Shown in pieces: positions 1-64,000 of a DNA stretch of 64,000 bases. Origin of the DNA: Streptomyces griseoluteus (GTDB taxonomy: Bacteria; Actinomycetota; Actinomycetes; Streptomycetales; Streptomycetaceae); assembly GCA_000717735.1 (NCBI GenBank), contig JOBE01000027.1, positions 1 through 64,000 of the forward strand, given 5' to 3'. A model generated the notes under the pieces. It did no database searches and was not told the origin of the DNA. It saw only the letters and a program-made list of their open reading frames with translations. A program made the position numbers and the translations under genes. Numbering within the stretch: position 1 is the stretch's first letter; each line of letters starts with the position of its first letter.

Positions 1-531
1 GGTCGGGTCCGGGTCGGCGGCCGCGCGCTCGGGGTTCGTCAGGCAGGTGTCGGGATCGATGCCGTCGCAGTTGCTGCAGCTGTGCGTGGCGTCCGGCTGT
101 TGTCCGCTGGCCTGACGGGGCCACGTCTGCGCGTAGCCGACGCAGGGGCAGTTGGCGCAAGCACTGTTGTGCCGGTCGACGGGGTGGCTGCAGGCGCAGA
201 CGGGCTGTCCGCTGGCCTGACGGGCGGCGTCCCGGATCCCGGCGGGGAGGCGGTGGCGGACGTTGATGCCCGTGTCCGTGGGGATGCCGTCGTCGTGGTT
301 CTGGATCAGGTCGTACCAGTGGTCATGCTGGTCCCCGGTCGGCATCTCGACCCACTCCAGGGTCGCGGGGTCCTTGTCGCTCTGGGAGGTCAGCCAGGCG
401 ATGGCGGCGCCCTTGGCGGCGGCCTCGTCGTTGGCGTAGCCGATGAGGTAGTCGGAGACGTTGCCGGGCTCGTAGTTGGCCTCCCAGGCGGGGAGGAGGG
501 TGTTCAGGGCGTAGATGCGGGCGTCGTTCAT
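1..531 (-). CDS. Cys-rich hypothetical protein, partial (runs off left edge)
   Basis: The ATG at 531 sits 8 nt after an AGGAG ribosome site and the frame stays open to the window edge, giving at least 177 codons with the C-terminus missing. The first ~110 residues are a soluble acidic domain. The C-terminal part carries two Cys clusters (CACSHPVDRHNSACANCPC and CSNCDGIDPDTC) that look like zinc-binding knuckles. A 19-bp direct repeat (101-119 and 206-224) duplicates the stretch coding RQASGQ just before each cluster, so the second cluster may have arisen by duplication. I recognise no family; it is the last gene of a leftward early operon. Confidence 0.7.
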   Translation of the reverse strand, partial: MNDARIYALNTLLPAWEANYEPGNVSDYLIGYANDEAAAKGAAIAWLTSQSDKDPATLEWVEMPTGDQHDHWYDLIQNHDDGIPTDTGINVRHRLPAGIRDAARQASGQPVCACSHPVDRHNSACANCPCVGYAQTWPRQASGQQPDATHSCSNCDGIDPDTCLTNPERAAADPDPT

Positions 532-592
532 GTGCTGCTCCTGGTGTTGGGGCTGGGCCGCCACAGCGACGACCCGGCAGACAGCGAGGGGG

Positions 593-838
593 TCAGGCGG
601 TGACGTGCTCGACGGCGTGGACGGCGCGGCCGGTCCAGGAGTGGCGCCCCTTGCGGTCCTTGTGGCGCGACATCAGGCGCCAGATCTGTCCGGGGACGTG
701 CTCGTCCCAGCGGTAGCTGTAGTCGGTGGCCGTCAGGTACTGGGTGTGGGCCGCCAGAGCGGCGTCCAGCGCGCCCTGGAGGGTGTCGGCGCTGAAGGTG
801 GGAGTGTCGCCGGAGAGGACGACGTAGGCGGTGGTCAC
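593..838 (-). CDS. small hypothetical protein (81 aa)
   Basis: GTG start at 838 reading VTTAYVVLSGDTPTF; the frame ends at a TGA at 593-595. The product is small, soluble and rich in aromatic and basic residues in its second half (DYSYRWDEHVPGQIWRLMSRHKDRKGRHSW). It lies in the leftward early gene chain. No family recognised. Codon third positions are GC-rich, as in its neighbours. Confidence 0.6.
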   Translation of the reverse strand: MTTAYVVLSGDTPTFSADTLQGALDAALAAHTQYLTATDYSYRWDEHVPGQIWRLMSRHKDRKGRHSWTGRAVHAVEHVTA

Positions 839-906
839 GGTGTGCTCCTGTCGGGGGTAGTGTCGGGCCGCCCCGCACTTCGACTGCGGGGCGGACTGCG
901 GCGTAC

Positions 907-1143
907 TCAGGCGGTCGTGGCGACCCAGGCGCCGGCGTGGTCGTGCTCGGCCTTGGGCTGACCGACCGGGCATCCGGGGCAGTAGTCCCGGCCCTCCACG
1001 TCCGTCCACCCGTCGCGGGCGGCCTTCTGGTGGTGGCGGGCGGCCTGGTCGTCGGAGCGCTGGATGTGCGAGGTGAGGGCGTAGGACGTGCAGTCCTCGC
1101 AGTCGCAGGTGGTCTGGGTGGAGGCGTCGCGAACGCTGCGCAT
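907..1143 (-). CDS. small zinc-binding-like protein (78 aa)
   Basis: The ATG at 1143 follows an AAGGA site. The protein has CDCEDC near residue 15 and CPGCPVG near residue 55, a pattern expected of a small zinc ribbon, with His-rich stretches between them. Such small Cys-pair proteins are common in actinophage early regions; the function is unknown. Confidence 0.65.
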   Translation of the reverse strand: MRSVRDASTQTTCDCEDCTSYALTSHIQRSDDQAARHHQKAARDGWTDVEGRDYCPGCPVGQPKAEHDHAGAWVATTA

Positions 1144-1178
1144 GGTGTGTCCTTCTGGGTGTGTGATGGCGGGGCGGG

Positions 1179-1379
1179 TCAGCTGGTGGCGGGGGTGCGC
1201 TTGCGGAGGATGTAGGCCTGCTCGTCGGCGGCCGACGGCGGGTTGATGCGGAGGGCGTGGAGGACAGCGGCGAGGACAGTCCCCGGGTCGGCGTCCTCCG
1301 CACCGGCAGCGCCTTCGATGGCGTGCCAGGCCCGGTCGTGCTCCTCAACGGTGAGAGTGCGGGCGGGCTGCTCGGTCAT
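1179..1379 (-). CDS. small hypothetical protein (66 aa)
   Basis: Start ATG at 1379, after an AAGGAC site, overlaps the stop of the upstream gene (1376-1756) as ATGA, which indicates translational coupling. The product is acidic and helical with no membrane segment. No family recognised. Confidence 0.6.
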   Translation of the reverse strand: MTEQPARTLTVEEHDRAWHAIEGAAGAEDADPGTVLAAVLHALRINPPSAADEQAYILRKRTPATS

Positions 1380-1756
1380 GTCGTGTCCTTCTGTCGGCGA
1401 AGGTGGAGACGGTTCGTGATGCGGTTCCACTGCCAGCAGGCGCTGGTGCCGCAGTCAGCGCAGTACTGGTCGGCGCTCTCGCCGTCCATGTCCGGCGCCC
1501 AGGCGGTGGCCGCGTGGTGCTGTGCGGGCGGGGCGTTGAGGCGGGCAGCACGACGGGCGCGCATGCGGGCGAGGACCTGCTCCCGGGTCGGCTGCTCCCA
1601 CGGGTGCATGCCGACGCTGGCCTTCCACCGCCGCCCGTGGCCGCTCTGCTCGGTGCCGCACCAGCGGCAGCCGTACGGGGTGGGCGGGTGGCCGTCACGG
1701 AAGCGGATCGGGTTCCGGCGGAGGCCGGTCGCAGGGTCACGGGTTACGAGGGTCAT
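1376..1756 (-). CDS. zinc-ribbon-like hypothetical protein (126 aa)
   Basis: Begins MTLVTRDPATGLRRNPIRF and has an N-terminal CRWCG pair (about residue 30) and a C-terminal CADCG pair (about residue 98) around a basic Arg/Ala helix. The stop overlaps the next start as ATGA, and the start overlaps the stop of the 1753-2148 gene in the same way. The paired CxxC motifs suggest a structural zinc site. Function unknown. Confidence 0.65.
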   Translation of the reverse strand: MTLVTRDPATGLRRNPIRFRDGHPPTPYGCRWCGTEQSGHGRRWKASVGMHPWEQPTREQVLARMRARRAARLNAPPAQHHAATAWAPDMDGESADQYCADCGTSACWQWNRITNRLHLRRQKDTT

Positions 1757-2148
1757 CGGGTGTTCTCCGTGGTGAGGCCCTCCAGAGGGCCGAACGGGAT
1801 GGTCTTGGGGCGCGGCTCGACCGGGATGATGGCCGCGTTGTCGGGGAGCCGGTCACGGAAGTGGGCGGGGATCTCGCCCTGGCACATGACGTTGTTGGAG
1901 GAGATCTCGCTGCCGTCGTTGAAGCGGAAGGTGAAGAGCCGGCCGCCGAACCCGAGGAACTGCGGCGGGGTGGTGTGGTCCATGGGTCGGATGACGTAGT
2001 GCCAGCCGCCGGCTCGGGCCACACGGTCGTTGGGGCCGCCCGGGAGGCGGGAGGCCACCAGGTCGCCGTTCGCGGCCCATGCGACCTTCTCGTTCCAGAA
2101 GCGGCAGTCGAAGCAGGTCTCGTTGGTGCAGCAGGACTGGTCGAGCAT
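1753..2148 (-). CDS. hypothetical protein (131 aa)
   Basis: Start placed at ATG 2148 (MLDQSCCTNETCFDCRFW), 8 nt after a GGAG site; the frame upstream contains two repeated MRGP stretches and is less convincing. The N-terminus holds a CC..C..C cluster, followed by a likely beta-rich domain. A short imperfect direct repeat (about 2168-2190 and 2229-2251) lies just upstream. No family recognised. Confidence 0.65.
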   Translation of the reverse strand: MLDQSCCTNETCFDCRFWNEKVAWAANGDLVASRLPGGPNDRVARAGGWHYVIRPMDHTTPPQFLGFGGRLFTFRFNDGSEISSNNVMCQGEIPAHFRDRLPDNAAIIPVEPRPKTIPFGPLEGLTTENTR

Positions 2149-2275
2149 GTGGGTCTCCGAGTCTGGCGGGCCGCGCATTGACGAGCACGGCGTCAGGCGG
2201 TGGCGGTGGATCGGGTGAGGGACGGCCGGCCCGCGCATTCGAGGGCACGGGCTCAAGTCAGGGCCTACGCCTTGA

Positions 2276-3019
2276 TCAGGTAGAGGCCTGGATGTCGGCG
2301 ATAAGGACGGTGGCGTTGTCGGCGGAGGGGCGTCCCGGCCCAGCTTCGGCCGAGATACGCACAGCGCCGTCCACGAAGCGGTGGGCGGCAGCGTCCGTGG
2401 GACCGGCGAGTTCAGCGGCCAGGGGGCGCCCGCCGTCTTCGTACGGTTCGTAGGCGCCGTCGGAGGCGAGGACGAGGCGCAGAGGCTCCAGAGGGATGGT
2501 GAAGGCCTCGATGGCGGGGTGTCCGAAGGTGTTTACGCATTCGGCATCGGTCTCGGCGGCGCCGAGGTAAGAGGTGATGATGTTGCGGTTGCCGCGCGGC
2601 GGGCGAACACGGCGAAGGTTGTGATCCTGGGTGATCTTGACGGCCGGATGGTTGCCGACGATGACGTAGGCGCGGGAGTCTCCGCACCATGCAATGGTGA
2701 TGGGCTTGCCGGGAACAGTGACCGCGACGACGACGGCAGCGGCCGGAAGGTCGTATCGAGTGAAGGGGTCGTTGCGTGCGGGGATGGCGGCGTAGCGGTC
2801 GTATACGGCGCGGAGTCCGGCTTCGGCGCTGCCGCGTTGGGCAGCCGCGCGGGCTACACGGCGGGCCGTGTTGCGGGTCCAGGCACTGATGGTGTCGGTG
2901 GAACCGATGCCGTCGAGGAGAGCGTAGGCACGGATGCCGCCGGGGGAGGTGTGGACAGCGGTGGCGTCGCACTGGTGGCTGCGGAGGCCGATGTTCTGGG
3001 CGGTGGCGTAGGTGTCCAT
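2276..3019 (-). CDS. PP2C-type (PPM) serine/threonine phosphatase
   Basis: A 247-residue protein with the PPM/PP2C motifs in order: LLDGIG (D36, G37) for the DGMG metal site, AWCGDSRAYV (G113-D114-S115-R116), LASDGAYEP (S186-D187-G188) and SADNATVLIA (D234-N235). PPM enzymes are Mn/Mg-dependent and remove phosphate from Ser/Thr, often opposing host kinases or acting in anti-sigma circuits. The ATG at 3019 follows GGAGG closely. The length fits a minimal catalytic domain with no membrane anchor. A phosphatase in a phage early operon suggests tampering with host Ser/Thr signalling or an anti-defence role; that is inference. Confidence 0.8.
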   Translation of the reverse strand: MDTYATAQNIGLRSHQCDATAVHTSPGGIRAYALLDGIGSTDTISAWTRNTARRVARAAAQRGSAEAGLRAVYDRYAAIPARNDPFTRYDLPAAAVVVAVTVPGKPITIAWCGDSRAYVIVGNHPAVKITQDHNLRRVRPPRGNRNIITSYLGAAETDAECVNTFGHPAIEAFTIPLEPLRLVLASDGAYEPYEDGGRPLAAELAGPTDAAAHRFVDGAVRISAEAGPGRPSADNATVLIADIQAST

Positions 3020-3043
3020 GGTGGCCTCCGTGCGTGGGCGGGG

Positions 3044-3280
3044 TCAGAGGGTGGTGACGGTGATGGGCTGGAGGGACCGCTCGATCTCGCTGGTTGCGCT
3101 GGCGACCTCGTCGTCGGCCTCGTTGGCCGGCGCGATCCAGTAGGTGAGCGGCGAGGAGACGGTCTGGCCCTGGTCGTTGATGCTGTGGACGAACGCCTCG
3201 ATGACGTACTGGTTGTCCGGGGCGGGCGTGACGACGACGAATCCACCCGGGACGGAGTGGACGGTGGGCGTGGCGTGCAT
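3044..3280 (-). CDS. small hypothetical protein (78 aa)
   Basis: ATG at 3280 follows a GAGAGGA ribosome site. The product looks like a small beta-sheet domain (VPGGFVVVTPAPDNQYVIEAFVHSIN). It sits between the phosphatase gene and two GC-rich hairpins. No family recognised. Confidence 0.6.
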   Translation of the reverse strand: MHATPTVHSVPGGFVVVTPAPDNQYVIEAFVHSINDQGQTVSSPLTYWIAPANEADDEVASATSEIERSLQPITVTTL

Positions 3281-3318
3281 CGGGTGGTCCTCTCGCCGTG
3301 TGTGGGCGGTGGCAGTAG

Positions 3319-3358
3319 GGCCGCACGCCCCGGGAAGGGGGTGCCGGGGCGTGCGGCC
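3319..3358 (-). terminator. GC-rich perfect hairpin between early genes
   Basis: A 15-bp perfect stem (3319-3333 with 3344-3358) and a 10-nt loop. A second hairpin (3441-3450 with 3463-3472) lies nearby. Neither has a T-tract, so they are more likely attenuators or RNA-stability elements within the leftward transcript than strong intrinsic terminators. Confidence 0.5.
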
Positions 3359-3510
3359 GGGGGTGAGGCGGCACTCGGCGGACTGCGGGCGGTGCACGGA
3401 GGGGGTCGTGCGGCCGTGTGTCCGGGTACCTGGCCCCGGGCGCCCTCCCCTGAGGGGGAGTCGGGGAGGGCGGGCGGCCCCCTTGGGGGGTGGGGCCGCG
3501 TCTGGGGATG

Positions 3511-3705
3511 TCAGAGGGCGCTGGAGATGTCCTCGGCGAGGCGCTCGATGGTGAGGTTCTCGGGGGCGTGGCCGTCGTGGGGGCGGGGGGTGGAGCGCTC
3601 GTGGACGGCGGTGACGAACCGGTCGTAGAGGTGGTCGTCGGTGGCGAGGAGCGCGATGACGTCGGCGAGGGTGTCGGCGGTGACGCGGGTCGTGATGGTG
3701 GCCAT
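3511..3705 (-). CDS. small hypothetical protein, first gene of a leftward operon (64 aa)
   Basis: ATG at 3705 after GAAGGGG. It begins MATITTRVTADTLADVIALLA and looks like a small helical protein. It is the first gene after the palindromic promoter/operator at 3766-3806, so it should be the first product under that control. Function unknown. Confidence 0.65.
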   Translation of the reverse strand: MATITTRVTADTLADVIALLATDDHLYDRFVTAVHERSTPRPHDGHAPENLTIERLAEDISSAL

Positions 3706-3765
3706 GCGGTGTTCCCCTTCCGTGGTCCCGGTGTTGGTACCGGGTGGGTCGTTCTCGGTTCCACC

Positions 3766-3806
3766 ACCATAAGCCATAACCCATTGCGCTCGCAATGGGT
3801 TATGGC
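3766..3806 (-). promoter_or_regulatory. leftward promoter with palindromic operator (site 1)
   Basis: A perfect palindrome, 16-bp arms around CT, spans 3773-3806 with core ATTGCG-CT-CGCAAT. On the minus strand the core supplies a TTGCGA -35 (3795-3790); TATGGT (3771-3766), 18 bp on, fits a -10. A repressor bound here would cover the -35. The same core occurs at 9467, 22837, 22902 and 59091. The sequence CCACCACCATAA beside it is also repeated at site 2. Confidence 0.75.
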
Positions 3807-3824
3807 TGACTGGGGCCACGCAAA

Positions 3825-3854
3825 AGGGCCCGGCCCCACCCGGGACCGGGCCCT
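3825..3854 (-). terminator. intrinsic terminator after ssb
   Basis: A 9-bp GC stem (3825-3833 with 3846-3854) and 12-nt loop; read leftward it is followed by TTTTG. It lies just after the ssb stop and before the site-1 promoter, so it separates two leftward transcripts. Confidence 0.7.
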
Positions 3855-3869
3855 CCCACCACCGCACAC

Positions 3870-4403
3870 TCAGAACGGCGGCTCCTCGCTGTACCCCCCA
3901 CCCTGCGGACCCGACGCACCAGTCGCCCACGGGTCATCAGCGGGAGCACCGCCACCACCCTGCCGGCCACCGCCACCACCCTGCCGGCCACCGCCACCAG
4001 CCTGCTGACCACCGCCGTACCCACCCTGACCACCACCACCGGTGGACTTGGTGACCTTGACCGTGGCGCTCTTGAGGCTGGGGCCGACTTCCTCCACGTC
4101 CAGCTCGTACACCGTCCGCTTCACACCCTCACGGTCCTCGTACGACCGCTGCTTCAGCCGACCCTGCACGATGACCCGCATCCCCCGCTGCAGGGACTCC
4201 GCCACGTTCTCCGCGGCCTGCCGCCACACCGAACAGGTGAGGAACAGGCCCTCCCCGTCCTTCCACTCGTTGGTCTGCTTGTCGAACACCCGCGGGGTCG
4301 ACGCGATACGGAACTTCGCCACCGCCGCGCCGGCCGGGGTGAACCGGAGCTCCGGATCGTCCACGAGGTTCCCGACAACCGTGATGACCGTCTCGCCTGC
4401 CAT
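3870..4403 (-). CDS. ssb: single-stranded DNA-binding protein
   Basis: A 177-residue SSB. An OB fold fills residues 1-110 ([20 protein letters not shown], then [21 protein letters not shown] and [10 protein letters not shown]). A Gly-rich linker follows, containing a repeated GGGGRQ unit encoded by tandem 21-bp repeats at about 3951-4013. The acidic tip EEPPF is the usual docking tail for repair and replication partners. Length and layout match actinobacterial SSBs. It would coat single strands during phage or plasmid replication and recombination. It lies downstream of the HTH and WhiB genes and ends at a terminator. Confidence 0.95.
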
Positions 4404-4427
4404 GCTGATACTCCTTCGTCTCGGCCC

Positions 4428-4994
4428 TCAAGCCGCGTTGCTGATCTGTCCCACGGGCTGCACCGGCACATACCGGCCCTCCGCCCGCGCCTTGTCCTTC
4501 GCCCGCTCCCACGACCGCTTCACCGCGGCAACTGACAGACCAAGCCGTTCCGCCACCTGCTCGTACGACAAGCCCCGCCGGATTCCCCGGTCCACGCCCA
4601 GGCGCCGCTCATCGCGGTTGAGGTGGATGCCGGACGCGCCGTTCGGGTGGGACAGGGCACGCTCCACCGCCACCTCGTCCACTCCAGCGCCCCTCGGCAC
4701 CGAGCCCTCGGCCAGATCCCGAAGCGTCCGCCGGCTGGCTTGCACAGCCTGGATGGGCGCCCCGTACTCGTCGAAGTCCAGCCAGCCCAGCAGCGCGCCG
4801 AGGCTCCGGTCCGGGTCGACAAGGCCGGCCAGGACGACAAGGAGCGCGGTCTGCTGCTGCTGGTCCAGCGCCCCGAGGAGCTCCTCAACGTCCTGGACGC
4901 CACCGTCACCCTGCACGATCGTCGTCAGGCGGGCGGCGACCGGCAGCATGTCCTCCGCGAGGTCCCCGCGGTCCTGGGTGGTGAGCCGCTTCAT
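4428..4994 (-). CDS. helix-turn-helix DNA-binding protein (188 aa)
   Basis: The C-terminal half reads IRRGLSYEQVAERLGLSVAAVKRSWERAKDKAR, a typical sigma-like or transposase-like HTH. The N-terminal half is acidic and helical. The start overlaps the WhiB stop as ATGA (4991-4994). It is probably a transcription factor of the early operon. It is too short and incomplete for a sigma factor, which remains a distant alternative. Confidence 0.75.
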   Translation of the reverse strand: MKRLTTQDRGDLAEDMLPVAARLTTIVQGDGGVQDVEELLGALDQQQQTALLVVLAGLVDPDRSLGALLGWLDFDEYGAPIQAVQASRRTLRDLAEGSVPRGAGVDEVAVERALSHPNGASGIHLNRDERRLGVDRGIRRGLSYEQVAERLGLSVAAVKRSWERAKDKARAEGRYVPVQPVGQISNAA

Positions 4995-5461
4995 GCCGCC
5001 GCCTCCAGGTCCTGCTGCCTACGCTCGTCCCGGTCGAACCGCTGCACCGCAGCCCGGAGTACCGAACGGTCCACGTTCAGCACGCTGGCCATGTCGGCCT
5101 GCGACATCCCGGCCTTCCGCCATTCGGCGATGTGCTCCCGGGCTTCTATGCACCGGTCCATGGCCTGCCCCGGGCCGCGGGGCGTCACCTTCCGCAGTCC
5201 CCAGCGCTCGTCCTGTGTGAGACCGCCGAGAACACCGAACTGCTCCCCGGTGTCCAGGGCCCACTCCAGGCACGCAACCCTGACCGGGCACGCCATGCAG
5301 ACGGCCTTGGCCTGCGCGGCCTGCTTCTGCGCGGCCTTGCTGACGCCGACGGGGAAGAACAGCTCGGGGTCCGTGTGATGGCAGTTGGCCTGCTGGCTCC
5401 AACGGGGGTCCTTGGGGGTTGTGGCGGCGGGTGTTATGGCGCGGCGGGTTTCGGTGGTCAT
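4991..5461 (-). CDS. WhiB-family iron-sulfur transcription factor
   Basis: 156 residues with the WhiB Cys set C27, C55, C58 and C64 (CMACPVRVAC) and the turn GVLGGLTQDERW (76-87). WhiB proteins bind a [4Fe-4S] cluster and act with the principal sigma factor; actinophage WhiBs such as that of TM4 alter host gene expression. The C-terminal extension (MSQADMASVLNVDRSVLRAAVQRF) looks like an added HTH, which is unusual for the family. It is followed by an overlapping HTH gene and then ssb. Confidence 0.9.
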   Translation of the reverse strand: MTTETRRAITPAATTPKDPRWSQQANCHHTDPELFFPVGVSKAAQKQAAQAKAVCMACPVRVACLEWALDTGEQFGVLGGLTQDERWGLRKVTPRGPGQAMDRCIEAREHIAEWRKAGMSQADMASVLNVDRSVLRAAVQRFDRDERRQQDLEAAA

Positions 5462-5501
5462 GCGGTTTCTCCGAGGGGATGTCGTAACCGGGCTGACGGG
5501 G

Positions 5502-6059
5502 CTATGCGGCGGACGCGATCGGCTCCGGCCAGGTGGCCTTGGTGATGGCGGCGCGGTGGGCTTGGGGCATGGGGGTGATGGGGTGGCCGAGCCAGTCGCG
5601 GCCGGCGGCCATGAGGACGACGGCGTCGGCGGCGTTGTCGTCGCCCTGGGTGGGCCAGTCGGGCCAGCGGCGGGCGACGGCGTCGACGATGAGGTTCTTG
5701 GTGGCGGTGCCCTTGCCGGTGGCGTAGAGCATGCGCTGGTTGGTCGACATGAGGCCGATGGGGATGTCCCGGGCGGTGAGGGTGTTGTAGACCTCCCACC
5801 AGAGCCAGCCTCGTTCGTGTCCTCCTCCGCCGCTGCGGGAGAGGGCGGGGGTTTCGAGGACGGCGAGGTCGGGGCGGCCGATGGTGTCGAGGACGAGGGT
5901 GCGTACGTGCTGGAGGGCTGTGGCGCGTTCGGGGTGGGAGAGCTTGGTGAGGGGGCGCTTCTTGTCGGTCCAGCCGACGACCTGGCACCAGCCGTTGCTG
6001 GAGGCGATGCCGGTGGCGGTGAGGCTGGTGTCGATGCCGATGACGGTGGGCGGGGTCAT
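5502..6059 (-). CDS. RuvC-like Holliday-junction resolvase
   Basis: 185 residues from ATG 6059. RNase H-fold acidic residues are visible: D10 in GIDTSLTATG, E69 in LAVLETP, K121 in ATKNLIVDAV, and the DDNAADA motif (D141, D145) near the C-terminus. Phage RuvC-like enzymes cut Holliday junctions or branched DNA during recombination and before packaging. It overlaps the next upstream gene (6056-6277) as ATGA. Confidence 0.85.
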   Translation of the reverse strand: MTPPTVIGIDTSLTATGIASSNGWCQVVGWTDKKRPLTKLSHPERATALQHVRTLVLDTIGRPDLAVLETPALSRSGGGGHERGWLWWEVYNTLTARDIPIGLMSTNQRMLYATGKGTATKNLIVDAVARRWPDWPTQGDDNAADAVVLMAAGRDWLGHPITPMPQAHRAAITKATWPEPIASAA

Positions 6060-6277
6060 GGGGTGAGCTCCTGTACGGGTACGGGGCCGTTGAGGCGGGT
6101 GCGGAGGTAGGTGGCGTGGCCGGGCCTGTGTCCGAGGTGCCACTGGAGGCAGTACTGGCAGTGGTATGGGCGGAGGTTTGGGCCGCCGTTGCGGCGTATG
6201 CGGCTGGAGGCCTTCTTGGCGTAGGCGCGCTGGTGGTAGCGGACTTTGCCGAGGCAGGAGATCTCGTACTCGGTCAT
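6056..6277 (-). CDS. small zinc-ribbon protein (73 aa)
   Basis: Basic protein with CQYCLQWHLGH (about residues 40-50), a CxxC followed by HxxxH that resembles a small zinc finger, after an Arg/Lys-rich N-terminus. The start overlaps the stop of the preceding gene (ATGA). It is probably a nucleic-acid-binding accessory to the resolvase beside it; exact role unknown. Confidence 0.7.
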   Translation of the reverse strand: MTEYEISCLGKVRYHQRAYAKKASSRIRRNGGPNLRPYHCQYCLQWHLGHRPGHATYLRTRLNGPVPVQELTP

Positions 6278-6474
6278 CGCGGCTCGGGGAGGCCGAGGTC
6301 GCGGGCGAGGGCGGTGCGGGCGGTGGTGTCGTACGCGGGGTTGTGGATCCAGGCGGCGACGAGCGCGAGGCGTGCGCGGAGGAGGGCGAGGTCGTTCTCG
6401 GCGGTGGCGAGGAGGGCGGTGTGCCGGGTGCAGAGTTCGCCGGTGAGGGTGTTCTCGTAGCCGGGGTCAGCCAT
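6274..6474 (-). CDS. small hypothetical protein (66 aa)
   Basis: Helical protein starting MADPGYENTLTGELCTRHTAL. Both ends overlap neighbouring genes, which supports it as a real member of the chain. No family recognised. Confidence 0.6.
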   Translation of the reverse strand: MADPGYENTLTGELCTRHTALLATAENDLALLRARLALVAAWIHNPAYDTTARTALARDLGLPEPR

Positions 6475-7177
6475 GACCGTGCTCGTAGCCGGGTACGGGA
6501 TGGCTGGCCTTCGCCATCGCTCGCGTCAGGTCGTCCACGTCGACCTCGGTGTCGTCCTTGATCTGATCGATCCAGTGCCGCAGGACGTGCATGACAGTGG
6601 CGAGGTTCTCTTCGGCCTTCAGCCGGAACTGGTGGGGGGTGGTTCCGGTGCGGCGCTGGATGGTGACGGTGTACGAGTCGCGCGGGTCCGGTCCGTGCCG
6701 CAGGTCCATGGATACGGACGGCGCGCTCATCTCGGTCTCGACGTAGTTCTCGGCGCCGTACCCGTCGAGGACGCCACGCATGGAGGCGACGAAGATCTTG
6801 AGGATCTCGGTGGCTTCGTCGAGCTCGAGGGTGGCGACGCCGTCCTTGATGGTGAGGGAGCGCATCATCGTGCCGTCGGCGAGGATCTCGGCGGCGAGGT
6901 CTCCCAGGGCGTCGAGGGCGTAGTCGGCGAGATCGGCGGGCGTGGCGGTCTCAGTGCCAGGGGCGTTGACGAAGGCGGTCTCGATGGCGTCGCGGGCCTG
7001 CTTTCGACGCTTGGCGCGCTGGGCTTCGGTGAGCTCAGTCCTGGTGGTCATGACGGGTCTCCGTCCGGGGGGGTCCTGGGGTGGGGTGTTGCGGGTGCCA
7101 TGGCCGTGCTGGGAGAGCACGACCATGGCGATGGCGATGAGGCCGAGCGCGAGGGCGATGGCGGCGTTCCAGGTCAT
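6467..7177 (-). CDS. membrane-anchored hypothetical protein with alternative internal start
   Basis: From ATG 7177, which overlaps the stop of the upstream gene as ATGA, the product starts with a transmembrane segment (about residues 4-21, AAIALALGLIAIAMVVLS), then a linker and a soluble domain of ~195 residues. A second ATG at 7051 (MTTRTELTEAQRAKRR) has its own GGAG site 9 nt upstream. The gene could therefore give both an anchored and a soluble form. The soluble part is not recognised. Confidence 0.6.
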   Translation of the reverse strand: MTWNAAIALALGLIAIAMVVLSQHGHGTRNTPPQDPPGRRPVMTTRTELTEAQRAKRRKQARDAIETAFVNAPGTETATPADLADYALDALGDLAAEILADGTMMRSLTIKDGVATLELDEATEILKIFVASMRGVLDGYGAENYVETEMSAPSVSMDLRHGPDPRDSYTVTIQRRTGTTPHQFRLKAEENLATVMHVLRHWIDQIKDDTEVDVDDLTRAMAKASHPVPGYEHGHG

Positions 7178-8151
7178 GTGGCGGTGGGGAAGTCGCGGCA
7201 GGTCTCGAACCGCTGGTGGAGCGGCCCGTCGTGCTGGTCCTCGAGCTGCCGGGGCGGCGGCGTGATGCCGAGGCGCTTCCAGTGGGTGGCCTCAAGTTCG
7301 GCCATCGTGCGCTCGGCGAGGCGGCGCTTCCCCGGTCCCATGTCCTCCTGCTGGCGGGGTGGGGTGGGGGTCTCGGGGCCCGGCACCTCGGTCCAAGGCC
7401 CGTACCACTCGGAGCCGTCGTCCCAGGTGCGGACGGTGCGCTGCTGGGCGCGGGCGCCGCAGTGGGGGTAGGTCTGGAGTGCCTTGCGGACGAAGGCGAG
7501 GGCCTTCTCGGCGGTGTCGGCTCCGTCGACGCCCCAGTCGCCGACGACCTCGTACTGGATGTCTTCGACGGGGTCGTGGCCGGTCGGGGCGTACGGCTCG
7601 AGCTCGGCGAGCCGGTCATTGGTGACCCGCAGCTGCTCAACCACGTCGGACAGGGCCTCGTTCGTCGAATGCCGCTCCGCCCGAAGACGGTTGATCTCCT
7701 CTTCGGCCTGACGGCGGCGGCCCATCTCGTGCCCCAGGGCCGCACGCCACTTCTGCGCTTCGCCCTCGGCCGCCTTCAGCCAGCCCGCGTGCGAGTCCCG
7801 CTCCTCAACGTGACGCAGGATGCCCTCGCCGTACGCCTGCGCCCGCTCGCGGGCCGACCGCCACGCCAGCCGCAGCCGTGCGTTCTCCTGCTCCTCCTCG
7901 AAGAGGGCAAGCCCGGTACCAGCGATAACGTTGGACAGCTCGGCCTCCTTGGCGTGGAGCCGGGCCACCTCCTCGGCGTGATCCGGCGCCAGCCAATCAG
8001 CCACCTTCGTGCGGGCCTCCAGGTCCAGTAGCAGCGCCACCGGGCGACCGTCCTCGGCGATGGCGCCGATGGTGAGGATCGGCTCCTCTTCGATCGCGGG
8101 CTCCATGGCCACGTCGAACCGGGCGACGATCAGCGGGTCCGTGGTGCTCAT
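7174..8151 (-). CDS. coiled-coil hypothetical protein (325 aa)
   Basis: Residues 1-55 look like a small beta domain, residues ~60-185 are a long coiled coil (EEEQENARLRLAWRSARER, EEINRLRAERHS), and the C-terminal ~120 residues are mixed with Trp-rich segments (DDGSEWYGPWTEVPGPE). Start ATG 8151 overlaps the upstream stop. No family recognised. Confidence 0.65.
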   Translation of the reverse strand: MSTTDPLIVARFDVAMEPAIEEEPILTIGAIAEDGRPVALLLDLEARTKVADWLAPDHAEEVARLHAKEAELSNVIAGTGLALFEEEQENARLRLAWRSARERAQAYGEGILRHVEERDSHAGWLKAAEGEAQKWRAALGHEMGRRRQAEEEINRLRAERHSTNEALSDVVEQLRVTNDRLAELEPYAPTGHDPVEDIQYEVVGDWGVDGADTAEKALAFVRKALQTYPHCGARAQQRTVRTWDDGSEWYGPWTEVPGPETPTPPRQQEDMGPGKRRLAERTMAELEATHWKRLGITPPPRQLEDQHDGPLHQRFETCRDFPTAT

Positions 8152-8414
8152 GCGGCACTGCCGGCGTGGTCGGTGTGGGCGAGCTCGGTCTCGGCGGCGG
8201 TGACGGCGGCGTGCTCCATGCGCATCTCCAGGACGCGGTCGGCGTAGCCGAGGGCGCGGAGGAGGTGGGCGTGCTCGGCGTAGAGGGCGGCGCGGTCGGC
8301 GAGCTGGGCCAGGGTGAGGGTGCGGGTGTCGTCGTAGGCGTCGGCGCGGCCGGCGGCGTACTCGGGGTCGTGGCGGTAGCTGTCGGGCTTGGCGTTGAGG
8401 GTCAGTTCGCTCAT
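8148..8414 (-). CDS. small helical hypothetical protein (88 aa)
   Basis: Starts MSELTLNAKPDSYRHDPEYAAGRADAY and is mostly helical with Ala/His-rich repeats. It overlaps the next gene by ATGA. A GC-rich hairpin (8434-8442 with 8452-8460) lies just upstream. Function unknown. Confidence 0.6.
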   Translation of the reverse strand: MSELTLNAKPDSYRHDPEYAAGRADAYDDTRTLTLAQLADRAALYAEHAHLLRALGYADRVLEMRMEHAAVTAAETELAHTDHAGSAA

Positions 8415-8472
8415 GACGGGTCCGTTCTGGCTGGGGCGGGGCCTGGTTGGTGCCCCGCCCAGGGGTGGATGG

Positions 8473-8946
8473 TCAGGCAGCGCGGCGGGGGCCGGGGATG
8501 TGCACGGTGTGCGGGGTGTCCGTCGTGCGCTGGGCGGGGATGGAGCTGGCGCGGTCAGCGGCGAGGGCGGCGCGTTCGAGGAGGCCGATGACGTCGCTGG
8601 TGCCCGGGCGGCGGTGGCCGAGGTGGGGGTCGGTCTGGGCGAGCCAGCCGGCGAGGTGCTCGATGAGGTCGTCGCCGTTGCCGGAGTCCGGGGGGTCGGT
8701 GGGCAGGACGCGGGAGATCCAGGCGAGGGCGGCCATGGTGGGTTCGTTGGTCTCGACGAGGAGCCGGGCGTGGGCGGGGTTGCCGAGGAAGGCGTTGGGG
8801 GTCTTGCCCGTGGCGGCGCGGAACACGGCGGCGGTGATGTCGAGGCGGCCGTGCTCGTCGGCGAAGTGGCCGTGGTCGGGGTTGATGAGGCCGAAGTAGT
8901 TCACGAGCTGCTGGGCGGTACGGAGGATGAGGCCGGTTTCGGACAT
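8473..8946 (-). CDS. hypothetical protein (157 aa)
   Basis: Begins MSETGLILRTAQQLVNYFGLINPDHGHF and continues as a helical protein. The composition matches a recurring, mostly unnamed family seen in Streptomyces genomes and mobile elements; I cannot name it. It lies downstream of an attenuator-like hairpin. Confidence 0.6.
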   Translation of the reverse strand: MSETGLILRTAQQLVNYFGLINPDHGHFADEHGRLDITAAVFRAATGKTPNAFLGNPAHARLLVETNEPTMAALAWISRVLPTDPPDSGNGDDLIEHLAGWLAQTDPHLGHRRPGTSDVIGLLERAALAADRASSIPAQRTTDTPHTVHIPGPRRAA

Positions 8947-8987
8947 GGGTGTCTCCCGTGGCGTGCTGCGTGGGGTCTCTGGTTGGT

Positions 8988-9036
8988 CCGGCCCGGCCGC
9001 GAGGGAGTGGGTTCCTCGACCTGGCGGCCGGGCCGG
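8988..9036 (-). terminator. strong hairpin within the left operon
   Basis: A 13-bp perfect GC stem (8988-9000 with 9024-9036) encloses a 23-nt loop that can itself pair (GAGG with CCTC). No T-tract follows, so partial termination or attenuation is more likely than a full stop. Confidence 0.5.
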
Positions 9037-9049
9037 TGCTGGAGGGGTG

Positions 9050-9394
9050 TCAGTCCTCGATGGGGGTGGGGTGCTCGTCGGCGCAGGCCGGGCACTGGTA
9101 GCGGGGGAGGTTGTACGGGCCGGACTGTTCGGCGCGGCGGAGGCCGGGGGCGGCGCTGTCGAAGATGGCGTCGCAGTAGCAGTCGGGGCAGGCGCACATG
9201 ACGATGCAGCCGCTGGTGGGGAGGTCGACCTTGATGGCCTTGGCCGCGATGGTCATGGCGCGGATGAACGCGTCGGTGTCGCGGGCGTTGTCGGCGTAGT
9301 CCATGCAGGTGTTGAAGATGTCCTGCTGGACGGGGAGGAGGTCGTTGTGGTGTGCGAGGGGCGGGGTGAGGCGGGGGGCGGTGAGCACGGTCAT
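9050..9394 (-). CDS. zinc-finger-like protein, first gene after operator site 2 (114 aa)
   Basis: ATG at 9394 follows a GGAG site. Cys residues in CIVMCACPDCYC (about residues 63-74) and CPACADEH near the C-terminus could bind one or two zinc ions. It is the first gene downstream of the second operator/promoter, so it should be expressed early under the same control as 3511-3705. Confidence 0.65.
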   Translation of the reverse strand: MTVLTAPRLTPPLAHHNDLLPVQQDIFNTCMDYADNARDTDAFIRAMTIAAKAIKVDLPTSGCIVMCACPDCYCDAIFDSAAPGLRRAEQSGPYNLPRYQCPACADEHPTPIED

Positions 9395-9460
9395 GGCGGC
9401 GCTCCGGGGTGAGTTACTCCGTACCGGCCCGGGTGGGCTGGTGCGTTGTCGGCTCCACCA

Positions 9461-9500
9461 CCATAAGCCATATTCCATTGCGCACGCAATAGGTTATGAC
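9461..9500 (-). promoter_or_regulatory. leftward promoter with palindromic operator (site 2)
   Basis: Same architecture as site 1: core ATTGCG-CA-CGCAAT (9477-9490) with imperfect outer arms out to 9467-9500. Leftward, the core gives a TTGCGT -35 and TATGGT (9465-9460) a -10 at 18 bp. The flanking CCACCACCATAA is identical to site 1, so the whole promoter was probably duplicated. Confidence 0.7.
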
Positions 9501-9520
9501 CGGGTTGGGGACAGCAGAAA

Positions 9521-9551
9521 GCCCCGCTCCCCTCGGGACGGGGAACGGGGC
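9521..9551 (-). terminator. terminator after the small HTH gene
   Basis: Near-perfect GC hairpin over 9521-9551 followed leftward by TTTC. It separates the 9579-9815 gene from the site-2 promoter. Confidence 0.6.
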
Positions 9552-9578
9552 GACAGGGACGACCGGGGCTTCGCCAGG

Positions 9579-9815
9579 TCAGGGGACGGCGGCAGTGTTC
9601 GACGCCACCCACTCGGCGTGCGCGACCAGGAGGTCGGAGTACGACACGTAGACGACGCCGCCCCACTTCTCGACGTCGAGCTTTCGGTCCCTCACCCAGC
9701 GGCGGAGCGTTGATGTCGAGACGTCGTAGCCGGTTTCGGCGAAAAGGACCACGGCCTCCTTGTACGTCACCAGGTCGGTGTCGAGCGGGCACGGCTGGAT
9801 GGTGCTGATGGCCAC
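9579..9815 (-). CDS. MerR/excisionase-like helix-turn-helix protein (78 aa)
   Basis: GTG at 9815 follows GGGAG. The sequence YKEAVVLFAETGYDVSTSTLRRWVRDRKLDVEKWG, then VVYVSYSDLL, fits the small winged HTH of MerR-like or excisionase-type proteins. It lies alone between a terminator and the 9961 gene and directly upstream of operator site 2. It could be a recombination directionality factor or a local repressor; the sequence does not decide between these. Confidence 0.7.
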   Translation of the reverse strand: MAISTIQPCPLDTDLVTYKEAVVLFAETGYDVSTSTLRRWVRDRKLDVEKWGGVVYVSYSDLLVAHAEWVASNTAAVP

Positions 9816-9960
9816 GTGGGCTCCCGGGTCTCGGCGGCCGTCGTTCGCAGCTCCGGCGGCCGATATACGGGTGTGATGCGGGTGCTGACGGGTGATCGGG
9901 AAGCCCCGTCAGGTGATGAGGGTGTACGCGCGGGCGACTATTAGACCCGTGAGGGGCCCG

Positions 9961-10506
9961 TTAGGTTGCACGGGCCGCCAGAAAGTCTCGCCGCTTGATG
10001 TGGTGGTGCGCGATCTGCTTGAGCGTCCACGTCGTGTGCTGGCCGTCGTCGTCCGCGCAGTACCGGTTGAGGCAGACGACGGTCTCGCTGACGCGGTCCC
10101 AGACGAGGCCCCAGGTGTCGCAGCCGGGGCAGGAGTGCCGGCGGACCGTCTTCGCGTCGCCCATGAGGATGGCGTGCTCGAGGCCCTGGCGGTACATGAC
10201 GATGTCGCGGGCCTGCTGGCTGACGGCGCTGAGGTGGGCGGTCTCCTCGACCATCCACCGGTAGACGGCCTGGGCTTCCGCGGGGGCCGGGCGGGCCGGG
10301 CTGGCGCCGTCGCGCAGGACGGCGGTGACTTCGACGGCCTCGTCGACGGCGGCGCGGATGTAGTCGTAGACCTCGAGGCGGATGGGGGCCGAGGCCTCGG
10401 TGGTGGTGGCGGTGCGCTGGGCGCGATGGCCGGCGCGGGGCGTCAGGTACTCGTCGTGCAGGAGGCGGAGGCGTTCCGCCGGGGTGCTGGTGTCCCCACT
10501 GTGCAT
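9961..10506 (-). CDS. zinc-ribbon hypothetical protein (181 aa)
   Basis: Helical N-terminal two thirds, then a ribbon with CPGCDTWGLVWDRVSETVVC and NRYCADDDG (about residues 125-153), a four-Cys zinc site followed by an HTH-like tail (WTLKQIAHHHIKRRDF). Probably a nucleic-acid-binding protein. Stop is a rare TAA at 9961-9963. Role unknown. Confidence 0.7.
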   Translation of the reverse strand: MHSGDTSTPAERLRLLHDEYLTPRAGHRAQRTATTTEASAPIRLEVYDYIRAAVDEAVEVTAVLRDGASPARPAPAEAQAVYRWMVEETAHLSAVSQQARDIVMYRQGLEHAILMGDAKTVRRHSCPGCDTWGLVWDRVSETVVCLNRYCADDDGQHTTWTLKQIAHHHIKRRDFLAARAT

Positions 10507-10731
10507 GCTGTCCCCGTCCGCTGTGCGGCCCTCGCGGGCGCGGGTGCGTGACGGGGTGCCAGGGACGCGCGCCCGGGGCCGGAGTTACTCACTCCGGGTT
10601 TGTTCCGGACGCCCCATCGTGGCACAGATGGGGCGAGAGGTGAACGCGCTGTGTTCGGATCGATCAAGTCGGTGATCGACGTTGCCAGGGGTTCTCCCGG
10701 TTAGACCGCAATGTCTATCGGCATATGCGAT

Positions 10732-11079
10732 TCACACGTGCTCGGGTGCGGCACGCATGTCGTCGAGCATGATGCGGAGCTGCTCCCACTGTTCGTGGCT
10801 GACGATGTCCTGGGCACGGGCGCCGTCGACGAGGAGGATCACCGCCTGCATCGTGGTGTCGAAGGTGCGCGCGGTCGCGGGGTCGGTGAGGCTCCCGCCG
10901 TCCGCAAGGAACATGCTCTGGATGGTGAGGGCGAGTTCGAACGCGGGTCTGGCCGGGTGGGCCGGCCCGGGGTCGACGGCGACAGGCCGGCGGCGTCGGT
11001 GCGCGAGGTGGATCACGGATCCTGCGCCGGGACCGGGCGGGCCGGCCTGGGGCACGGGGGCGTGTTCGGCTGAGGGCAT
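10732..11079 (-). CDS. hypothetical protein (115 aa)
   Basis: ATG at 11079 (MPSAEHAPVPQAG) follows GGAGACGCCCCCG; the frame stays open to 11190 but that part is Pro/Gly-rich and has no ribosome site. The C-terminal ~70 residues form a helical domain (FELALTIQSMFLADGG, HEQWEQLRIMLDDM). No family recognised. Confidence 0.55.
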   Translation of the reverse strand: MPSAEHAPVPQAGPPGPGAGSVIHLAHRRRRPVAVDPGPAHPARPAFELALTIQSMFLADGGSLTDPATARTFDTTMQAVILLVDGARAQDIVSHEQWEQLRIMLDDMRAAPEHV

Positions 11080-11323
11080 CGGGGGCGTCTCCGCTCCGGG
11101 CAGCTCGGGAAGGGTCCTTGGTCCGGGACTCCCCAGTCCGGGCCTCGGTTCCGAAGCGACTGCCTGACACTCCGGACTGCAAGGTTGCACTGCGGTTGGC
11201 CCATGTGGCCAGGATCTGGTTTGTTTTTCACACCACTCTCACCGCCCAAACCATAGCGTTCCAGCCATAATGTCCGCCGTTTGGCCGAAATCGGTACGGA
11301 AATCGGTCGGTGGCATGAAGAAA

Positions 11324-11378
11324 CCCCCGCAGTCCTGGGTCGGAGTTTTGCCGACAACAACCCGGTGGCCTGCGGGGG
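11324..11378 (-). terminator. long hairpin downstream of parB
   Basis: CCCCCGCAG (11324-11332) pairs with CTGCGGGGG (11370-11378) around a smaller inner hairpin. It lies in the 11080-11455 gap after the parB stop and is probably the end of the parAB transcript. I see no gene in the rest of that gap. Confidence 0.45.
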
Positions 11379-11455
11379 CCAAGAGACCTCACGGGCACGC
11401 CCGTCAGATGACGGTGATTGTAGCCGCGGACCTCGCCACGGGGGTAGACCTTCAG

Positions 11456-12535
11456 CTAGCTCGCTGCGGCCTGGGCGGCCTGCAGGTGCGCGAGCAGGAT
11501 CTGCTGCTGCTCAGGCGGCATCCGCTGGATCACGATGCCCGCCACCGCCGCGCCGTCGTTCCACGGGATCGGAAGGCCGAAGGCACGAGGCTGCTCCGGG
11601 CGCTGCTCCGCAGAAGAGGACTCTGCCGTACGGACAGGTTCGCTTGGCTCGGGCCGGGGGTCAGGGACGGAGGTGAGGGGCTCATCCGGGGCGGGGGAGC
11701 CTGCCGGGTTCATTACGTCGTAATGAACAGCCTCGGACTGTGTCGACGGCGTCGGCTCTTCCCGCGGTGCGGGGGACGGCTCGGACCGTGTACGCGCCCG
11801 TACGGACTGCCGGGCTTCCTTGGCCGCCTTCTGCTCGGCTTTCAGCCGGGCCAGCGCCGACTCCTGTTCCTCGGCCGGCTTGCGTCCTACGGCGCGCAGG
11901 TTGCTGGCGGACTCCTCGCCCTTGACGAGGCGTTCCTGCAGCTCGGGGGTCAGAGTGAGCAGACCGAGGCGCTGGGAGATCCATCCCTGGCTGCGGTGAA
12001 GCCGGGCAGCGAGAGCTTCCTGGTTGCCGTGGACCTCGAGGAGCTGTTGCAGGGCGCGTGCCTCGTCGAGGGGATCCAGGTCCTTTCGGTGGACGTTGGC
12101 GACGAGCGCGGATTCGAGGAGCTCGTTGGGGTTGGCGCCCAGCTCGTCGTCGACCATGACCTTGATGGTCTTCAGGCCGGCTTCCCGAGTGGCTGCCAGG
12201 CGGGAGTTACCGTCGATGACGACGTAGCGCGTCTTGGGCTCGAGCGTGTCCGCGCGGCTGGGGTTGGCCGCTAGATAGGCCTCGCGGGCCATGATGGAGA
12301 TGGCGGCCTTCTGGCCGTGGTCGCGCAGGCTGGCTGCGAGGTCGGTCAGGTCGCCGAGTTCGCTGCGGGGGTTGTCGGGGTTGAGGCTGATGTCCTCGAC
12401 GGGCAGGTGGGTGATGGGCTGCGGCTCGTCCTGAATGCCGAGGGCACGGTTGAACTCGGCTCGGCGGTTGCTGCGGGCGCCGGCAGCGGCGCCGAATGCT
12501 GCGGAGGGGCCGAGGGTGGCGGCTTTCGAGGTCAT
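11456..12535 (-). CDS. parB: ParB-family partition protein
   Basis: 359 residues from ATG 12535, which overlaps the parA stop (ATGA). ParB/Srx domain: PVEDISLNPDNPR (45-57), the CTP-binding box YVVIDGNSRLAATREAG (104-120) and ANVHRKDLDPLDEARALQQLLE (146-167). The central HTH is NQEALAARLHRSQGWISQRL (171-190). The last ~150 residues are Pro/Glu-rich with a short C-terminal helix for dimerisation. ParB binds parS sites, spreads with CTP and is moved by ParA. A 21-bp candidate parS site (11707-11727) lies inside this coding sequence. Confidence 0.9.
   Translation of the reverse strand: MTSKAATLGPSAAFGAAAGARSNRRAEFNRALGIQDEPQPITHLPVEDISLNPDNPRSELGDLTDLAASLRDHGQKAAISIMAREAYLAANPSRADTLEPKTRYVVIDGNSRLAATREAGLKTIKVMVDDELGANPNELLESALVANVHRKDLDPLDEARALQQLLEVHGNQEALAARLHRSQGWISQRLGLLTLTPELQERLVKGEESASNLRAVGRKPAEEQESALARLKAEQKAAKEARQSVRARTRSEPSPAPREEPTPSTQSEAVHYDVMNPAGSPAPDEPLTSVPDPRPEPSEPVRTAESSSAEQRPEQPRAFGLPIPWNDGAAVAGIVIQRMPPEQQQILLAHLQAAQAAAS
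11707..11727. promoter_or_regulatory. candidate parS site A (inside parB)
   Basis: Perfect palindrome, 10-bp arms around one T, with core ATTACG-T-CGTAAT. The same core is found only three more times that I could find, all within 2.2 kb (12953, 13771, 13862), in a window where TA-rich 13-mers are rare. Confidence 0.6.
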
Positions 12536-13695
12536 GCCGTCACCTGCTTCGCGATGTCTCGCATGGCTTCCGACTGCTCGCACGCGGGGGCGTAGGACAG
12601 CAGGGGCTCCTTCCTGCGGACGGCTTCTCGCTGCTCCTTGAGGTCGTTGATGACCGCGAGGACCGGCGGGTCGCCGAGGTTGCGCCACTCGGTGAGGGAC
12701 GAGGTGGCGATGGCGCCGCGGCGGCTGTCGTAGAGGTTGACGACGAGACCGAGGTAGTCGACTTCGACGCGCAGGTCGGTGCAGAGATCTCCTATCTGTC
12801 CGGCGAGCATCCCGTAGGCGGTGGCGGAGGAGTCCTCGGCGAGGACGGGAATGACGACGCCGGAGACACCGGCCGGCTCGCCGGTGCGACGGCGGCCGTA
12901 GTAGAGGGCCGCGTCCATGGCGATGCCGAGGCTGGGCGGGCAGTCGACGACCATTACGTCGTAATACGGCTCGACCGCGGCGAGCGCCAGCTCAAGGGCG
13001 CTTTCCTTCTGGAACCCTCGGACTTGGACGGCCTTGACGCCGACGCGGGCGTCGAGGAGGAAGCCGTCGAAGCAGGACGGCAGCAGGTCGAGGTTCTTAC
13101 CGAAGCGCGGGTCCTCGATGGTGACGATGAGGTCGCGGAGGTCGCCGTCGGTCTCGCCGCACATGTGGGCGATGAGGCTGTCGTGTCCGGGTGGGATCTG
13201 CTCGATGCCGAGCTGGTCGGACAGGTGGCCTTGCGGGTCGTAGTCGATGAGGAGGACCCGCTTGCCCATCTCGGCGTAGGCCTGGGCGATGCCGGCGGAG
13301 ATGGCGGTCTTGCCGACGCCGCCCTTCTGGTTGCAGACGATCTTCCGCTCGGGGATGCCGCCCTCGGGCCGGTCTCCGGGGGACGGGTTGACGTCGAGCC
13401 AGCGGCGTACGGCCTGGGCGAGGCCTTGGATGAAGGAGACGCCGCGGTCGGTGCAGGTCTCCTTGAAGGCGTCGTAGAGGCCGTACGGCAGCCAGGTGCT
13501 GAACGAGTCGGCACCGGTGGTGTCGACTGTGCTGGAAGACGCGGGTGCCTCACGCCAGTTCATGACGGCGGTGGTGACGGCGTCCTGGATGTCGAGCTGC
13601 AGCTCGGCGGCGCGGACCTTGAGTTCTTGCTTCAGCGCGGGCGGCAGCTTCGACGCCACCTTCTCCCTGTCGCTGGGGAGGTTTGGGGATGCCAT
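12532..13695 (-). CDS. parA: ParA-family partition ATPase
   Basis: 387 residues. The deviant Walker A box is CNQKGGVGKT (121-130), followed by LLIDYDPQGHLSDQLG (A') and VVDCPPSLG (Walker B). The N-terminal ~110 residues, with two short helical DNA-binding-like repeats, are an extension beyond small chromosomal ParA and recall plasmid type Ia ParA/SopA proteins, which repress their own operon. With ParB it would segregate an extrachromosomal prophage. A candidate parS site lies inside the gene (12953-12965) and two lie upstream. Confidence 0.92.
   Translation of the reverse strand: MASPNLPSDREKVASKLPPALKQELKVRAAELQLDIQDAVTTAVMNWREAPASSSTVDTTGADSFSTWLPYGLYDAFKETCTDRGVSFIQGLAQAVRRWLDVNPSPGDRPEGGIPERKIVCNQKGGVGKTAISAGIAQAYAEMGKRVLLIDYDPQGHLSDQLGIEQIPPGHDSLIAHMCGETDGDLRDLIVTIEDPRFGKNLDLLPSCFDGFLLDARVGVKAVQVRGFQKESALELALAAVEPYYDVMVVDCPPSLGIAMDAALYYGRRRTGEPAGVSGVVIPVLAEDSSATAYGMLAGQIGDLCTDLRVEVDYLGLVVNLYDSRRGAIATSSLTEWRNLGDPPVLAVINDLKEQREAVRRKEPLLSYAPACEQSEAMRDIAKQVTA
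12953..12965. promoter_or_regulatory. candidate parS site B (inside parA)
   Basis: Core palindrome ATTACG-T-CGTAAT within the parA coding sequence. Flanks match sites A and C only partly, so it may be a weaker site. Confidence 0.5.
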
Positions 13696-13770
13696 GGCGT
13701 CACCTTACTGACTCCTGAGGGTTTGGGATGCACCCGGTGTCGGAAATGCGCGTGTCCCCGCCCGAGCCCG

Positions 13771-13787
13771 GTATTACGTCGTAATAC
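13771..13787. promoter_or_regulatory. candidate parS site C (upstream of parA)
   Basis: Perfect 17-bp palindrome (GTATTACG, T, CGTAATAC) 76 bp upstream of the parA start. With site D it fills the only non-coding stretch of the module, so it is a likely centromere and may also be the operator for autoregulation. Confidence 0.65.
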
Positions 13788-13861
13788 GAGGACGCCCGCG
13801 CTGCAGCACGAACTCCCTGTCCTTGCCGCCGAGCTGCGGCTCGGCTCTCAGGTCGGGGCGG

Positions 13862-13884
13862 GCCGTATTACGGCGTAATACGGC
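13862..13884. promoter_or_regulatory. candidate parS site D (upstream of parA)
   Basis: Perfect 23-bp palindrome, 11-bp arms (GCCGTATTACG) around one G. It is the longest of the four ATTACG palindromes and lies just after the stop of the DciA-like gene. Confidence 0.65.
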
Positions 13885-13943
13885 TGGGGGCAGCCGGGAG
13901 ACACAGGTGGCAGACCCTGCTCGGCTTGCTGCGGCAGGCCCGA

Positions 13944-14747
13944 TCACGCTGCGCCGAAGACCTGCCGGGGCTCCTGGCGCCCGGTGGCCTGCCCGCTTCG
14001 GGCGTACAGGCGGGCAGCGTGGATGCTGGCCTCGATGCCGGCGGCGGGCTCCTTGGCCTGTTGCAGCTCGAGCTGGGCCAGATACTCGGAGTGCTCCTCG
14101 GGCGGGAGCCGGCGGGCGACGAGCGCGGCGTCCTGCCGGGCGCGCGCGGCCTCGACACGCTCGGCGAACTCCGTGAGGTTGACGGGCTCGCCGCGGTGCT
14201 GCTGGTGGGCGGCGAGCGCCCGGCGGTATCCGTCTGAGGCGGTCTCCCGGGTCCGGGCGGGCGCCGCGGCGGGTTCCGTTGGCGGCGATGACGTCCCATG
14301 GGCGGGTGCGCGGTCGAGGGCGGCAACGGGAAGCACCTTGAGCGCGCGGACCGCATCGGTGCCGATCTTGTCGTTGATCTGGCGGCAGAGCTGTCCGCCG
14401 AGGAGTCGGAGCTGGACGGCGTAGGCGTCGGATCCGGGGCGCAGGGCGAGGACGCGACGGTCGGGGTCATAGGCGACGGCCTGGATACGGCCGTCGTACT
14501 GGGGGCAGAGCTGGGTGAACTGGTCGAGGATGCTGCCGCCTTGGACGCCGGCGGCCCAGCCCTGCTCGGCACTGAGGCGGGTCAGGGTGGCGCCGAAGGT
14601 GACGGGGTCGCGGCCGTCGGATCCGCGGCGGGTCCCGGTGCGACGGGTGGGCTTGGTCGGGCCGGTGCCGGGGCGGCGGCCAGCCTTGTAGGCGGCGAGG
14701 GCCTGGCGGGCGAGGTCGGCGCCGGAGGTCTGCGGGGTCTCAGGCAT
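13944..14747 (-). CDS. DciA (DUF721)-like candidate replicative-helicase loader
   Basis: 267 residues from ATG 14747. Residues ~50-145 read DPVTFGATLTRLSAEQGWAAG, then GSILDQFTQL, VLALRPGSDAYAVQLRLLGG and LCRQINDKIGTDAVRALKVLP. This is the pattern of the DciA/DUF721 KH-like domain, which recruits DnaB helicase in most bacteria lacking DnaC. The rest is an Ala/Arg-rich helical tail. Start and rep stop overlap by 8 nt, so Rep and this protein are translated together, which supports a joint job at the origin. The assignment is by eye and the tail is atypical. Confidence 0.7.
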   Translation of the reverse strand: MPETPQTSGADLARQALAAYKAGRRPGTGPTKPTRRTGTRRGSDGRDPVTFGATLTRLSAEQGWAAGVQGGSILDQFTQLCPQYDGRIQAVAYDPDRRVLALRPGSDAYAVQLRLLGGQLCRQINDKIGTDAVRALKVLPVAALDRAPAHGTSSPPTEPAAAPARTRETASDGYRRALAAHQQHRGEPVNLTEFAERVEAARARQDAALVARRLPPEEHSEYLAQLELQQAKEPAAGIEASIHAARLYARSGQATGRQEPRQVFGAA

Positions 14748-16116
14748 AGGTGGCGTCCGTCCAGGTGCTGTTGAGGCGGATGGTGGTGGAGGCATCGAGG
14801 AGGGCAAGACGGACAGTCTCGGAGCCGTAGACCGCGCGGGCGCTGTCCTCGCCGGCGGTTGCGATCCAGGCCCGGACGAGCTCGAGGTTCCGTCGTCCCT
14901 GGAGACGCATCTCCTCAAGCTCGTCAGCGGTCAGATCGAGGGTGATGTCGCCTTCGACGATGGCGTCGCCGTCCGCCTTGGTGTCCTGCTGGGTCTGCAG
15001 GCGGTCGAAGCTAGGGGCTGCCCAGTCGCCGTCCTGGGTGAAGGTGCCCGTGGTCTCGAGGGTGGTGTCGAGGGTCGCCTGGTGGGCGGCATCGAGAGTG
15101 AGGGCAGCGTGGATGTACGCGACGGGGTTCTTCGGGCGCCAGCCCAGGCACATGCCGGTGAGCTCGTCGGCGATCTGGTGGCCGTTGAGTCCGCGGTCGA
15201 ACAGGGGCCGAAGGACGTGAGCGAGGCGCCGCAGCCGCCGTTCGCCCTGAGTCCAGTTCACCAGGGCACGGACGATGCGGGTCTGCTGGATCTCGTGGGC
15301 TACCTGAGCCGGAGTGCGGCGCTGGGTCCCGCTGTTGCTGCTGGTCTTGTTGGTCGAGGTCGAGGGGGATGCGGTTCTGCGCGCGCGCTTGCGCGTCGTG
15401 TCTGTAGAACCACCCACTACCTGAACCTGAACCTCTTCCTCTACCAAGTACAGGGAAGGGGGCTCACAGGCGTCCGAACCAGCGTTGTCCACAGGCCGGT
15501 TGTCCACAGGGAGGGCGGGGCGCTGGGCGAGGGTCCGGGCGGTGTAGCCGGTGCCGATGATGCGGTGGCCCATGGCGTGGTCGTAGACAGGGGGGATGGT
15601 GGCCGCGTAGACGGTGGCGGTGCCCGCGTACCCGCCGAGACCGAGCTTCCTGCGGACGTTCGTGCGGGTGCCGTGGACGACCCAGGCGAGGGCGCCGAGC
15701 TCTCGCAGGACCGCGATGTGCCGCTTGATCGTGGCCTTGGAGACGCCGATGCGGGCGACCATCTCGTCGAGGCAGTAGCGGACGTGCCCGGTCGTGTAGT
15801 CCATGCGGTCGGCCAGGTCGTCGGCGACCCGCTGGGTGGTGGAGTTGGCGCCGCGGTGGAGGCCGACGCTGATCAGCCAGGTGACGACGCGACGCCACCG
15901 ACGGGGGCCGGTACGGCGGGCAGAGGTGTGCTCGAGCTCCTGCCCGGAGCCGTGCACCGGGGCCCAAGTGAGGCCCTGAGTGCCGTGCGGAAGGCCCTGG
16001 GTGCCACCTACCGGGGGGGAAATAAGCCGCGAATCGCCCGTGCGGGCGTGCGGAAGCTGACAAGACGGTACGGCGTGCTGCAAGATGTACTCGCTTAGGT
16101 CGAAGGGCCGAGGCAC
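14740..16116 (-). CDS. plasmid-type replication initiator (winged-helix Rep)
   Basis: 458 residues. The N-terminal half has a winged HTH (STTQRVADDLADRMDYTTGH, CLDEMVARIGVSKATIKRHI, LRELGALAWVVHGTR). It recalls Rep or HTH replication proteins of Streptomyces plasmids and integrative elements. A Ser/Thr-rich linker (about 240-275) leads to a helical C-terminal domain. Two DnaA boxes lie inside the gene at 15485-15508, coding for PVDNRPVDN, so the origin may be internal as in some Streptomyces plasmids. No phage-type primase or polymerase is visible in the window, which strengthens the plasmid-replication reading. A direct transcription-factor role cannot be excluded. Confidence 0.7.
   Translation of the reverse strand: MPRPFDLSEYILQHAVPSCQLPHARTGDSRLISPPVGGTQGLPHGTQGLTWAPVHGSGQELEHTSARRTGPRRWRRVVTWLISVGLHRGANSTTQRVADDLADRMDYTTGHVRYCLDEMVARIGVSKATIKRHIAVLRELGALAWVVHGTRTNVRRKLGLGGYAGTATVYAATIPPVYDHAMGHRIIGTGYTARTLAQRPALPVDNRPVDNAGSDACEPPSLYLVEEEVQVQVVGGSTDTTRKRARRTASPSTSTNKTSSNSGTQRRTPAQVAHEIQQTRIVRALVNWTQGERRLRRLAHVLRPLFDRGLNGHQIADELTGMCLGWRPKNPVAYIHAALTLDAAHQATLDTTLETTGTFTQDGDWAAPSFDRLQTQQDTKADGDAIVEGDITLDLTADELEEMRLQGRRNLELVRAWIATAGEDSARAVYGSETVRLALLDASTTIRLNSTWTDATYA
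15485..15510 (+). promoter_or_regulatory. tandem DnaA boxes, candidate origin
   Basis: TTGTCCACA occurs twice (15485-15493 and 15500-15508) within an 11-bp direct repeat TTGTCCACAGG at 15-bp spacing. This is the preferred Streptomyces DnaA box. The stretch lies in the middle of rep. Confidence 0.6.
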
Positions 16117-16216
16117 ACGAAAGCCCCGCTTCGGTGGGTGCTGGTTCCGCGAAGAACCTGAAGTCGCTCGAACGCTTGAGCCTCGTCGTCAAACGAGACT
16201 CGGGATTCGGGCCTTA

Positions 16217-16238
16217 GCTCGAAGCGTCAACTTCGAGC
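16217..16238. other. perfect hairpin in rep upstream gap
   Basis: GCTCGAAG (16217-16224) pairs with CTTCGAGC (16231-16238) around CGTCAA. It sits in the 16117-16336 gap upstream of rep. The gap carries several short inverted repeats and no gene. It could be part of an origin, an antisense RNA or a weak terminator. Confidence 0.4.
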
Positions 16239-16336
16239 CGTAGGAAGTGGCCGCGACGGTGCGTCAACACCAAGCGGCCGGCGGTTGAGGATGAGCCCCC
16301 GTCAAAGGGCACAAGCGCCTCCCGCCTAGAAAGTCG

Positions 16337-16759
16337 CTACGTCACTTGATCCCCCTCAGTGGGTTTCTTCTGCTGCCCCGCGGTGGTGTGGCGCGGGAAG
16401 TCTTTCGTCCAGCCGTAGCCTTCGGCGAGGTGCTGAATCACTGGGCACGTTTCGTGGTCGTAGAAGCGCGCCTGGTCGTTCAGATCTCCGTCGTGGTCGT
16501 AGGCCGGGCAGGCATGACCACGGTTGCCGTGGAGCTCAACGAGTCTGCGGTCGGAAGCGCACCGGCGCAGGATCATGGTCGGACCGGAGCAGTCGCAGAC
16601 CGCGCCGGGGACCTCAGCCGCCATTTGAAGAGTCATGAGGCTGGTCAGACTCAGCGCGTGAACTTCACACTCTCGGTCGTGCCAGTTCGTCACGGTCTGT
16701 TCGGCCTGCATGATGGCGCGTTCCAGGAAGGCGACTGGCTCGTCGGCCTGGGCGGTCAT
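16337..16759 (-). CDS. DUF6221-like hypothetical protein (140 aa)
   Basis: MTAQADEPVAFLERAIMQAE followed by a helical stretch, a CDCSG turn, GHACPAYDHD and HLAEGYGW matches the general layout of the DUF6221 proteins seen widely in actinobacterial phages and Streptomyces. Two Cys/His clusters suggest a metal site. ATG 16759 has no obvious ribosome site, so the start is less certain. Function unknown. It is the last gene before the putative attL. Confidence 0.55.
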   Translation of the reverse strand: MTAQADEPVAFLERAIMQAEQTVTNWHDRECEVHALSLTSLMTLQMAAEVPGAVCDCSGPTMILRRCASDRRLVELHGNRGHACPAYDHDGDLNDQARFYDHETCPVIQHLAEGYGWTKDFPRHTTAGQQKKPTEGDQVT

Positions 16760-17182
16760 CGCGTGGTGGCGGTAGAGGTGGTGTGACCCGTGCTCGCCGG
16801 TGTGATCTTCACGGCGGAGCGGAGGGTCCCACTGGTCGCGCCCCAAGGAGGGCGGCTACTCTGACGCACGTCGGTACGTCCTTTCATGCATGGGCGGCGT
16901 GCCGACGAGGCCGGCACCTTACTTAGCGGTTGTGTGTCGGCCACGGCCCCGCTCCCACGCTTGCCGGCGTAGGACTTCAGCGGGGCCTTCGCCCTTTCCG
17001 GGGCCCCGGCCAACTGGTGCTTCGGGCCGCTCGTGTGTGAGTGGTCGTCTGGCGCCAGGCGCAGCCTATCTGTTGGGCTCGCCACTAGGCCACCTTCCTT
17101 CCGGATCCGTTCGGCTGTGTCGTACGAGCCGACTTGTCATCAGATATCCAGGTCATCGGACAGTCGTGCGGATCCCCGGCGG

Positions 17183-17211
17183 TGTCCTACGAGAACTCAC
17201 ACTAAATAAGT
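17183..17211 (+). mobile_element. putative attL of a serine-integrase element
   Basis: Left arm TGTCCTACGAG, central AA (17194-17195), right arm CTCACACTAAATAAGT. The partner site at 26805-26833 has the same two arms swapped and inverted around the same AA. Joining left arm with left arm gives a near-palindromic attB and right with right a near-palindromic attP, which is the geometry of large serine integrases. It lies in the 16760-17214 gap, where I see no gene. Confidence 0.65.
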
Positions 17212-17214
17212 CGT

Positions 17215-17622
17215 TCACGCAGCGATCCGGCCTGTCTGAGGAGAAGGACCGAGCAGCAAAAAGGAAGTAGGGGACTCCCGGGCGGTGTCGAGGTCGAGGA
17301 CCTGGCCATCGCGGATGGTCCGACGGCCGACGCGGCCGGCGGTGGCGGCCGTACGGCAGACGCCGCATCGGCATCCGAGGTGGTTGTAGCGGGACTCCCC
17401 ATGTGGTGTCCCATCCCGTCGCGCCTGGCGGCCGCGAACCTTCGCGACGTCGAGGGCCGCGGCGAAGGCCTTGTCGGTCTGGGCTCGGCGCGGGGGGACG
17501 TTGTAGTGGACGCCGACGACAGTTGAGGCGTTCTTGATGGTGGCGCCGGCTGCGACTTCGTCGAGGAACTGCTGGCGTACCTCGGGGGTGAATTGCGCGG
17601 TGCGGCCGCGACCCCGGGTCAC
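17215..17622 (-). CDS. HTH protein with Cys-rich tail (135 aa)
   Basis: GTG 17622 overlaps the upstream stop (GTGA). N-terminal HTH: FTPEVRQQFLDEVAAGATIK, then NASTVVGVHYNVPPRRAQTD. The C-terminal motif GESRYNHLGCRCGVCRTAAT is the 'GCRCxxCR' tail common in actinophage DNA-binding proteins, probably a zinc knuckle. The stop lies only 3 bp inside the putative attL, so it is the outermost gene of the 9.6-kb block. Likely a DNA-binding regulator or recombination accessory. Confidence 0.7.
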   Translation of the reverse strand: MTRGRGRTAQFTPEVRQQFLDEVAAGATIKNASTVVGVHYNVPPRRAQTDKAFAAALDVAKVRGRQARRDGTPHGESRYNHLGCRCGVCRTAATAGRVGRRTIRDGQVLDLDTARESPTSFLLLGPSPQTGRIAA

Positions 17623-17993
17623 GGGTGCTGCCGGATGGGGTCGGTGTCGGCGGGGTGGACGGTGGTGAGGGACCGCCCGGTTTGGGCGGCCATGACCTCG
17701 TACCCGGCGTCCGCGAGCGCGGCCCTCAGTCGGCGGAGTCCGGCCGCGTCCCACTGGGGTTGTTCGACGATTCGACCGAGTCGGTAGCCGACGGCGAGGG
17801 CTTGCTTCCAGACGCGGTCGACGGCTTGCGGGTCCAGGTCGGGGAAGAGGAGCTCGGGGAGTTTGTCGGGCTGGCCGACGACGTGGAGCTCGGCGGTGTT
17901 GATGAGGCCGGCGAGGTACTCGCCGTGGGTGGCGGCGCGGTCGGCGAGGGCCTGGTCGACGTGGGCCGCGGTGGTGTCGGGGTGGGCGGTCAT
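17619..17993 (-). CDS. hypothetical protein (124 aa)
   Basis: ATG 17993 (MTAHPDTTAAHVDQALADRA) overlaps the WhiB-like stop as ATGA. It is helical, with LFPDLDPQAVDRVWKQALAV and a C-terminal AALADAGYEVMAA segment. No family recognised. Both ends overlap neighbours, which supports it as a real gene. Confidence 0.65.
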   Translation of the reverse strand: MTAHPDTTAAHVDQALADRAATHGEYLAGLINTAELHVVGQPDKLPELLFPDLDPQAVDRVWKQALAVGYRLGRIVEQPQWDAAGLRRLRAALADAGYEVMAAQTGRSLTTVHPADTDPIRQHP

Positions 17994-18838
17994 GCGGCTC
18001 GGGCCTCCAGGGTGGTACGGACGGGCAGGAGTAGCGGGACGGGCCGGGCGGCGGCCGCGGGGCGGACGACTGCCAGGTGTCGGCGCGGGGCTGGGATGCG
18101 CGGCGCCGGGTGCGGGGTGCGGGGGTAGTCGGGCAGCCCGGGGATCACGAGCTGCACGGGGCGGTCGGGGGCGAGGCGGCGTTGGCGGGTGCCGTTGGTG
18201 TTCGGGGCGGCGGCGACCGGCCAGTGGCCGTCCGGTACGATCCGGGCCCCGGCCGACAAGAGACCGTGGTGCTGGGCGGCCTTCAGGAGATCGGCGCGGG
18301 TGGCGGTCTCCTTGTCGAGGCCCAGGAGCGTGCACAGCACCGCGCGGTGCCAGTTAGCAGTCCTCAGGTCCATCCCGGCCCGGTAGGCGACGAGTTCGGC
18401 GTCGGTCTCGCGGGCGAGCGCCCTCAGCACCGCGCGCTTCGTCGGGGACCCGGCCTCCGCGATCCGCTCTGCAGGAACAGGGGCCCCCGCCTGAGCGGGC
18501 TGGGTGGCGCGGCGGGTGATGAGCGCCCGGTGCCGGTCCAGAGACCGCTGCCCGCCCCAGATGCCGTCAGGCTCGACGAGCCCGCCGCCCGGGATCTCGG
18601 TGGCGGCGTACGACCGGCACGCGGCGAGGACGGGGCACCGGCCGCAGATCTCGATCGCGAGCCGCTGGTGCTCCAGGCGCTCGGCCGGCTCCTGGCCGCC
18701 GTCGACGGTGGAGCCGCCCCACGCGTCAAGCGGCAGGTCGGGGTCGGCGGCGGACTGGGTGGGCTGGTCCGGGTCGGGGGCGCAGCCGCGGTAGGCATAG
18801 TGGCGGTGCTCGGTGAGGTCGCGGTAGGTGGTGCTCAC
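17990..18838 (-). CDS. WhiB-like protein with long C-terminal extension
   Basis: GTG 18838 overlaps the upstream stop (GTGA), giving 282 residues. The WhiB part is within residues 1-105: C19, then C65, C68 and C74 (CGRCPVLAAC) and GLVEPDGIWGGQR (86-98). The remaining ~180 residues are helical then basic and Pro-rich, much longer than a typical WhiB. It is probably a second phage WhiB-type regulator with added DNA-binding surface. It is less conserved around C19 than the 4991-5461 protein. Confidence 0.75.
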   Translation of the reverse strand: MSTTYRDLTEHRHYAYRGCAPDPDQPTQSAADPDLPLDAWGGSTVDGGQEPAERLEHQRLAIEICGRCPVLAACRSYAATEIPGGGLVEPDGIWGGQRSLDRHRALITRRATQPAQAGAPVPAERIAEAGSPTKRAVLRALARETDAELVAYRAGMDLRTANWHRAVLCTLLGLDKETATRADLLKAAQHHGLLSAGARIVPDGHWPVAAAPNTNGTRQRRLAPDRPVQLVIPGLPDYPRTPHPAPRIPAPRRHLAVVRPAAAARPVPLLLPVRTTLEARAA

Positions 18839-19116
18839 GGGGTGGTTCCCCCTTCCTGGGAGCGGGTGAGGCGGGTGTAGGCGGCGTCGACGGTGTCGTT
18901 CGCGTCGGTGAGGACGTCCTTCTCGGCGCGCTGGCGGTCCAGCTGGGCGCGGAGAATGTTCACGTGGTGGGTGTCGCCGGCGCGGATGAGGCGCTCGGTG
19001 ACCGCACGGTGCCGGTCTCGACGTCGGTTCCGGCGTCGGTGGTAGGCGGCCGTGGCGGCGTATCCGGTGACGGCGCCGGCGAGCGCGGCGAGGGTGAGCA
19101 GGACGGGGTGGTCCAC
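18835..19116 (-). CDS. small membrane protein (93 aa)
   Basis: GTG 19116 follows AGGAGGACCC. One transmembrane segment (about residues 5-22, LLTLAALAGAVTGYAATA), then a very basic stretch (HRRRNRRRDRHR) and a coiled coil. Orientation by the positive-inside rule puts the C-terminus in the cytoplasm. Function unknown. Confidence 0.65.
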   Translation of the reverse strand: MDHPVLLTLAALAGAVTGYAATAAYHRRRNRRRDRHRAVTERLIRAGDTHHVNILRAQLDRQRAEKDVLTDANDTVDAAYTRLTRSQEGGTTP

Positions 19117-19167
19117 GGCGGGTCCTCCTAGAAGGGGTGGGTGGGTCCCGCCGTGGGGTAGCGGGTG

Positions 19168-20922
19168 TTACGCGGCGGCGGCCATGCGCGGCGCCTCGGG
19201 GGCGTACCGGTCGATCTCCTCGCCGGTGATGGCCTCGACGAGCGCGCAGACGAGGATCTCGGAGGCATTCGGCGTGACGGCGTTGCCGTACTGCTTGACG
19301 CGCTCGCGCTTGGAGCCGAGGACGATGTAGTCGTCCGCGAAGCTCATGGCGCGCCCGATCTCGTGCGGCTCCAGCATCCGGAACAGCACGTCGTCGAGGT
19401 TGATGTCGCCCTTCACGAGCGCGCACCGGTCCCGGGTCGACAGGGCGCCCACCGGGTCGGTCACCTGACGGGCGACGCCGGTCCCGTAGTACGGCACGAG
19501 CATGTGCTCCCAGGTGAGGAGCGACTGGTGGCCAGCTGTCGTAAGCGTGCGCAGCGGCTCGTCGACGGAGGTGCAGTGCTCGGCGCCGTTGCCCCTGCTG
19601 CCGTTGTTCCGCATCACCATCGCGGGGAGCGCTGGGGTGACGAGGCCGTGATGGTTTCCGGACGCGGTCACCGTGGCGAGCGCGTCGGTGACCGGGCGGG
19701 CCACCGAGCCTCCGCCGCGGAGCTCGGCGATGAACGGCAGCCACGCGAGGCCGGTCTCGTTCCGCGCGGTCTGCGTTCGCAGCGGTACAAGCGAGGACGC
19801 GGCGTCCTTCCCGTCCCTGCCCTCGACCGGAACCAGGAGCGGCGGGACGGCCAGGCCCTTGGTGAGCGATGCCGTCTGGGTTGTCAGCGGTGCGTCCACG
19901 GGCCACGTCCGGACCCCAGGGCGCCGTTCGAAGGTGTGGCCGGCGGCCTCCAGGGTGATCGGGCGGGAGAACTTCTCCAGGCCGGCCTTGATCCGGGCGA
20001 GGGTCTTGTCGGCGAGCGGCTTGGCCCGGTCACCGATCCGCTGCCCCGGGATGGACCAGTCGATCGCGGCCAGGGCCGGGAGCGCCTCGGGCTCGACGAT
20101 CTGGTTGCGGCACGAGGTGTTCGGGCACCGGTAGACGTACTGCTGCCGGTAGCGGCCCATGTCCCTCGTCGGGTCCTTGAACCGCTGGACCGCCTGCACC
20201 GTCCGATCGCACGTCGAGCACCAGGCCCGCGGGCGCAGCCACTTGTCCCAGTCCGGCGTCCGGCCGAGCGACCGGTGCCAGTACGCCACGTACAGCCGGT
20301 CGCGGGACTGCGGGGCGGCGTGCACGGACCGCGGGTTCGCGTGCATCGAGTTCAGCGCGATGATCCGCGTGAAGTAGCCGAGCTTGTGGATCTCGCCGAT
20401 CCAACGGGGCCAGTCCACCCACTGGCGCACGTCCACGACGTTCTCCACGACACCGGCCTTGACCAGGCTGCCGCGCTCGATGACACCGCGCAGGTAGAGG
20501 GGCACCTCCTCCATCAGCGCGCGGGACTCCTCCTCCGAGGTGGCCTCGCGCGGGTCCTCGTCGTCGCCGACGTGGGCGAACTTCCCGGCCTCCAGCTCGG
20601 CGTACAGCTCCAGCAGGTCGCCCTGCATCGCCTTGTCGAAGTCGCGCTGCTTGCCCTTCGCGATCGACCAGTTCGTGCACTCCGGGGATGCCCAGAAGAT
20701 GTCGGTGACCGGCCACGCCCACACCGGCGCCTGGCGGATGTCGCCGCGGTAGTGGGAGGCGTCGGGGAAGTTCGCCTCGTGGGACTGGATCGCGCGCTCC
20801 CAGTGGTTCGCGGCGCGCTCGACCCGCACACCCGGGACGGAGTGCATGCCCTGCGAGGAGCCGCCGGCACCGCAGAACCAGTCCATGACGGTGAGCGCGG
20901 TGTCGTCGTTGCGGTAGGCCAT
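19168..20922 (-). CDS. C5 cytosine DNA methyltransferase
   Basis: 584 residues from ATG 20922, which overlaps the upstream stop (ATGA). Motif I is DWFCGAGGSSQG (about 14-25), motif IV is ASPECTNWS with the catalytic Cys in a PEC rather than PPC context, and motif X is YGNAVTPNASEIL near the C-terminus. A four-Cys zinc motif (CSTCDRT and CPNTSC) lies in the middle. No restriction partner is adjacent, so it is an orphan enzyme, most likely protecting phage DNA from host restriction. It uses S-adenosylmethionine to form 5-methylcytosine. Confidence 0.9.
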   Translation of the reverse strand: MAYRNDDTALTVMDWFCGAGGSSQGMHSVPGVRVERAANHWERAIQSHEANFPDASHYRGDIRQAPVWAWPVTDIFWASPECTNWSIAKGKQRDFDKAMQGDLLELYAELEAGKFAHVGDDEDPREATSEEESRALMEEVPLYLRGVIERGSLVKAGVVENVVDVRQWVDWPRWIGEIHKLGYFTRIIALNSMHANPRSVHAAPQSRDRLYVAYWHRSLGRTPDWDKWLRPRAWCSTCDRTVQAVQRFKDPTRDMGRYRQQYVYRCPNTSCRNQIVEPEALPALAAIDWSIPGQRIGDRAKPLADKTLARIKAGLEKFSRPITLEAAGHTFERRPGVRTWPVDAPLTTQTASLTKGLAVPPLLVPVEGRDGKDAASSLVPLRTQTARNETGLAWLPFIAELRGGGSVARPVTDALATVTASGNHHGLVTPALPAMVMRNNGSRGNGAEHCTSVDEPLRTLTTAGHQSLLTWEHMLVPYYGTGVARQVTDPVGALSTRDRCALVKGDINLDDVLFRMLEPHEIGRAMSFADDYIVLGSKRERVKQYGNAVTPNASEILVCALVEAITGEEIDRYAPEAPRMAAAA

Positions 20923-22169
20923 CAGGCTGTTTCCCTTCCGTCGTTGCGGGCCTCGGCGGCCTGCTTCAGTTCGGCGAACCGCTGGTCGATGAGGGTGCGG
21001 AATGACATCCACGCGCAGCCGGGCGGCGGGCCCTGAACTTCGTGGTCGAGGACCTGGTGTCGCTCCGCATCGCCCTTGATCTGTGACAGGGCGAGCGGAC
21101 TGTTCCAGCAGTTCGGGTCGGCCACCTGCTTCATCAGCCGCTGCACATGGACCGACTTGTCCTTGTCAGCGGAGGTGGCCGCCTTGTCCGGCACTGACAG
21201 GGTGTCCTGCTTCTCCGCAGCGCCCGTCGGCGGTCCGGCGAGTTCGGCGATCCGGGCGGTGAGGAGATCCTCGACCCGGGTCGGGACCTTGTCCGGGCCG
21301 GCGGGGACCTGGTGGTCGGTGAAGTTCTTCTCGCTGGCCTCCGCCAGGTTCGCCCTGCAGAGGTCGGCGCTGTTCCAGCCCGCGCGGACCTTCTTCATGA
21401 AGTCGTCGGCCTTCCGGCGTCCCACGAGCACGAGGATCTGCTCGTCGAGCAGCTCAGCGAAGGGACGCAGGACGCCAGCCTCGTCATGAACGCGCGACTC
21501 GTGGAAGTCCTCCTGGCCGACCATCCCCTTCACGGCGCGGAGCCCTTCGAGGTTGCCCCAGCGCTTGTTCATCAGGCCGTAGAGCTCTTCGAGCCGCTCT
21601 TCGCGGGAGGGCGCGTCACTGAGGGCCTTCGCGTCGGCCTTGGCCTTGGCCGAGTCGCTCTTCGACCACAGCTCGGTGGCGACGCCGAAACGCATGGCAG
21701 CGTTGCGCAGCGCGTCGCCGATCACCTCCTTGACGGCGTTCGGGCCCTTCTTGCCCTGCGCGTCGCCGTACCCGAGCCGGGGGTGGCCCGCCACGGTGAG
21801 ACGGATCCACATGCCGCCGTTGTGGTCGAGCTTGGGCAGCCCGTCGGCGTCGAACGCCAGCGGCTCCCAGGTCCACAGCGGGTCGACTTCCAGGAGGCGG
21901 ATGGTGACGTCGGCGTGCCCGACGTAGTCGAGGTGGATGTGAGCGCTGGTGAGGCTGCCGTTGCAGTCCTCGCACTTCCGGCGCTCGTGCCGTTCGCAGA
22001 CCTTGAACTTGGCGTCGCGGCACGCGCCGCAGGTCACCTTGGGAAGCTTGGAGATCTGCTCGGGGGCGAACGGCTCGCGGAGCTTGGCGAGCGCTTCAGC
22101 CTGGTTCGGGACGTGCTGGGTCGGGCCCTCCGCCGTGATGCTGGCGGGGGCCTCGCTGGCCGTGGCCAT
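20922..22169 (-). CDS. Rad52-like single-strand annealing protein
   Basis: 415 residues. The N-terminal domain reads LREPFAPEQISKLPK, then HLDYVGHADVTIRLLEVDPLWTWEPLA, RLTVAGHPRLGYGD and NAVKEVIGDALRNAAMRFGVATELW. This is the Rad52/Sak-type core pattern (DYVG..., aromatic strand, K-E-x-x-x-D-A-x-K/R-N-A). A CxxC/C-H-C-C zinc insertion (CGACRDAKFKVCERH, CEDC) is added. The C-terminal 200 residues are variable. Phage annealing proteins pair single strands in recombination with SSB. ATG 22169 follows AGGAG. Assignment is by pattern, not by search. Confidence 0.6.
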   Translation of the reverse strand: MATASEAPASITAEGPTQHVPNQAEALAKLREPFAPEQISKLPKVTCGACRDAKFKVCERHERRKCEDCNGSLTSAHIHLDYVGHADVTIRLLEVDPLWTWEPLAFDADGLPKLDHNGGMWIRLTVAGHPRLGYGDAQGKKGPNAVKEVIGDALRNAAMRFGVATELWSKSDSAKAKADAKALSDAPSREERLEELYGLMNKRWGNLEGLRAVKGMVGQEDFHESRVHDEAGVLRPFAELLDEQILVLVGRRKADDFMKKVRAGWNSADLCRANLAEASEKNFTDHQVPAGPDKVPTRVEDLLTARIAELAGPPTGAAEKQDTLSVPDKAATSADKDKSVHVQRLMKQVADPNCWNSPLALSQIKGDAERHQVLDHEVQGPPPGCAWMSFRTLIDQRFAELKQAAEARNDGRETA

Positions 22170-22252
22170 GAGGTCTCCTGTGTGGTTGTGGTCGTACTAC
22201 GCGGCTCGGGGCCCGGTTGTCGGCGTCCAGGCCCGCGGCTGCGTCAGGCCGG

Positions 22253-22819
22253 TCAGGCCTCGGCGAGCTTCTCGGCCGGCGCGATGTCGTACTTCTCGAT
22301 CAGCCAGGCCTTCGCGATGTGACTGAGGGCCGGCTTGTAGCCGAGCTCGTTCTCACGCTGTTCGGCGGCGGCCTGGAAGCGGGCCTTGAGGTCGGCGTCG
22401 ACGCGGACGTTGAGGTTGCCGGTCTCCAGACCGGTGTTCCGACGGGCGCGGTGAGCGTTCGCGGCCGGGGAGAACGTGCCGGCGATGAACGCCTCCAGGC
22501 CTTCGGCGACGTCTGCGGGCACGGTGCTGGACGCCTTCTGGATCGCGGCGCGGGTGACCAGCGGCATGTGGATCGGCACGTTGGGTGCGGCGGTCCCGGC
22601 CTCGGTGGCGTTGCGCAGGCGGCCCCAGCCGCCGGGGGCGAGGACCTCGTCGACGGCGGCGGCCAGTTCGGGGGCGCCGACTTCGGTGAGGCGGCTGGAG
22701 GCGGCGCGCAGGTCGGCGAGGAGGGTGTCCTTCTTGGAGGGCACGGTTCGGGGTCCCTTCGGGGGCCGCCCGATGCTCCGGCGTGGGGCCGCCGGCGGGC
22801 GGGTTCGGTTGATGGCCAT
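22253..22819 (-). CDS. ribbon-helix-helix-like DNA-binding protein, candidate repressor (188 aa)
   Basis: The C-terminal ~50 residues (NLNVRVDADLKARFQAAAEQ, then ELGYKPALSHIAKAWLIEKY) fit a ribbon-helix-helix fold: one strand, then two helices. The N-terminal 100 residues are helical with a Lys/Arg-rich start. ATG 22819 follows AAGGAG. The palindromic operator at 22837-22856 sits in its leader, close to the ribosome site, as expected for autoregulation. This makes it my best candidate for the protein that reads the ATTGCG palindromes, but that is inference. Confidence 0.65.
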   Translation of the reverse strand: MAINRTRPPAAPRRSIGRPPKGPRTVPSKKDTLLADLRAASSRLTEVGAPELAAAVDEVLAPGGWGRLRNATEAGTAAPNVPIHMPLVTRAAIQKASSTVPADVAEGLEAFIAGTFSPAANAHRARRNTGLETGNLNVRVDADLKARFQAAAEQRENELGYKPALSHIAKAWLIEKYDIAPAEKLAEA

Positions 22820-22836
22820 GCCAGTCTCCTTCTTTT

Positions 22837-22856
22837 CCTATTGCGCTCGCAATAGG
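22837..22856 (-). promoter_or_regulatory. palindromic operator in the leader of the RHH gene (site 3)
   Basis: Perfect 20-bp palindrome, 9-bp arms CCTATTGCG around CT. It lies between the leftward promoter at 22902-22930 and the RHH ribosome site, so binding would block elongation; the RNA could also form a hairpin just before the ribosome site. Confidence 0.7.
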
Positions 22857-22901
22857 ACATGAGGGTCTCTGCCGGGCGGCAGGTGCTGCTCGACATGGAG
22901 A

Positions 22902-22947
22902 ACACTACCCATAACCCATTGCGCACGCAATGGGTTATGGGTAGTGT
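22902..22947. promoter_or_regulatory. 46-bp perfect palindrome, bidirectional promoter/operator (site 4)
   Basis: Arms of 22 bp (22902-22923 and 22926-22947) are exact complements around CA. Each strand reads TTGCGC or TTGCGT, 17 bp, then TAGTGT, a good -35/-10 pair facing outwards in both directions. It would drive the RHH gene leftward and the WYL-like gene rightward, under one repressor. Confidence 0.8.
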
Positions 22948-22976
22948 GAAGACACACCACAACGACGGGGGCACCG

Positions 22977-23369
22977 ATGAAGCACACCAACCGCCAGACC
23001 ACCCACCGCACCCTCGCCGATCTCTACCGCGCCATCGACCGCCAGCACGCCGTCACCATCACCTACCTCAAGCCCGGCGAGACCGAGCCCACCATCCGCA
23101 CCATCGAGCCGTTCGACATCCGCACCACCAAAAACGGCCGCATCGAGATCTACGCGATGTGCCGCCTGCGCGGCGACGCCCGCAAGTTCACCCTCGACGG
23201 TGTCCTCTCCTACACGCTCCACCGGATCGCCTTCGTCCTGGAGCGCGAGGAGCCCACCACCGTTGCCGGGCACGTCGTTCCCGCCCGGTCCGTCGCACAG
23301 TTCGTCGCCCGCGAGCTCGGCCGCGACGACTTCCCCCGCTACCGACGCCACTTCCAGACCGCCGCCTGA
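22977..23369 (+). CDS. WYL-domain-like protein (130 aa)
   Basis: One of the few plus-strand genes. The core (AVTITYLKPGETEPTIRTIE, then FDIRTTKNGRIEIYAMCRLRGDARKFTLDGVLSYTL) has the strand order of a WYL domain, a ligand- or nucleic-acid-sensing fold in phage-defence and regulatory proteins. It lacks the usual N-terminal winged helix, so it is a stand-alone WYL. It starts 30 bp after the bidirectional palindrome and ends before a terminator at 23384-23416. Confidence 0.65.
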   Translation: MKHTNRQTTHRTLADLYRAIDRQHAVTITYLKPGETEPTIRTIEPFDIRTTKNGRIEIYAMCRLRGDARKFTLDGVLSYTLHRIAFVLEREEPTTVAGHVVPARSVAQFVARELGRDDFPRYRRHFQTAA

Positions 23370-23383
23370 CCCCGGCAACGACG

Positions 23384-23416
23384 AAGGCCACCACCCCGAA
23401 CCAGGGTGGTGGCCTT
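23384..23416. terminator. terminator between convergent genes
   Basis: A 13-bp perfect stem (23384-23396 with 23404-23416) and 7-nt loop. It lies between the rightward WYL-like gene and the leftward recombinase gene and could serve both strands. No T-tract. Confidence 0.65.
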
Positions 23417-23470
23417 CAAAGTTCACACGCATTGCGCACGCGCAGCGTAGCCCAGGTGCTCGCCAGAGCG

Positions 23471-24634
23471 CTACAGCGCCAACGGTTCGGCCTCGACCGC
23501 GCGCCGCAGCTGCTCCATCCGCGTCGGCAACGGCGACCACCCATACCGGCCGGCCATCACCATGTTCAGGGCGGTCACCCCCTTGGTGTACGCCATCAGC
23601 AGCCCCTGCGGGCGCAGCGTGATCCCCGGCGGGCCCGCCTTCGACGCGCGCAACGTCACCCACAGCGCCGACCGGCCGCCCTCCAACGGCAGCGCCTCCA
23701 CCACCTGCTCACGGACCGCCAGCCACTGTCGCACCGCGACCTGCGTACCCTCCCGCAGCGCGTACCACTCCACCTCCGGCAGCGGCTCCAGCTCGGCCAT
23801 CGCCGCCAGCACCCGCTGCCGCGTCGCCTCCGACCGCTGCTCCAGCCGGCCCGCCCGAATCACCCGGACCGCCGACGGATGAACCTGCGCGAGCGCGGCG
23901 ATCTCCTCCTCCCGGGACGGCGACGCGCGCTGCGGTCGCCGTCGTACCCCCACCGCCGCCACGCCGTCCGCGAGGTCGTCCAGGCGCAGCGCGGCCAGCT
24001 CACCCGACCGGGCCCCGCAGTCCAGGACGATCCCGACCATCGCCAGCACCCGGGCCCGCTCGGCCTCCGACATGCCCAGGCCGACCCGGTCCGCCGGTAC
24101 GGCCGCAGCCATGTCCGCCAGCCCCCGGTACAACGCCGCCCGGTCCCGCGCCGGGACCATCGCCTTCAGCTCCGGCTGCTCGACCACCGGCAACAGCACG
24201 TCCCGGTCGGGCACCACCAGCTCAGCCAGGATCCCCAGCACGTCCCGCACGATCCGCAGTGACGCCACCGGCAACGGCCGGCCCACATCCTGCGGCCGGA
24301 ACCGCAACTCCCCGGCCGCTGCCAGAGCCCAGAACGCGTGCAACGCAGGCCTCGTGAACAGCTGCGGCGCCGCCCTGCGAGCCCGGTCCGGGATTTCCTC
24401 TCGGTCGACGGCCCGGTCCCACATCCCCACGACCATCCACAGCTGGTCGGCCCGCTGCCGCGATACCTGCAGCAGTACGCCGCCCACGGACGGTACCGGC
24501 TCGCGCGCCTCCCACCGTTCCCGGTCCCTCGGGGCGACGCGCTCCACGACCGCGGCCAGCTGTCGCACCGAGACTGCGGCGTACCGAATGCCGGTCACCG
24601 GGACCGTACCCTTTCCAGCAACAGCTCCCGTCAC
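23471..24634 (-). CDS. degenerate tyrosine-recombinase-like partner protein
   Basis: GTG 24634 overlaps the stop of the recombinase upstream (GTGA). Of the recombinase catalytic set only box I is clear: CGARSGELAALRLDDL with R209. The C-terminal GGRSALWVTLRASKAGPPGI, LRPQGLLMAYTKGVTALN and MAGRYGWSPLPTRM line up with the usual box II region but lack HxxR and the nucleophilic Tyr. It is therefore probably a non-catalytic partner of the 24631-25671 enzyme, or has a different chemistry. Length 387. Confidence 0.6.
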   Translation of the reverse strand: MTGAVAGKGTVPVTGIRYAAVSVRQLAAVVERVAPRDRERWEAREPVPSVGGVLLQVSRQRADQLWMVVGMWDRAVDREEIPDRARRAAPQLFTRPALHAFWALAAAGELRFRPQDVGRPLPVASLRIVRDVLGILAELVVPDRDVLLPVVEQPELKAMVPARDRAALYRGLADMAAAVPADRVGLGMSEAERARVLAMVGIVLDCGARSGELAALRLDDLADGVAAVGVRRRPQRASPSREEEIAALAQVHPSAVRVIRAGRLEQRSEATRQRVLAAMAELEPLPEVEWYALREGTQVAVRQWLAVREQVVEALPLEGGRSALWVTLRASKAGPPGITLRPQGLLMAYTKGVTALNMVMAGRYGWSPLPTRMEQLRRAVEAEPLAL

Positions 24635-25671
24635 AGTCCGATTCCGATCAAGGCATTGTCCTTCTCATCCCACCGGTCGACGATCTGCATGTACCCGTGC
24701 AGGACCTTGCTGTTCGGCTTGTGCCCCGTGACTTGGGCGATTGCCTTCGGGTCCTTCTTCGCCCGACGTGCCTCGGTTGCCATTCCGGACCGTACCGAGT
24801 GCCCGGTGAACAGCACGGGGATCCGGGCCCGCGCGCCGGCGGCGGTGATGATGTCGCCGACGCGCCCGGGGGTGATGCCCTTGGGCTGCACAGCGCCGCT
24901 GGCGTGGATGGCGCGGAACGCGTGCCGGTCGAGGTCGGTCAGCTGCGCGCGTTCGACCCACGCCTTCCACGCGCGCACCGGGCAGGTGGAGGGGCTCTGC
25001 CCGTAGGGCACCGGGACGGTCCTCGGGTCGGTCTTGGACACCATCACGTGCACCAGCAGCCCGTTGCCGTCCGGGTCCTCGACGACGTTCCGCAGCCGCA
25101 GGCCGGCCAGCTCGGCGCGGCGCGCGGCGATGGCGAACCCGAGCAGCAGCATGGCTCGGTCCCGTACGCCGAAGATGTCGTCGGAGCACTTCTCCACGAT
25201 CTGCCGCAACGCGTCGACCCGCATGGCCGGCGCCTTCCCACGGCCACGTGCGGGCTCCTCGTTCTCCTCCGCCTGGCGCCGGTAATCCTTCAGCAGCTCG
25301 CGGGCGGCCTTCGTTGCCTCGGGGTCAACGACGACGCCGTACTCCTGCCGCAGGGTGACCGTGACGCCGGCCAGCTTGCGGTCGATGGTGGCGTAGGCCC
25401 GCCTCTCCCGGTTCCAGAGGTAGTCGACGAAGGCGCGCAGGGTGCCGCGGGTGGCGGCGGTGGGCGGGATCTGGAGCTGGGCGCAGAACTTAGTCCAGGT
25501 CTTCCAGTCGGCCCGGTAGGCGAGGACGGTGTTCTCAGGGCGCTGCTCGGCGGCGTGGCCGTCGGAGGCCGCATCGAGGGCTGCGAGGCGCGCTCGCAGC
25601 TGGTCGTCGTACTCGGCCGGAAGCAGCGCCCGCCCCGAAGTGGGTGCGGGAGTCGGCAGGTTGCTGTCCAC
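24631..25671 (-). CDS. int: tyrosine recombinase/integrase
   Basis: 346 residues. The N-terminal SAM-like core-binding domain (about 45-130: NTVLAYRADWKTWTKFCAQL, GTLRAFVDYLWNRERRAYAT) is followed by a complete catalytic domain: R184 or R185 (AARRAELAGL), K213, H291-x-x-R294 (TGHSVRSGMATEA), H317 (VTGHKPNS) and Y327 (LHGYMQ). It should cut and rejoin DNA through the Tyr. There is no clear arm-binding domain. Its target site is not known; the att-like sites at 17.2 and 26.8 kb look like serine-integrase sites instead. Confidence 0.88.
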   Translation of the reverse strand: MDSNLPTPAPTSGRALLPAEYDDQLRARLAALDAASDGHAAEQRPENTVLAYRADWKTWTKFCAQLQIPPTAATRGTLRAFVDYLWNRERRAYATIDRKLAGVTVTLRQEYGVVVDPEATKAARELLKDYRRQAEENEEPARGRGKAPAMRVDALRQIVEKCSDDIFGVRDRAMLLLGFAIAARRAELAGLRLRNVVEDPDGNGLLVHVMVSKTDPRTVPVPYGQSPSTCPVRAWKAWVERAQLTDLDRHAFRAIHASGAVQPKGITPGRVGDIITAAGARARIPVLFTGHSVRSGMATEARRAKKDPKAIAQVTGHKPNSKVLHGYMQIVDRWDEKDNALIGIGL

Positions 25672-25677
25672 CGCGGG

Positions 25678-25917
25678 CTAGTTGTAGTGCGGGTTCGACA
25701 TGACGATCGCACCCTCCACGACGAAGCACGGCCAGGGGCCGCCGTCGCAGCCGGTGCATGTCGGTTCCGTCCGGTTGTTCGGTGCGTGCTCGACGAGGTC
25801 CTTCTCCGCGATGTGCCTGGCGGCTCGTTCGTCGGCGCTCATCCCCTTGTAGGTCTGGCGCGCGCGGAACAGTGCGTCGTCGTACTTGCCGAGGTCCTGC
25901 TGCAGTTTCTGGTTCAC
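25678..25917 (-). CDS. small hypothetical protein (79 aa)
   Basis: GTG start at 25917 with no strong ribosome site. Helical N-terminus (QQDLGKYDDALFRARQTYKG) and a Cys pair CTGCDGG. Stop TAG at 25678, 7 bp before the integrase GTG, so possibly the first gene of the recombinase operon. Confidence 0.5.
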   Translation of the reverse strand: MNQKLQQDLGKYDDALFRARQTYKGMSADERAARHIAEKDLVEHAPNNRTEPTCTGCDGGPWPCFVVEGAIVMSNPHYN

Positions 25918-25986
25918 GATATGTGAGCTTATCGCGCATCAACCGCCACATGATTCCCCGGACGCCGTTCCAGGGAACACGAAAAG

Positions 25987-26016
25987 GAGAAGCCGTTGAG
26001 TGATCAACGACTTCTC
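25987..26016 (-). terminator. intrinsic terminator after the DUF4145 gene
   Basis: 13-bp stem with one mismatch (25987-25999 with 26004-26016), 4-nt loop, followed leftward by CCTTTTC. It sits just after the stop the DUF4145 gene would have without its frameshift. Confidence 0.75.
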
Positions 26017-26033
26017 CAGGAGCGATCCTAAGC

Positions 26034-26686
26034 TCAGCTCTCCGTCTCCTTGTTGCGCAGTTCGCGCCGAGTCGACTCTCTCGCAGAGCCCGCATCTCTG
26101 CCGGTCCCTGGTAGACCTCCTGCAGGATGGAGTCCATGAACTTCACGATGGCCTCCGCGTCCTCAGCGGGCATCGGCTCATCTGCCAGATCCCCATGAGC
26201 GATCTCATTTCCCCCATGACGGATCTCGTGGGCAACCTCCCTGGTGATCTCTCGGATGAGGCCCTGCCTGTGCATTTCATCGATCTTTGCGACGAGGTTC
26301 CCCTGAGTAATCCCCTGGTTCTTGGCTGTCGCCTCCACCACAGCACGCGCCAGAGCAACAGCGCCGCGGTAAGCCTGAATTGAGAGGCTGGCGTGTGCTT
26401 CCGTGGCAGCCGCCGCGATCTCTTCAGGCACGTGTGGAAAGTCAGGGCGCCGGACGTGCGCGGGTTCCCAGATGATCGTGGGATCCGTGAGCATGTTGGT
26501 CGAGGGGTTGCTGTATTGAGTAGTCCGTCTCACCAGACCGATGGACAGACGCTGGCATAGTTCGTTGCTGCACTTGAACGCCGTCATGTACAGCATGAAC
26601 GGGGGGTCATCGGGAAGCCTGTACGGCTCCGTCGCCTTGGCCATATGGGTGCGATCACCGCACCATCCACAGATCGTGCTTGCCAC
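26034..26686 (-). pseudogene. DUF4145-domain protein, frameshifted near its end
   Basis: GTG 26686 follows AGGAGGCAGC. The protein has N-terminal Cys pairs (CGWCGDRTH, CSNELC) and a DUF4145 domain (AYRGAVALARAVVEATAKNQ, HEIRHGGNEIAHGDL). After MRALRESR the present frame goes on through the terminator to 25535 in an unnatural Arg-rich sequence. Shifting one base near 26068-26078 gives RRELRNKETES and a TGA at 26034-26036, directly before the terminator. DUF4145 occurs in restriction and other defence contexts. It may be a real mutation or a sequencing error. It is the last gene before the putative attR. Confidence 0.6.
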
Positions 26687-26804
26687 GCTGCCTCCTGAGC
26701 TGTACAGAGCACGCCGCCGTACGGTGGTCTGCTACGTGTCCGATGTTCCGACGGTAGCGACAACCACCGACAACTGCGGGGCAGCCCCGAGGGAAGCTTG
26801 ACCA

Positions 26805-26833
26805 ACTTATTTAGTGTGAGAACTCGTAGGACA
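26805..26833 (+). mobile_element. putative attR of a serine-integrase element
   Basis: Left arm ACTTATTTAGTGTGAG, central AA (26821-26822), right arm CTCGTAGGACA. These are the exact inverse complements of the arms at 17183-17211, yet the centre is AA on the same strand. Similarity extends a further ~9 bp on the ACTTATTT side. This fits attR paired with attL at 17.2 kb. Confidence 0.65.
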
Positions 26834-26859
26834 AGGCCATCCGGAACGGCCCGCAGGAT

Positions 26860-27579
26860 CTACTCGATGGTGTCGTCGGCGATGACGCCCACGGCCGCGA
26901 GCGCGGTGAGCAGGTTGGCGAGCGCGGTGCCGTCGGATCGAGAGCCGGTGACGGTCTGCGTGGAGGCGGGGGCTGCGCCTTCGAGAGCCACGATCCGTGC
27001 GAGCAGGTCGTTCCCCTGGGCGAGGGGGTAGAACTGGTCGCTGGCCCAGGAGCGATCTCCGTGCGGGTCGGTGGCCGCAGCGTGGTCGGCGATCTTTTCG
27101 AGCGTCCCGGCCGGGGTCTCGGCATCGGTCGCTGGAGGTCCCTGCGGCCCTTGTGGCCCGGACGGGCCCTGCTCACCGCGGGGACCGGGGACGGTGACGT
27201 AGAAGGCGCGGGAGGGAGCGACCTGGTCGACGTCGCCGAGGTCGACCTCGGTCTGGGTGGTGGACAGGGAGATGCAGAACCGGCGGGGGCCGGCGCCGAC
27301 GAGGTTGACGGTGACCTGCCACACCCACTCGGCCGGGTTCGCTCCGGGGATGTCGCAGGGCAGGAGGGGGACGCCCAGGGTGCCGTCGGTGTCGATGAGC
27401 CGGCCCTGCTCGTCGAGGGTGTAGACGCCGCGTCCGGAGAAGACGATCCCACGGTCGGGCAGGACGATGGCGGGGGCGACGGGGGTGAACTCGACGGTGC
27501 CCTGGGCGGGCTGGCCGCCGGCCGGATTGGCGGCGGTGTAGGTGACGAGGACGGTCGGTACCCCGGGAGGGAACGGCAC
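26860..27579 (-). CDS. tail-associated protein with collagen-like segment (239 aa)
   Basis: GTG 27579 follows AGGAG. The N-terminal ~130 residues form a beta-rich domain (VLVTYTAANPAGGQPAQGTV, VWQVTVNLVGAG). A short Gly-x-y collagen-like run follows (GPRGEQGPSGPQGPQGPP), then a helical C-terminus. Similar proteins lie near the lysis genes in Streptomyces siphophages and are thought to be fibre or baseplate parts. It ends 27 bp from the putative attR. Confidence 0.7.
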   Translation of the reverse strand: MPFPPGVPTVLVTYTAANPAGGQPAQGTVEFTPVAPAIVLPDRGIVFSGRGVYTLDEQGRLIDTDGTLGVPLLPCDIPGANPAEWVWQVTVNLVGAGPRRFCISLSTTQTEVDLGDVDQVAPSRAFYVTVPGPRGEQGPSGPQGPQGPPATDAETPAGTLEKIADHAAATDPHGDRSWASDQFYPLAQGNDLLARIVALEGAAPASTQTVTGSRSDGTALANLLTALAAVGVIADDTIE

Positions 27580-27591
27580 GGCGGGCTCCTG

Positions 27592-28335
27592 TCAGTAGCG
27601 GCGACGGTCGGGGGCGAGCGCGGCGAGAGCCTTGATCGCGGTGCGGTTCTGCTGGCCGGGAGTGGACGGGGCGGGGACCGCCGAGGGGGCGCAGGTGTAG
27701 CGGGGCGCGGTGGGGTCGAATCCCGTGGCGGGGGTGCAGGTGTAGGTGACGCCCTGGGGGTCGGTGTACGTCCATCCGGCGGGCGGGCGGCCGTCGGTGC
27801 CGTCTCGGCCGGGCGGTCCGTCCTGTCCGTCGGCTCCGTCTTGGCCCGGGGCGCCGTCCTGACCGTCGACCCCGTCGACCCCGTCGAGGCCGTTGATGCC
27901 GTCGGCTCCGTCTTGTCCTGGTGGGCCGCTGGCGCCGGGCGGCCCGGGCGGGCCGCTCTGGCCGGGCGACGGAGACGAGGCGGCTTGCCCGGGGTCTCCC
28001 TTGTCGCCCTTCTCTCCCTTGTCGCCCTTCGGGCCGGGGATCGGCACGGGGACGGCCGCGCGGTCGGGGAGGTTGTCGACGGCGGCCGTCGGATCGGGGG
28101 CGACTGGGGTCTTGCCGTCCGACGTGAGCTGGGTGCGGAGCTTGCGGACGTCGGTGGCGAGTGTGGTGACGGCGTTTCCGCGCAGGTCTGCCTCGGCCGC
28201 GAGCTCTTCGGCCCGCCGGTCGGCGCTGTCGATGCGGGCCCAGAGGATGGCGGCGATCCCGAAGAGGGCGACGAGGGCGCACGCGGTGGCGAGGCCGCGC
28301 CAGCGGGCGGCCAGGAACCGCTCGGTGCGGCTCAT
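27592..28335 (-). CDS. membrane-anchored collagen-like protein
   Basis: ATG 28335 overlaps the upstream stop. N-terminal transmembrane helix (GLATACALVALFGIAAILWA, about 15-34), a short coiled coil, then ~85 residues of Gly-x-y repeats (GPKGDKGEKGDKGDPGQ and on) and a Cys-containing end (YTCTPATGF, RYTCAP). The membrane anchor is odd for a tail fibre and suggests a surface or lysis-related role. Collagen-like runs are common in actinophages. Confidence 0.7.
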   Translation of the reverse strand: MSRTERFLAARWRGLATACALVALFGIAAILWARIDSADRRAEELAAEADLRGNAVTTLATDVRKLRTQLTSDGKTPVAPDPTAAVDNLPDRAAVPVPIPGPKGDKGEKGDKGDPGQAASSPSPGQSGPPGPPGASGPPGQDGADGINGLDGVDGVDGQDGAPGQDGADGQDGPPGRDGTDGRPPAGWTYTDPQGVTYTCTPATGFDPTAPRYTCAPSAVPAPSTPGQQNRTAIKALAALAPDRRRY

Positions 28336-28652
28336 CCGGGATCTCCTCCGAGGTGGGTGATGATCAGGCGTAGGCGGGAGTTCTCCGCCCTCGCGGCGGC
28401 CACGGCGGCGGTGGCCTCGGCCAGTGCGACGTCCTTCGCGACGAGCTGGCTGCGCAGGTCGACGTTCTCCTCCTTGAGGGCTGTCCGCTCCTCCTTGAGG
28501 TTCGTCCGTTCTTCCTGCAGCTCGTCCGTCAGCGTGCTCAAGCTGCTGAGGTTCAGCTCCCCGCGCTTGCCCACGTAAGCCACCACGGCGGTCGCCAGCA
28601 CGCCAGCGAAGGCGACGAGCGCCCCCGCCAGCGTGACGGTGGTCGGGTCCAT
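28332..28652 (-). CDS. holin-like or spanin-like small membrane protein (106 aa)
   Basis: One N-terminal transmembrane helix (LAGALVAFAGVLATAVVAYVG, about 8-28) followed by an 70-residue coiled coil (LTDELQEERTNLKEERTALK). In the lysis region next to a holin and endolysin, this is probably a second holin-type or lysis accessory protein. Confidence 0.65.
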   Translation of the reverse strand: MDPTTVTLAGALVAFAGVLATAVVAYVGKRGELNLSSLSTLTDELQEERTNLKEERTALKEENVDLRSQLVAKDVALAEATAAVAAARAENSRLRLIITHLGGDPG

Positions 28653-28690
28653 TCACGGGGTCCAGTCCATGTGCGTGGGGGAAGGTGAGG

Positions 28691-29050
28691 TCAGGCGCTC
28701 GGGAGCGGCTGCTTCGCCGGCACCTTGGCGGTGACCTGGCTGCGGTCCCACATGCCGACGGCGACGGTCACGAAGGCCATGACGACGGCCTGGCGTTCGG
28801 TGGACCAGTCGAGGCCGAAGCCGATGGACAGCGCGAGCGCGGCCTGCGCGAAGCCGACGATCGCGGCGCCGAGCCCGTCGTGGACGGCGAGCGCGATGAG
28901 GACGCCCATGACCGCCGCGGCGACGGCGTTGACGGAGGCCTGTACTTCCGGGGACGCGTTCCAGCCGAATGCGACGACGAGCTTGACGAGGACGGCGATG
29001 AGGGCCAGCCACGCGGCGGGTTCACGGCCGAGGAACAGGGGGGTCTTCAC
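28691..29050 (-). CDS. holin
   Basis: 119 residues with three to four hydrophobic helices (AWLALIAVLVKLVVAFGW, VNAVAAAVMGVLIALAV, AIVGFAQAALALSIGFGL, AVVMAFVTVAVGMW) and short charged ends, directly downstream of the endolysin. This is the common actinophage holin layout; it would time lysis by opening the membrane. Confidence 0.75.
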   Translation of the reverse strand: MKTPLFLGREPAAWLALIAVLVKLVVAFGWNASPEVQASVNAVAAAVMGVLIALAVHDGLGAAIVGFAQAALALSIGFGLDWSTERQAVVMAFVTVAVGMWDRSQVTAKVPAKQPLPSA

Positions 29051-29074
29051 GAGGTTCTCCTGGTGGTGGTCGGG

Positions 29075-30160
29075 TCAGAGCTGCTTGGGGACGCGGAGGC
29101 GGTCCCACGAGGTCTTGCCGGGGATGCCGTTGGCGTCCGTGCCGGAGTAGCCGAGCTTGCGCTGCCACTTGGCGTACGACTGCCGGTCTGAGCTGGTGAA
29201 ATGCGGGCCGGGCCCCTGGGCGTAGGCGGAGCAACCTTCGGCGACCAGGCGGCGTCCCATCGCGGTGATGATCGGGGAGCGGCGGCCGGGGCTGAAGAAC
29301 GCGGCGCCCGGAAACGGCTCGTTCGCCGGGGCAGCCGGAGCCTTGCCGGGGAGGGTGCCGAGGAGCTTCTTCAGGCTGGCCTCCCCCGGGATGCCGTCGG
29401 CGGCCTTCCCGGTGAGGCCCAGGGACTTCTGGTAGTCGGCGTAGTTCCGGGTGTCGGCGTCGGACCAGGTAGGGCTGGGGCCGTGTGCGTAGTGCTTGCC
29501 GAAGCCCTTGGCGACGAGGGCCTTGCCGACGCGGGTGACGTGGTCACCGACGGCGCCGTACCCGTATGGCAGGCCGTTGATGGTGACCTTGTAGCGGGCC
29601 GGGGTGGGGGTGCTGGTGGACGGCTTGCTGCCGCCGGTGCTTCCGCCAGGTGCGGGCTTCTTACCGACGATGGCGGCCGCGCGGCGGACGATCTCGTCGA
29701 GCTGGGCAACGATCTTCGGCCCGGGGCAGTCGGGGTGGTTGCCCCACGCCTTGCCGCCCATGCCGTGCCATCCGAGTCCCCGGTCGTCCGGCCCGGCGGC
29801 CCGCCGGAGAGGGACGTTGTCGTATGTCTGGTGGACCCAGGCGAAGATTTCGGCGTTGCGGTCGAGCTGCTGCTCGGTAAGGGCCTGGCCTCCGCGGCCC
29901 TCGTTCTCCGACGACAGCCAGGTTCGGTTGCCGTTGCCTTGCGCCCATGCGCGGTCGGCGGTGTCGACCCACTGGTAGAGCTCGCCGGCGCGGCCGGTGC
30001 CCCAGTGGGAGGAGGCTTCGGAGGCGGGGTTACGGAACCAGGAGTCGGTGCCCATGAGGGTGCCGGCCATGATGTGCACGACGAGGCCGCGGACTTCTTC
30101 CTGGCCGCCCTTGCGGAAGTTCGGGACGGGGCGCCACGTGGCACCAGGCATGCGTGCCAT
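29075..30160 (-). CDS. endolysin: N-acetylmuramoyl-L-alanine amidase with two wall-binding repeats
   Basis: 361 residues. The N-terminal amidase domain (VRGLVVHIMAGTLMGTDSW, SSHWGTGRAGELYQWV, GRGGQALTEQQ, HPDCPGPKI) carries the zinc His/Cys set of Amidase_2. A Ser/Thr/Pro linker follows. Two related C-terminal repeats (HYAHGPSPTWSDADTRNYAD with DGIPGEASLKKLLG; AYAQGPGPHFTSSDRQSYAK with NGIPGKTSWDRL) are peptidoglycan-binding. It lyses the host wall once the holin opens the membrane. Confidence 0.9.
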   Translation of the reverse strand: MARMPGATWRPVPNFRKGGQEEVRGLVVHIMAGTLMGTDSWFRNPASEASSHWGTGRAGELYQWVDTADRAWAQGNGNRTWLSSENEGRGGQALTEQQLDRNAEIFAWVHQTYDNVPLRRAAGPDDRGLGWHGMGGKAWGNHPDCPGPKIVAQLDEIVRRAAAIVGKKPAPGGSTGGSKPSTSTPTPARYKVTINGLPYGYGAVGDHVTRVGKALVAKGFGKHYAHGPSPTWSDADTRNYADYQKSLGLTGKAADGIPGEASLKKLLGTLPGKAPAAPANEPFPGAAFFSPGRRSPIITAMGRRLVAEGCSAYAQGPGPHFTSSDRQSYAKWQRKLGYSGTDANGIPGKTSWDRLRVPKQL

Positions 30161-30288
30161 CAGGCGTCACCTCGCTCAGCGAGGTCGTCGGCGGTGGCCA
30201 TGTGGCTGACCTGGTTCTCGGGGGGCGTATCCCCGTCGTGAACGGGAAGGTCGGCCGAGTCGTTCTCGGTGTTCGCGGTGGCGGGCAT
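30160..30288 (-). CDS. very small protein upstream of endolysin (42 aa)
   Basis: ATG 30288 follows AAGGAGCCTGGC, a strong ribosome site, and the stop overlaps the endolysin start as ATGA. The product is acidic and without a membrane segment (MPATANTENDSADLPVHDGD). The tight coupling supports translation; its role may be only to couple endolysin expression. Confidence 0.65.
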   Translation of the reverse strand: MPATANTENDSADLPVHDGDTPPENQVSHMATADDLAERGDA

Positions 30289-30435
30289 GCCAGGCTCCTT
30301 GTCCCCATGCCGGTGGTCTGGATCGGCGCGCACCTGCGGGGGTGCGGTCCCTCGGGGGTTGGAGCGTGGGCGGAGGGTCGCCCTGTGATCAGCGTAGAGG
30401 CGGGGTGGCGGATCGTTCCCCCTGCTCCCCTGGCA

Positions 30436-31995
30436 TTACACGGCTCGGGCCAAGGGGTAGTCGGTGGCGAGACCGATGTCCTCGACCAGAAGCCACGCCG
30501 GGTTGGAGGCGTTGGCGACCAGCTGGACGTTGCCGGTGCCGGAGGTGCGCAGCAGGCTGCCGATCAGCGGGGCGACGATGCTCGACCCGGTGGAGTTGAT
30601 GACGATCTGGTCCATGTCCATGAGGACGTGCTGGCTGGCGACGGGGATCTGGTAGGAGTTGATGGAGTCGACGAGGGACACGCCAGCTCCGCCGATGCTG
30701 CCGCGCCAGACGCGGCAGCGGACGATGTCGTTGGCTACGGAAGACAGCAGTAGGCCGTGGAAGCTGATCCGGTAGGCGCGTCCGGCTTCGAAGGTGATGT
30801 TGGGGGTGGTGATGGCCGCGATCTCAGTGGTCGTGGTCGTCGCAGTGCTGGTCTGGCTCGCCTGGCACTTCTTGAGGCCCTTCCCCTGGTCGACGCTGCC
30901 GATCCGAAACAGCGTGGTGACGTCCAGGCTGGCGGCGGTGACCGGGCCATTGAGCTTGATGTCCGGGTCTCCGCCGTCGCGGGAGTCGATCCGGAATTCT
31001 GAGTTTCCGAGAGTTGAGGTGCCGAGCGTAAGGCGAGGCACGTTCACGCCGAGGGTGTAGGCCCCGGGGATGATCGTCATGCTGATCTCGTCGTCTTCGG
31101 CAGCGATGCCACTCAACGAGATCACGGGGCGGATGGCCAACGGCGTGTCCTCGTTGGTCCACTCGATCTGGCCGTTCCCGAAGAACGAGTAGATGTGGGG
31201 GACGGACTCGTACCGGGCTATGAAGCCGGGGTCGTTGAAGAAGCCGCCGGCCAGGGTGACCTCTGCCAGGAGTTTTGCACCCGTCGTGTCCCAGATCTTG
31301 TATCCGTCTTCAGAGATGGTGGAGACCACGGCGCCGGCCGTGTTGCGGATGGTGATCACGCCATCGGGGGTCAGCTCGATGCGCTGTCCTGTGGCGGCGG
31401 TACGCAAGGTGGCACCCGTGATGACCTTGCCGTCGATGGCGTCGGCAGCAAGCTTGGTGCCGGTGATGATCCCGTCGGCGACATCGTCGGCGACGATCAG
31501 GGCGGGGGCGATCGGCCCGTTCTCGGCGGAGGGGGCTGAGGCGGTGCCGGAGGTGGTGCGGGTGAGGAGCCGTACGTACACCGGGGTGGCGGTCGGGATG
31601 ACGACGATGGCGCCCTGCGCGGTTTCGATCGTGCCTACGAGGGTGGCCTCGGTCGGGGTGAAACCGGAGGTTGCGGCGGCGTGGACTTCGACGCGGGCGA
31701 AGTCGAGGGGGACGCCGACGGTGGTGATGAGCTGGCCGTCCCACTGGGCCATGACGCCTCCGATGACGGACGCGACGAGGGGCGCGGTGGGGGCGTCGGG
31801 GGTGGGGCCGTTGATGACGTTGACGGCGGTGGTGCCGTCGCCCTGCTGGCCGACGAGCGCGCGCAGGGATCCTGCGTTGTCGCGGACTTCGAGGGCGGTG
31901 TCGTCGATGGCGGCGGCTCCGAGGCGGGAGGACCGCTCGATGGACGCGATCTTGTTCTCGAGTCGGGTGAGGCGGGTGCCGAGGTCGGCGGTCAT
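30436..31995 (-). CDS. tail fibre / receptor-binding protein
   Basis: 519 residues from ATG 31995 (after GGAGGAACC). N-terminal coiled coil (LGTRLTRLENKIASIERSSR), a fibronectin-like central region, ADAIDGKVITGATLRTAATG, a repeat typical of siphophage tail-fibre or tail-associated lysozyme-side proteins, and a C-terminal beta domain. It is the last tail gene before lysis genes and is the likely host-range determinant. Confidence 0.75.
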   Translation of the reverse strand: MTADLGTRLTRLENKIASIERSSRLGAAAIDDTALEVRDNAGSLRALVGQQGDGTTAVNVINGPTPDAPTAPLVASVIGGVMAQWDGQLITTVGVPLDFARVEVHAAATSGFTPTEATLVGTIETAQGAIVVIPTATPVYVRLLTRTTSGTASAPSAENGPIAPALIVADDVADGIITGTKLAADAIDGKVITGATLRTAATGQRIELTPDGVITIRNTAGAVVSTISEDGYKIWDTTGAKLLAEVTLAGGFFNDPGFIARYESVPHIYSFFGNGQIEWTNEDTPLAIRPVISLSGIAAEDDEISMTIIPGAYTLGVNVPRLTLGTSTLGNSEFRIDSRDGGDPDIKLNGPVTAASLDVTTLFRIGSVDQGKGLKKCQASQTSTATTTTTEIAAITTPNITFEAGRAYRISFHGLLLSSVANDIVRCRVWRGSIGGAGVSLVDSINSYQIPVASQHVLMDMDQIVINSTGSSIVAPLIGSLLRTSGTGNVQLVANASNPAWLLVEDIGLATDYPLARAV

Positions 31996-33089
31996 GCGGT
32001 TCCTCCGTACTGGAATGTGTCGGCTGGTGCGAGGTGGACGGTGGCCTGGGGGCCGCCGGGGGCGTCTGGGCGAGTGGCCCAGCCGGTGATGCGGCACCAG
32101 CCGGTGTAGGACGTCCAGGCGTTGTGGATGCGGGTGTAGATGTCGTCGCCGATCTGCCAGGAGCCGAAGGGGGCGGCTGGGTGGTCGCGGATGACGATCT
32201 GGTCGACGGTGCCGAGCTTCTGTCGGCGGACGCGCTCGCGGGCCGCGCGGGAAGCGAGGACGTCGTTGGCCTTGATGTCGGGCAGGTCCAGGACGTGCTC
32301 CAGGCGGAGCCGGCCGTTTCGTACGGCGGAGGTCTGGCGGCGCTTGGCGGAGCCGTCGCCTTGGCCGGAGGCGATGACGACCTGGGCGTAGTCGTCGCCG
32401 GAGAGGACGATCTCGGGGTCCTCGAGGATGTTCACGCCGGAGGCGAAGGAGATGTCGGTGCGGCGGGCGCCGAGGCGTGGCCAGCCGATCCTGATCCGCT
32501 TGATGACGGCGGTGCGGGATGTGTTCCAGCTGGTTGCGCAGGTGTAGTCGGGGGTGGCGTCTCCGTCGGCGAGTTCGTCGAAGCGTTCCCCGAGGTTGGG
32601 GGTCTCCCAGGCGTTGAACTTGTACGGGTCGGCGGGCGTGCCGATGGTGGCGCCGGAGGTGGTGGTGTCGACGATGACGCCGAGGGAGCCGTCGGCGACG
32701 GACTGCGCGTAGGACCAGATGTCCCGCATCACGTTCGTGCGGTCGGCGTAGGTGTAGGGGCCGCGGCCGTTGAGCTCGCCGTGGAGGTCGTGGCGGCAGT
32801 GCAGGTAGGAGGACCAGGAGGCGGCCTCCAGGGTGAGTGTGTTGCCGCGGGGGCGGGCGTCCCAGACGAGGCCGCCCCATCGGATCTCGTCGTTCTCCTC
32901 CACGTACAGCAGGGTGGTGCCGGGGTCGACGAGGCGGGTGGCCTGGGCGGCCAGCTTGGGTGCGAGAGTGCCGGTGAGGCTGCCGGGACCGTTGAGGTCG
33001 GGCCCGTATTCGAGGCCTTCGAGGGGGAGGTCGTGGGTGAGCCACTCCCCCGTGACGGCGTGCTGGGTGAGGATCCGCCGGTTGGTCAT
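31992..33089 (-). CDS. minor tail protein (phage tail Gp37-like domain)
   Basis: 365 residues from ATG 33089 (MTNRRILTQHAVTGEWLTHD). Both ends overlap neighbours. PGTTLLYVEENDEIRWGGLV and WDARPRGNTLTLEAASWSSY are typical of the siphophage baseplate protein that follows Dit, here in an actinophage version. It probably joins the baseplate hub. Confidence 0.75.
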   Translation of the reverse strand: MTNRRILTQHAVTGEWLTHDLPLEGLEYGPDLNGPGSLTGTLAPKLAAQATRLVDPGTTLLYVEENDEIRWGGLVWDARPRGNTLTLEAASWSSYLHCRHDLHGELNGRGPYTYADRTNVMRDIWSYAQSVADGSLGVIVDTTTSGATIGTPADPYKFNAWETPNLGERFDELADGDATPDYTCATSWNTSRTAVIKRIRIGWPRLGARRTDISFASGVNILEDPEIVLSGDDYAQVVIASGQGDGSAKRRQTSAVRNGRLRLEHVLDLPDIKANDVLASRAARERVRRQKLGTVDQIVIRDHPAAPFGSWQIGDDIYTRIHNAWTSYTGWCRITGWATRPDAPGGPQATVHLAPADTFQYGGTA

Positions 33090-34021
33090 CGCGGGGCCTC
33101 TTCGAACTCGACATCGGCGATCAGCGTCGATGCCGTGTCGACGCTCATGTTTCCGGCGTTGCCGGGGAAGCAGCGGGCGCGGGCGCGCAGGAGCTGGGTG
33201 GTGCCGCGGTAGAGCGGGGGGATGGCGAGGGTGTCGCCCATGAGGTGGGCGTAGCGGCGCGTGGCTGTCTGGTTGTCGTCGACGCCGACGGCTTCGACGA
33301 TGAGGAAGGCTCCGTAGGTGGCGGAGATGTCGCCAAAGACGGCGCCAGAGGCGAGGCGGAGGCCGCCGATGTCGAGGCGGATGCGTGCGGTGGAAGCCCA
33401 GGAGGGGACGGGGATGTTCCAGCCGGCGGCGGTGGAGAAGTAGGAGTAGGTGCTGGCGGTGCCGCCGATGGCGGTGGAGGACGCGGAGGGGGTCTGGGTC
33501 CACTGGCGGCGTTCGCGGCGGGGGTTCGCGATCTTCCGTACGTCTACGACCATGGCGTCGGTGATGGTGGCGGTGGACGCGGGGATGTCGATGCGGGCGA
33601 GCGGGATGCCGGTGCGGCCGTCGGGGATCGCCGTGGTGCTGGAGGAGACGTTGGAGATGACTTGGAAGTAGGTGACGGGGTCGACGGCCGGGTTGAGGGT
33701 GCCCTCGTACTGAGGGTCTTCGACGCGGAGGATGACCAGGTCGGAGCGTGGTGTTCCTGCGGTGGGGGCGATCTCGATGGTGGCGGCGCCGACGTTGCAG
33801 GCGGCGTAGGAGCCCTGGAAGGTGTTGGCGCGGCCGCGGATGATGCCGGAGCCGTCGGCGATCTGGACGCCGCCTCCGGGGGTGGGCATCTGGGTCACCT
33901 TGAGGTCGTCGCCTTGGGTGATGCCTTCGGAGCCGAGGGACAGGTCGCGCACGAGCATGCGGAAGACCTCGGCGGGGTGGGTGGCGCCGTTGACGAGGAT
34001 CGGCGCGGGGTACAGGGTCAC
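33086..34021 (-). CDS. minor tail / baseplate protein (311 aa)
   Basis: GTG 34021 follows GAGGAG. VNGATHPAEVFRMLVRDLSL, GSGIIRGRANTFQGSYAACN and RSDLVILRVEDPQYEG are found in actinophage virion proteins with beta-sandwich folds. Located between Dit and the next baseplate protein. Role inferred from place and pattern. Confidence 0.7.
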   Translation of the reverse strand: MTLYPAPILVNGATHPAEVFRMLVRDLSLGSEGITQGDDLKVTQMPTPGGGVQIADGSGIIRGRANTFQGSYAACNVGAATIEIAPTAGTPRSDLVILRVEDPQYEGTLNPAVDPVTYFQVISNVSSSTTAIPDGRTGIPLARIDIPASTATITDAMVVDVRKIANPRRERRQWTQTPSASSTAIGGTASTYSYFSTAAGWNIPVPSWASTARIRLDIGGLRLASGAVFGDISATYGAFLIVEAVGVDDNQTATRRYAHLMGDTLAIPPLYRGTTQLLRARARCFPGNAGNMSVDTASTLIADVEFEEAPR

Positions 34022-34033
34022 GGTCGCGTCTCC

Positions 34034-34936
34034 TCAGAGGGCGGTGTAGGCGTCGCGCCAGGTCAGGCGCAGTCGGGCGGTGTTGGTGTTGTCGACGGCT
34101 GTCCAGCGCATCTCGGACTGCCCGGGTGGCAGGGAGAACTGGTCGATGCGTGAGGCGGGGCTCAGGTAGGAGAGGGCGTTGCCGCCGGTCTCGCGGGTGA
34201 CGGTGCGAAACCCGGGCCGGGTGTCGATGTCGATCCACTGGCCGGCTGTGAGGGCGAGGGTGGGCAGTTGCAGGGTGCGGCCGGTGGGGACGTGGGTGAT
34301 CGTGACCTGGGCGCAGGGTCCGGTGATGCGGATGATCGGCCAGGTGTCGGTCGTGCCGGCGTTGGTGACCCAGCCGGGGCGGTCGGCGGCGACGGTGCCG
34401 TCCTGGACGTAGACCGGGGCGACGACGGGGGCGGCGAATCCGCCGCCGGTGAGCCAGCCGAGGGGGATCTCGGCGACGGTTGTGGTGTCGGCGTACCAGA
34501 GGGGGTCGGTGGCGAGGTACTCGATGTCGAGGGGGATGTAGCCGTGGATGGAGCGCTGCATGTCGGCGTCGAGGCGGCGCACACGGCCGTGGAGGCGCTT
34601 GACGGGGCGGCCGGGCCATGCCAGGCGCAGGTCCTGGGTGGTGCCGGCGGTGAGGCGGATGGCGGCGGTGTGCAGGGGCTGCTGGAGGTCGGCGAGGAGG
34701 TTGAGTGCGGCCGCGCGGTCGCCGGGGATGCGGATCGCCGCGTCGATCTGTACGGGGCGGGCGGCGTAGTAGTCGGGGCCGGGCCAGGCGCCGTCGAGGG
34801 ACGGCTGATCGACGTCGTTGTCGCGTACGGGGGGCCGGCCGAGGCCGGTGATGTCGCGGATCTGCACGGCGGTGTCGGCGCCGATGACGATGCCGGCGAG
34901 GTCCAGTTGTCCGGTGGTCAGGATCGGGTCGGTCAT
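34034..34936 (-). CDS. distal tail protein (Dit-like)
   Basis: 300 residues, start overlapping the tape-measure stop (ATGA). The sequence (VIGADTAVQIRDITGLGRPP, YYAARPVQIDAAIRIPGDRA, YIPLDIEYLATDPLWYAD) fits the siphovirus Dit N-terminal ring domain and a C-terminal galectin-like domain. Dit caps the tail tube and joins the baseplate. Confidence 0.82.
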   Translation of the reverse strand: MTDPILTTGQLDLAGIVIGADTAVQIRDITGLGRPPVRDNDVDQPSLDGAWPGPDYYAARPVQIDAAIRIPGDRAAALNLLADLQQPLHTAAIRLTAGTTQDLRLAWPGRPVKRLHGRVRRLDADMQRSIHGYIPLDIEYLATDPLWYADTTTVAEIPLGWLTGGGFAAPVVAPVYVQDGTVAADRPGWVTNAGTTDTWPIIRITGPCAQVTITHVPTGRTLQLPTLALTAGQWIDIDTRPGFRTVTRETGGNALSYLSPASRIDQFSLPPGQSEMRWTAVDNTNTARLRLTWRDAYTAL

Positions 34937-37900
34937 CGGGTCGCCACTCCCCCTCTGCGTGCGCGGCGCTGCTGACGGTCGATCTCGGCGGCGATCTGGT
35001 GGGCGGTGGCGCCCGTACGGAGGGTGGAGACGTTGATGTTGGTGTCGCCGGTGCTGCCGGGCAGGACGACGATCTGCTGAGAGGAGCGGGCGTCGGTCAG
35101 GCCGACGCCCATGCGGCGGGCAGCTTCGCGCAGGACGGGCAGGGCGCGGGAGCGTTTGTGTGAGCCGAGGGGGATGTAGGCCTCGCCGCCGGTGGAGGGT
35201 TCAGCGAAGGTGACGGCGCCGGCGCGGGTGGAGTAGATGCCTTCGCGGATGCCGCCGTTGGCGTAGGCGAGGCCCCGGTTGGCTCGGGCGAGGTCGGCCA
35301 GGAACTTCGTCGAGCGGCTTCCGAGGGACTTCTTGATCTGTGCGGAGGCCTTGTTGGCGATGGTGATGATCTCGTCCTCGCCGAGACCGGTGGTGGCGGC
35401 GACGTCGTGGATGCCGATCCTGGACGTCTTTACGGCAGCGATGATCTGCACGAGGGAGGCGAGCTCGTCCTGGCTGAGCTGCTTGTTGGCGGTCTTCGCG
35501 GAGTCGTTGGCGGCCGAGGCCTTCTTCTTGTCCTTCACCGCCTCGACGGCAAGCTTCTGCGCGGCTTCGTCGCCCTGCGCCGCGAGCATCGTGGCGAGGT
35601 CGCCGAAGCCCTGGGCGCTCAGGGTGGCGAGGTTCTGCTGGAAGGCGGCCGTGGTCTGATTGGAGCCGTTCAGCTGCTTGGTGAGGTCGGCGAGGGTGGC
35701 CTTGGCGAGCGGGCCGAGTTTGCGCAGGTTGGAGACGATCTCCCGGAACTGCTTGTTCGACGACTTGGCGAGCGCTGCGACCATCGCGGCGCCTTCTTCG
35801 CCGAGGTCGCGGAGCATGCCGATGATGTCGCCGCCGCCCCGGGCCGCGATCTTCTGCAGGTTCGACTCCCAGGCGCCGTTCGCGGAGATGGCGTCCTTGA
35901 GGGTCTTGGCCCAGTCGGTGAGGCTGAACTTCTGCCGGTAGCGGGTCTCGGCCTTGCTCGCGTTCTCGGTGGCGGTGGTGAGGGCGCGGCGGGCGGAGGC
36001 GACCTGCCGTTCGGCGGCCGCGAGCTGCGCGGCGGTGTGCTTCTTGCTGCGGACCTCGCGGAGTTTGGCCTCGGCGTCCCGCAGCCGGTCGACCGCGTCC
36101 GCGCGGGCCCGGATGGCCTTGTTGTAGTCCTCGCGGGTGATGGGCTGGTGTGTCTCGTCGTAGCGGGACTGCACGTCGCCGGCGCTGCGGCGCAGGGCGG
36201 TGGGGGTGTAGGAGAAGCCGCCGGACGCGAAGGCGTGGATGCCGCCGTTGGCGTTCCATACGATCGCGCGGGGGTCACCGCCCAGGCGCCGGATGGTCTC
36301 CTCGGCGATGGCGCGCGAGCGGGGCCGCTTGGACGGGGCGAGGGGGATGTACGACTCGCCGCCGGTCTCGGGTTCGGCCCAGATGCGGTAGGTCGCGTGA
36401 GGCCGTGCGATCTGCGCGGTGTGCTTCTCCCGCATGCCGCCGTCGGCGAAGGTCTCAGCGCCGGCCAGCACGTTGCCGTTCGCGTTGACGACGTTGCGGC
36501 TGGTCTGCTGGCGGTTGATGTGCTCGGTGATGCGTACGTCGCGAGTGGTGATGGTGATGGTGCGGTCCTGCAGCCGGTCGCGTGCTTCCTGCACGGCGCT
36601 GATCCCCGCGAGCGCGGTACCGGTCTGGGCGGTAACCCGGACCTGCCCGTTGGGGAGCTTCTCGGTCTTGTAGCCGAGCTGCTGGAGCAGGGAGATCGCT
36701 TCAGCGGTGATCGCCGAGACGACGACCGACTTGGTGCCCGGGGTCGCCTGGATCTTCTCGATGACCTGGTCGAGTCCCGCGAGGGCGTCCTCGCGGTCCA
36801 TCTCGACCTTGGTCTCGGTGACGTCAGGGATGGTGATGATCTGCGCGGCCAGGAGCGCGGCCTGCTCTTTGGTCAGGCCCATGGCCCGCGCGGTGGCGAT
36901 GAGGCTGGTCTGGCCGCGCCGGTAGATGTCATTGATCTGCGTCCACGGCGCGTCTGCTTCGCGGGCGGCGGCCGCGGCCTCGTCGGTCTTGGTGCCGAGT
37001 GTCTGCAGGGCGGCGGCGGCGTCGCGGGCCTTCTGGCTGTTCAGGTCGAGCTTGCCGCCGGTCATGGTGAGTGCGCCGGCGTTCTTCTTCGCGGCCTCGG
37101 CGGCGTCGTCGATGGCTTGCTCGAAGCCGATCATGCCGCCGAGCGCGGCCCGGTTCACGTCATTGAGGGCCTGGATGGCATTCCTGAGCCCGTCGGCCGA
37201 CTGCTTCTGGGCGTCCAGCTTGACCTTGGTGTCGAGGGCCTGCTGGCCGAAGACGCCCATGGACTGGGCGGCGAGTTGCTGCTCTGCCTTCAGGTTCTCG
37301 ACGGCCGCCTGGTACTGCGGCATCAGGCCCTGGACGTCCTTGAGGCTGTGGCCCTCCGCGCGGGCGGCTGCTGCGATCTTCTGGAAGTTCGCAGCGGCGA
37401 GCTCGGCGTGGCCGGACTGGACGAGCTGGGCCATGGCCTCGTCGAGGCCGTTGAAGTCCTCTTCGAGCGCGTTGAGGGACTTCTCGCCCTGGGAGAGCTG
37501 GTCGAAGAAGGGCTTCGACTGGCGACGCAGGTCGTCGAACCAGTCAATGCCGATGGATCCCTCGTCGATGAACTTGTCGAGCTTGTGGCGGGCATAGGCG
37601 ATCTGGCCCATTTTCTCGATGAGGCCGTCCATGTCGCCGAACGTCTTGCCCAGCTCGCCGGTGAACTGGGCGGCGACGCCGAGGTTCTTCAGCGACGTCG
37701 TGAGCTTGTCGACTTCCGGCGGCGCGCCCTTGGCTGCTTCGCCGATGGCGGTGACGCCGACCGCCACGAGCGCGAGGACCGCCAGGACGACGGAGGCCCT
37801 CTGCATGAGGGTGAGCTGCTGGGTGACGCCGGCGATGGCGGAGGCGACGCCGCCGAACCTGGCTGCGCGAACGAAGCGGCTGGTGTTGGCGGCGACCAAG

Positions 37901-39438
37901 GCCATGCCGGGCGCCATCGCTCCGAACGCCATTCCTGCGAGCTGGACGGCTTTGAGCGCGAAAGCGACCTGCAGGAGGGTGGAGAGGACGTCGGTGGGGA
38001 TCGCGTTGACGAGCTGGGCGAAGGCGTTGACGACGGTGAGCATGGTGACGCCGGCCTCGGAGCCGGCCGCGACCAGCTTGAGGAGCATACTGAACAGCTC
38101 GGACAGGGTGTCGGCGACGGCCGGGCCGTTCTGGCGGGCGTAGTCGAGGAACTCCCGGAGGTTCTGGCCGACCTTCCCGGTGCTCAGGCCGCGCGTGAGG
38201 CTGACGATGCCGGTGTTGGCCCGCGCGAGGGTCTCGACCGCGAACGTGGTGAAGCGGTCCATGAAGCTGTCGAAGGTCTGGGTGTTCATGCCGCCGGCCA
38301 GGATCGTCATGAACCGGCTGGCCTCGCGCGAGGCTCCCTTCGCCAGGGGCGCCGACCGCTGCATTAGGCCGCTGAAGACGCCCATGGTCTTGATGGCGAC
38401 GGGCATCGTGTCGCCGGCCAGGGCGTCGGAGAAGGCCTTGTAGTCGTCGGTGAACACCTCGTACGCGGCGGCGGCCTTCCGGGTCGCGGCCGGGGTGTCG
38501 CGCAGGATGCGGAGCCGCTCCTTCTCGGCCTGGGCGGCTTCCGGGGAGGAGCGGCCGTGCTCGCGGACGGCCTCGTCGTACTTGGTTTGCGCCTCGGCGG
38601 CGTCGGCGAGGGCCTTGATCTGGCCGCCGATCGCGATCCCGAACACTCCGACCGCGATACCGGCCGCCCCCAGACCGGCGGCGATCGGCCCAGCGGTCGC
38701 GGCGATCGGCAGCAGGGCGGTGGCGAGCATGCCGGCGACGACGAGGAGCTGCTGGCCGCTGCCGGTGGTCTGGTTCATCGCGTTGCTGGCGGTGCCGAGG
38801 CTGCCCCGTAGGCCGCCCATGCGGCCTCGGACGTTCCCGAGGGCACCGTTGAGGTCCCCCATGCTGCTCGTCAGCGTCGTGGTACGGGTGTTGAGGGACT
38901 CCAGGCGGCCATCGGCGATCCGCGCGGCGGTGTTGAGGGACCTGAGTCCCCCTGCGGCGAGCAGGGCCCGGTTGCGCAGCTCGTCGAACGCGGACGCGGT
39001 CGCGGAGGCGCGGCCGCGGAGGGTCCGCAGGACGCGTGCGGTGTCCTGGGCCGCTTCCTGGACCTGCCGCAGGGCCAGGGCGGCGCCGTTGCCGGTGCGG
39101 TCGTCGAGGCGGAGCTCGATGGTGACGTTGGTGTCGAGGCGGCGAAGGCGTTCCTCCGCGCGCCGGGCCTGCTCGGCGATCTGCCGCAGGTTGGTGGCGG
39201 CACGGGCGGACTGCCGCTCCAGCCGCTGGAGACGGCCGGCGGCCGTGCTCGCCGCGCCCCCCATGCCGCGCAGCGCGCTCTGGGAGGTGCGGGCCGCTGT
39301 CCCGAGTTGTCGGATCTCCGTGCGGGCATCGCGTACGGCGGAGCCGAGGTCGCGGGCGTGGCCGGCGTTGCGGCGCAGGGTCTGCGCGAGGTTCGTTCCC
39401 CGGCCGCGCAGGTCGACGGACAGATTCCACTGGGCCAC
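34933..39438 (-). CDS. tape measure protein
   Basis: 1501 residues, the largest gene of the window. Long helical/coiled-coil N-terminus, a hydrophobic stretch (LLVVAGMLATALLPIAATAG and on, about 225-270), more helices, then two copies of an AEPxTGGExYIPL segment near the C-terminus, usual in Streptomyces tape measures. At ~0.15 nm per residue it predicts a tail near 225 nm. It sets tail length and enters the host envelope on DNA release. Confidence 0.93.
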   Translation of the reverse strand: MAQWNLSVDLRGRGTNLAQTLRRNAGHARDLGSAVRDARTEIRQLGTAARTSQSALRGMGGAASTAAGRLQRLERQSARAATNLRQIAEQARRAEERLRRLDTNVTIELRLDDRTGNGAALALRQVQEAAQDTARVLRTLRGRASATASAFDELRNRALLAAGGLRSLNTAARIADGRLESLNTRTTTLTSSMGDLNGALGNVRGRMGGLRGSLGTASNAMNQTTGSGQQLLVVAGMLATALLPIAATAGPIAAGLGAAGIAVGVFGIAIGGQIKALADAAEAQTKYDEAVREHGRSSPEAAQAEKERLRILRDTPAATRKAAAAYEVFTDDYKAFSDALAGDTMPVAIKTMGVFSGLMQRSAPLAKGASREASRFMTILAGGMNTQTFDSFMDRFTTFAVETLARANTGIVSLTRGLSTGKVGQNLREFLDYARQNGPAVADTLSELFSMLLKLVAAGSEAGVTMLTVVNAFAQLVNAIPTDVLSTLLQVAFALKAVQLAGMAFGAMAPGMALVAANTSRFVRAARFGGVASAIAGVTQQLTLMQRASVVLAVLALVAVGVTAIGEAAKGAPPEVDKLTTSLKNLGVAAQFTGELGKTFGDMDGLIEKMGQIAYARHKLDKFIDEGSIGIDWFDDLRRQSKPFFDQLSQGEKSLNALEEDFNGLDEAMAQLVQSGHAELAAANFQKIAAAARAEGHSLKDVQGLMPQYQAAVENLKAEQQLAAQSMGVFGQQALDTKVKLDAQKQSADGLRNAIQALNDVNRAALGGMIGFEQAIDDAAEAAKKNAGALTMTGGKLDLNSQKARDAAAALQTLGTKTDEAAAAAREADAPWTQINDIYRRGQTSLIATARAMGLTKEQAALLAAQIITIPDVTETKVEMDREDALAGLDQVIEKIQATPGTKSVVVSAITAEAISLLQQLGYKTEKLPNGQVRVTAQTGTALAGISAVQEARDRLQDRTITITTRDVRITEHINRQQTSRNVVNANGNVLAGAETFADGGMREKHTAQIARPHATYRIWAEPETGGESYIPLAPSKRPRSRAIAEETIRRLGGDPRAIVWNANGGIHAFASGGFSYTPTALRRSAGDVQSRYDETHQPITREDYNKAIRARADAVDRLRDAEAKLREVRSKKHTAAQLAAAERQVASARRALTTATENASKAETRYRQKFSLTDWAKTLKDAISANGAWESNLQKIAARGGGDIIGMLRDLGEEGAAMVAALAKSSNKQFREIVSNLRKLGPLAKATLADLTKQLNGSNQTTAAFQQNLATLSAQGFGDLATMLAAQGDEAAQKLAVEAVKDKKKASAANDSAKTANKQLSQDELASLVQIIAAVKTSRIGIHDVAATTGLGEDEIITIANKASAQIKKSLGSRSTKFLADLARANRGLAYANGGIREGIYSTRAGAVTFAEPSTGGEAYIPLGSHKRSRALPVLREAARRMGVGLTDARSSQQIVVLPGSTGDTNINVSTLRTGATAHQIAAEIDRQQRRARRGGVATR

Positions 39439-39453
39439 GCTCCGCTCCCTTCT

Positions 39454-39861
39454 CTACTCGTCGTCTTCGTCGTGGTGGCGTCTGGTGCGGAGGTTCTTCT
39501 CGGCGTCGAGGGCGGCCTTCACCGCGGCGGGCAGGAGGCCGACCTTCAGCCCGTTGGGGTCGATGCCGGTCTTCTGCAGCTCGTCCTGCTTGTCGGCGAT
39601 GACTTGGCATCCGACGCACCGCTGGACGGTGACGTCGTAGGCGTCTTCTTCGTCGTCGTGGCCGTGGTCCCAGTCGTCGTACCGGGTGCCACACTGCGCG
39701 CAGAGGGTGAGCTGGTAGGCCTGGTAGGCGAGGGCTTTCTCGCGGTCGCGGGCGGTCCAGCGGCCTTCGCCGGCGCCGAGGAACTGGGAGTGAGGGATGC
39801 CCCACCGGTCGCACAGCTCCAGCTCTGCGCGCAGGCGCTCATCGTGGATCAGCCTTTTCCC
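39454..39861 (-). CDS. tail assembly chaperone GT extension (made by -1 frameshift)
   Basis: Open in the -1 frame relative to the 39849-40385 gene. After the slip on GGGAAAA the fused product continues RLIHDERLRAELELCDRWGI and ends in an acidic tail (RTRRHHDEDDE), with Cys pairs CAQCG and CVGCQ. It would bind tape measure, as T domains do. An independent start is unlikely. Confidence 0.8.
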   Translation of the reverse strand, partial: GKRLIHDERLRAELELCDRWGIPHSQFLGAGEGRWTARDREKALAYQAYQLTLCAQCGTRYDDWDHGHDDEEDAYDVTVQRCVGCQVIADKQDELQKTGIDPNGLKVGLLPAAVKAALDAEKNLRTRRHHDEDDE

Positions 39862-40385
39862 AGGTCGGACCGGACGTGGTTCTGGATGTCCCAGGCGGCG
39901 AGGAACAGCTGGCTCGCTTCGCCTTCGGCCCATTCGGTCAGGAAGGAGAGGGCGTCATCGGCGGTCAGGCCGTCCAGCGACGAGGCGGCGATCAGCTCCG
40001 GTCCGAGGGTCTCGACGTTGAAGCTCTGACCGTCCTCGGCCTGCGCTTCGGTCGGGGGGTGGGCGCGCTTGAGGGCTTCGAAGTCGGGCCGCGGCAGGGC
40101 CTGGAACGTCAGGACGATCGAGACGGCGTCGAACTCGGCCTGGGCGGCGTCCAGGGCGGTGGCGGCGGCCTGCTGCTCAGTGTCATCGCCGAGGACCTGG
40201 GCGCGGTCGACGCGCCTCTTGGCGGCGTTGAGCGCCTCGCGGACGGCGGGGTCGTCGCAGATCGTCAGGGGGGTGGTGGGGCGGGTGCGGGCGCGGAGCC
40301 GTTCGAGCTTGGCGGCCCAGTGCGCGTCCTGGGCGACGGCGGCCGGCGGCGGCACGATGGTGCTGGTGGCGGTGGTCTTGGGCAT
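39849..40385 (-). CDS. tail assembly chaperone G
   Basis: 178 residues, start MPKTTATSTIVPPPAAVAQD, end VRSDLGKG. Its position between major tail protein and tape measure and the frameshift site at its 3' end identify it as the lambda gpG counterpart; the sequence is not recognisable on its own. The G:GT ratio matters for tail length control. Confidence 0.8.
   Translation of the reverse strand: MPKTTATSTIVPPPAAVAQDAHWAAKLERLRARTRPTTPLTICDDPAVREALNAAKRRVDRAQVLGDDTEQQAAATALDAAQAEFDAVSIVLTFQALPRPDFEALKRAHPPTEAQAEDGQSFNVETLGPELIAASSLDGLTADDALSFLTEWAEGEASQLFLAAWDIQNHVRSDLGKG
39855..39861 (-). other. programmed -1 frameshift slippery site
   Basis: Minus strand reads CTG GGA AAA GGC TGA. GGGAAAA is an exact X XXY YYZ heptamer in the right frame, 3 nt before the zero-frame stop. 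Slipping back one base opens the 39454 frame. Confidence 0.85.
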
Positions 40386-40473
40386 GAGGTGTTCTCCAGG
40401 TGGGAAGGGCCCGGCCGGGCCCGAGGCGCCCCTTCCCGAGCGCGTCGGGACCGGCCGGGGATCAGGGGGTGGG

Positions 40474-41262
40474 TCAGCCGCCGGGCGTGGTCGTGGTGAC
40501 CTCGACCGCCGGGGTGGTGCCGCCGGTCAGGGAGGAGGTGGCGGTCATCTCGGCGACGTTCTGGCCGTCGTACTGGCCGCCGAACGTGACCGTGACGGCC
40601 GTGCCCGGGAGCGCTCCGCCCGCGCAGACAACGTCGCCGGGGTTGATGTTCGACAGGCCCTCGAGCGCGGTCTGCACCGCGGCGGCCGCTGCGTCGTAGG
40701 AGATGGCGGCGGTGGTCTGGCCGGTGAAGGTCAGGGTGAACGTGCCGCCGGTCGGCGTGCCGGTGATGGTGATCGTCTGGACCTCGTCGGTCCCGGCCGC
40801 GGGGACGGCGGAGTCGAGCACCGGGGTGTCGGTGATCGAGAACCGGGCGGTCCACTTCGCGGCCTCGTTGTCCACCGTGATCTGCGACGACTTCGAGGCG
40901 ACACGGACCGGGTAGATGTCCATGGACTGGGAGGTCGGCACGTCGCCCTTGCGGAGGATGACGATGAAGCCGGTGGTGCCCTTGGCGAGGGCCAGCTCGA
41001 GGGTGTTGCTGGTGTCGTCCTCGTAGAACGTCAGCGAGGAGTCGGCGGCCTGGTCGTCGCCCGGGATCTTCGAGGTGAACGTGCTCTCGAGGTCCGGGGT
41101 CTCGATCTCCTGGTTCTCCAGGGCGAAGCCCTCGACCTCGGCGATCTGCTTGGTCAGCTTCGTCGCGCTGGTCAGCTCGGCGCGGGTCGGAACGTAGTTG
41201 GTGTCGGCGATCGTCTCGAGAAACAGGATCTTCGTGACGCCCTTGCGGGAGAAACGCGGCAT
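40474..41262 (-). CDS. major tail tube protein with C-terminal Ig-like domain
   Basis: 262 residues from ATG 41262. Residues 1-150 are the tube domain (PRFSRKGVTKILFLETIADT, TGFIVILRKGD). Residues ~155-262 form a domain (VQTITITGTPTGGTFTLTFT, AAVQTALEGLSNINPGDVVC) that also occurs in the head decoration protein at 47249-47983. Ig-like ends of tail tube proteins decorate the tail surface and may bind sugars. Confidence 0.85.
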   Translation of the reverse strand: MPRFSRKGVTKILFLETIADTNYVPTRAELTSATKLTKQIAEVEGFALENQEIETPDLESTFTSKIPGDDQAADSSLTFYEDDTSNTLELALAKGTTGFIVILRKGDVPTSQSMDIYPVRVASKSSQITVDNEAAKWTARFSITDTPVLDSAVPAAGTDEVQTITITGTPTGGTFTLTFTGQTTAAISYDAAAAAVQTALEGLSNINPGDVVCAGGALPGTAVTVTFGGQYDGQNVAEMTATSSLTGGTTPAVEVTTTTPGG

Positions 41263-41360
41263 GGTGGGGACCCCTTGGTGCGTACGGCTGTGGGCGGCCA
41301 CCCGATGTGGTGGCGTCCGCGTGGGGTCCCGCCGCGGTGCGGTGTGGGCCTGACCAGAGG

Positions 41361-41810
41361 TCAGGCGGGAGTCAGGTCGAACCTGAACCGCTGCACATTG
41401 CTGATGATGGCATCCGGTGGGGCAGATGATCCCCCCGGTTCGATGTCCAGGCTCCGGCCCATCACCTTCACGCCGTCGATCGTCAGGGCGTGCATCCACT
41501 GGCCCGTCGCGGGGTCGCGGGCGAGGAACGCACGACGGGCCTTGTCCGCCATCCACTCCGTCTGATCCGCCGATCCGTACGAGCCGGGCGTGCTGGTGGT
41601 GGGCCCGGAGACGGCGGTGACCTGATAAACGACGCTGAGGTCCTCGCTCTCGTCGGCGAGCGGGGCGCCGGACACGGTGGTGGAGATCGAGTCGAGCAGG
41701 TAGTACGGCGGTTCGGCGTCGAGCGGCCGGGCACCGCGGCCGACCTTCATGCCGGACACGGTGGCGAGCAGGTCGGCGACTGCGTTGGAGACGGGGAGTC
41801 GGTCGATCAC
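41361..41810 (-). CDS. tail terminator-like protein (149 aa)
   Basis: GTG 41810 follows GGAGGCACTGTC and overlaps the upstream stop. LPVSNAVADLLATVSGMKVG and YYLLDSISTTVSG fit the small terminator protein that closes the tail tube, and the place just upstream of the tail protein agrees. Assigned mainly by order. Confidence 0.65.
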   Translation of the reverse strand: MIDRLPVSNAVADLLATVSGMKVGRGARPLDAEPPYYLLDSISTTVSGAPLADESEDLSVVYQVTAVSGPTTSTPGSYGSADQTEWMADKARRAFLARDPATGQWMHALTIDGVKVMGRSLDIEPGGSSAPPDAIISNVQRFRFDLTPA

Positions 41811-42193
41811 GACAGTGCCTCCTGGATCGCGTTGCGCATCTGGCTCTTCAGGGCCTGTTCGATGAACGGGATGACGGGCCCAACGTGCGGAAAGGGGGGC
41901 TGCGCGTACACGCGGCCCAGACTGTCCGGACCGTAGAACCCGAACTCCAGGCGGCGACCTTGAGGCTGCCGGGTGCCGATGGTGCACTCGGCGCCGTACG
42001 GGATCCGTCGGCCTTCCGCATTCCAGGAGGAGCGGTAGCGGCCGGTGATGACGTTGGGTCCCGGGCGTCCGGAGGCGTTCGCGCGGATACGGCCGATGCC
42101 GACCATGGCGGTGTGCGCCACGCCCCGTTCAATGGCGCCCGGGAGGGCGTCGGCGGCCGCGTCGAGACGGTCGGCAAGCTCGTCGGGGGTCAC
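41807..42193 (-). CDS. HK97 gp10-like head-tail connector (128 aa)
   Basis: GTG 42193, overlapping the upstream stop. Helical start (LADRLDAAADALPGAIERGV) then VITGRYRSSWNAEGRRI and GRVYAQPPFPHVGPVIPFIE, the pattern of gp10-type tail completion proteins. Joins tail to neck. Confidence 0.7.
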   Translation of the reverse strand: MTPDELADRLDAAADALPGAIERGVAHTAMVGIGRIRANASGRPGPNVITGRYRSSWNAEGRRIPYGAECTIGTRQPQGRRLEFGFYGPDSLGRVYAQPPFPHVGPVIPFIEQALKSQMRNAIQEALS

Positions 42194-42639
42194 GGGGCGC
42201 CTGCCGGAGACCGGTTCTGGTCGAGGTAGGTACGGCGGACGACTTCCACGGTGGAGGCCTGCCCGGTGTCGACAGCCAGCCAGCTGCGCCCGATCAGCGC
42301 GGCACGGGCCGGGTCGTGGACGGAAACGACCTCGATGAGCGCGCCTTCCGGCGGAATGGGCGCGGTGAGCGGGGTGAGGAGGATGTAGCTGTAGCGGTAC
42401 TGGCGGGGCCATGGCTGGGTCTGGTCGGGCGCGACGGTCCGGTCGGTGCCTCCGACGGCCGGGATGACTGCGCCGTCGCCTTCGTAGAGCACCTCGCCTG
42501 GCGGGTACTCCAGTTGGCCGGTGTCCGGGTTGAGGACGGGCTCGCCCGTGGGCACGGCGCGGACGCGGACAGTGTCGATGAGGAGGTTCGTGCCGAGCCA
42601 GCGGGTGACGCCAGCGAGCGCCTGATCGAGGCCGGGCAT
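42190..42639 (-). CDS. DUF6093-like head-tail connector (149 aa)
   Basis: Starts MPGLDQALAGVTRWLGTNLL, then TVRVRAVPTGEPVLNPDTGQ, VLYEGDGAVI and SYILLTPLTAPIPPEGALIE. This resembles DUF6093 proteins of actinophage necks. Position between capsid and tail genes supports a stopper role. Confidence 0.65.
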   Translation of the reverse strand: MPGLDQALAGVTRWLGTNLLIDTVRVRAVPTGEPVLNPDTGQLEYPPGEVLYEGDGAVIPAVGGTDRTVAPDQTQPWPRQYRYSYILLTPLTAPIPPEGALIEVVSVHDPARAALIGRSWLAVDTGQASTVEVVRRTYLDQNRSPAGAP

Positions 42640-43034
42640 CAGCCGGTCGCCTTTCCGAGGGCCCAGTCGGCGAGCTGGGCGAGCATGGCGCGGGTGAGTT
42701 CGTGGCGGGAGCCGTCGAGGTCGTCCCGGTCAAGGGCGGCCCGCTCCAGGGCGGCGGGGTCGACGGCGCGGAGGAACTCGGCGACGGCCGGGCCCGGGTC
42801 AGGGGCGTCGCCGATGACCACGTGCGCGAAGCCCTCGAAGACGGCGGGGGTGGCATGCCCGGAGGCGTAGAGGACGAGGAGTGGTGGCTCGTTGACCCGG
42901 TGCTCCAGGGTGTAGCCGCGGAGCTGTCGGGACATGTCAACGCCGCCGATCTCCACCTTCGCGCTGGCGCCGTCGGTGGTGATGCGAACGCCTCGGGTCT
43001 GGTCCCCGAGAGAGGGCTCGGCCGGGGTGGTCAT
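42639..43034 (-). CDS. hypothetical neck-region protein (131 aa)
   Basis: ATG 43034 overlaps the upstream stop. GVRITTDGASAKVEIGGVDM and LVLYASGHATPAVFEGFAHV suggest a small beta domain. No firm family; virion-associated by position. Confidence 0.6.
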   Translation of the reverse strand: MTTPAEPSLGDQTRGVRITTDGASAKVEIGGVDMSRQLRGYTLEHRVNEPPLLVLYASGHATPAVFEGFAHVVIGDAPDPGPAVAEFLRAVDPAALERAALDRDDLDGSRHELTRAMLAQLADWALGKATG

Positions 43035-43264
43035 GCGTCTTCGTCCTCGTCGTCGGCGGCGGATTCGGGGCTGGGAGCACGTTCCGTGTCGGATTCCACG
43101 GACCCGGCGAACCCGATCGGCGGCTTCCCCGATTCCGGAATCGGATCGGGAAGTGCCTTGAACAGGCGTAGGGCGGCGGCCTCGGCGTCGGCGAGCGGGG
43201 TCCGCTCCTTGGGGCTGGTGACGATCTGCACGGTGCGGCCTTCGGTGCTGAGGTAGATACGCAT
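43031..43264 (-). CDS. small acidic hypothetical protein (77 aa)
   Basis: MRIYLSTEGRTVQIVTSPKE start, very acidic C-terminus (AADDEDEDA). Overlaps both neighbours. Function unknown. Confidence 0.6.
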   Translation of the reverse strand: MRIYLSTEGRTVQIVTSPKERTPLADAEAAALRLFKALPDPIPESGKPPIGFAGSVESDTERAPSPESAADDEDEDA

Positions 43265-43545
43265 CAGGCGTGGGCTCCTGTCGTGCACGGTTCGCACAAG
43301 CAAGCGGCAGCCGCGGCAGCCTTGGTGTGTCGCCATATGGCGTACAGCTTGATGGCGGCCTCATCGGCTCCTCCACCCTCTACCTTCTCGCCCAAGGCGA
43401 TGCCGACCGCCCCCTTCAAGCCGATCAGTTCGCCTCGAATCTGTTCGCCTTGGAGGAAGGTGAGGTTCGCAGCCTGGTTGTCGAAGTGGCTCTGCCGTCG
43501 GTGGTACTCGCGCAGGAGCGCCCGGGCGGTAGGCGGGATACGCAT
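43264..43545 (-). CDS. small hypothetical protein with C-terminal Cys cluster (93 aa)
   Basis: Helical protein ending ACLCEPCTTGAHA. Start and stop overlap neighbours as TGATG. Function unknown. Confidence 0.6.
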   Translation of the reverse strand: MRIPPTARALLREYHRRQSHFDNQAANLTFLQGEQIRGELIGLKGAVGIALGEKVEGGGADEAAIKLYAIWRHTKAAAAAACLCEPCTTGAHA

Positions 43546-45374
43546 CAGAAGGGTCCTCCGAAGGCGTAGTCGGGGCGGGAGATGATGTCGGGCCGGGGCC
43601 GGAACTCTCTGCGGCAGTTCGGGTGCGCGACGGGGTGGGCGAGCGCGTCCTGGACGGTGCGCAGGGTGCCGGCGGCCCGGTCGTCATCGTCGTGCGAGGT
43701 CCAGCCGCAATTCGCTACGATGATTCCATCAACGGTGAAGGTGCCACCGCTTGTTGTCGCGTCGTAGACCCATCCCTCGTAATGCTCTACGTCGACTGAC
43801 ACCACCTGCGAAAGGGTGAACCTGTGGGGAAGCTGGACAGTCGCAAGGACAGCGTCGTCGTCAGCTGTGAGACCTGTGGCACGTCGTTCCAGCCGCTCTA
43901 CAACAGCGCGGCCCGGTTCTGCGGGCAGGCATGCTCGAGGTCCGGCAGTATCCGGCTCCCCCGTGAGGAGATACGCCGCCTCTACGTCGAAGACGGACGC
44001 CAGCCGGGCGAGATCGCTGATGTCCTCGGCCTTCGCGTGTCCCAGGTCTATACAGCCGTCAAGCGCATGGGTATCTCCCGAAGCCGCTCTGAAGCTCTGT
44101 CGCTGTGGCATGCGAACGCCGGGGCCGGCGCCAGGGAAGAACGTGCCAAGGCAGCCCACGACGCCAAGCGCGGACGCCCCTCCAAGCCCGAGAGCTTCGT
44201 CAGAAGCGCTATCACCAAGCAGTCCATCGCTTCGATCATCGGACCGCATGAGGTCAGATTTGCCGAGATGCTGCGAGCCAGAGGCGTCGGATACTCCCAG
44301 CAAACTCCGCTGGACGTCTACAACATCGACTTCACCCTGACCGAATACCCCGTCGCCGTGGAGATCGTCACCGGTGGCGGTTCGAACGGATACTGGCAGC
44401 GCCTTCACAAGCGACGCATACACGTCCTCCACCATTGGCACCTGTTTGAGATCAAGTTCCGCAAGGGCCGCCGAGTCCTCACAGAGCCCGTCGTGGACAA
44501 GCTGATCGCCTTCGCGGAGAAGGTGAGCGCGGACCCAACCCCGTACGGTCAGTACGGGATGGTTTGGCCCAACGGTGAAGACATCCGTACCAACGCTCGT
44601 ACGCCGCGCTATGCGGTAGGCCGGCCCTGAGAACCAGGCTCTGACCATCTGCTTCAGGTGTCCATGCGGAAGGAACGCGCCTCCAGGCATCACGCACTCG
44701 GGCCCGTCGCGGACTTCGACCCAGTCGGCGCCGACTTCGTCCGCGCAGGTGCGGAGGAAGCCGGTGTTCGCGGTGGTGTAGGTCTGCCAGGAGGTGGCCG
44801 CGCGGGCCCAGGATTCGACGGGGTGGCGGGAGGAGCCGGCGTAGATGACGGTGTCGAGCGGGTGGTCCTGGAGGAGGCGGGCGCGTCCGGGCCATGGCTG
44901 GCGGATGCGGTCGACGTGGCCGCGGGCGGCGGTCAGGGCGTCGCGGAGGAACGCGCGGGCTCGGCGTACGGCTTCACGGATCCGGCCGGTGAGGTCGGCG
45001 TAGTACTGCGCGGACAGGGTGGTGATGTGGGCCTGGTGTCGTGCGGTCCAGGACCATCGGGAGGGGCGGCCGGCGCGGTCCAGGGCGGCGAGGGCACCTT
45101 CCCGGTAGGCGATGGGCAGGTCGGTGGCGGCCCAGCGCTCGACGAGCGCGAGGGCGGCGCGGTCGAAGGCGGCGATCTGCTGCTGGAACGCCTCGCCTGC
45201 GGTACGGATCGCGGCGTAGGCGGTGCGGCCGGGCCGGATGCGGGCGAGGGCGGTGAGGAGCGTGTTCTGGGCGCGGGTGAGGATCCGCCAGGCGGCCGCG
45301 AGGGCGTCGGTGGCACCGATGATGAGGGCCAGGAGCCGGGCCCGTAGGGAGCGGCGGCGTACGGGGGTGGTCAT
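43545..45374 (-). CDS. MuF-like head morphogenesis protein interrupted by an intein
   Basis: 609-residue precursor from ATG 45374 (overlapping the upstream stop). The N-extein (1-226) is helical and Arg-rich, typical of minor head proteins that contact the portal, and ends VEVRDGPE. The C-extein (556-609) starts CGWTSHDDDDRAAGTLRTVQ and contains AHPVAHPNCRREF. Joined, they restore the GPxCGW...DD...HPxxHPNCRR motif of actinophage MuF proteins. The insertion is exactly at the conserved Cys, which serves as the +1 residue. The spliced product would be 280 residues. Without splicing the conserved motif would be broken. Confidence 0.85.
   Translation of the reverse strand: MTTPVRRRSLRARLLALIIGATDALAAAWRILTRAQNTLLTALARIRPGRTAYAAIRTAGEAFQQQIAAFDRAALALVERWAATDLPIAYREGALAALDRAGRPSRWSWTARHQAHITTLSAQYYADLTGRIREAVRRARAFLRDALTAARGHVDRIRQPWPGRARLLQDHPLDTVIYAGSSRHPVESWARAATSWQTYTTANTGFLRTCADEVGADWVEVRDGPECVMPGGAFLPHGHLKQMVRAWFSGPAYRIARRTSVGTDVFTVGPNHPVLTVRGWVRAHLLREGDQLVHDGLCEDSAALAELDLKQVPMVEDVYASLVKALPVSVRTATGDDLHGDGVFGQGEVDVVDVQRSLLGVSDASGSQHLGKSDLMRSDDRSDGLLGDSASDEALGLGGASALGVVGCLGTFFPGAGPGVRMPQRQSFRAASGDTHALDGCIDLGHAKAEDISDLARLASVFDVEAAYLLTGEPDTAGPRACLPAEPGRAVVERLERRATGLTADDDAVLATVQLPHRFTLSQVVSVDVEHYEGWVYDATTSGGTFTVDGIIVANCGWTSHDDDDRAAGTLRTVQDALAHPVAHPNCRREFRPRPDIISRPDYAFGGPF
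43710..44696 (-). mobile_element. intein (329 aa) in the MuF-like gene
   Basis: Residues 227-555 of the precursor. Block A begins with C227 (CVMPGGAFLPHG), block B contains VGPNHPVLTVRGWVRA, block F is EGWVYDATTSGGTFTV and block G is DGIIVAN followed by extein Cys. The penultimate residue is Ala rather than the usual His, a known but uncommon variation. The middle ~190 residues have no LAGLIDADG or HNH endonuclease; they are simply the antisense reading of the homing endonuclease gene at 43824-44630. Confidence 0.85.
43824..44630 (+). CDS. homing endonuclease gene antisense to the intein
   Basis: GTG 43824 follows AAAGGGTGAACCT, a good ribosome site on the plus strand. The 268-residue product has a zinc ribbon (C15, C18, C33, C37), an HTH (about 48-85: EEIRRLYVEDGRQPGEIADV, RVSQVYTAVKRMGI) and a Vsr/EDxHD-type nuclease domain: E143 (HEVRFAEML), D169 (YNIDFTL) and E180 (YPVAVEIV). 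This is the layout of stand-alone phage homing endonucleases such as I-Bth0305I. The gene lies wholly within the intein, its codons exactly opposite those of the intein frame, and covers part of block B. Confidence 0.82.
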   Translation: MGKLDSRKDSVVVSCETCGTSFQPLYNSAARFCGQACSRSGSIRLPREEIRRLYVEDGRQPGEIADVLGLRVSQVYTAVKRMGISRSRSEALSLWHANAGAGAREERAKAAHDAKRGRPSKPESFVRSAITKQSIASIIGPHEVRFAEMLRARGVGYSQQTPLDVYNIDFTLTEYPVAVEIVTGGGSNGYWQRLHKRRIHVLHHWHLFEIKFRKGRRVLTEPVVDKLIAFAEKVSADPTPYGQYGMVWPNGEDIRTNARTPRYAVGRP

Positions 45375-45700
45375 CGGCGGGGCCGTGCGACGAGCTGGAT
45401 GACGCCGAGGCCGTCCGGGGTGCTGGTGGCGGGGTCGTCGGGTGCTGGGGGTTCGCCGTTCTCGAGCTGGGCGATCTGTCGTTCGATCGCGCGGACGTTC
45501 TCGGTGTAGGAGAGGGCGACGACGCCGGTCACGTTGATGGTGGTCGGCTGGTCGTGGACGAGGGCCGCGAGCCGCTCGCGGAGGACTTCGAGGGCGACGG
45601 CGCGCGCGGTGCCGAGGCGGGCGTAGCGGGTGTCGAGGTCGGCGGGGTCGGTGCTGGTGCCGAGCTGCGAGATGAGCCAGGCGCGTGTCGCGACGTCCAT
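45371..45700 (-). CDS. hypothetical head-region protein (109 aa)
   Basis: Begins MDVATRAWLISQLGTSTDPA with a helical core (ARAVALEVLRERLAALVHDQ) and an Asp/Pro-rich end. Overlaps the MuF start. It may be a head-tail adaptor by position. Not recognised. Confidence 0.6.
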   Translation of the reverse strand: MDVATRAWLISQLGTSTDPADLDTRYARLGTARAVALEVLRERLAALVHDQPTTINVTGVVALSYTENVRAIERQIAQLENGEPPAPDDPATSTPDGLGVIQLVARPRR

Positions 45701-45742
45701 GCGGCTCTCCTCCGGTGGTGGTGTGGGTGGGAAGGGGTGCGG

Positions 45743-45788
45743 GTACGGGCCCGGCTCCTGGCGCCCCCACCGGGGGCCGGGCCCGTAC
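45743..45788 (-). terminator. strong hairpin after the capsid gene group
   Basis: 13-bp perfect GC stem (45743-45755 with 45776-45788) with an inner hairpin in the loop. It lies just after the 45793 gene stop and probably lowers expression of downstream connector and tail genes relative to capsid. No T-tract. Confidence 0.6.
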
Positions 45789-45792
45789 GCGC

Positions 45793-46167
45793 TTACTGAC
45801 CGCCGGTGCCCTCGGCGGCGGTCTCGGCCGGCTTCTTCGCGGCCGTCTTCTTGGCCGCGGTGCGCGCGGCCGGCTTGTCCTCGGCGGCGGCCCCGGTGGG
45901 GTCAGCGTTGCCGGAGTCGGGTCCCGATCCGTCGCCAGAGGCGTCGTCCGGGTCGTCGCCGGAAGGGCTGCTGTCGCCCTCCGGGTCCTTGTCGGTCTCG
46001 GTCTTGGTCGGGGTCTTCAGGCGGGGCATCTTGCCGTCGACCCAGGCGGCCGGGTTCGTCACCAGGGCCGCGAGGCGCGGCTCCGGCAGCGTTCCCAGGG
46101 CAAGCTCGACCGTCTGGTGGGTGTCCGGGTCCTTCACGAACACCGTGCTGCGCAGCTGGTAGCCCAT
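45793..46167 (-). CDS. small head-associated protein with Lys/Ala-rich tail (124 aa)
   Basis: N-terminal ~50 residues (YQLRSTVFVKDPDTHQTVEL, PEPRLAALVTNPAAWVDG) are folded; the rest is acidic then Lys/Ala-rich (AARTAAKKTAAKKPAE), resembling histone-like tails of some actinophage proteins. Immediately downstream of the capsid gene, so probably a structural or DNA-contacting protein. Confidence 0.6.
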   Translation of the reverse strand: MGYQLRSTVFVKDPDTHQTVELALGTLPEPRLAALVTNPAAWVDGKMPRLKTPTKTETDKDPEGDSSPSGDDPDDASGDGSGPDSGNADPTGAAAEDKPAARTAAKKTAAKKPAETAAEGTGGQ

Positions 46168-46170
46168 GGG

Positions 46171-47235
46171 TCACCACACCGTCGCGGCGATGTGGATGTC
46201 GGGGGTGTACATGACCGGCATCGCGGCCGCGTTGCACTTCGTCCACACCTGAACCGGGTCGTCCTGGTAGCCGGAGGTGACGATGATGCCCGGTGCGACC
46301 TCGGCCTCGATGGACGGGTTGCCGCCGGAGGACAGGACGATGCCTTCGGCGGTGAGCCCGTACTGGGTCTCGGCCATCTGCCGGGTGTTCGGCGGCAGGA
46401 GGAAGAACATGTTCTCCGGCAGGGGCCGCTTGTTGGTGCCGTCGTCCAGGGGGACCTGCACGTCGTAAACGGTGATCGGCGGCAGTCCGTACCGGCCGCG
46501 GACGACGTTGACCTGGTCGGGCGCGAGGACGGACGTCGGGATGGTGGACGCGGAGTTCACCGAGCCGTAGTAGGCGGCGCGGTAGGAGTCGTTGCCCATG
46601 GCGAGCGCCATCGTCTTGTACGAGGTGAGGGCACGGGAGGGCATCGGGGCGCCAGACTTGCGGAGGACCTCGATCCAGGCCATCTCGTCCGCGAGCATGT
46701 CGGCGGTCGGGTCGGTCCAGACGGTGGCCGCGGTCGGCATGTTCGCCGCAGGGACCTTGTGGTCGGCCTCCAGGGTGAGACCGTTCTCGCCGGTGAGGGT
46801 GAACTTGCCGTCGACGAGGAGGTCGCCAGCCGCCAGTTCCATGCGGTTCTGGATCGACAGGACGTGGGCGGCGACGTCGTCGTAGATGGCGCTGACGAGG
46901 TCCTCACCGTCCATGCCGCGGGAGACGTTCTGCAGGATCGTCTCGAGCTCGCCGACGATGTACTTCTGGCCGAGAGGCAGGAGCTTGCCCTCGGTCACGA
47001 CGCTCGTGATCTCACGGGACGCGACCTTGGTCTGGGCGTCCCACGCGCGGTAGGACGCGGCGGCGACCCGACGGCGGGTGGAGCGGGTCTGCCACTTCAC
47101 CGAGTTGACCGTGCGCTCGGGGATGACGGACTGGGTGAGCTCGTAGTCGGCCGGGGTCTGGATCTCGCGGACGAACGCGTTGATCTCGGTCGGGTTGATG
47201 CCCCGCAGGAGGACCTCAAGCATGTCGTTAGGCAT
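46171..47235 (-). CDS. major capsid protein
   Basis: 354 residues. VREIQTPADYELTQSVIPER, then SYRAWDAQTKVASREITSVV, LPPNTRQMAETQYGLTAEGI and SGYQDDPVQVWTKCNAAAMP match the actinophage major capsid (HK97-fold, gpE-type) pattern. It is placed between decoration and connector genes, with scaffold upstream. It forms the icosahedral shell. Confidence 0.88.
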   Translation of the reverse strand: MPNDMLEVLLRGINPTEINAFVREIQTPADYELTQSVIPERTVNSVKWQTRSTRRRVAAASYRAWDAQTKVASREITSVVTEGKLLPLGQKYIVGELETILQNVSRGMDGEDLVSAIYDDVAAHVLSIQNRMELAAGDLLVDGKFTLTGENGLTLEADHKVPAANMPTAATVWTDPTADMLADEMAWIEVLRKSGAPMPSRALTSYKTMALAMGNDSYRAAYYGSVNSASTIPTSVLAPDQVNVVRGRYGLPPITVYDVQVPLDDGTNKRPLPENMFFLLPPNTRQMAETQYGLTAEGIVLSSGGNPSIEAEVAPGIIVTSGYQDDPVQVWTKCNAAAMPVMYTPDIHIAATVW

Positions 47236-47248
47236 GGGGGGTCCCCTC

Positions 47249-47983
47249 TCAGACCTTGTAGATGAACTGGGTGTTGGAGCCGGCCGGGACGTCGGTCGGG
47301 TCGAAGGCGACGGGGAGCTTGGCGACGTCGATCTGGCCGTGGACCATGAGCGGCGCGGCGGCCTTGGTGGAGCCGGGGTAGAAGGACACCTCGGTGAAGA
47401 GGAACCCGGCGAAGATCTGGGAGCCGTCGGTGGCGGTCGCGGTGTCGCCGCCGGTCGTGGTGGCGATCGTGATGTCCGGGGTGGTGCCGCCGGTGAACGT
47501 CTCGGTGGTGGTGGGCGCGGCGACGTTCTCGCCGAGCTGGGTGCCGCCCCAGGTCAGGGTCCAGGGGCCGCCGGCGTTGCCGGTGACGACGACGTCGCCG
47601 GGAGCGATGTTGGACAGGGCCTCGAGCGCGGCCTGGACCTGCGCGGCGGTGGCGTTGTAGGCGAGGGCGGTTGTGGTCTGTCCGGACCAGGTGATCGTGA
47701 AGGTGCCGCCGGTGGGGGCGCCGGTCACGGTGAGGGTCTGGATCTCGTTGGTGACGGCCGCGTACGGCGCGTACAGCCCCGAGGCAGACAGCTTGCCGAG
47801 GGGGATGCCGGACTTCAGCTTCCGCTCGGGCTGGTGGGCCGAGGCCTCGGTCCAGTGCAGGGTCTCGGAGAACTTCGACAGGTCGAGGGTGATGGTCTGG
47901 TTCGCTTCGATGCCGAGCATGCTCATCAGCCACGGGCGGCCGACGGCGAGCGTCTCGGTGGTGGTGTACGGCTGGATGTCCAC
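47249..47983 (-). CDS. head decoration protein with inserted Ig-like domain
   Basis: GTG 47983 (after GAAAGGGG), 244 residues. The two halves KSGIPLGKLSASGLYAPY and SQIFAGFLFTEVSFYPG are the signature of phage head decoration proteins. Between them a ~100-residue domain is inserted (IQTLTVTGAPTGGTFTITWS, AAQVQAALEALSNIAPGDVV). This same domain ends the major tail protein. The insertion would project from the capsid surface. Confidence 0.8.
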   Translation of the reverse strand: MDIQPYTTTETLAVGRPWLMSMLGIEANQTITLDLSKFSETLHWTEASAHQPERKLKSGIPLGKLSASGLYAPYAAVTNEIQTLTVTGAPTGGTFTITWSGQTTTALAYNATAAQVQAALEALSNIAPGDVVVTGNAGGPWTLTWGGTQLGENVAAPTTTETFTGGTTPDITIATTTGGDTATATDGSQIFAGFLFTEVSFYPGSTKAAAPLMVHGQIDVAKLPVAFDPTDVPAGSNTQFIYKV

Positions 47984-48088
47984 GCCGTGACCCCTTTCGC
48001 GTGAGCGCGTGATGGGTGCGGGCACCGGGTGTGGTGCCGTCCACGGGGGTCAGGGCGTGGTCCCTCGGGTGGTGCTGGTCTTGTGGGG

Positions 48089-48898
48089 TCAGGCTGCGTC
48101 GTCGGTGCGCAGGCCCATCCGGATAGCGCGGGCGCGGGCAGCGTCGCGGAGCGTGTCCTTGCCCGCGGCCGGGGTGCGGGCGGGAGGTCCGCCGGCCGGG
48201 GCGCCGCTGGGGGCGGGCGGCAGACCCTGGGGGGTGGGGGTGCCACCGAACAGGGTGCTGCGGCGCTCCTTGAGGGCTTCGGCGGCCGCGGTGATGGCGG
48301 CGTCGTCGGCGTCCTCAGCCACGCGGGACCGGACGAGTTCGAAGGCGTCGTCCAGGTCGTCGCCGGTGGCGCCGAGCTTGACGAGCGCGGCGCGGACGCG
48401 GGTCTCGCGCTCTCGTACGGCGGCGGCCTGTTCCTGTGCCTTTGCGGCGGCCTCGCGGGCGGCGAGCTGCTGCTCCCGGGTATTGAGCTCCTCGGCGCGG
48501 CGCTGCTCTTCGGTGAGCTGGGCCTGCCGGGCGGTCTGGGCGTCCTTGAGGAGCTGGGCGACCTGGGTGGGGTCGAGGTTGTCGGTGGGGAGGCCGGCGG
48601 CTTCGGCGATGGCGCGGAGCGCGGCGTTGCGGCCTTCGTCCTTCTCGTTCTTCATCAGGACGTTCAGGCGCCGCTGGGTGATAGTGACCTTGTCCTCGTC
48701 GTCGCCGGTGGCCGCGGTGGCGGGCGGTACGGCGGGCGGGGTGACGGCGGCCTGCTGCGGCATGTTCGCCGGTGTCGGCGGCGCGGGCGGGGTGGCGGGG
48801 TCGCCGTTGTAGAAGACGGCCATGCCCTGGATGCCGGTGTAGGGGCGGGCCCAGGCAGTGTCGTGCACGGTGGGGCGGTACAGCGCGGGGCGGCGCAT
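48089..48898 (-). CDS. scaffold protein
   Basis: 269 residues from ATG 48898. Pro/Ala-rich start, then a long coiled coil (QLTEEQRRAEELNTREQQLA, AAKAQEQAAAVRERETRVRA) and a basic C-terminus (DTLRDAARARAIRMGLR). This is the usual scaffold architecture, in the expected place before capsid genes. An internal start at MAVFYNGDPATPP is possible. Confidence 0.78.
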   Translation of the reverse strand: MRRPALYRPTVHDTAWARPYTGIQGMAVFYNGDPATPPAPPTPANMPQQAAVTPPAVPPATAATGDDEDKVTITQRRLNVLMKNEKDEGRNAALRAIAEAAGLPTDNLDPTQVAQLLKDAQTARQAQLTEEQRRAEELNTREQQLAAREAAAKAQEQAAAVRERETRVRAALVKLGATGDDLDDAFELVRSRVAEDADDAAITAAAEALKERRSTLFGGTPTPQGLPPAPSGAPAGGPPARTPAAGKDTLRDAARARAIRMGLRTDDAA

Positions 48899-49040
48899 GG
48901 GGGCACTACCTCCCAAGGAGTGTGTCGTCGGCCCCGCGCCTTGATCCAAGGAGAGCACACTCCATACGGATCGGTCCCCCTGCTCCTCCTGGACCCCGAA
49001 ATCTCAGCGCGTTCCGCCCCTCGGCCCGTATGTTTCTCCG

Positions 49041-49958
49041 ATGAGACGCGGATGGAAAGAGCTGGCCGAACCCATCGAGCAGCTGTGCCGGGTTTTCGAG
49101 ACCAGCGCGTCCGTGCATGAGGGATTCTCCTCAACGTCCCGTGCCGCTGATGAGGCGCGAGACCGAACGCTCGATGGCCCCTGGGGCGCTCGTGTCACAC
49201 GAGACGCAAACGTCACTGCTCAGGCCATTGCGGTGCTGATGATGGACAACCTGGGCTCGCTCGTCGACATCATCAACAGCCCGCGTGGGGTCTACTCGGG
49301 ATTCACCATGACGCGCGCTGTGGTCGACTCTGCGACTGGGGCCTGGTACCTCATGGATCCGGAAATTGACGTCCGCGAACGAGTTCGTCGGTTCATGAAC
49401 TTTCGCCTTGTCAGCTCTCACGAGCGCGGGCGGCTGCTCCCTGAGGAATGGGACGATCGCCGAGCCCGGATGATTCGCGAGGAGTCGCGCGAGGAGACCG
49501 AGAGGATCCTTCAGGGCGCCCGGCTGCACGGCTACCAGGTGACGGCAGCGAGCGGCATGAGGGCCCCGTTTCTAGGGGACCGCCTGCCAAGCACGACTGC
49601 GTTGGCCAGCCAAGTCGTTCCCCGGGACAACCCTCTTGGACGAACGTCCTGGAAGCTCACCTCTGCAGTCACTCACGGGACTCTGTATGCCATCTCCATG
49701 GCTTTCGAGACGGTCGGCGTAAGCGAGGACCCTACTCACGGCGATGTAGCCGTACGTCCTCGCCTCAGCCCTCGTAACGCTGCGGCACAGTTCTCCGCAG
49801 CGCCCTTGGCAGCGATCTCGACTCTGGTACGGCTGTACCGCCAGTTCGGTTGGGACATGCAGGAGCTGGTCCAAGCATCTGCCGCAGTGGAGGCGATGCT
49901 GTGGGAGTTCATGCGCGTTCTGTCTCCTCGGGAGACTCCAGCGACGTTTCGTCCGTGA
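49041..49958 (+). CDS. plus-strand accessory protein of unknown function (305 aa)
   Basis: Reads against the structural operon and overlaps the portal 3' end by 50 bp. Helical soluble protein (MRRGWKELAEPIEQLCRVFE; AQAIAVLMMDNLGSLVDIIN; SGFTMTRAVVDSATGAWYLM; LAAISTLVRLYRQFGWDMQE), lower GC than its neighbours. No ribosome site is seen; TATGTT (49029-49034) ends 6 nt before ATG 49041, which would fit a leaderless transcript. It resembles hypothetical actinobacterial proteins. Likely a lysogenic accessory gene, possibly defensive. Confidence 0.7.
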   Translation: MRRGWKELAEPIEQLCRVFETSASVHEGFSSTSRAADEARDRTLDGPWGARVTRDANVTAQAIAVLMMDNLGSLVDIINSPRGVYSGFTMTRAVVDSATGAWYLMDPEIDVRERVRRFMNFRLVSSHERGRLLPEEWDDRRARMIREESREETERILQGARLHGYQVTAASGMRAPFLGDRLPSTTALASQVVPRDNPLGRTSWKLTSAVTHGTLYAISMAFETVGVSEDPTHGDVAVRPRLSPRNAAAQFSAAPLAAISTLVRLYRQFGWDMQELVQASAAVEAMLWEFMRVLSPRETPATFRP

Positions 49959-51768
49959 CCGGGAGCTGGACGACAGGCGGGGCGGGGTCGGGGTTGATGT
50001 CGATGCCGAGGTAGGTGGCGACCGCGTCGGTGGAGCCAGTGGCGTCGGCGAGGTAGCGGGCCTGTTCGAAGCGGCGGGCCTGGATCTGGGCGATCTCGGT
50101 CTCGGCGTCGTCCATCGGCCAGCCTGCTTCGGCGAGGATCCTTACGGCGGTCTCGAGGGACATGACGCCGGCGGTGACGGCCTCGGAGACCTGGGTGAGG
50201 ACGGCGGCCTTGTCGGTGGGGGTGTACGGGCCGAAGGAGAGCAGGGCCCGCTGGGTCTGGACGCCGGTCCAGTCGGGGTGCGCTCCGGCGAGGGACATGC
50301 GTTGGACGAACTTGAGGAGCAGGGCGTACTTGTGGGCGCGGGCGAGGCGCATGGAGCCGACGAGGGAGTCAAGCGGGCCGAGGGAGATCTCCAGGGCGTA
50401 GCCGGAGGGGACTTCGGAGGGGTTGACGGTGCCGAGGGTTACGGCGGGCAGGCGGGCGATCGTGGCGGCCCGTTCGGACAGGTCGGTGCGCTGGTTGCGG
50501 AGCTCGGCGAGCTGGGGGGAGGTGTCGACGGCGTCGAGGCGGCCGCCTTCGGGGAGCTCGAGGACGGTGCCGGGGGCGACGGCGAGTTCGCTGCGGCCGT
50601 TGGATCGTCCGCCGGAGAGCGCGATGATCGGGGAGCCGGTGGTGGCGGAGGCCTTTGCGGAGTCGGTGTCGGTGCCGGCCAGCTCGTCGAAGACCTGCAG
50701 CACCTTCGCCAGGCTGGATGTGCCCCAGTGCTCTTCGGCGTCGGGGACGGTGTTGGGGACGTGGATCACTGGGATGAAGTCGAGGTAGAGGTCGAGGTGG
50801 TCGAGGACTTCGCCGGTCGGGCCGGTGGCGTACTGGGCCTTGTCCATGGGGAGGTTGTCGACGTCGTGGGGGGCTTTGAGGTCGCCGAGGTCCCAGGTGG
50901 CGTCGGTGAGGTAGCAGGTGACGTACGACGGGGTGTCGTTCCACAGGTACTGGCGGGCGATGAACCCGGACTCGGTGGGGATGTCGCCGCGGCCGAGGAC
51001 CGGTTGGGCGGGGGCGTCGCCGTCGGTGTCGGTCATGACGGGGGCGCGGACGGGCCGGCCGGTGCGGTCGACGCCGGAGGCGGTGACGGGCCGGATCCAG
51101 TCGAGTTCGTAGGTGATGCGGCGCAGCCGCGCGGGCAGGCCGCGCTTCTTGTCTGCGGGAAGGTCCCAGGCGAGGTGGACGCGTTCGGGGTAGTCGGAGG
51201 CGTCGCCGTCTTCGGCGAGGACCGGGTAGTAGAAGCCGGGGTCGAACGCCTTGAGGCGCACCCTGCCCTTGTTGGGGTCCCAGGCCAGGAGGTAGACGCC
51301 GTCGCCGAGGGTCACGGCCTTGCGTTCGGTCTGGATCATCCGCATGGACAGGAGCTCGTCCTCGGCCCAGTCGCGCAGGAGGGTTTGGACGCGTTCGGCC
51401 ATCGCCTGGTCGGTGTCGGGGGTGTCGGTGTCGGTCTGTTCGGCGCTGGGGACGACGATGGTCTGCTCGCGGCCGAGGACGTTGGCGAGGATGGTCTCGA
51501 TGAACATGGACGGGTCGCCGAACTCGCGGCGGTCGCTGGCGGTGGGGTCGCGTAGCTGGGCGAGTTCGGCGGCCTGGTTGTTGGCGTAGGCGGCGAGGAG
51601 CTTGTAGGCGGCCAGGCGTCGCTCGTCGCCGGCCGGGACCCAGGAAGCGGCGGCTTCGGGGAAGGCGCGGCGGTGGGGCATGCCGAGGGTGTCGGAGTAG
51701 ATGGGCTTGTAGTTTGCCCATCCCCAGGCGTCGATGACGACGTCCTTGATGCCACTGAGCAGGCCCAC
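49909..51768 (-). CDS. portal protein
   Basis: GTG 51768 is 8 nt after GGAAAGG, better than GTG 51777. 619 residues with AYANNQAAELAQLRDPTASD, RAKAVTLGDGVYLLAWDPNK-like segments, FDPGFYYPVLAEDG, HVPNTVPDAEEHWGTSSLAK and the tunnel helix region SGYALEISLGPLDSLVGSMR. This is the actinophage (SPP1/HK97-type) portal pattern. It forms the packaging vertex. No terminase lies next to it, which is unusual. Confidence 0.85.
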   Translation of the reverse strand: MGLLSGIKDVVIDAWGWANYKPIYSDTLGMPHRRAFPEAAASWVPAGDERRLAAYKLLAAYANNQAAELAQLRDPTASDRREFGDPSMFIETILANVLGREQTIVVPSAEQTDTDTPDTDQAMAERVQTLLRDWAEDELLSMRMIQTERKAVTLGDGVYLLAWDPNKGRVRLKAFDPGFYYPVLAEDGDASDYPERVHLAWDLPADKKRGLPARLRRITYELDWIRPVTASGVDRTGRPVRAPVMTDTDGDAPAQPVLGRGDIPTESGFIARQYLWNDTPSYVTCYLTDATWDLGDLKAPHDVDNLPMDKAQYATGPTGEVLDHLDLYLDFIPVIHVPNTVPDAEEHWGTSSLAKVLQVFDELAGTDTDSAKASATTGSPIIALSGGRSNGRSELAVAPGTVLELPEGGRLDAVDTSPQLAELRNQRTDLSERAATIARLPAVTLGTVNPSEVPSGYALEISLGPLDSLVGSMRLARAHKYALLLKFVQRMSLAGAHPDWTGVQTQRALLSFGPYTPTDKAAVLTQVSEAVTAGVMSLETAVRILAEAGWPMDDAETEIAQIQARRFEQARYLADATGSTDAVATYLGIDINPDPAPPVVQLPVTDETSLESPEETERA

Positions 51769-51818
51769 GGGGCGCACCTTTCCGGTGTCGGGCCCCGCGC
51801 CTTGTGATCAGCGTACGG

Positions 51819-52715
51819 CTACACGCCGCTGGCACTCCCCCGGGCTCGCTCCAGAGCCTTGCGGTACTTGCGGAGCCGGTTGTTCTGGTACCAGTCGAAG
51901 CGCCGGATGGTGAAGGAGTCTCTCCACCCGGCGATCCTGCTGTGTACGAGCTGCATGCGCGGATCGAGGAGCCGGGTCTGGTCCTGATCGGGTCCGAAGG
52001 AGTTACCGAAGAGCGATGCGTCTCCGGCCTCGCGGAAGAACGCGGTGCCCACGAGGACAGTGTTGATGCGGGCAACCGACCGGAATGCCTTGTGCTCGGC
52101 ATCGGTCATCCCCTTCTCCACGTTGATCGGGGGCATGGGTTCGTAGCCGATGTCGTTGACGCCGACGTACCAGGTCCGGTAGCCGCCCGGGTTGCCGAAG
52201 TAGAAGGACTCGATGTAGGTGAAGCGACGGGCCCCAATCCAGGGCCAAAAGTCGTCTGGCTCCGGCATCGCACCAATGCGGGTTTTACCGAGTTTCACCA
52301 GGGTGTTTCCGACGAGAAGTCGGGGGCGGAACCACCGGCTGGTGGTGGTGATGCCGTAGATCTCAACAGTGCTCTCGGTCGACCAGGTGACCAGATAGCC
52401 GAACCGACCGAGCTTCCACGTCCGCTTGGTGAGTTCTACCTCCAGGTCCTTGTCGGGCACCGGGTTCTCGGGCTGGTACCGGTGGACCGTGCACGGGGAG
52501 ACCCACGTCGGCTCGCCAAAGAGCTCCTGCATGTAGTCCGGGCTGACCCAGGGGGCGACCTTCCGGACCCGAGATATGACGTGGCGGCGTCGTCCGAGGG
52601 TGCTGCGCCAACCGGCCGCCGCCGTCTTCATCAGGGTGAGGGTGGCAACGATGGTGGCGGCAAGGGTCCACACGTTCAAGGTGGTGCTGTACCAAGGCTG
52701 ATCAGCTACGGGCAT
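51819..52715 (-). CDS. membrane-anchored hypothetical protein (298 aa)
   Basis: Start taken at ATG 52715 (MPVADQPW). An N-terminal transmembrane segment (VWTLAATIVATLTLMKTAAA, about 15-34) is followed by TLGRRRHVISRVRKVAPWVS and YMQELFGEPTW. This start recalls the ETEC_3214 family of membrane proteins in actinobacteria. The rest is a Trp/Tyr-rich soluble domain. Probably an accessory gene inserted where a terminase is normally found. Confidence 0.65.
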   Translation of the reverse strand: MPVADQPWYSTTLNVWTLAATIVATLTLMKTAAAGWRSTLGRRRHVISRVRKVAPWVSPDYMQELFGEPTWVSPCTVHRYQPENPVPDKDLEVELTKRTWKLGRFGYLVTWSTESTVEIYGITTTSRWFRPRLLVGNTLVKLGKTRIGAMPEPDDFWPWIGARRFTYIESFYFGNPGGYRTWYVGVNDIGYEPMPPINVEKGMTDAEHKAFRSVARINTVLVGTAFFREAGDASLFGNSFGPDQDQTRLLDPRMQLVHSRIAGWRDSFTIRRFDWYQNNRLRKYRKALERARGSASGV

Positions 52716-52970
52716 GGCGGAAGCATGCAACACAGCGCGGCTGCGCGGTACGGCATTTGACAGGGCTCATCGGCTCTACGCTCCCGAAGCTGCCACGAAG
52801 TGACAAGTAGCTCTCTGTAATCGCGCTTGACCTGCGGTGATGCTGTGGTACCTGGTGCCGACTTCACGGCGAAGGCAACACGCTGACATCGGATCAGCGC
52901 GTTGACCTGCAAGGTTCTCGAAGCTCCGGATTCGTGAACTCACCGCATGGCCCGGTACTCCCGAAGGTGT

Positions 52971-53001
52971 CGCCCGCCCCGTGTGTTGCCCGGGGCGGGC
53001 G
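52971..53001 (-). terminator. terminator after the type III PKS gene
   Basis: 11-bp perfect GC stem (52971-52981 with 52991-53001) and a 9-nt loop, 19 bp after the PKS stop. The remaining gap to 52715 holds no gene that I can see. Confidence 0.7.
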
Positions 53002-53019
53002 CGGCTGCTCGGTGGACCT

Positions 53020-54093
53020 TCAGGTGGTGTGCCAGGTGCCGCGGAGGGCGGCGGTGGTGAATCCGGGGCCGTAGGCGACGACCACGCCGGCGGCGCCATC
53101 CTCGGGCGGGTCGGCGTAGGTGCGCTCGAGGACGCGGAGGATCGATACGCCGCCGAGGTTGCCTTCTTCGGTGAGGGTGGCGGTGGAGTGGCGGGTGTCG
53201 ACGTCGTCGAGGCCGAGGGCGCGTGCGGTGTCGGTGATGATGCGGGGGCTGCCGGGATGGATCGCGGCCCAGTCGACGCTCTGGTCGGGGCCGATCCAGT
53301 CGAGGACGGTGGGCAGGACGTCGTCGGCGGCGGTGAGGGCTTCCTTCGTGGAGTCGAAGTGGAAGCCGTCGGTTCCGATGCGGCCGCTGTAGCGGTCGAC
53401 GCTGCCGGGCAGGACGTATTCGAGGGTGTCGTCGGGGCCGGCGATGTGGAGGCCGGGGCCGAGGGGCTGGTCGGAGACGATGCAGGCGGCGGCGGAGTCG
53501 CCGAACAGAGCCTTGTAGATCATCGCCTCGATCGAGGTGTCGTTGTGGTTGTAGACGCTCGAGATGATCTCGGCGGCGATGACGAGGACCTTGGAGCCGG
53601 GTCGGGCGGCGATGAGGTCGACGGCGCGGGTGAGGGCCTGGGTGCCGCCGGCGCAGGCCATGGTGGTCAGGGCGATCCGGCGGACGGTCGGTCTGAGGCC
53701 GAGGGCGGCTATGAGGTGGATGTCGAGGTTGGGGACGGACCAGCCGGTGGAGTGGGTGGTGATGATCGCGTCGATGTCCGGATAGCTGCCGGGGTCGGGT
53801 CCGGGCGTGAGGCCGGCGGCGGCAAGGGCCTGCTGGGCGGCGTTGGTGGCCAGGGCCAGGGCGTCGGTGAAGGCGGCGGTGGAGCGTTCCTCGATGGTGG
53901 CGTCGCCGGACACGGTGGCGGCGGTGAGCGGCCGGCTGAAGTAGCGGGTCTGCACGCCGAGGTTCCCGATGACGCGGGGTATGACGCGCAGCTGCGGGTG
54001 GTCGGGGTGGCGGCCGGCGATGTCGTCGATGATTTCGCTGGTCGTCACCTTGTGGGTGGGCAGGGTTGTGATGGGGCGGGAGATGTAGGGCAC
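53020..54093 (-). CDS. type III polyketide synthase (chalcone-synthase-like)
   Basis: GTG 54093 follows CGGAGGACCAC, giving 357 residues, the usual family length. The catalytic triad is intact: C147 (ALTTMACAGGTQ), H279 (WAAIHPGSPR) and N312 (EEGNLGGVS), with gatekeeper F197 (ALFGDSAA). Such enzymes load an acyl-CoA and extend it with malonyl-CoA to pyrones, resorcinols or naphthols; the substrate here cannot be told. It lies after an MmyB-like regulator and before a terminator, as a two-gene accessory cassette. It would give the lysogen a small molecule, a rare trait for a phage. Confidence 0.9.
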   Translation of the reverse strand: MPYISRPITTLPTHKVTTSEIIDDIAGRHPDHPQLRVIPRVIGNLGVQTRYFSRPLTAATVSGDATIEERSTAAFTDALALATNAAQQALAAAGLTPGPDPGSYPDIDAIITTHSTGWSVPNLDIHLIAALGLRPTVRRIALTTMACAGGTQALTRAVDLIAARPGSKVLVIAAEIISSVYNHNDTSIEAMIYKALFGDSAAACIVSDQPLGPGLHIAGPDDTLEYVLPGSVDRYSGRIGTDGFHFDSTKEALTAADDVLPTVLDWIGPDQSVDWAAIHPGSPRIITDTARALGLDDVDTRHSTATLTEEGNLGGVSILRVLERTYADPPEDGAAGVVVAYGPGFTTAALRGTWHTT

Positions 54094-54192
54094 GTGGTCC
54101 TCCGGCACGGTGGCGGTCGTCGTGGGGGTGCGGAGTGGGGGTGCGGTCAACGTACACACATGCGGCGGAGTTGGTCCCCCCTGACCTGCGGC

Positions 54193-55029
54193 TCAGGTGG
54201 TCCGGCGGGCGCGGAGCATGGGCAGTCTGGTGTGCTGCTTCTTCTGCCCGGGGTGGTAGATGAGGACGATCAGACGAGCTCCTGGGGCGCCGAGGGGCAT
54301 GGCTGCGCACATGGTGACGTGCCCGGGGCCTTGGAGGGCGTGGTGTATGGGGCGTTCGTCGCCGTCGGGGTGGATGTGGGCGCCGCCGGATTCCCAGAGG
54401 GGTGCGAGATCGGGGTCGGCGCGGGCGTCTTCCGCGATTTTGAGGAGGGTTTCGTCTTCGGGGCGGAGGGCGAGCGCGGCGCGGAGCTGGGGCAGGACGA
54501 GGGGGGCCCAGACTGCTTTCCAGTCGGTGAGCATGGTGCGGCCGCGGGGGTCGAGGAGCATCCAGCGCATCGTGTTGGCGGGGACGTGGCTGTCGGGGAA
54601 GAGGTCGGCGAAGGCGGCGTTGTGGGCTATGAGGTTCCAGGAGGCGTCGTTGACGTAGGCGGGGTGGGCGATGCCGTCGACGGCTTCCTGCCAGACGCCG
54701 GGGATCTCGAGGCCGGAGGACGGGTTGAGGGGGTAGGGCGGGTCACCGATGCCGGCGTACCTGCACAGGCAGCCCCACTCCTGCTCGTTGAGGCCGAAGA
54801 GGCGGCCGACCTGCTCGAGGTAGTCGACCGGGGGGTTGGGGTAGCGGCCCGATTCGAGGCGGTAGTACGTGTTGGCGGCGCGGCCGGTGAGTTCGTCGAC
54901 CTGCTGCTGAGAGAGGCCGGCGGCGCGGCGGCCTTGACGGCTGGGCCGGGTGAGGCCGTGGTCTTCCGGTTCGATGAGATCGCGGCGCTCGGAGAGGAGC
55001 GCCTTGAGGGCCTTGCGGTTCATCTTCAT
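54193..55029 (-). CDS. MmyB-like XRE transcriptional regulator
   Basis: ATG 55029 (MKMNRKALKALLSERRDLIE) follows GGAAAGG. 278 residues. The XRE HTH reads RPSRQGRRAAGLSQQQVDEL, then GRAANTYYRLESGRYPNPPV; the C-terminal ligand domain has WNLIAHNAAFADLF and NTMRWMLLDPRGR, the hallmark of MmyB-type regulators, which bind fatty-acid-like ligands. It lies 99 bp upstream of the PKS gene and probably controls it. A candidate promoter lies at 55070-55098. Confidence 0.85.
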   Translation of the reverse strand: MKMNRKALKALLSERRDLIEPEDHGLTRPSRQGRRAAGLSQQQVDELTGRAANTYYRLESGRYPNPPVDYLEQVGRLFGLNEQEWGCLCRYAGIGDPPYPLNPSSGLEIPGVWQEAVDGIAHPAYVNDASWNLIAHNAAFADLFPDSHVPANTMRWMLLDPRGRTMLTDWKAVWAPLVLPQLRAALALRPEDETLLKIAEDARADPDLAPLWESGGAHIHPDGDERPIHHALQGPGHVTMCAAMPLGAPGARLIVLIYHPGQKKQHTRLPMLRARRTT

Positions 55030-55069
55030 CGTTGCCTTTCCCCCGTGTACCGTGCACGCGTGCCCTGGG

Positions 55070-55098
55070 AGTGTATTTATTGGTGCGCCGTTTCGTAA
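55070..55098 (-). promoter_or_regulatory. candidate promoter of the regulator-PKS operon
   Basis: In a locally AT-rich patch, the minus strand reads TTACGA (55098-55093), 17 bp, TACACT (55075-55070). The rest of the 55030-55484 gap shows no gene. Confidence 0.5.
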
Positions 55099-55484
55099 TA
55101 AAAACTGCGCGTGGATTTCTGTCGGTTGAACGGTGAAGCTGTGCCCTGTGGGCGCGCTGACCTGCCGGGAAGCGGGGTAGGGCGGCCACACTGCAACACC
55201 CCAGGACGGTCCTGCGAGCGGCGGATACGCAATCCGTCAAATCGCCTTGTGGGAAAGTCCTGTTGCCCTCGTCGGGCTCCGGCAGGGGCGTTGCCGGACG
55301 GTGCTGTATTCCGTGCTTCGGTGCGGATTTCGCAGCTCGGCACCGTTCCGGTTCGCCTTGCCGGGGCTTTGAGGGCCCCTAGAGCTACGGTCGGCGTCGA
55401 CAATCGCCCCGATGCCGCGTCCTCGGTGCCGACCGTGAAGTACGGGTCAGGTGGCGCTTCCCCCGGCGCCCTCTGGCCAGCCGA

Positions 55485-55525
55485 GAAGGCCCCGGACGGT
55501 CACTCCACCCCCGTTCGGGGCCTTC
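55485..55525 (-). terminator. terminator upstream of the PKS cassette
   Basis: Stem of about 15 bp including one G-T pair (55485-55499 with 55511-55525). It ends the transcript from the 55529 gene and thus isolates the PKS cassette. Confidence 0.65.
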
Positions 55526-55528
55526 GGT

Positions 55529-55861
55529 CTACCCGCCTTCGGATTCCGTGTCGTCGTCGACGAGCGCGTGCTCGGCGTGCGGGTAGCCGCAGGCGCCGGC
55601 GCCGAAGTAGCGGGCCTGGCACGGTCCGGGGCCTTCGTAGGTGTGGTGGGTGATCAGCCGGTGCTGGCCCTCCTCCTTCCGGACCGCGGCCATCACGTCC
55701 TTGGCGAGCGTCTCCGCCCATCCCCCGGGGACCATGGGCTGACCGGCTGGCCAGGTCAGCTTCTGCACCTGCTCGAGGACGGCCCTGTACCGAGGGTCCT
55801 TGCGGGCGTCGGCTCGGGCTCCGGGGTTGAAGTCGGTGAGGGCGGGTTCTGCGTCGGCCAC
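55529..55861 (-). CDS. hypothetical protein (110 aa)
   Basis: GTG 55861 after AGGAGGCCCT. VLEQVQKLTWPAGQPMVPGG and GPCQARYFGAGACGYPHAEH contain a Cys/His cluster. Overlaps the upstream gene by 106 nt in another frame. Function unknown. Confidence 0.65.
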   Translation of the reverse strand: MADAEPALTDFNPGARADARKDPRYRAVLEQVQKLTWPAGQPMVPGGWAETLAKDVMAAVRKEEGQHRLITHHTYEGPGPCQARYFGAGACGYPHAEHALVDDDTESEGG

Positions 55862-55995
55862 AGGGCCTCCTGGTCGTAGGGCGGGCAGGTCCAGTCGAGG
55901 GCGATGGCGATCTGGCCATCGAGCGGGGCCGGCGTCGGGGCGGTGAGCTGCTGCTCCAGGGCGCCGAGGCGGGCGCGGGTCTCAGGCGTCGTCAC
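55756..55995 (-). CDS. small hypothetical protein overlapping the next gene (79 aa)
   Basis: GTG 55995 after GAGGACAGCAG. Residues 1-45 (RARLGALEQQLTAPTPAPLD, QIAIALDWTCPPYDQEALWP) look natural; the last ~30 residues are Pro/Thr-rich and lie in the overlap, suggesting a read-through extension after loss of an earlier stop. Confidence 0.5.
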   Translation of the reverse strand: MTTPETRARLGALEQQLTAPTPAPLDGQIAIALDWTCPPYDQEALWPTQNPPSPTSTPEPEPTPARTLGTGPSSSRCRS

Positions 55996-56004
55996 CTGCT
56001 GTCC

Positions 56005-56697
56005 TCAGATCAGGGCGAGGGCGGACCGCTGAACGGTTTCCCCATGGGAGGCGATCAGGCGGAGCTTCGGGAACGACTTGACCGGCTCCTGCCCGGGAAC
56101 AGCGGGCCACTCGTCGGCGGACAGTCCGTACCCCGGCGGTCCCCAGCCTGAGTCGAACAGGATGTGCTTCGCGGCCTTCCGGTACTTCGGCTCCCAGTCC
56201 CAGGTGAAGAACAGCGGCAGGAGACCGCCGCGGTTCGGAATGGGTTCCGGTGCCACGGTGCAGCTGTGCCTGGCGCGCTTGTAGATCGGCGTGGCGTACT
56301 CGCGGCAGCGTTGGCGGTTGCAGAAGCCCCAGTGTCGAGACCAGCCGGTGACCGGGTCCCGTTCGCTGAAGCCGTGGACGGTGTTGCGTCCGCAGAGCCG
56401 GTCGACGCGGACCATGGGGGCCTGGCATCCGTTCGGGGTCTGGTCGTGGAGCTTGGAGTCGTAGCGGGGGACGTCGTCGGCGAGGTGGCGCCACATCTGC
56501 TCGTTGGTGGCGTTGAGGACTTCGCGGGTGCGGGTCCAGGTGGTGATCGTGGGGTCGTGGCGGCGGAGGTCCCGGAGACCGACCCAGCCGAGGGCGAGGA
56601 TGAGGTCGCGGGTGCCGGTGGGCATGCGGCGCTCGGTGTAGACGCGAGCGAGGAGCTGGTCGTAGCGGGCGAGCGCGTTCTTGTCGTCGATGCTCAC
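56005..56697 (-). CDS. zinc-binding-like hypothetical protein (230 aa)
   Basis: Helical N-terminus (ALARYDQLLARVYTERRMPT) and a Cys-rich middle (GCQAPMVRVDRLCGRNTVHG, HWGFCNRQRCREY, RHSCTV), then a beta part (YRKAAKHILFDSGWGPPGYG). The layout is reminiscent of small actinobacterial DNA-binding proteins, but I cannot name it. Confidence 0.65.
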   Translation of the reverse strand: MSIDDKNALARYDQLLARVYTERRMPTGTRDLILALGWVGLRDLRRHDPTITTWTRTREVLNATNEQMWRHLADDVPRYDSKLHDQTPNGCQAPMVRVDRLCGRNTVHGFSERDPVTGWSRHWGFCNRQRCREYATPIYKRARHSCTVAPEPIPNRGGLLPLFFTWDWEPKYRKAAKHILFDSGWGPPGYGLSADEWPAVPGQEPVKSFPKLRLIASHGETVQRSALALI

Positions 56698-56698
56698 C

Positions 56699-57007
56699 TC
56701 AGTCCTCCTCTCCGGTCTTCTTCTGCCGGTGCAGGGGCCAGGCGGAGGCTCCGCGGAGGCGGTCGGCGTCGATGTCGATGACGCCGAGTTCCAGGAGGTG
56801 GAGAAGGGCTTCGTGGACGGCGCCGTCGATGGCGGTCATGAGAGGCATGGGGTTCTTCAGCGGGCCGTCGGGGCTGTTGCAGGCCCAGGCCATCGCGGCG
56901 GAGCCGGCGACCCGGTTGATGATGGCGAAGTCGCTGCCTTTGCCGGTGTCGACCGGGATGCGGCCCCAGTCGTTGAGGCCGGTGGGAGTCGGGGGCTTGG
57001 TCGTCAT
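56699..57007 (-). CDS. hypothetical protein (102 aa)
   Basis: MTTKPPTPTGLNDWGRIPVD start; small alpha/beta domain with GAVHEALLHLLELGVIDIDA. One of a chain of small leftward genes. No family recognised. Confidence 0.65.
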   Translation of the reverse strand: MTTKPPTPTGLNDWGRIPVDTGKGSDFAIINRVAGSAAMAWACNSPDGPLKNPMPLMTAIDGAVHEALLHLLELGVIDIDADRLRGASAWPLHRQKKTGEED

Positions 57008-57009
57008 GG

Positions 57010-57717
57010 TCAGTCCTCTCCGTCGACAGTGCGGGCGGCAGCGGCTTCGGTTTCGCCGTTCGGGCCGACCTGGGCGAGTGCGGTGCGGTGCTTCCGGATG
57101 ATGCGGACGATCTCGGACGACCAGCCGTGCTTGGTGGCGGTGTCGTCGAGGGCGGCGGGACAGTCGCCGTCGTGGTCGTGGTGCTGTTCGCAGTCCCAGC
57201 CGATGAGGAGGGCGTACAGGCGGGCGTCGGTGGGGTCCTGGGCCCAGTCCCGTTTGCCGTGCTTGATGTGGAGGCGGAGGGACAGCAGGGCGTTGCGGAC
57301 GCCCGCCGTGAGGGTGGCGCCAGCGTTGAGAAGGGCGTTCTGGTCCTGCCAGGCCTGGTAGAAGGAGCGACCGACCTCACGGCACTCGGCGTACTGGTCC
57401 TCGGCGTCCCAGAGCCTGTCGTACAGCTCGGCCAGGGTGGCGTCGGTGTGCTCGGCGAGCGGGACGCGAGGGTCCGGCTCGGCGGGCGGGGGCGGTTCCA
57501 TGTCGGGAAGGGTGCTCGCCGTCTTCAGCTGGCTGTACTTGGCGTGCCACCGCTTGGCGCGGTGCTTGTACGTATCGCGGTCGGCGATGGCACTCTCTCG
57601 GTCGACCTGCAGCTGGTGAAGGGCTTCCGGGGTGATGGTGTCCATCGTGTACCGGGACTCTTCGGGGCCGAGGAGCTGCGCTTCATCTGTGCCTGAGGCT
57701 GGGGAAGGACTGGTCAC
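57010..57717 (-). CDS. coiled-coil hypothetical protein (235 aa)
   Basis: GTG 57717 overlaps the upstream stop (GTGA); an internal ATG at 57645 is an alternative. Coiled coil (QLQVDRESAIADRDTYKHRA), acidic linker, helical domain (LYDRLWDAEDQYAECREVGR), a Cys/His stretch (DCEQHHDHDGDCP) and a basic helix (EIVRIIRKHRTALAQV). Function unknown. Confidence 0.6.
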   Translation of the reverse strand: MTSPSPASGTDEAQLLGPEESRYTMDTITPEALHQLQVDRESAIADRDTYKHRAKRWHAKYSQLKTASTLPDMEPPPPAEPDPRVPLAEHTDATLAELYDRLWDAEDQYAECREVGRSFYQAWQDQNALLNAGATLTAGVRNALLSLRLHIKHGKRDWAQDPTDARLYALLIGWDCEQHHDHDGDCPAALDDTATKHGWSSEIVRIIRKHRTALAQVGPNGETEAAAARTVDGED

Positions 57718-58061
57718 TGTCCCCCGCTTTCGTTGACGTTCTTTCGGTAGGCGATGAGCGCTGATGCGAGGGCGGACTGGTGGATGTCGGAGAACATGAC
57801 CGCTGCGTGCTCGCCAAAGGCGTTCCGGGCGTCCTGGAGGGTGACCATGTAGGCGCCCCATGCCTTCTCGAAGGAGTCGTTCTCGCGTTCGTCCTGGATG
57901 GCGGCGCGGTGCTCGGGGGTGAGCAGGGCGCGACACCCGGCGCAGGGGACGCCCTTTTCGTGGCCGGGCGTGCGGCAGGGACGGGTTCCATCGGGCTGGA
58001 GGTCGTGGTCTTCGACGGGGTGGGAGCATGCCCAGCAGTGGGTGGGGGCTTGGTCGGTCAC
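57714..58061 (-). CDS. zinc-ribbon protein (115 aa)
   Basis: GTG 58061 overlaps the upstream stop. CWACSHPVEDH, C in TRPCRTPGHEK and CAGC make a four-Cys ribbon in residues 8-50; the rest is helical. Typical of small actinophage proteins of unknown role. Confidence 0.65.
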   Translation of the reverse strand: MTDQAPTHCWACSHPVEDHDLQPDGTRPCRTPGHEKGVPCAGCRALLTPEHRAAIQDERENDSFEKAWGAYMVTLQDARNAFGEHAAVMFSDIHQSALASALIAYRKNVNESGGQ

Positions 58062-58345
58062 GGCATCGGCTCCTCGGGGCTTGGGGTGATACGGCGGATG
58101 CGGAGGGGCGGTCCCAGCGGCGGAGGCGGGTCGTTGCGGTGCTTCCACGCCTTGAGGGTGCGTACGGGGTGGACAGCGAGAAGGGCGGCGATCTCAACGG
58201 CCAACACGGGTTGCGCGGCCCACCAGCGCCAGTCCCGGCGGGTGATGCGTCGTCCGTACGTCAGCCAGTGGGCCCAGTCGGAGGCGCGGTGGCCGAGGCG
58301 GACCCGGCCGAGGGCGTAGCCGACGGCCAGAGAAGTCAGGATGAT
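58058..58345 (-). CDS. small two-helix membrane protein, start unclear
   Basis: The frame ends with TGA overlapping the next GTG (GTGA), and encodes ILTSLAVGYALGRVRLGHRA, RRDWRWWAAQPVLAVEIAAL, LLAVHPVRTLKAWKHRNDPP: two membrane segments with basic loops, as in many actinophage small membrane proteins. No ATG, GTG or TTG opens it; the best starts are CTG 58339 or ATC 58345. It overlaps the end of the 58194-58595 gene. Mutation of the start or a frameshift is possible. Confidence 0.5.
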   Translation of the reverse strand: MILTSLAVGYALGRVRLGHRASDWAHWLTYGRRITRRDWRWWAAQPVLAVEIAALLAVHPVRTLKAWKHRNDPPPPLGPPLRIRRITPSPEEPMP

Positions 58346-58595
58346 GGCCGTCGTCGCTGGAGTAGGCGGGGAGGTGATGCTGGCAGGTCTTGCAGGCGCG
58401 GACGGCGGGGTTCTTCCAGCAGCGTCCGATGTGCGCGATGGCGGCGGTCTTCTTGCTGCGGGACTGCCGGCAGTGGGGGCACTGGTACCGGGTGACCTGG
58501 ATGACGAGGGGGTCCTCGGCGGGGATGGGCGGTGTGACCGGCGCCGGGTCGGGGTTGGGGGTGTTCCAGGGCAGGAGGTCGAGGTCGGTCGTCAT
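58194..58595 (-). CDS. zinc-ribbon protein (133 aa)
   Basis: ATG 58595 overlaps the upstream stop. YQCPHCRQSRSKKTAAIAHI, RCWKNPAVRACKTCQHHLPA give a multi-Cys/His zinc module in residues 35-78. The last ~45 residues are an Arg/Pro-rich reading opposite to good sense and overlap the membrane-protein frame at 58058-58345; a natural end near residue 88 seems to be lost. Confidence 0.6.
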   Translation of the reverse strand: MTTDLDLLPWNTPNPDPAPVTPPIPAEDPLVIQVTRYQCPHCRQSRSKKTAAIAHIGRCWKNPAVRACKTCQHHLPAYSSDDGHHPDFSGRRLRPRPGPPRPPRLRLGPLADVRTTHHPPGLALVGRATRVGR

Positions 58596-58981
58596 CGGCG
58601 CGGCTCCTGGGCGGGAATGTAGCCGAGGCGGCTGGCGGCGTTGAGGGCTGCGTCGGCGATGGTCTGGCAGTCGTCGAGGGAGTGCCAGCACTTGAGGGCG
58701 TTCAGGGTGGTGCTGACGGCGTTGGTGGCGAGGGCGCGCTGTTCTTCGCTGTGGGTGGTCTGGTCGTCCCAGATGAGTTCGGTGGCGCCGTTGTGGCCGT
58801 GGATGGCGATGGCGTCGTCGAGGTTGTTCCAGGAGACGGTGGAGGGGCGTTCGCCACGCCAGCGGATGGCGACGGTGCCGTCGGGCCACTGGATGCCGTC
58901 GGCGATGCGGCCGCAGCCGGAGACGCCGGAGATGTCGGTGTGGCGTTGGAGGTGGAAGCGGCGGGGTTCGGGGTCGGCCAT
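58592..58981 (-). CDS. hypothetical protein, first gene after operator site 5 (129 aa)
   Basis: ATG 58981 after GGAGGAGACGCC. FHLQRHTDISGVSGCGRIAD, GTVAIRWRGERPSTVSWNNL, EELIWDD-like strand and a helical end: this resembles small actinobacterial proteins with a repeated H-x-R/D start. It is the first leftward gene after the 59091-59128 operator. Function unknown. Confidence 0.6.
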   Translation of the reverse strand: MADPEPRRFHLQRHTDISGVSGCGRIADGIQWPDGTVAIRWRGERPSTVSWNNLDDAIAIHGHNGATELIWDDQTTHSEEQRALATNAVSTTLNALKCWHSLDDCQTIADAALNAASRLGYIPAQEPRR

Positions 58982-59086
58982 GTGGCGTCTCCTCCGGGGA
59001 AGGGCGGGGTGGGTCAAGGGTCGCGCGGTTCGGCGCGGTTGATGCCCCTGCTCGGCTTGCCCTCGATTGGGGTGGCCGGTGTCCAC

Positions 59087-59132
59087 ACTCTACCCATACC
59101 TCATTGCGTACGCAATGGAATATGGGTACTTG
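59087..59132. promoter_or_regulatory. bidirectional promoter with palindromic operator (site 5)
   Basis: Core ATTGCG-TA-CGCAAT (59103-59116) with imperfect outer arms to 59091-59128. Leftward: TTGCGT, 17 bp, TAGAGT (59092-59087). Rightward: TTGCGT, 17 bp, TACTTG (59127-59132). It would serve the 58981 and 59161 genes, like site 4. Confidence 0.7.
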
Positions 59133-59160
59133 GGGTGTCCCGTACGGCAGGATGACGCTC

Positions 59161-59763
59161 ATGGACCAGGGGTGGGCGGCTGTCATTGCCGCGGGGGTAG
59201 CAGCTGTCGTTGCAGTGGCCGCGAGTTTCATCGGTGTCTGGCTGGGCCGGCGCACCGTTCGCGACCAGGCGCAGGTCGAGCACGGGCAATGGCTCCGGAA
59301 CCAGCGCCAGGAGGCCTACGTGCAGTGCCTCGACACGTGGGACGGGGCGATGCGCGCCTTCGAGGCGCTCATCGATGAAGCCGAAGAGCGGAAGCGGCAG
59401 TACCGATGGGAGACCGACAATGTCGGCGGCAACCCGTTCTTTGCCCAGGAGATCTTCGGCGTGGTGGAGGAGATCTCCGGCCCTGTGAATGAGGCCCTGG
59501 AACGCGTGCGGCTGCTCGGGCCGGATGCGGTGGAGAGGGCAGCGAAGAACCTGGAAGACGCCTTGAACGGCATCGGCGGCGCGGTCCGGGCTGGCACCAG
59601 TGAGGAGGATTGGGAGGAGTGGCCCAACCACGCCTTCTGGTACGAGGCGCGAAGAAACGCCACTGAGTGCCGCCGGAATTTCTTCGACGAGGCGCAGGCC
59701 GTTATCCGGACTGCGCCAGACACAGCACGGCGCTCGCTCTGGCGCTCGCGCTCTCCACGCTGA
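59161..59763 (+). CDS. membrane-anchored accessory protein (200 aa)
   Basis: ATG 59161 has AGGA 9 nt upstream; ATG 59152 is an alternative. One N-terminal transmembrane helix (AAVIAAGVAAVVAVAASFIG), then a charged helical cytoplasmic domain with YVQCLDTWDGAMRAFEALID and FWYEARRNATECRRNFFDEA. The architecture matches a common Streptomyces hypothetical family. It stands on the plus strand behind the shared operator, so it is probably lysogen-expressed or co-regulated. Confidence 0.65.
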   Translation: MDQGWAAVIAAGVAAVVAVAASFIGVWLGRRTVRDQAQVEHGQWLRNQRQEAYVQCLDTWDGAMRAFEALIDEAEERKRQYRWETDNVGGNPFFAQEIFGVVEEISGPVNEALERVRLLGPDAVERAAKNLEDALNGIGGAVRAGTSEEDWEEWPNHAFWYEARRNATECRRNFFDEAQAVIRTAPDTARRSLWRSRSPR

Positions 59764-59975
59764 CCAGACGCAAAGGGCCCCGAACGGGGGTGGACATGAC
59801 GGATCTGTCGAATGGGAGCCTGCTGACCGGCCGGATTCCCGCAGTCCCTGTCAGCGGAACGCCCGCCCGGTGCAACGTGCGACGGCTTCCCGGGCGGGCC
59901 ATGCCCTCATCCTCCGCTGGAGCGGCCACGGGCGCGCGTGGAGCGGTACTTCGGAAGCGAGAGACAGTCACGCAT

Positions 59976-60014
59976 TGCGCCCCCGTACCGGGGATCAATC
60001 GGCACGGGGGCGCA
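59976..60014. terminator. terminator between convergent genes
   Basis: 11-bp perfect stem (59976-59986 with 60004-60014), 17-nt loop, in the 59764-60028 gap, which otherwise shows no gene. Confidence 0.6.
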
Positions 60015-60028
60015 CAGGGGGTAGCGGG

Positions 60029-60178
60029 TCAACGACCAGTCGGCCCGGCCTCCCGCAGAGCACGGTAGCTGCCTGTCGGCGGCGTCCAGGCGGCGTATCG
60101 GTTCGCCGCCGCCCTCACGGGCGACAGGAGCGTGCGGCTGGTGACGTGCTTGTTGACGACTGCTGTCTCGTAGGGCGG
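60029..60178 (-). CDS. possible small protein without canonical start
   Basis: After the upstream gene stop, a frame reading TPPYETAVVNKHVTSRTLLS, PVRAAANRYAAWTPPTGSYR, ALREAGPTGR ends at TGA 60029. Codon use is natural, but no ATG/GTG/TTG is present. It may be a decayed or coupled small gene. Confidence 0.35.
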   Translation of the reverse strand, partial: PPYETAVVNKHVTSRTLLSPVRAAANRYAAWTPPTGSYRALREAGPTGR

Positions 60179-60180
60179 GG

Positions 60181-60762
60181 TCAGGCTGCGGGGGTGGTAC
60201 GGGAGCGCGGGCGTTCGGTCGACAGGACCGCCCACACCCGGCGGCCGTCCTCGGAAGCATCTGTGCCGCAGCTGGCGGTGCCAGGGACTGCGGCGAGGTC
60301 GGACAGGATCGTCTGGTCGGGTTCGCCGCCGGTGTGGCTGAGGACGACGACGAGCAGCATGCCGTCCTGGTCGGCGAGATGGACGCTGATCCGCCGGCCG
60401 TCGTCGGCGGTGGCCGCGCCGACGAGGATGCGCACGGTCCGCTCGAGGACATCGTCGGTGGGGTGGGCGTACCCCCAGGCGCGGACGGTCTCGAGGACCT
60501 TCGTGACGGCCTGGGTCCCGGTCCATGGGTAGGCGGTCAGTGCCCAGTTCGCGGCGCGCCGGTCTCTGATGGCCATGCGCGGCCGGCGAGTCTCGAGGCG
60601 GGCCTGACGGGGCCCGGGGAGCGGGAGTGTCGAGGTGACGGGCTTGGTCGACGGCTGCGGCCGCGGGGCCTCGACGGGCTTCTTCTGCGGGGGCGGGGTG
60701 CGGGGCGGGTAGGTCGGCGGCACCTTCGGGCCCTTGTCGTTCATGGGCAGCGGATCGGTCAC
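60181..60762 (-). CDS. hypothetical protein with GHKL-like regulatory features (193 aa)
   Basis: Pro-rich start, then MAIRDRRAANWALTAYPWTG, VLERTVRILVGAATADDGRR, VHLADQDGMLLVVVLSHTGG. This pattern recalls Streptomyces anti-sigma-like ATP-binding proteins, but the nucleotide motifs are eroded, so it may be a degenerate member. Assignment weak. Confidence 0.55.
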   Translation of the reverse strand: MTDPLPMNDKGPKVPPTYPPRTPPPQKKPVEAPRPQPSTKPVTSTLPLPGPRQARLETRRPRMAIRDRRAANWALTAYPWTGTQAVTKVLETVRAWGYAHPTDDVLERTVRILVGAATADDGRRISVHLADQDGMLLVVVLSHTGGEPDQTILSDLAAVPGTASCGTDASEDGRRVWAVLSTERPRSRTTPAA

Positions 60763-60852
60763 GACAGCCTCCTTGCGCTCCCGACCATCCTGGCAGCCGC
60801 CACCGGCCCGTCGAGGCTGATTGCGCAGGTTCCCCCTGGCGTGCGCCGGTGG

Positions 60853-61206
60853 TCAGTCCTTGTAGCCGATCGGCCCGAGCCCGCTGTGCGCCCGGTTCAG
60901 GCCCGCGTACAGCTGCTCCGCCGCGATGCGCGCGGTCTCCAGGCCGAGCAGCGTCTCGCGCAGATCGTCCTGAAGCTGGTTCTTGTCGCTGCGCAGGTTG
61001 CCGCCCCCGTCGAGTTCGGCGATCAGCTGCTGGGCTTGGTCCAGGGCCTGGGGCAGCTTCATCGCCATCTGCGACAGGCCGGCGACGAGGCTGTAAACGT
61101 CGCCGGGGTACTCCCAGCCGTCCCGGGGGCTGCGGGTCAGGTGGTTGATGGCGCGGATCGCCTCGTCAGCGGCGTCGGCGTGCTGGGCGGGCGTCTTGTC
61201 GGTCAC
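60853..61206 (-). CDS. hypothetical helical protein (117 aa)
   Basis: GTG 61206 after GGAGG. AADEAIRAINHLTRSPRDGW, VYSLVAGLSQMAMKLPQALD, LRSDKNQLQDDLRETLLGLE: a helical bundle resembling small proteins encoded beside Streptomyces mobile elements. Function unknown. Confidence 0.6.
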   Translation of the reverse strand: MTDKTPAQHADAADEAIRAINHLTRSPRDGWEYPGDVYSLVAGLSQMAMKLPQALDQAQQLIAELDGGGNLRSDKNQLQDDLRETLLGLETARIAAEQLYAGLNRAHSGLGPIGYKD

Positions 61207-61299
61207 GGGCGCGGCCTCCGTCGTTGTGCTGGGGCCGCCGAGTATGTCAGCGGCCACCGACACCCACGTCTGCTTTCCGCCAGGCGAGTATGACCCCTG

Positions 61300-62610
61300 C
61301 TAGCCAGATGGGTGCAGCCGCCGCAGAAGTGCGCCGTCGGTGACATGGCCGATGAGGAAGTCCGCCAGGGCCGCAGTGTCTTCGCCGGGCGGGGCGGGCA
61401 CCGTCGGCACAGCCACCGCGAACCGGCGCCGACGTTTCGGAGCGGGACCGCGTCGGCGCAGCGGCTTGCCGATGACGGTGGCGTAGAGCTTCTTCGCCTC
61501 GGCGTCGATGACGTGGATGCCCGTCTCGGCCGGGGGCGTCTGGCGGGGCTCGTCCCAGGCATCGGGGTGCGGGGCGGGGGCGTCGATATGAGGCAGGGGG
61601 TCTGTGCCGGCTACCGCAGCTCTATACGCCGCCAGCGCGGCTGCCAGGTAGGCGCGGGCGGCACGTTCAGCCAGGTCATGCAGTTCGGCGGTGTGTGTAG
61701 CGGCGAGCTCGGCCCGCTGCCGGGCGGTGTCTTGCCACAGGTGGTGTCGCGCAGCAGCCTGTTCGACGACCACAGGCGGAAGCGGTTCGGGGAGCTTCGG
61801 CGGGTCGCTGGCGGCCTCCTTCTCGGCTGCCTGGCAGGATTCGCTGGCCAGGGTCCACGCCTTGCGCAACGCGCGGTAGGTGCTGCGGTGGTCGTGGAGC
61901 AGCTCGTCCGCCTTCTTCGGCCAAGGCTCGGCCTCGGCGCCGTCGGGGTGCAGAGCGCGGACCTCGGGGTGCGCGGCAGTGTGGGCGGCGTAGTGCTCGC
62001 GGTAAAAGTCCCGGCCTCGGTCCGTGATCTGGTAACCGCAGTAGTCGGTGGTGTGCTCGGCCAACGGCGGCTGATGCTTCTCGATCAGCACGAACTCGAT
62101 GGTCCTGGAGTAGCCCCACTTCAGCGCTGTTTTCCGCCGGTCAGCCGCCCATAGAAGGGCCAGGATTTCCCAGGATCTGGCGCTCAGAGCGGCTTTGGGC
62201 GCCCCGTCCGGGCGCAGGGAGAGCCCGGCGCGGGCGGCGGCGCGGCCGGCTCGGGTCAGCGTCACGGTGCGCATGACGCCGAACTGGGTGCCGTAGGCGT
62301 CCCTGGTGATGAGGTCGCGTGCGGCGAGCGCCGCGACGGTGGAACCGTTTCCCTGGTTGTGCCAACCGCGGACCGCGAGCCGGTCCTGCATCTCGGTGGT
62401 GCCGAAGATGTCCCTGAGGGATGGGTCGTGGGCGAAGTCGATGCGGCGCCAGATCGCGGCTGGCGTGTCGTCGAAGTTCCCCTTTGCCGCACGTCGCCCG
62501 CGACCGGCTTCATTCTCCTGATCGAGCTCGTAGATGACGGCGAGAGTGCCCTGCTGGCGATCGTTCAGCTCGGTCCAGGCGGCCAACGCCTGTGACGTAC
62601 GCGCTGCCAT
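61300..62610 (-). CDS. winged-helix-like hypothetical protein (436 aa)
   Basis: LNDRQQGTLAVIYELDQENE start, then WHNQGNGSTVAALAARDLIT, RTVTLTRAGRAAARA and LSARSWEILALLWAADRRKT, YCGYQITDRGRDFYREHY: two winged-helix units. The C-terminal half is coiled coil and basic. It resembles uncharacterised proteins of Streptomyces mobile elements. It could act in regulation or transfer; unknown. Confidence 0.6.
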   Translation of the reverse strand: MAARTSQALAAWTELNDRQQGTLAVIYELDQENEAGRGRRAAKGNFDDTPAAIWRRIDFAHDPSLRDIFGTTEMQDRLAVRGWHNQGNGSTVAALAARDLITRDAYGTQFGVMRTVTLTRAGRAAARAGLSLRPDGAPKAALSARSWEILALLWAADRRKTALKWGYSRTIEFVLIEKHQPPLAEHTTDYCGYQITDRGRDFYREHYAAHTAAHPEVRALHPDGAEAEPWPKKADELLHDHRSTYRALRKAWTLASESCQAAEKEAASDPPKLPEPLPPVVVEQAAARHHLWQDTARQRAELAATHTAELHDLAERAARAYLAAALAAYRAAVAGTDPLPHIDAPAPHPDAWDEPRQTPPAETGIHVIDAEAKKLYATVIGKPLRRRGPAPKRRRRFAVAVPTVPAPPGEDTAALADFLIGHVTDGALLRRLHPSG

Positions 62611-62714
62611 CGTTCTGCGTCCTCCCGAGCCGGGCCCGTAGCCCCGCGGTCAGCGTAACGAAAGCCACCGACACCCGTGCCCGTTCGTCAGACCCTCGTG
62701 GCAGGATCCGCCGT

Positions 62715-63092
62715 ATGAGTGAGTGGGGGATCGCCCTGATCGCCGCCGGGTCGGCCATCTTGGGCAGCATCACGACAGGGTTCTTCGCGTGGCGAGCCGG
62801 CCACCGGCAAGCCGCCGCCGCAGAAGCTGCGGGGCAGGCACAGGCGCAGGCGCTGATATCGACCGTGCAGGCCACCCTCGACGAGCAACGGCAGGCGTCA
62901 GTGCACTCGATCATCCACCCGCCGCCCGGAATGGCAGAGACCACCGGCGTTGAATCCTCATACAGAGCCGCGAACTTCCCCATGTCTTCTGCACGCGTAA
63001 GCCCCCGCGGACCTACGACCAGGGGATGCCCGTCGTTGTCCCAGGCGATAACGGGCCGCTTGGCTGTCTGCCGGCCCTCCGCGTCCTTGTAG
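62715..63092 (+). pseudogene. truncated membrane protein gene
   Basis: ATG 62715 follows AGGA. Residues 1-64 are a normal start (MSEWGIALIAAGSAILGSIT, WRAGHRQAAAAEAAGQ, STVQATLDEQRQA) of a family like the 59161 product. From about 62,905 the frame runs antisense to the 63202 gene, so the true C-terminus is lost. Confidence 0.55.
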
Positions 63093-63202
63093 ATGGCGTA
63101 GTGCGATCGGTCAGCGGGGATCAATCCACGCTCCTTCAAGTCGATGTGCGGAAAACGGTATGAGCGGGCGAAGGCGTCTGTCAGGCGATCCGCTGTACAC
63201 AT
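62905..63202 (-). pseudogene. 3'-truncated hypothetical gene
   Basis: ATG 63202 after CAGGGGACGCG. ADRLTDAFARSYRFPHIDLK, HYAIYKDAEGRQTAKRPVIA, TPVVSAIPGGGWMIE read as a normal Streptomyces-type protein, then the frame enters the antisense of the 62715 gene and continues to 62510 in unnatural Cys-rich sequence. Two convergent genes seem joined tail to tail by a deletion. Confidence 0.5.
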
Positions 63203-63317
63203 AACGCGTCCCCTGGCAGCTACGGAATGGCCCGCCACCGACTGGTGAGGGCCATGCGCTGCCGCGATCAGTTGTCCTGGAGGCGCTGGCTGAACTCCTG
63301 GACGCTCCGGTCCGGGT

Positions 63318-64000
63318 TCATGCCCTGGAGGCGTCGACGTCCATGATCCGCCCAATCTGCTCGACCAGCTGGTGAGGGTGGACGATGGCGTCCTTGACGT
63401 CGAGACGGCTGCTTCCGGTCCAGCTCATGTTGCCCTCCGCGTCGGTCACGGCAGCGCCGTGACGGAGCAGGGACCATCCGCCGTCCGAGTAGTCGAAGAA
63501 GTACCGCTCGCCCGGGGCCGAGATTTCAAGGACACAGCCGCAGGGGTCATCTGCGTCCCCTTGATCGGCACGGCAGTCCTCCAGGTTGGTGATGGTCTTC
63601 GCCTGGTCGCCGAGCAGCGCTGCTACTGCCATCACGGTGGCGTGGACGTCTTGGGGCGCCTGGTAGGTGCAGGGGGATGCGTCCAGAGTACGGATAGCCG
63701 GACGGAGCAGCTTGAGGTGGGCCTGGATCTCGTCTGCGGCACCGGTGAGACGGTCCAGCGCGTCGGCCAGGGTGTCCTCACCGGATACCGAGGGGGCCGG
63801 GATAGAGACATCACCGCGCGCAGCAATGTGGCGGACTGCCTGCTCGAGGAGGCGGAGGTTCTCCACCGAGCCTTGAAGGGTGGCGTTGATGGCCGAAGCG
63901 ACCACCGCGGCATCCTGGGGTGTGTAGATGGCCCACTCGTGTCCCAGCGCCTTTCCCAGGCCTTCGCTGGCGATCGCGGCTGTGACGGCAAGGGCCAGGG
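63318..64000 (-). CDS. hypothetical protein, partial (runs off right edge)
   Basis: Open from the window edge (LALAVTAAIASEGLGKALGH, EWAIYTPQDAAVVASAINAT) to TGA 63318. At least 226 residues, N-terminus missing. Helical first part, Cys cluster (NLEDCRADQGDADDPCGC), then a beta part (YFFDYSDGGWSLLRHGA). Not recognised. The gap 63203-63317 holds no clear gene. Confidence 0.6.
   Translation of the reverse strand, partial: LALAVTAAIASEGLGKALGHEWAIYTPQDAAVVASAINATLQGSVENLRLLEQAVRHIAARGDVSIPAPSVSGEDTLADALDRLTGAADEIQAHLKLLRPAIRTLDASPCTYQAPQDVHATVMAVAALLGDQAKTITNLEDCRADQGDADDPCGCVLEISAPGERYFFDYSDGGWSLLRHGAAVTDAEGNMSWTGSSRLDVKDAIVHPHQLVEQIGRIMDVDASRA

Follow-up and report, generated by a model that had tools for sequence, protein, structure and literature searches.

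Can the homing endonuclease of an intein be encoded as an independent gene antisense to the intein itself? The question is raised by a MuF-like capsid gene in a 64,000-nucleotide stretch of Streptomyces griseoluteus (the whole stretch analysed, hereafter the window), for which the original prediction, made from the letters alone, proposed a minus-strand intein at 43710..44696 with a complete nuclease gene antisense within it. An open minus-strand ORF (43545-45770) forms a single continuous frame through the intein and contains a MuF-like phage head/minor capsid gene (43545..45374, minus strand), recognized by its match to phrog_37388 (E 5.7e-86, best stretch residues 1-220; PHROGs) and by a homologue in Streptomyces phage ZL12 that lacks the intein. 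Judging from this homologue, the gene likely starts at the ATG at 45374. The N-extein occupies 44697-45374 and the C-extein 43548-43709 on the minus strand, followed by the stop codon at 43545-43547. The GC content of the insert is 0.622 versus 0.749 and 0.735 for the exteins, and that of a neighbouring gene (43264-43545) is also low (0.649). A nuclease identical to that of the window is encoded on a 90,633-bp IMG/VR contig, close in length to ZL12 (90,435 bp), which suggests that the window probably lies within a related prophage of the ZL12 type.

The intein consists of 329 minus-strand codons, from C1 (44696) to N329 (43710), followed by Cys+1, and the predicted HINT (horseshoe) fold spans it from the first to the last residue. 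All four proposed splicing blocks are present. Block A (C1 VMPGGAFL..., 44658..44696), placed by intein alignments, lies outside the overlap with the nuclease gene, and block B (...TVGPNHPVLTVRGW, 44535..44585) lies within it. Block F (43752..43781) reads EGWVYDATTS and is GHVYNLQT-like in most relatives, and block G (43710..43745) reads GTFTVDGIIVAN before the C of the C-extein; all four are on the minus strand. In the alignment of 55 intein sequences that places blocks B and G, N45, H46, and P47 of block B and N329 are invariant, and H113, G114, and D115 are at least 90% conserved. The window intein departs from its relatives in block B, where the His is kept and Thr is replaced by Gly (GPNH instead of TPNH, the latter in 112 of the 121 clusters defined below), in block G, where the penultimate His is Ala, and in block F, where Trp takes the His position as it does in Rhodococcus phage REQ3. 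Because of these departures, the predicted activity of the window intein is less certain than that of the family.

The plus strand of the insert encodes a predicted homing endonuclease of 268 codons (43824..44630) with a GTG start and a TGA stop; the AAAGGG at 43811..43816 (plus strand) may be the ribosome-binding site of this GTG (43824). The gene is in exact codon register with the intein, such that nuclease residue h is opposite intein residue 292-h. It begins at intein residue 291, clear of block F, and its residues 238-254 are antisense to block B. The gene, its register, and its overlap with block B are as originally described. Its product contains a CxxC...CxxxC motif (C15, C18, C33, and C37; 43866..43934), which may be a zinc ribbon, a helix-turn-helix (residues 44-86; 43953..44081), and a Vsr/I-Bth0305I-like nuclease domain (residues 138-236; 44235..44531), all read from the plus strand. 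The AF2 model has a mean pLDDT of 84; the zinc-ribbon stretch is its low-confidence part, and residues 6-41 weakly match an HNH-endonuclease PHROG family (E 0.002). The catalytic candidates are E143 (44250-44252), D169 (44328-44330), and E180 (44361-44363), of which D169 and E180 do not vary among 47 aligned nuclease sequences, while E143 shows at least 90% conservation. The nuclease had been assigned to the Vsr/EDxHD type. The Vsr-like catalytic fold of the predicted model, the match of the 47-sequence profile to I-Bth0305I (PDB 3r3p, E 1e-4), and the three conserved residues uphold a Vsr/EDxHD-like nuclease, with candidates placed for part of the EDxHD set but not for its H and second D. An earlier seven-sequence profile reached only E 0.2 against 3r3p, and the window nuclease domain as sole query gave no match among PDB sequences. 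The segment of D169 and E180 (YNIDF...VAVE, with the window letters GTC GCC GTG GAG at VAVE) is the exact complement of the intein motif LHGD...GEVDVV (44322..44363, minus strand), the dual-constrained core discussed below.

Two lines of argument were rejected. The length of the antisense ORF is not informative, as many equally long antisense ORFs occur in the high-GC window, and similarity in the antisense frame alone is circular, given register complementarity. In place of the latter argument, the analysis relied on independent homology, counts of stops, codon bias, and classes of substitution.

Relatives of the element were found in many phages and bacteria. A tblastn search with the nuclease matched 104 phage records, and many of the match sites, among those listed, underlie genes whose annotation is head morphogenesis or MuF. 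A collection of 155 sources was assembled from 80 viral-contig loci, 49 bacterial and archaeal genome-contig loci, loci L001-L025, and the window; most loci were gathered by sense-intein patterns. The nuclease is present in 148 of the 155 (80/80 viral loci, these being the best 80 of 450 confirmed; 43/49 genome loci; 24/25 of L001-L025; and the window), and all 148 copies are antisense and in codon register. The profile used was a seven-row alignment plus 50 homologues, and those seven rows match by construction. In the seven sources without a nuclease (L002, L148, L149, L151, L152, L153, and L154), the intein match is weak or absent. In-register antisense similarity follows from descent, and the 148 cases therefore represent one old arrangement rather than 148 independent ones. 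Because the window locus occurs five times among the sources, alongside other near-duplicates, counts were made on 121 clusters (85% nucleotide identity across 60% or more of the length). These derive from 140 delimited inteins; the nuclease-bearing sources dropped were four window copies and L014, L029, L114, and L143, for which one end could not be located. About ten clusters have computed intein ends that seem wrong or unusual. Eight loci (L062, L072, L078, L084, L086, L099, L131, and L145) have no standard N/C junction at the computed end, and their block G may be extended or atypical.

Among the genome loci with a nuclease, record titles include Streptomyces, Micromonospora, Rhizobium, Pseudomonas, Lachnoclostridium, Brasilonema, Rhabdochlamydiaceae, Arcobacter, Chloroflexi, and Peregrinibacteria, although host assignment is provisional because some are metagenome bins. 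When ten unusual host genes were scanned, six matched Phage_Mu_F (two of these below the cut-off), and those of L044, L077, and L118 matched only the intein. The tenth, at L110:2653-4077, is not MuF but a match to a putative phage metallopeptidase (PF18894), and it holds the same kind of element. Nuclease-query scans of viral contigs gave few loci, and a genome-contig scan with an alignment of close-relative nucleases gave no relative. An intact second copy was absent from 297 family and 392 genus genomes (overlapping samples), which gave one weak partial match per sample (L014 and L192); L014 was scored antisense. Among individual phages, Salmonella phages PK1 (L190:1995-2804) and vB_StyS-sam (L191:2281-2682) have ORFs within the intein, opposite in strand to the capsid gene, that are annotated as hypothetical proteins. 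Escherichia phage fEg-Eco06 (L185:395-2332) carries an intein with an in-register antisense ORF at another MuF site, after DSRTSTT, and its record was already annotated "inserted intein" by the depositors. In phage REQ3 (L007), the intein apparently begins with Ala instead of Cys, and the antisense nuclease is short and without the helix-turn-helix.

We consider it highly probable that the minus-strand intein, predicted to self-splice from the MuF capsid protein, and the in-register plus-strand Vsr/EDxHD-type nuclease belong together, the latter likely as the homing endonuclease of the former. Expression of the capsid gene would be followed by splicing of the intein out of the protein, as the blocks, the predicted fold, and the empty alleles suggest. 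A separate antisense transcript would give the nuclease, which would start in the complement of block F in most relatives and at the GTG further inside in the window. MuF alleles that lack the intein in co-infecting phages may then be cleaved by the nuclease, and the two-stranded element would be copied across in full during repair. The proposed cutting and copying are drawn from presence/absence polymorphism and from inteins that are more alike than their host genes.

Empty alleles were found for two carriers. ZL12 has the same capsid gene without the insert (58.5% identity in two pieces covering 41% of the query), and the protein alignment shows a clean, in-frame insertion in the window, as expected from the 987-bp insertion proposed originally. 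Salmonella phage PBSE191 is the empty allele for phage BPS11Q3 (L003), with a gap-free DNA junction. The BPS11Q3 capsid gene matches 386 phage records, of which 58 cover at least 80%; 36 of the 60 matches listed are in two pieces covering 53-56%, as expected of empty alleles, and one such match was aligned. Identity is higher for the inteins than for the exteins in nine of ten pairs (e.g., 0.87 versus 0.64 for L017/L139), the exception being L004/L022 (0.89 versus 0.95), and the element uses several insertion sites. Three of the 121 clusters have a shortened nuclease ORF (L007, L141, and L144), as a homing cycle with decay would give; those of L141 and L144 are likely decaying nucleases, and the L144 intein is only 194 codons as delimited. 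The rival that survives best accepts both frames as real but gives the nuclease a function other than homing, such as packaging-related cutting, exclusion of rival phages, or regulation of the capsid gene by antisense transcription. A nuclease conserved in capsid genes could indeed serve packaging or phage competition. However, insertion polymorphism, greater similarity of inteins than exteins, and several insertion sites are predictions of homing, and a homing endonuclease is among the closest structural matches, so that we regard a non-homing role as improbable.

A second rival holds that only the intein is real, with the antisense frame a by-product of high GC and register complementarity whose conservation mirrors that of the intein. 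Long antisense ORFs are common in the window, and in-register antisense similarity is automatic if the sense strand is conserved. Against this, the antisense product is itself related to helix-turn-helix domains and Vsr-like nucleases, and, although stops would be expected at 36-50% GC, most loci in this range keep its frame open. The original prediction had reasoned that both frames stay open through avoidance of TTA, CTA, and TCA, and sense-frame counts bear this out: between blocks B and F, stop-making codons number 5 of 28,937 versus 529.6 expected, whereas control codon sets show no depletion (1741 versus 803.9 and 927 versus 825.8). In the first 30 intein codons they are instead enriched (129 versus 66.1 expected). 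The nuclease stop is inside the intein in 118 of the 121 clusters, at a median of 8 codons from the intein start (the others are L110, L127, and L133).

The start and ribosome-site codons are likewise biased. Block F is GHVYNLQ-like with His in 100 of the 121 clusters, and the complement of this His is ATG (76) or GTG (24); one further cluster has TTG at this position. Upstream of these 100 starts are GGAGG (37), GAGG/GGAG (33), AAGG (19), AGG/GAG (7), or none (4). The His codon is CAT in 76 of 100 versus 41.3 expected from the exteins of the same genes (p 7.5e-16), and the Leu codon is CTC/CTT in 104 of 115 versus 42.3 expected (p 1.7e-36). It is therefore likely that, in most relatives, the nuclease takes its ribosome site and start codon from the complement of block F. 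Among 30 control intein loci (the best-scoring of one phylum), His was found in none of 17 block-F regex matches, 14 of which were judged true block F, and a nuclease match in none of 30. Clusters L007, L040, and L041 fall outside the block-F regex and have no His by eye. The window belongs to a sub-lineage without this feature, as the antisense start codon and Shine-Dalgarno sequence are absent from its block F and its gene begins at the GTG further in.

Substitutions were compared in ten related pairs (two sharing L078), which are relatives outside the window's own lineage. Substitutions per codon at sense positions 1/2/3 are 0.298/0.230/0.488 in the exteins, 0.169/0.065/0.269 in blocks A-B, and 0.148/0.115/0.352 in blocks F-G, compared with 0.333/0.072/0.184 from block B to the HGD motif, 0.179/0.034/0.068 in the HGD core, and 0.408/0.125/0.229 in the intein middle (position 1 versus 3, binomial p 1.7e-4 for A-B, 2.5e-6 for F-G, and 1e-16 for the middle). 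Sense position 1 is nuclease position 3, and the region between the splicing blocks thus evolves as the antisense gene, while the splicing blocks and exteins evolve as sense genes. In the intein middle, moreover, sense-changing, nuclease-silent substitutions are faster than the reverse class, and sense residues 148-289, mostly with pLDDT < 50, are predicted to be disordered. The catalytic core was examined by codon choice at nuclease-silent sites in the 89 of 121 clusters that fit the VAVE motif. V177 is GTC in 66 of 68 (28.3 expected), A178 is GCC in 86 of 87 (36.9 expected), and V179 is GTG in 82 of 84 (17.5 expected), with p of 7e-25 to 2e-58. These near-fixed codons keep the sense residues FHGD, and both proteins appear to be constrained at once in the VAVE/FHGD core. 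In the relatives, selection thus acts on the sense strand in the splicing blocks, on the antisense strand in the nuclease body, and on both in the catalytic core; homologues keep both frames, with the selected strand switching by region, where conservation of a single frame would have spoken against the original prediction. The stop and codon counts and the substitution classes already contradict the intein-only rival, which we consider very unlikely.

The converse rival, that only the nuclease matters and the minus frame is a dead insertion breaking the capsid gene, has a similarly slim chance. The sense middle does change as if unselected for the sense protein and is predicted to be disordered, but blocks A-B and F-G are under sense-strand selection and the capsid frame is open across the insert. 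Cys is first in 116 of the 121 clusters and Cys+1 is present in 109 (inteins as delimited), and many carriers are isolated, propagating phages. Least probable of all is a conventional intein with an unrecognized sense-frame endonuclease domain between blocks B and F, where canonical large inteins have theirs, as this region corresponds to the predicted disorder, yields no nuclease match in the sense frame against Pfam, NCBIfam, or PHROGs, and has a substitution pattern that favours the antisense frame.

The two-strand reading is thus preferred for the window, and the family probably represents an unrecognized class of mobile element, for which we propose the name "Janus intein". One DNA stretch would encode, codon opposite codon, a splicing element on one strand and its own homing endonuclease on the other; in the commonest form, block F would also be the ribosome site and start codon and FHGD would also be the nuclease active site (VAVE), and descent together with homing would have maintained the element in phages from many bacterial phyla. 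If this is true, few known full-length antisense gene pairs in codon register would be as widespread as the Janus intein. To our knowledge, many claimed cases of antisense dual coding in bacteria and phages lack evolutionary support, and the element provides a clear case, with a large natural data set (121 clusters) of two unrelated folds on complementary strands in codon register. A second gene can lie hidden in phage capsid genes that are annotated as encoding a single protein, and the family is a source of new inteins and possibly of new rare-cutting nucleases.

Several known systems share parts of this arrangement. Dassa et al. reportedly described, in 2009, a new endonuclease family together with split inteins in "fractured genes", in which the endonuclease is free-standing between two split-intein genes. 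An intein is reportedly likewise paired with this kind of nuclease there, whereas the intein here is one uninterrupted frame (43545-45770) with the nuclease antisense inside. The EDxHD family, including I-Bth0305I (PMC3943268), resembles this nuclease in its Vsr-like catalytic fold (here in the predicted model), adjoining DNA-binding domain, and phage origin, but 3r3p was deposited as a "mobile intron protein" and the EDxHD motif is only partly placed here. Inteins in capsid morphogenesis or minor head genes are known from Guernseyvirinae phages Snoke and LSPA1 (PMC6776784), UPWr_S (PMC8425127), and vKMB36 (PMC11162368). The host gene is of the same kind, and LSPA1 and UPWr_S are among the nuclease matches, but these descriptions, in the portions available, cover the intein alone and mention no antisense gene; a homing endonuclease gene (gp63) is reported elsewhere in the genome (PMC8425127). 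Capsid-gene inteins and antisense endonuclease genes in group I introns are therefore already in print, and the claim of novelty, that no antisense endonuclease in an intein has been described, holds for the literature searched, mainly the accessible parts of open-licence papers. In the nuclear rDNA group I intron L2066 of Didymium squamulosum, the endonuclease gene (I-DsqI) is likewise antisense to both the splicing element and the host gene (PMC9548176). However, that splicing element is RNA and the gene is located in a peripheral segment (P9.2), whereas here both strands are protein-coding and in register. Mobile inteins with an in-frame homing endonuclease, such as PhoVMA/TliVMA and PI-SceI (PMC8966425), share the intein fold, insertion at a conserved host-gene motif, and an endonuclease between the N- and C-terminal splicing parts. 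Unlike in these inteins, the endonuclease here is a separate opposite-strand gene, in register, overlapping block B and outside the intein protein, and in no nuclease-bearing source (148 of the 155) does it share the intein frame. Splicing and mobility, described for mobile inteins as functions of one protein, are here uncoupled on opposite strands and locked together base by base.
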